A stretch of 10,870 bases of DNA from an uncultured Porphyromonadaceae bacterium (GTDB lineage: Bacteria; Bacteroidota; Bacteroidia; Bacteroidales; Muribaculaceae): contig USGZ01000026.1 of the NCBI GenBank assembly GCA_900554265.1, forward strand, positions 1-10,870, in the 5' to 3' direction. Positions within the stretch are counted from its first letter, which is position 1, and the number at the start of each line of letters is the position of its first letter. A program made the position numbers and the translations under genes. Shown here one piece after another: positions 1 through 10,870 of the stretch. The notes beneath the pieces are model-generated. The model did no database searches and was not told where the DNA came from. It was given only the letters and a program-made list of their open reading frames with translations.

Positions 1-16
1 CCGTGCGTCCCTACGG
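1..16 (+). repeat. Partial copy of a palindromic intergenic repeat
   Basis: The first 16 bases (CCGTGCGTCCCTACGG) are identical to 8458-8473, the right arm and tail of a palindromic repeat. The left arm would lie outside the window. A related two-unit copy sits at 6292-6364. All copies seen lie between genes. Confidence 0.7.
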
Positions 17-88
17 GTGGGCGAAACATCGGTTTTATTAAAAGAAATTTTGCGCGTCTGGCCGTATTATAGACGTAATTCGATAACT

Positions 89-655
89 ATGAAAGACGAA
101 ATCAAGAGACTGGAGAAAATTTTCCGCGAGATGGTGAAGAACGCGGGCAAGTTCGGCCTGATGTGGAAGAACATCCCCCTGGGCCGCGAGGCTTTCGCCA
201 TCATGCAGCACCTGCCCGACAGCGTCCCCGGCGAGTTCGCTACGGCCGCCGAGAAAGCCGGCCTGCTGGGTCAGATGCTCGAGCAGATGGACGAGTTGCG
301 CAGCCCGCGATTCTGCATTGCCGTGCGCGAGTATATGAGCCGCCTCGACGCCGCCGAGGAAACCAATGCAACCGAGCTGGCCAAACTCTACGACTACATA
401 GACCCGACGCTGCCGATGGAGGACTTCTGTCGCGTCTACCGGCGCCATCTCAAGTTCGACCCGGTTGAGCGCACGGCTGAGTATGAGGCCGTTATTTATT
501 CGGCCGAATACCTGGTAAGCCGCGCGCTGGCCGACGTGCCCCGCGGCATGGGCTTCTGCTTCGCATACTGGAGCGCCCTGGCCGACGCTCTGGCGGAATT
601 CGGCATCGACTGGCGTTCGCCACATATGATGAATCCCGGAGTAATGTTCGACTGA
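89..655 (+). CDS. Unrecognised 188-aa helical protein
   Basis: I do not recognise a named family. The product is 188 aa, appears mostly alpha-helical and soluble, begins with a charged helix (MKDEIKRLEKIF), and has no signal peptide or membrane segment. The C-terminus is distinctive: aromatic and glycine-rich (GFCFAYWSALADAL), then IDWRSPHMMNPGVMFD, which reads like a conserved tail rather than random sequence. The frame is open back to a GTG at 17, but that start would lie next to the palindromic repeat and add 24 residues of different character, so I chose the ATG at 89, preceded by the A/T-rich bases typical of Bacteroidales starts. It is the first of four same-strand genes with short gaps (11 bp to the next), so co-transcription is likely. 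A weak -7-like sequence (AAATTTTGC, one mismatch) lies at 45-53. Function is unknown. Confidence 0.8.
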   Translation: MKDEIKRLEKIFREMVKNAGKFGLMWKNIPLGREAFAIMQHLPDSVPGEFATAAEKAGLLGQMLEQMDELRSPRFCIAVREYMSRLDAAEETNATELAKLYDYIDPTLPMEDFCRVYRRHLKFDPVERTAEYEAVIYSAEYLVSRALADVPRGMGFCFAYWSALADALAEFGIDWRSPHMMNPGVMFD

Positions 656-666
656 TACTCATAGAT

Positions 667-2148
667 ATGCACATACTGACAGTAAAAGTACGGCGCTTCA
701 CGCGCGACCAGAGCCTGACCAATCTCAGGGAGACCACGCTGCATTACCTTGCCGAGCGCCTGACGCCCGGCGAGGCCCTCGCCGACCGCGGGCGTCTGAT
801 TTTCGCATTCGAGGATCCCGAAATCACCCTGAGCTACATGACCGACCATTTCATGGTCGAGGCGGGGCAGACCGTAGAGACGCCTGAGTATCAGGTGCCA
901 AACCGCCATATCACCGAGGAACGCGTGAGTTTCCTAATCTCGCTGGAGGAAATCGACCCGGCCGCATATCTGTCGGCTACGCTGAAGAAGCTCCAGGAGC
1001 GCTACTGCACCGAGATGCCCGCCACGCTCGACACCCTCGATGTGAACTGCGACAAGGATGTGGTGCTCGGACTGGCTGAATACCTCATCAATGCCGGCGA
1101 GAAGAGTTTCTGGCCGCTGTATGCCGCGCTTCAGGCCTCCGACAACTGGTCGACGCTGAAAATCGGCAACCTGCCCCTCTTCCGCAAGCTTTTCCTGCAG
1201 GGCATCGTCGATGGAGCGCTGGCTCCCGACTGCGCCTACGCCTGGGAGCACGTGGCCTCCATAGCGCTGAACAACGACCCCAACACCTTCATGGAGGACG
1301 CCGAGCGCTTCCACGACATCGTGGCCGAGGCTGCGCGGACCGACAGCAACGCAGCCGAGGTGCTCGAGGCGATGGCCTACTGCGCCCTGATGCAGGTGCG
1401 TATGCTGCGCGTGGCCGAGTCCCGCACCGTGGGGCTGAACCATACGGTGACATATACCCGCGACTACGTCCTGGACGAGCTGCGGCCCGGCAAGATTATC
1501 GAGAAATACCCCTCTGGCAAGACCGTAGGCATCGCCGATGCCGGCGAGGACTACGTGCTTGTCGATTTCATGGGTAAAATCCTGCAAATCACGCCCGGAC
1601 ATCCGCGCGAGACCGACTTCGCCAGCATCCTGCCCGACGGAACCATGCCGACGGCCGAGACCGCCGAGGAGGTGAGCATGCGCTTCTCGATTATCCACTG
1701 TCTGCTGGACGACTACATCTTCGTGGCCGCCGGCGAGCTCAGTCGCGTATTTGAGGACGGCGGCGTCGGCGAGGATATCGAGAAAGAGCTCAAAGACCTG
1801 CTGATGAGCAAGGTGGAGCGCTGCATCGGCCTGGGCTATGCCGACATGTTCCCGCTGCGGGCGCTGCTGGCGGCCACCGACCGCTGGAACATCCCCGAAA
1901 TAGTCCGCCCGGAGGAATTCCGCCGCCTTCTGCTCGAAGGGGTAGAGGAGGGCGCGCTCGCTCCGGAGTGCGAAATCGGCTGGTACTGGCTCGGAATCGC
2001 CGCCGAGTACAACGATCCGACGCATTTCATGGACGACATGGAGCGCTACTATGAGCTTCTGGCCGACGCTGCCGCCGAGGACGTCGGGGAGGCCCGCGAA
2101 ATCATGGACCGTATCTGGGAACCCGAAAACCTCCAGGAGGAGGACTGA
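667..2148 (+). CDS. Unrecognised 493-aa protein with an internal duplication
   Basis: No named family is recognised. The protein is acidic, without signal peptide or membrane segment, so probably cytoplasmic. Residues 148-223 and 394-469 align without gaps over 76 positions with 32 identities by eye (42%). Shared blocks are a PL..AL.A.D.W segment, then F-R/K-L-x-L-x-G, then GALAP-D/E-C, and NDP..FM-D/E-D..ER. Each unit looks like a helical module of about 110 residues. Between them, around residues 258-312, is a beta-rich stretch (VTYTRDYVLDELRPGKIIEK, then YVLVDFMGKILQI). The N-terminal 100 residues are a separate, probably alpha/beta, part. The protein ends in an acidic tail (ENLQEED). The gene begins 11 bp after the preceding one and ends 3 bp before the DUF1963 gene, so the three are probably translated from one message. 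It could be a binding or immunity-like protein, but the sequence gives no direct proof. Confidence 0.85.
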   Translation: MHILTVKVRRFTRDQSLTNLRETTLHYLAERLTPGEALADRGRLIFAFEDPEITLSYMTDHFMVEAGQTVETPEYQVPNRHITEERVSFLISLEEIDPAAYLSATLKKLQERYCTEMPATLDTLDVNCDKDVVLGLAEYLINAGEKSFWPLYAALQASDNWSTLKIGNLPLFRKLFLQGIVDGALAPDCAYAWEHVASIALNNDPNTFMEDAERFHDIVAEAARTDSNAAEVLEAMAYCALMQVRMLRVAESRTVGLNHTVTYTRDYVLDELRPGKIIEKYPSGKTVGIADAGEDYVLVDFMGKILQITPGHPRETDFASILPDGTMPTAETAEEVSMRFSIIHCLLDDYIFVAAGELSRVFEDGGVGEDIEKELKDLLMSKVERCIGLGYADMFPLRALLAATDRWNIPEIVRPEEFRRLLLEGVEEGALAPECEIGWYWLGIAAEYNDPTHFMDDMERYYELLADAAAEDVGEAREIMDRIWEPENLQEED

Positions 2149-2151
2149 ACT

Positions 2152-2811
2152 ATGAAAGCAAAGCCTATATACCTGAAACTCAGCAAGCCCTCCCGCGAAT
2201 TGCCATTGGGCGCCTCGCACTTCTGGGGCGATCCGGACCTGCCCGAAGATATTACCTATCCCGAGTACGTCGACGAGGATGGCGACGAGCTGGACTACAG
2301 TTTCATATGCCAGATACATCTGCCCGACATCGCCCGCTTCGACCCCGATGGACTCCTGCCCCACGAAGGCCTGCTGCTGGTTTTCGCAAAACTTGAGTAC
2401 TATATGAACGGCTACCGGGGCGAACCCGAAATCAGCGGGAGCATTTCCGACAGCGACGCCGTACGCGTAATCTGGGTGAGACCCGAGGAAATGGACAATC
2501 TTGTGCGGACAGTGCTTGTCGACGACGATGAAAAGCCCGTCAGCCCGGAGGCCCTGGCCATCGAATTCTCCGTCACCCGCGAGGAGTACGGCGACGACAC
2601 GGCGCTGCTGGCCGAGCCGGACCACCGGCCCTGGGAGAACTGGGACCATCCCTTCGAGGACTGGACGATACTCTTCCAGGTCGACTCCTTCGATACGGAC
2701 GACATGAAGCTGAATTTCATCGACTTCGGTGTGCTGGACCTGCTGATTTCGCCCGAGGCCCTGCGGCATCGGGATTTCTCCGATGTCCGGGCGCTCATTA
2801 TCTCTACTTAG
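2152..2811 (+). CDS. DUF1963 (YwqG-like) family protein
   Basis: This 219-aa protein has the layout of the DUF1963/YwqG family. Near residues 25-37 is WGDPDLPEDITYP, matching the family's G-x-P-x-L-P...W/Y-P opening. Around 48-56 is DYSFICQIHL, matching the L-x-F-L-x-Q-I-x-L strand, followed by D-G-L-L-P-x-x-G-L-L-L-V-F (66-78). Near 170-190 is DWTILFQVDS with a downstream F-x-D-x-G-V-L-D-L-L-I segment, and then the DFSDV motif (208-212) that closes the domain. Family length is usually 200-300 aa, so it is complete. It has no signal peptide and is probably cytoplasmic. The biochemical function of DUF1963 is not settled; members occur in polymorphic-toxin immunity neighbourhoods and as stand-alone stress-associated proteins. 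It begins 3 bp after the duplicated 493-aa protein gene, implying translational coupling. No toxin gene is visible here, so an immunity role is only a possibility. Confidence 0.75.
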   Translation: MKAKPIYLKLSKPSRELPLGASHFWGDPDLPEDITYPEYVDEDGDELDYSFICQIHLPDIARFDPDGLLPHEGLLLVFAKLEYYMNGYRGEPEISGSISDSDAVRVIWVRPEEMDNLVRTVLVDDDEKPVSPEALAIEFSVTREEYGDDTALLAEPDHRPWENWDHPFEDWTILFQVDSFDTDDMKLNFIDFGVLDLLISPEALRHRDFSDVRALIIST

Positions 2812-2834
2812 GACAGAAAGACAGAAAAAGGCAG

Positions 2835-3230
2835 ATGATGACTGAAGAACAGAAGCTGGCGAGGGCGGCGGGTTCCTGGGGCGAGAAGGTCGCCGTCGAG
2901 GCCATGGAGCGCTCAGGGGCGCACGTAATAGGCACAAACGTGCGCGTGGGCAACCTGGAGGTCGACATCCTGGCCTGCCAGGACGAGGACCTGATAATAG
3001 TCGAGGTAAAGACGCGCTCGGACATGAGTGCCGATCCGCTCCTGGCTGTCAACCGCCGCAAGTTGCAGCGCCTGAGCCGCGCTGCGGTGGCTCTCCTGGA
3101 GAAATACTCCGATGAGCGCGGCGTCGACTACCACCTTCGCTTCGATTTTGTCCTCGTAACCGGCTCGTCCGAGCACTATACCGTAGAGCATCTCGAGGAC
3201 CGCTACCAGCCTCCCTGCCGCTTCTACTGA
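2835..3230 (+). CDS. yraN: YraN / UPF0102 family nuclease-fold protein
   Basis: The 131-aa product matches the YraN (UPF0102) family, small proteins with a PD-(D/E)xK (Holliday-junction-resolvase-like) fold. Visible signatures are G16-E17 near the N-terminus, the N35-x-R37 pair, E42-V-D44-I-L-A, and E57-V-K59-x-R61. D44, E57 and K59 are the expected catalytic triad positions, so the active site looks intact. The C-terminal part has the R-F-D-F-V-L-V strand and an H-x-x-x-x-x-x-Y end typical of the family. Length is normal (110-135 aa). Two adjacent ATGs (2835 and 2838) could both serve as start. It sits 23 bp after the DUF1963 gene on the same strand and may be the last gene of that transcript. 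YraN is widespread in bacteria; its cellular role is poorly defined, with a link to DNA processing inferred from the fold. Confidence 0.9.
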   Translation: MMTEEQKLARAAGSWGEKVAVEAMERSGAHVIGTNVRVGNLEVDILACQDEDLIIVEVKTRSDMSADPLLAVNRRKLQRLSRAAVALLEKYSDERGVDYHLRFDFVLVTGSSEHYTVEHLEDRYQPPCRFY

Positions 3231-3350
3231 TATTAGCGTTTTTTCTGTTTTTATGTCTTTATGTCAAAAAAACGGACCTGCAAAAATACCCTGAATCCGG
3301 TAACCCTATAAAACCTTAACATACAGCGTACTTAACAAAAAGTAACACTA
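3231..3350. other. A/T-rich intergenic stretch, no gene
   Basis: This non-coding stretch is much richer in A/T than its neighbours. It has an A/T-rich inverted repeat, CGTTTTTT (3237-3244) against AAAAAACG (3267-3274) with a 22-base loop, which is too weak to call a terminator. It also has a direct repeat, CTTAACATACAG (3315-3326) and CTTAACAAAAAG (3331-3342), 16 bp apart, of unknown meaning upstream of the AraC-type gene. Confidence 0.5.
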
Positions 3351-3369
3351 TTTTTTTTTTTTTTTTTTT
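3351..3369 (+). repeat. Homopolymer of 19 T
   Basis: Nineteen consecutive T lie about 97 bp upstream of the AraC-type start codon and about 48 bp upstream of its best -7 box. Directly after them is TGTCTTTGC (3369-3377), one base off the TAnnTTTG(C/T) consensus, so the tract may form the A/T-rich upstream part of a promoter. Such long runs are prone to slippage. No GC-rich stem precedes it, so it does not look like an intrinsic terminator. Confidence 0.9.
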
Positions 3370-3416
3370 GTCTTTGCGCCCCGCGGATTTTACTATGCGA
3401 ATTGAACAAATAGTGC

Positions 3417-3425
3417 TAATTTTGT
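3417..3425 (+). promoter_or_regulatory. Bacteroidetes -7 box upstream of the AraC-type gene
   Basis: TAATTTTGT fits the Bacteroidetes -7 consensus TAnnTTTG(C/T). The start codon at 3466 is about 40 bases downstream, giving a short leader. No good -33 TTTG is seen at the usual 19-21-base spacing. A second, imperfect box lies at 3369-3377. Confidence 0.5.
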
Positions 3426-3465
3426 TGTCCCGAAATGAAGTTTTACTTCATCCTGACTTATTCTT

Positions 3466-3972
3466 ATGCTTCTCGCGAAAATGACGTTAAGCTGGCCGGT
3501 GGCTACCGGTTGTCTTGTGGCGGTGACTTGTTTCATAATACTTGTATTATGGTTCAGGTTTCATCGCGGCGACAAGGACGCCCTTCCCGGAGAGGAGGCA
3601 GAAAGAAATAAGGACGAGAACTTTGAAATGCGCATACCCGAGTATGCGGCCAAAATCAAGAACTGGTTTGAGACGGAGCGCCCGTATCTCAGGCCCTCGT
3701 TCAAGCTCGTGGATGTGGCGGCGGTCGTACCCTTGAACCGCACCTATCTTTCGAGGATTTTCAACGAAGGCATGGGCGTGAGTTTCACCGACTATATCCG
3801 CGATTTGCGAATGGCCGAGGCAAAACGACTGCTTGCCGAGGAGCCCGACGCACCGATCGCCGCGATAGCCGAGCGATGCGGATTCGCAGGCCATTCGAGT
3901 TTCCACCGTGCCTTTGTCCAGGCCACGGGAATGAAGCCGAGCGACTTCCGCGCAAAGACCCGAAAGCCCTGA
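3466..3972 (+). CDS. Membrane-anchored AraC-family transcription regulator
   Basis: The 168-aa protein has one hydrophobic helix near its N-terminus (about residues 11-30, PVATGCLVAVTCFIILVLWF) followed by positive residues (R31, H33, R34), suggesting a short outside tail and a cytoplasmic body. After an acidic linker (about 36-55), residues 57-165 form an AraC/XylS DNA-binding domain. The first helix-turn-helix is about 79-100 (FKLVDVAAVVPLNRTYLSRI). The second, about 131-162, carries the family signature IAERCGFAGHSSFHRAF then G-M-K-P-S-D-F-R. There is no sugar-binding or other sensor domain. Its gene precedes the pilus locus on the same strand, and paired direct repeats lie just beyond it, so it is the natural candidate activator of that operon. 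Start is ATG 3466; M6 (3481) would also keep the membrane helix. That it senses the membrane or pilus state is inference. Confidence 0.88.
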   Translation: MLLAKMTLSWPVATGCLVAVTCFIILVLWFRFHRGDKDALPGEEAERNKDENFEMRIPEYAAKIKNWFETERPYLRPSFKLVDVAAVVPLNRTYLSRIFNEGMGVSFTDYIRDLRMAEAKRLLAEEPDAPIAAIAERCGFAGHSSFHRAFVQATGMKPSDFRAKTRKP

Positions 3973-4036
3973 GTCTATAGGAATCAGCCCTTTCGTCTAT
4001 TGCCGACCGGCTCATTGAAGACCTGTTAGCGCGAAA

Positions 4037-4073
4037 TTTACGTAAAGTCAATGCGGTTTTTATGTAAAGGTAA
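4037..4073 (+). promoter_or_regulatory. Direct repeats, candidate AraC-type operator
   Basis: TTTACGTAAAGTCAA (4037-4051) and TTTATGTAAAGGTAA (4059-4073) match at 12 of 15 positions and are exactly 22 bp apart, about two helical turns. The first contains the perfect palindrome TTTACGTAAA. AraC-family proteins usually bind direct repeats about 21 bp apart. The pair covers roughly -70 to -34 relative to the expected transcript start, replacing the missing -33 element, as expected for activation. Ownership by the adjacent regulator is inferred. Confidence 0.55.
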
Positions 4074-4095
4074 GCGCTATGTATGACTTGATGAC

Positions 4096-4104
4096 TAATT
4101 TTGC
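4096..4104 (+). promoter_or_regulatory. -7 box of the pilus operon promoter
   Basis: TAATTTTGC is a perfect match to the Bacteroidetes -7 consensus TAnnTTTG(C/T). The start of transcription should lie near 4107, leaving a leader of about 100 bases before the ATG at 4206. No TTTG is present at the -33 position (about 4072-4075), suggesting dependence on an activator. Confidence 0.6.
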
Positions 4105-4107
4105 AGT

Positions 4108-4144
4108 CCGTCCGTACGCGTATTGATAATATACGCGAGGACGG
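4108..4144 (+). promoter_or_regulatory. Hairpin at the 5' end of the pilus transcript
   Basis: Outer arms CCGTCC (4108-4113) and GGACGG (4139-4144) and inner arms CGCGTAT (4117-4123) and ATACGCG (4131-4137) form 13 base pairs interrupted by a GTA/A internal loop, with a 7-base apical loop. It begins almost at the predicted first base of the transcript. No T run follows, so it is not an intrinsic terminator. It could protect the 5' end of the mRNA or be a palindromic protein site. Confidence 0.6.
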
Positions 4145-4205
4145 CGAAGACCAATAGAATAATTACACAACCGAACAAACCAATCATTTCCACTTCAAGA
4201 AAGGG

Positions 4206-4787
4206 ATGAAAATACGGATACTGACTCTGCTTGTCGCACTGGTGTGGCTGGCAATGCCGCTTGCGGCGCAAAATGTGGCGTTGAAGAGCAACCTGCTCTA
4301 TGATGCCACGGCAACCTTGAACGGCGGCGTCGAGGTCAAGTTCGCTCCTCAGTGGACCGGCGACCTCAGCGGCAACCTCAACGCCTGGGACATCAACAAC
4401 CACCGCTGGAAGCACTGGCTTGTGCAGCCCGAGGCGCGCTACTGGTTCTGCCAGGCCTTCTCCGGCCATTTTGTCGGCGCCCATCTCATAGGCGGTCAGT
4501 ACAACTTCGGCAATCTGGACATGCCTTTCAAGTTCCTCGGAACCGACTACCGCAAACTCAAGGACTATCGCTTCCAGGGCTGGATGGCCGGTGCGGGCAT
4601 TGCTTACGGCTATTCGTGGATTATCAACCGCCGCTGGAACATCGAGGCCGAAATCGGCTTCGGATGGGTCTACACCCGCTACGACAAGTACGAGTGCGCC
4701 GACTGCGGACAGAAAGTCGACTCCAATCATCCCCATAATTACGTTGGTCCGACCAAGGCCGCTATAAACCTCATTTACACCTTCTGA
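4206..4787 (+). CDS. DUF3575 outer-membrane beta-barrel protein
   Basis: The 193-aa product has a clear signal peptide (MKIRILTLLVALVWLAMPLA, probable cleavage after A20 or A21) and then the DUF3575 pattern: K-S-N-L-L-Y-D (27-33), N-G-G-V-E (39-43), W-K-H-W...P-E-A-R-Y-W (68-80), G-x-x-x-G...G-Q-Y-N-F-G and a C-terminal GPTKAAINLIYTF. Ending in an aromatic residue after alternating polar and hydrophobic residues fits an outer-membrane barrel. The two cysteines in E-C-A-D-C-G (164 and 167) belong to the family's usual C-x-x-C loop. DUF3575 genes are often found beside DUF3868 and Mfa1-type fimbrillin genes in Bacteroidales, where they are thought to help assemble or secrete the pilus; the exact role is not established. 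It is the first gene after the predicted promoter and ends 2 bp before the DUF3868 gene. Confidence 0.88.
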   Translation: MKIRILTLLVALVWLAMPLAAQNVALKSNLLYDATATLNGGVEVKFAPQWTGDLSGNLNAWDINNHRWKHWLVQPEARYWFCQAFSGHFVGAHLIGGQYNFGNLDMPFKFLGTDYRKLKDYRFQGWMAGAGIAYGYSWIINRRWNIEAEIGFGWVYTRYDKYECADCGQKVDSNHPHNYVGPTKAAINLIYTF

Positions 4788-4789
4788 CA

Positions 4790-6253
4790 ATGACGACCAA
4801 GCTTATTTTCAAGACAATCTGCGGTCTGGCCCTGACGCTGGGAGCCTTCTCCGCGTCGGCAGCCGAGCAGGCCGCCATGCTCCGGGTCAGCGACATCAAG
4901 GTGAACCGCGTCGGCGACGAACTGGTCGTGGCTTTGGACATCAACCCCCGCAGCGTCAATCCCGGCCGCGACAAGGAAGTGACATTCACCCCGGTAGTGC
5001 GCGCCACCGAAGGCACCGACAGCCTGGTGCTGCCGACCGTGACCATCGCCGGCCGCAACCGCTACTATACCCATGTCCGCAACAACGACATGCCCCAGGG
5101 TCGCGTCTATCCCGCCTGGAGCGACGAGGCCATCGCCTATCGCGCCGAGGTGCCTTTCGAGGCATGGATGAACCGCTGCCATATCGACATGAAGCAGGAC
5201 CTGGCCAATTGCTGCCGGAAGCCTGAAATCGGACCCGAGACGCCGCTGGCACGCCTGGACTTCGTCCGTCCGCCCTTCCGGCCCGACTTCCGCTTCGTCG
5301 AGCTCACCGGCGACAGCGCCATCGAGCTCACCGCCGAAGGCCGCGCCTACGTGGACTTCATCGTCAACCGCACCGAAATCCGCCCGACCTACCGCCGCAA
5401 CCGCATCGAGCTGGCCAAGATCATCGCCTCCATCGACAAGGTCCGCGACGATACCGCCGCCGTGATAACCCGCATAACCATCAAGGGCTACGCCTCGCCC
5501 GAAGGCCCGTACGACAACAACGTGCGCCTGGCCATGGGCCGTACGGCATCGCTGAAGGAGTATGTTCGCCAGTACTATAACTTCGACCCCGAGCTGATGA
5601 GCACCGACTACGAGCCCGAGGACTGGGAAGGCCTCCGCGTCTGGGTAGAGCAGTGTACGCTGCCCCATCGCGCCGAGATTCTGCAGATTATCGACTCCCC
5701 GCTGGCTCCGGACCCCAAGAACAGCGAAATCCAGCGCCGCTACCCTGAGGAGTACCGCCTGATGCTCGACAGCATCTACCCGGCCCTGCGCCACTCGGAC
5801 TACACCATCAAGTACCGCATCAAGGCCTACGCCACCGTAGAGGAGCTTCTGCAGGTCTACGCCAGCGCTCCGGAACGTCTGCGCCCGGTCGACTTCCAGC
5901 GCATCGCCGCCGTCTATCCGACGGGCAGCGACCGCTATAAGGAAATCATGCTCAAGGCCGTCGAAATCCATCCCTACGACACCAAGAGCAACCTCAACGC
6001 CGCCACCATAGCCCTCCAGGCCGGCGACCTCGCCAAGGCTGCCGAATACCTCGACCGCGCCGGCGACTCTCCCGAGGCAGTCTATACCCGCGGAGTCCTC
6101 GCCGGCATGAACGGCGACCTCGAACGTGCCGCCGGACTCTTCGACCAGGCCGCCGGCATGGGCTCCGAACCTGCCGCCGCCGAGGCCGCCAAAGCCCGCG
6201 CCATCATCAACCGCGAGACGGTCGAGTACCTCATCACACCCGAGGGGAAGTAA
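4790..6253 (+). CDS. DUF3868 protein with OmpA-like and TPR regions
   Basis: The 487-aa protein has a signal peptide (about residues 1-24, ending S-A-S-A before A-E-Q) and three parts. Residues about 27-135 are the DUF3868 beta-rich domain (LRVSDIKVNRVGDELVVALD is its first hairpin). Residues about 170-260 resemble an OmpA C-terminal domain: strand E-I-R-P-T-Y-R-R-N, then I-K-G-Y-A-S-P-E-G-P (231-240), then N-x-x-L-A-M-G-R-T-A-S-L-K-E-Y-V (244-259), the usual peptidoglycan-binding helix. Residues about 370-475 hold helical repeats of TPR type (NLNAATIALQAGDLAKAAEY, then A-V-Y-T-R-G-V-L-A-G-M-N-G-D-L-E-R-A). This combination is known next to fimbrillin genes. The protein is probably periplasmic, possibly linking the DUF3575 barrel and peptidoglycan. 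Only 2 bp separate it from the upstream gene, so the two are surely co-expressed. The start at 4790 is preferred because it gives a complete signal peptide. Confidence 0.88.
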   Translation: MTTKLIFKTICGLALTLGAFSASAAEQAAMLRVSDIKVNRVGDELVVALDINPRSVNPGRDKEVTFTPVVRATEGTDSLVLPTVTIAGRNRYYTHVRNNDMPQGRVYPAWSDEAIAYRAEVPFEAWMNRCHIDMKQDLANCCRKPEIGPETPLARLDFVRPPFRPDFRFVELTGDSAIELTAEGRAYVDFIVNRTEIRPTYRRNRIELAKIIASIDKVRDDTAAVITRITIKGYASPEGPYDNNVRLAMGRTASLKEYVRQYYNFDPELMSTDYEPEDWEGLRVWVEQCTLPHRAEILQIIDSPLAPDPKNSEIQRRYPEEYRLMLDSIYPALRHSDYTIKYRIKAYATVEELLQVYASAPERLRPVDFQRIAAVYPTGSDRYKEIMLKAVEIHPYDTKSNLNAATIALQAGDLAKAAEYLDRAGDSPEAVYTRGVLAGMNGDLERAAGLFDQAAGMGSEPAAAEAAKARAIINRETVEYLITPEGK

Positions 6254-6291
6254 AGCTATGGAGTCGGGGCCGTATGGCAAAATCGCAAAAT

Positions 6292-6364
6292 GTAGGGATG
6301 CACGCTCGTGCATCCGCCAAAATACGCTGACGGCCAGCGGATGCTCCGGGGAGCATCCCTACGG
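6292..6364 (+). repeat. Two-unit palindromic repeat (BIME-like)
   Basis: Two hairpin units point in opposite directions. The first is GGATGCACG (6296-6304) with CGTGCATCC (6307-6315), preceded by GTAG. The second is GGATGCTCC (6339-6347) with GGAGCATCC (6350-6358), followed by CTACGG. The ends also form a perfect 10-bp inverted repeat, GTAGGGATGC (6292-6301) with GCATCCCTAC (6353-6362). Single units with the same CTACGG tail occur at 8447-8473 and 1-16. It lies between the DUF3868 and fimbrillin genes. Confidence 0.8.
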
Positions 6365-6529
6365 ACTGCCTAAATAATCAATAATCAAACACAATAACAA
6401 ACCTATCTCTCACTCTCAATCGACATCACTACCTCTCGAACCCGATTACATTAACAAACCTCTTCCGAGCAATCGGACTAAAGCGATAATAAACAATCAT
6501 TAAATAACAATAGCCACATTATTCAAACT
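6365..6529 (+). other. A/C-rich leader before the fimbrillin gene
   Basis: This untranslated stretch is strikingly poor in G and rich in A and C. I see no TAnnTTTG box, so transcription probably enters from upstream. TAACAAACCT occurs twice (6395-6404 and 6452-6461). A small hairpin, TCCGA (6464-6468) and TCGGA (6473-6477), closes a GCAA (GNRA-type) loop. An unstructured A/C-rich leader would favour efficient ribosome loading. Confidence 0.5.
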
Positions 6530-8395
6530 ATGAACAAATTCAGCACAATGTTCGTCGGCCTCGGAGCTATCGCCATGATGGCTTCCTGCTCCAACGACGA
6601 ACCGGCCAACAACGGCGATACGCCCGACACCCCCAACGGTGACGTGGCCTACATGACCGTAGAGATCAAATCTCCGGAGCGGGAAATCCCCTCCCGAGCC
6701 ACAAGCACTCCCGGCTATGAAGAGAGCGACAAGACTCCTATCGAGCATCAGGTGAGCAGCGTACAGTTCCTCTTCTTCGGGTCCAACGGCGAATATGAGT
6801 TCACCGTGAAGGCCGACGACACCACCTTCAAGCCTGCCGACAACGATGCAACCAACGCCGGAGGCGCCAACGTAGAGTACGTAGGTACCAAGAACGTAAT
6901 CATCCTCGAGAACGTAACCGCCAAGGATCACCCCAACTACGTGATCACCGTTCTCAACGCACCCTCCGACTTCGAAGCCGGCGCAACCATGGCCGAAACC
7001 GCCCTGAAGCTGACCGCTTATGCCACCAGCTTCCCCGCTACGAACGGTCCCGCCACTCCCTTCGTGATGACCACCTCGTCCTTCCTTGGTGCGGTAACCG
7101 GTGCCAACGGCGGCGAACGTCACGACGACACCTATTACTATGCCACCAAGCTCAACAGCAACGACTTCATGACAACCCTCGAAGCCGCTCAGACCAACAC
7201 CAAGCCCGTCGAAATCTACGTAGAGCGTCTTGCCGCCAAGGTTCAGATGAGCGCTGAGGGCGCAACCGAAAACATCGACAACCACACCGTCTACAAAATC
7301 CAGCAGACTCTCGCCGGCGGCGACGACCAGACTTCCGGCGGCGACGCCATCTCCGACGTAGACCTCTATGTCGAAATCCTCGGCTGGGGCCTGAACGCCA
7401 CCACCAAGCAGAGCTATATGGGCAAACAGCTCGACACCACCTGGAGCGACAGCAATCCCTTCGCCGGCTGGAACAACTCCGGCGACTGGCGTTCCTTCTG
7501 GGGCATGTCGTACATCTACGGTCCCAAGTTCAATCAGGACGAACTCCTCTATGAGTCGCCCGCAGCTATCGTTGCCAAGGGCCACACCCTCAACGGCACC
7601 ACGACAAGCTACGAATACTGCTACGAGAACACCAACAATACGAGCATCTTCGAGGAAGTTGCCGACGGTCCTCTGACCCTCGATGGCAATAAGGTTGGCG
7701 TCCACAATGCCAAGGTTACCCACGCCGTTCTCCGCACCCGCGTATATCAGAAGAATGCCGAAGGCCAACTGGAGGCTCCCGAACTGGTTAACTTCCGCGG
7801 CGTTACTTACACCGGCAAATCCTACAAAGCCCTGCTTCTGAACAAGCTCAAAGCCGACGACAACCTCAACTACTGGATCAAAGTCAGCGAAACTGGCGAC
7901 AACATCGACTGGCGTACCGTCAAGTCGACCGACTTCAAGCTCATCCGCAACGAAGCCGCCGGCCACGCTCTCGGCGCAGTCAGCGTAGTACTCAACACCA
8001 CCGAGACCATCTACACCCGCGACGCCGCCGGTAACGGCACTCCCAACCTCAACGCCGAGACCGAGCTCAATGCTGCCCTGGCCGCTGCCTACGACTTCGC
8101 CAAGTATCCCGCAACCGGTACCGACAACGGCGACAGCTTCTACTACATTCCCATCGAGCACCTCGCTTCTACCCCTGGCCAGACCAACGCCGTCGAAGGC
8201 TACTACGGCGTAGTCCGCAACCACTGGTACAAGCTGGTAGTCCGCAGCTTCAGCAAGGTAGGTCATCTGGTATTCGACCCCGAGACCGATAACACCCCCA
8301 TCGTTCCGGACAAGCCCGAAGATCCCAAGTACTTCGTAGGCGCAAGCGTCAACATCCTCTCCTGGAAGGTTGTAAACCAGCCTGTTGACCTCTAA
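6530..8395 (+). CDS. Major fimbrillin, FimA/Mfa1-like pilus subunit lipoprotein
   Basis: The 621-aa product is made as a lipoprotein: hydrophobic signal ending M-M-A-S-C20. R56-A57 (in I-P-S-R-A-T) lies where FimA/Mfa1 precursors of Porphyromonas gingivalis are cut by an arginine-specific protease, freeing the acceptor groove for the next subunit. Fimbrillin signatures follow: VEIYVERLAAKVQM (227-240), F-W-G-M-S-Y-I-Y (323-330), YCYENTNN (363-370), and G-Y-Y-G-V-V-R-N-H-W-Y-K (557-568). The C-terminal strand is NILSWKVVNQPVDL, matching the likely donor strand of this family. It is somewhat longer than Mfa1 (about 560 aa). Valine codons favour GTA here (6 of the first 12) but not in the upstream gene (1 of 12), consistent with high expression or a separate history. 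The gene is bracketed by palindromic repeats and followed by a strong terminator. The start has an A-rich upstream (CACATTATTCAAACT) rather than a Shine-Dalgarno sequence. Confidence 0.88.
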   Translation: MNKFSTMFVGLGAIAMMASCSNDEPANNGDTPDTPNGDVAYMTVEIKSPEREIPSRATSTPGYEESDKTPIEHQVSSVQFLFFGSNGEYEFTVKADDTTFKPADNDATNAGGANVEYVGTKNVIILENVTAKDHPNYVITVLNAPSDFEAGATMAETALKLTAYATSFPATNGPATPFVMTTSSFLGAVTGANGGERHDDTYYYATKLNSNDFMTTLEAAQTNTKPVEIYVERLAAKVQMSAEGATENIDNHTVYKIQQTLAGGDDQTSGGDAISDVDLYVEILGWGLNATTKQSYMGKQLDTTWSDSNPFAGWNNSGDWRSFWGMSYIYGPKFNQDELLYESPAAIVAKGHTLNGTTTSYEYCYENTNNTSIFEEVADGPLTLDGNKVGVHNAKVTHAVLRTRVYQKNAEGQLEAPELVNFRGVTYTGKSYKALLLNKLKADDNLNYWIKVSETGDNIDWRTVKSTDFKLIRNEAAGHALGAVSVVLNTTETIYTRDAAGNGTPNLNAETELNAALAAAYDFAKYPATGTDNGDSFYYIPIEHLASTPGQTNAVEGYYGVVRNHWYKLVVRSFSKVGHLVFDPETDNTPIVPDKPEDPKYFVGASVNILSWKVVNQPVDL

Positions 8396-8446
8396 ACAGC
8401 ACTCCACGTGGATGTCGCGGAACCGCGCAATGCGTTGACAACCAAC

Positions 8447-8473
8447 GGACGCACGGACCGTGCGTCCCTACGG
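8447..8473 (+). repeat. Single-unit palindromic repeat downstream of fimbrillin
   Basis: GGACGCACGG (8447-8456) and CCGTGCGTCC (8458-8467) form a perfect 10-bp palindrome around one central base, followed by the CTACGG tail (8468-8473). The last 16 bases equal positions 1-16, and the unit is a variant of the second unit at 6339-6364. Differences between copies keep the arms paired. Confidence 0.8.
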
Positions 8474-8545
8474 ACGGCGCAACAAAACCGCAACAAGGCG
8501 GCCGACCGCAAACTACATTTCGCAACACCCACCTGAAATTACCAT

Positions 8546-8601
8546 AAGTCTTCAGGGCCGGAAGGGCCTTGAGTCAGGACGGCCCTGAAGACTTCCTTTT
8601 T
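8546..8601 (+). terminator. Strong hairpin terminator after the fimbrillin gene
   Basis: AAGTCTTCAGGGCCG (8546-8560) pairs perfectly with CGGCCCTGAAGACTT (8580-8594) over 15 bp, with a 19-base loop, and is followed by CCTTTTTCTCTCT. This is the form of a rho-independent terminator. It sits between the shaft subunit gene and the anchor gene, and no promoter is visible between it and 8660, so it may act as a partial terminator. Confidence 0.85.
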
Positions 8602-8622
8602 CTCTCTATCTCCTCGAAAACA

Positions 8623-8638
8623 GGCCGCAAGGCCGCAA
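8623..8638 (+). repeat. 8-bp tandem duplication
   Basis: GGCCGCAA occurs twice in direct succession (8623-8630 and 8631-8638), 22 bp before the anchor gene start. Its role, if any, is unknown; it could be chance or part of the leader. Confidence 0.5.
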
Positions 8639-8659
8639 AATTAACTCAACTCGACTTAG

Positions 8660-9721
8660 ATGAAAAACGTCTGTGACATATTCAGGGCATTCTTACTGAC
8701 GCTGCCGGTGTTGGCGTCCGTAGTGCTTACCTCTTGCGACAGCATGATCTACGACGATGAAGGCGACTGTGACCCTTATTACAAGGTGCGCTTTGTCTAC
8801 GACCGCAACCTCAAGTACACCGATGCCTTCGCCGCTGAAGTCAACGAGGTGACCCTCTATATCGTCGACACCGACGGCAATATCGTGTGGCAGAAACACG
8901 AGGCCGGCGACGAACTCAAATCCGGCAGCTATCTTATGGATGTCGAAGGCATCGCTCCCGGCACCTACTCGCTTATCGCGTGGTGCGGCAGCGGCCATAC
9001 CACCGACTTTTCCATTCCCGAAAGCGCCACTAAGCATACACATCTTCAGGCAACCCTCGGGGGCCGCAGCGCGCACGACGAAGGCTGGAACTTCGCAGGT
9101 TCCGCCGTGCGATCGAACTTCCGCGACCTTTACCACGGCAAGCTTATGGATGTGACATTCCCCGATACCCAGGGCACTCACGTATATGAGATTCCCCTGA
9201 CCAAAGATACCAACGACGTCCACGTCGTGCTCCAGCACCTGTCCGGCGATCCCGTCGACGAAACCCAGTTTCTCTTCACCATCGAGGAAGAGAGCGGGCT
9301 GATGGACTGGGACAATACCGTGCTTCCCGACGAGCCCCTGCGCTTCTACGCCCACACCGTCCGCAGCGGTTCCGCAGGCGTCGAAGTTCCGGACATCGAC
9401 GACGGCGAGGACGGCCGCGCACGTGCCGTCACCAATGTTAGTTGCGCCGTGGCCGACTTCCAGGTAAGCCGCATCACGCCCACGCAGCGCAACTTCGTCC
9501 GCATATACCGGAACGACGACCATAGCCTCGTGGCCTCAATTCCGATTGCCGACTATGCCGTCATGGTAAAGGGCGAGCACGCGAAGCTCAGCGACGCCGA
9601 CTACCTCGACTACTGCGACAACTACTCGATGGTACTTTTCCTCGACGACAACGGCCGCTGGTTCGATTCCACGATTTACATCAATTCATGGAAGGTAGTC
9701 ATTAACCATATCGAACAGTAA
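8660..9721 (+). CDS. FimB/Mfa2-family pilus anchor lipoprotein
   Basis: The 353-aa protein has a lipoprotein signal peptide with lipobox L-T-S-C26 and then the FimB/Mfa2-family pattern: D-S-M-I-Y-D-D-E-G-D-C (27-37), Y-K-V-R-F-V-Y-D-R-N-L-K (41-52) and V-N-E-V-T-L-Y-I-V-D (61-70), the opening beta-strands of the first domain. A P-G-T-Y-S-L-I-A-W (100-108) segment is also typical. The second half (about 180-350) is another beta domain ending in Y-I-N-S-W-K-V-V-I. FimB and Mfa2 in P. gingivalis are outer-membrane lipoproteins that anchor the fimbria and limit its length. Unlike the fimbrillin, it shows no clear arginine cleavage site just after the lipid-bearing cysteine, as expected for a subunit that stays attached. 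It is separated from the fimbrillin gene by the terminator, so lower expression is expected. Confidence 0.87.
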   Translation: MKNVCDIFRAFLLTLPVLASVVLTSCDSMIYDDEGDCDPYYKVRFVYDRNLKYTDAFAAEVNEVTLYIVDTDGNIVWQKHEAGDELKSGSYLMDVEGIAPGTYSLIAWCGSGHTTDFSIPESATKHTHLQATLGGRSAHDEGWNFAGSAVRSNFRDLYHGKLMDVTFPDTQGTHVYEIPLTKDTNDVHVVLQHLSGDPVDETQFLFTIEEESGLMDWDNTVLPDEPLRFYAHTVRSGSAGVEVPDIDDGEDGRARAVTNVSCAVADFQVSRITPTQRNFVRIYRNDDHSLVASIPIADYAVMVKGEHAKLSDADYLDYCDNYSMVLFLDDNGRWFDSTIYINSWKVVINHIEQ

Positions 9722-9789
9722 GCCCCGCGCAGCGAACCCCTGACTTAACAGACCGAAATCCTCCTGTCTTACATAACCAATCGAAAGAA

Positions 9790-10870
9790 TTGAAAACGAT
9801 ACGCGACATACTCTTCTCTCTCCTGCTGCCGATGCTTCTGGCTCTGGCGCTGGTGTCGTGTAGCGACAGCGGCACGCCGGACCCCGAGCCCGGAATACCC
9901 GCCCAGGCTTCGGTGGTTCTGCGCATTACGGTAAGCAATTCCGCCGGTGCGGGCGGCTCGCGAGTAACCCCCGAGGGCGACTACGACCGCGGCGAGGGCT
10001 ACGAGAACTATATCGACATAGACGGCGGCAACTTCCGCTTCTATTTCTTCGGAACGGACAACCGCCTTATCGCCCCGCTCGACGTCGACGCCGTAGTGCC
10101 TGTCGAGTCGACATCGTCGTCCAAGACCTATACCGTCTACAGCATGCAGATGGATGAGGCCATCAACGGGCAGGTCAAGATAGTGGCCCTGGCCAACTGG
10201 CCCTCCTACCCGGCAGCCGCAGAGCTTCGTCCCGGCGTAACGACCATCGACGATATCGTCAACCGTACCTACGAGTTCACCCCGGCGAGCATGGAGCTAT
10301 CCTCCAGGAACCTCGTCCCGCTCTACGGCGTTACCAACGCCATGACGCTGGATTATTCCGCAGGCAACACCGCCGACATCGGCACCATCCATATGCTCCG
10401 CGCCTTCGCCAAGGTGGAGGTCGCCGTCAACGACAAGTGCGTCTATCCCCTGGAGTACGTAAAGCTCCAGCGCTACAATACCCGCGGCTACTGCGCTCCC
10501 CGGGGCGTCCGCCGGCAGGACGACTACGTACACAACAGCTACGACCAGGACTATACCGCCGAGCCCTCGATACCCGAGGGCTGCGAGAGCGCCGAGACTT
10601 TCAGCTTCATGGAAGTGACTCCGGGCCGCTGGCTGGCATATATCCCCGAGTACCGCAACGTCGGGCGTCCGGACAATCAGAGATGCCGCATGCTGGTGAA
10701 GTTCAAGGGCAACGGCATCGACGCCGGCGAGGACCTGAGCGAGGACATTCTCTACTTCGCCGTCTACAACCTCAACACATCGCCGAGCGTGCCGCAGACG
10801 CATTTCGACGTTCTGCGCAACGTATGGTACAAGTTCACCGTCAACAAGAACGCAGCCCCGATCGTGCAGG
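9790..10870 (+). CDS. Fimbrillin-like accessory or tip subunit lipoprotein, 3' end cut by window
   Basis: An open frame of 360 codons runs from TTG 9790 off the window end. There is no in-frame ATG between the preceding gene and this TTG; the first in-frame ATG (codon 15) would leave too short a signal, whereas TTG gives a normal lipoprotein signal (K2, R5, hydrophobic 7-22, lipobox L-V-S-C24). The TTG is preceded by CGAAAGAA. The mature part is beta-rich and fimbrillin-like: F-R-F-Y-F-F-G (82-88), V-P-L-Y-G-V-T-N-A-M (176-185), M-L-R-A-F-A-K-V-E-V (202-211) and V-L-R-N-V-W-Y-K-F-T-V (341-351). The last matches V-V-R-N-H-W-Y-K in the major fimbrillin, so both share a fold. R58-V59 could be a maturation site. 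Its position 68 bp after the anchor gene fits the accessory (Mfa3-5/FimC-E-like) subunits of known loci; which one cannot be decided without the rest of the gene. Confidence 0.8.
   Translation, partial: MKTIRDILFSLLLPMLLALALVSCSDSGTPDPEPGIPAQASVVLRITVSNSAGAGGSRVTPEGDYDRGEGYENYIDIDGGNFRFYFFGTDNRLIAPLDVDAVVPVESTSSSKTYTVYSMQMDEAINGQVKIVALANWPSYPAAAELRPGVTTIDDIVNRTYEFTPASMELSSRNLVPLYGVTNAMTLDYSAGNTADIGTIHMLRAFAKVEVAVNDKCVYPLEYVKLQRYNTRGYCAPRGVRRQDDYVHNSYDQDYTAEPSIPEGCESAETFSFMEVTPGRWLAYIPEYRNVGRPDNQRCRMLVKFKGNGIDAGEDLSEDILYFAVYNLNTSPSVPQTHFDVLRNVWYKFTVNKNAAPIVQ

What the first reader, a model, noticed from the sequence alone, without database searches (positions are those of the whole stretch)
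6292..8473. Palindromic repeat family with compensatory changes brackets the fimbrillin gene
Four hairpin units share the pattern GGA-Y-GC...GC-R-TCC followed by CTAC(GG). Stem bases differ between units (ATGCACG, ATGCTCC, ACGCACGG) but the opposite arm changes to match each time, so pairing is kept. That argues for selection on the DNA or RNA hairpin. The unit at 6292-6315 is the reverse complement of the others in layout, making a head-to-head pair as in enterobacterial BIMEs. One copy lies just before and one just after the fimbrillin gene and another at the left window edge. Such elements can stabilise or delimit mRNA, or be mobilised by a RAYT transposase.
Basis: partly seen in the sequence, partly recalled or inferred. 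Interest (0 to 1): 0.72.

Follow-up and report, generated by a model that had tools for sequence, protein, structure and literature searches.

The report
REP hairpins in a fimbrial operon
Short hairpin-forming repeats beside a gut bacterium's fimbrial genes are copies of a known kind of dispersed bacterial repeat that is probably spread by its own small transposase, so the finding is real but ordinary in kind.

Summary
The repeats are real, but only three units are complete; the fourth is half a unit cut by the window edge. Each complete unit is GTAG plus a perfect 9-10 bp stem, the layout of a REP (repetitive extragenic palindrome). No genome is held for the window, so copies were counted in relatives. 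Of 297 genomes of the same family, 113 hold the pattern: 2528 copies, up to 164 per genome, against 6 for the reversed pattern. Inner stem letters vary and both arms change together. A REP-associated tyrosine transposase (RAYT) exists in relatives: 28 of 30 fetched loci carry GTAG hairpins, against 1 of 30 IS200-type loci. Window unit 2 occurs twice, letter for letter, inside one RAYT open frame. REP and RAYT co-occur (59 of 113 genomes against 24 of 184), yet the REP-richest genome shows no RAYT. Bracketing of fimbrillin looks incidental: none of 25 gaps read in 14 relatives holds such a hairpin, though only three of those genomes are known to carry the family. The RAYT resembles published subclass 2.4. 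Verdict: new member of a known kind.

The parts
6292..6315 (+). REP unit 1: GTAG foot, 9 bp stem, 2 nt between arms
6316..6338 (.). 23-base spacer between units 1 and 2 of the inverted pair (6292-6362)
   Evidence: sequence
6339..6362 (-). REP unit 2, inverted to unit 1; the same 24 letters occur in 4 of 45 related genomes searched
8447..8471 (-). REP unit 3: GTAG foot, 10 bp stem, 1 nt between arms, 51 bp behind fimbrillin
1..14 (-). half a REP unit cut by the window edge (GTAG foot and one 10-base arm, the same arm as unit 3)
4790..6253 (+). DUF3868 gene upstream of the REP pair (context, not part of the REP)
6530..8395 (+). fimbrillin gene (Fimbrillin_C, PF15495) (context)
8546..8601 (+). 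terminator-like hairpin (15 bp outer stem) followed by five T, behind fimbrillin and behind unit 3 (context)
   Evidence: not listed by the simple scan, whose loop limit is 8

Best explanation
The units are copies of a GTAG-type REP family found in the window's bacterial family (Muribaculaceae by record titles). Shown: GTAG foot plus perfect hairpin; pairing kept through changes on both arms; many copies in related genomes; inverted pairs; and association, in relatives, with a HUH/tyrosine transposase of the RAYT (TnpA-REP) kind that has such repeats beside or inside its gene. Inferred: the RAYT recognises the GTAG foot and hairpin in single-stranded DNA, cuts and rejoins there, and so spreads single units and inverted pairs, which survive mostly in tolerant sites between or behind genes; the window copies are such insertions. 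An added effect on mRNA is possible but not shown.
For: 113 of 297 family genomes hold the pattern, 2528 copies against 6 in the reversed control. Over 47 distinct units, the five stem positions not fixed by the pattern pair in 46, 45, 44, 40 and 38 of 47, against shuffle maxima of 31, 38, 29, 34 and 27. RAYT loci with a GTAG hairpin: 28 of 30 fetched, 20 of 22 without the eight genomes that supplied seeds; IS200-type loci 1 of 30; eleven other tetranucleotides as foot 0-3 of 30. RAYT proteins: best NCBIfam model is REP_Tyr_transpos, nearest solved structure TnpA-REP 4er8. Co-occurrence 59 of 113 against 24 of 184 genomes, Fisher p 7e-13. Unit 2 twice inside a RAYT open frame in G166. A stem variant lying around the RAYT of G020 is concentrated in that genome: 20 of 27 copies over 45 genomes, 8 of the 20 at the RAYT locus itself (L133).
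Against: 54 of 113 REP-bearing genomes show no RAYT at the limit used, among them the two richest, G156 (164 copies) and G012 (148); assembly gaps or loss could explain it, but neither was tested. The limit (E below 1e-22) was set after seeing the list, and genomes are not independent. The RAYT proteins score 47-62 bits on the NCBIfam model, under its cut-off of 80. In several RAYT loci (for example L134, L147, L151, L153) the hairpin has a stem other than the counted pattern. No RAYT or copy number is known for the window's own genome. Movement itself was not observed.
Confidence: 0.85

Rival explanations
1. The hairpins are kept here for a local job: they stabilise or punctuate the mRNA around fimbrillin, so that it is made in a different amount from its neighbours. 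This could hold on top of a REP origin.
For: The pair lies 38 bp and unit 3 lies 51 bp behind a stop codon. As RNA, 6280-6370 folds better than 200 of 200 shuffles. In the closest relative (L001) the same two gaps hold copies of a different palindrome. Di Nocera 2013 states that REPs lie mostly downstream of coding regions and many may be transcribed (abstract passage).
Against: No GTAG or GTGG hairpin in 25 of 25 gaps of 14 relatives with the same gene order, though only three of these genomes are known to hold the family. A terminator-like hairpin follows fimbrillin. The unit 3 region does not fold unusually well as RNA (27 of 200 shuffles as good). The family is dispersed genome-wide in relatives.
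Confidence: 0.12
2. They are the ends or remnants of an ordinary IS200/IS605 element rather than REPs.
For: IS200-type elements also use subterminal hairpins (abstract start of PMC6006769), and IS200-type genes are common in these genomes.
Against: GTAG hairpins lie at 1 of 30 fetched IS200-type loci against 28 of 30 RAYT loci. The window holds no transposase gene among the ten proteins scanned.
Confidence: 0.02
3. The palindromes are chance matches in GC-rich DNA.
For: The window is GC-rich (0.58) and holds many weak repeats.
Against: 0 of 200 shuffles reach two matches; unit 2 is found exactly in four other genomes; 2528 pattern copies against 6 in the reversed control.
Confidence: 0.01

Closest known systems
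GTAG REP super-family (Di Nocera 2013, PMC3733652; Nunvar 2010, PMC2817692; passages read)
   Same: GTAG foot next to a stem mostly 6-9 bp long, short loop, inverted pairs, sub-families with alternative complementary stem letters, many copies per genome, association with a tyrosine transposase.
   Different: Own stem (GGAYGC...GCRTCC). The passage read in PMC3733652 lists GTAG repeats in Proteobacteria, Cyanobacteria, Chloroflexi and the PVC group, not in Bacteroidetes.
TnpA-REP subclass 2.4 / RAYT group 4 (Quentin 2018, PMC6006769; passages read)
   Same: NH[IV]H, WQ and YIxxN motifs; REPs flanking the gene and, in frame, inside it between HxH and Tyr; some double-foot REPs; reported in Bacteroidetes.
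   Different: The proline of the published YIxNNP motif is absent in the eight of nine aligned rows that reach it. No tree with published members was made.
REPIN / BIME (inverted REP pairs; Bertels and Rainey 2011, PMC3116915, seen in listing only; otherwise recalled)
   Same: Two inverted REPs with a short spacer that can fold as one long hairpin (6292-6362).
   Different: No transposition or population analysis was done; the spacer was not compared across copies.
E. coli REP and its TnpA-REP (solved structure 4er8)
   Same: Nearest solved structure by profile (E 2.3e-6); same GTAG foot.
   Different: Stems here are short and perfect; protein similarity is distant (30.5 bits).

Membership tests
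GTAG REP | GTAG (or GTGG) tetranucleotide directly at the foot of a palindrome | tested here: met
   3 of 3 complete units in the window
GTAG REP | Pairing kept through complementary changes | tested here: met
   Five varying stem positions exceed all 500 shuffles over 47 distinct units; related units are not independent
GTAG REP | High copy number in the host genome | not testable with these tools
   No genome held for the window; in relatives 113 of 297 genomes have 1-164 copies
GTAG REP | Mostly extragenic | tested here: inconclusive
   All three window units lie between genes; in 20 chosen stretches of relatives 27 of 45 units are intergenic, 14 fall inside called ORFs (some are RAYT genes, ORF calls are crude) and 4 at stretch ends
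GTAG REP | RAYT gene in the same genome, associated with the same repeat | not testable with these tools
   Own genome absent; in relatives 59 of 113 REP-bearing genomes have one
RAYT (TnpA-REP), proteins of relatives | HUH motif and catalytic tyrosine | tested here: met
   Invariant in 9 of 9 aligned proteins
RAYT (TnpA-REP), proteins of relatives | Score above NCBIfam REP_Tyr_transpos cut-off | tested here: not met
   47.5-62.2 bits against 80 in five proteins; best family for all five
[quoted passage not shown]
   28 of 30 loci have GTAG hairpins within the fetched stretch, and L140, L147 and L154 show an inverted pair on each side; flanking on both sides was not scored for all
TnpA-REP subclass 2.4 | Motifs NH[IFV]H, WQ, YIxNNP | tested here: inconclusive
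   First two met in 9 of 9; Tyr invariant, but no proline at the last position in the 8 rows that reach it
TnpA-REP subclass 2.4 | REP inside the transposase gene without breaking the frame, between HxH and Tyr | tested here: met
   L097, L101, L107, L112 and L130
TnpA-REP subclass 2.4 | Cuts single-stranded GTAG-hairpin DNA (known for E. coli TnpA-REP) | not testable with these tools
   Needs a biochemical assay

The most novel reading that the evidence does not exclude
Two unrelated palindromic repeat families have settled in the same two gaps of this fimbrial operon, one in the window and another in its closest relative, because a hairpin there is useful: it uncouples the fimbrillin mRNA from its neighbours. 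If so, mobile REPs are repeatedly recruited as mRNA punctuation in Bacteroidales fimbrial operons.
Probability: 0.1. Interest if true: 0.5.

Novelty: new member of a known kind. Interest (0 to 1): 0.3.

Why it matters
It shows a large and fast-diversifying REP/RAYT system in Muribaculaceae (common gut bacteria, recalled), with many stem variants across about 300 genomes, so that co-evolution of a transposase and its hairpin can be studied there. It may also explain broken assemblies: the window itself starts in the middle of a unit. It does not by itself change ideas about fimbrillin control.

Tried and rejected
Rejected: chance; IS200-type ends; a local role of the bracketing as the main explanation.

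Led nowhere or inconclusive: Rfam gave 0 matches at gathering scores in the window; the 341-base gap region gave 0 megablast matches in the plasmid collection. The terminator scan of 6200-8760 found 4 sites against 3.3 expected, so it was not used. Strand test at one stem position: the T-G mispair on the GTAG strand occurs 58 times and the C-A mispair 35 times in 63 genomes chosen for having copies, and 8 against 1 in the 47 distinct units. This leans to folding of the GTAG strand but is clustered by genome, so I draw no conclusion. Exact unit 2 is in 4 of 45 genomes, all four with a RAYT hit, but 39 of those 45 have one, so this says nothing. In the order 36 of 393 genomes match the pattern; that draw overlaps the family draw. 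The gap of window and L001 aligns poorly, so no clean empty site was obtained.

Literature: four searches; the one joining 'Muribaculaceae' with 'repetitive extragenic palindromic' found 0 papers. Passages only were read of PMC3733652, PMC12306157, PMC6006769 and PMC2817692; other papers were seen in listings only. The library holds open-licence papers alone.

Full report
What is there. The window holds three complete hairpin units, each GTAG followed directly by a perfect stem of 9-10 bp with 1-2 nt between the arms: 6292-6315(+), 6339-6362(-) and 8447-8471(-). A fourth at 1-14(-) is cut by the window edge and shows only the foot and one arm, the same arm as unit 3. The stem letters of the complete units differ and both arms change together. 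Units 1 and 2 form an inverted pair of 71 bases with the feet outermost. The pattern is found twice in the window; none of 200 shuffles reaches that.

Where it lies. The window carries a fimbrial operon: DUF3575, DUF3868, a Fimbrillin_C protein and two Mfa2 matches. The pair lies 38 bp behind the DUF3868 gene and unit 3 lies 51 bp behind fimbrillin. A terminator-like hairpin with a T run follows at 8546-8601. The nearest relative of the DUF3868 protein has 74% amino acid identity, and the best DNA identity over that region is 75%. Record titles among the close relatives read Muribaculaceae or Porphyromonadaceae; I call the family Muribaculaceae on that basis. No genome is held for the window, so all genome-wide statements concern relatives.

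Copies in relatives. GTAGGGAYGC, 6-10 bases, GCRTCC occurs in 113 of 297 genomes drawn from the family, 2528 copies in all, up to 164 in one genome; the reversed pattern gives 6. Of 393 genomes drawn from the order, 36 match. Over 47 distinct units in the DNA then held, the five stem positions that the pattern leaves free pair in 46, 45, 44, 40 and 38 of 47; 500 shuffles of partners reach at most 31, 38, 29, 34 and 27. The other four positions are fixed by the pattern and say nothing. Twenty stretches of relatives, picked because REPs or a RAYT lay there, hold 45 units: 21 between genes in tandem, 6 between convergent genes, 0 between divergent genes, 14 inside called ORFs and 4 at stretch ends. 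Divergent gaps make up 11,931 of 47,826 intergenic bases; ORF calls are crude. Of 20 neighbour pairs under 400 bp, 10 have the feet outward, 1 inward and 9 the same direction; eight of the ten outward pairs have starts 80-126 bp apart.

The transposase. Y1 transposase (PF01797) is matched in 187 of 297 genomes. The 30 loci fetched for the strongest hits carry a GTAG hairpin in 1 case. In 22 of these 30 a motif script found HxH and YIxNQ as in IS200 transposases; in the other 8 it found nothing. A weaker-scoring class of roughly 150-260 aa stands beside or around GTAG hairpins. Nine of these aligned have invariant HxH, WQ and Tyr. A profile of them gives hits below E 1e-22, a limit set after seeing the list, in 83 of 297 genomes. 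Of the 30 loci that the search returned, one per genome and best first, 28 carry GTAG hairpins, and 20 of 22 if the eight genomes that supplied the seeds are left out. Eleven other tetranucleotides in place of GTAG give 0-3 of 30. The best NCBIfam family of five proteins tested is the REP-associated tyrosine transposase, at 47-62 bits under its cut-off of 80. The nearest solved structure is TnpA-REP 4er8.

Co-occurrence. RAYT hits are in 59 of 113 REP-bearing genomes and 24 of 184 others (Fisher p 7e-13; genomes are related, so the p value is optimistic). Against this, 54 REP-bearing genomes show none, including the two richest, G156 and G012. In several RAYT loci the hairpin has another stem than the counted pattern. 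In G020 such a variant stem accounts for 20 of the 27 copies found over 45 genomes, eight of them at its RAYT locus.

Link to the window. Unit 2 is found letter for letter in G068, G128, G166 and G233, 13 places over 45 genomes. In G166 its two copies lie inside the open frame of the RAYT gene, one near the start and one between HxH and Tyr. Units 1 and 3 were found only in the window among the loci then held; they were not searched by themselves in whole genomes.

The fimbrillin bracket. I examined 14 relatives (13 of the 44 loci, and L117). Fimbrillin follows DUF3868 in all 14; Mfa2 follows in 11, and the other three loci end before it. No GTAG or GTGG hairpin lies in any of the 25 gaps read. 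Eight of these genomes have no copy of the pattern and three were not counted, so only G004 (16 copies), G006 (1) and G233 (4) are informative. In L001 the same two gaps hold five and three copies of another palindrome, which has 53 exact matches in that genome. I read this as tolerant sites; a useful hairpin there is the bolder reading, kept at 0.1.

Known or new. GTAG REPs and RAYTs are well known. Subclass 2.4 of TnpA-REP is reported from Bacteroidetes, with REPs inside the transposase gene in frame and double-foot REPs (passages of PMC6006769). The motif match here is good except for the last proline. A passage of PMC3733652 lists GTAG repeats in other phyla only. I file this as a new member of a known kind. 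The terms REPIN and BIME are partly recalled.

Noticed in passing
L001 2265-2528 and 4446-4949; genome G001: The closest relative has a different palindromic repeat (TAGGAGCGCGAC...GTCGTGCC) in the same two operon gaps, five and three copies; 53 exact matches in that genome and none in nine other genomes searched.
   Followed up: partly
L060 (G001:C16 around 4468-4812): An IS200-type transposase gene with a YIKNQ motif (84.7 bits on the NCBIfam IS200 model) has six copies of that same palindrome within its 3.3 kb stretch; it may be linked to that family.
   Followed up: partly
L101 1303-1869, L112 1324-2106, L097, L107, L130 1489-2085(-): REP units lie in frame inside RAYT genes, in the stretch between HxH and Tyr; described before for subclass 2.4.
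   Followed up: partly
L085, L087, L088, L092, L095, L105 and others: A second weak-scoring Y1 protein class of about 300-400 aa with MPDH[IV]H and a longer C-terminal part; these loci show hardly any GTAG hairpins.
   Followed up: no
window 1-14: The window starts in the middle of a REP unit, as expected if an assembly broke in a dispersed repeat; whether the window end is a contig end is not known.
   Followed up: no
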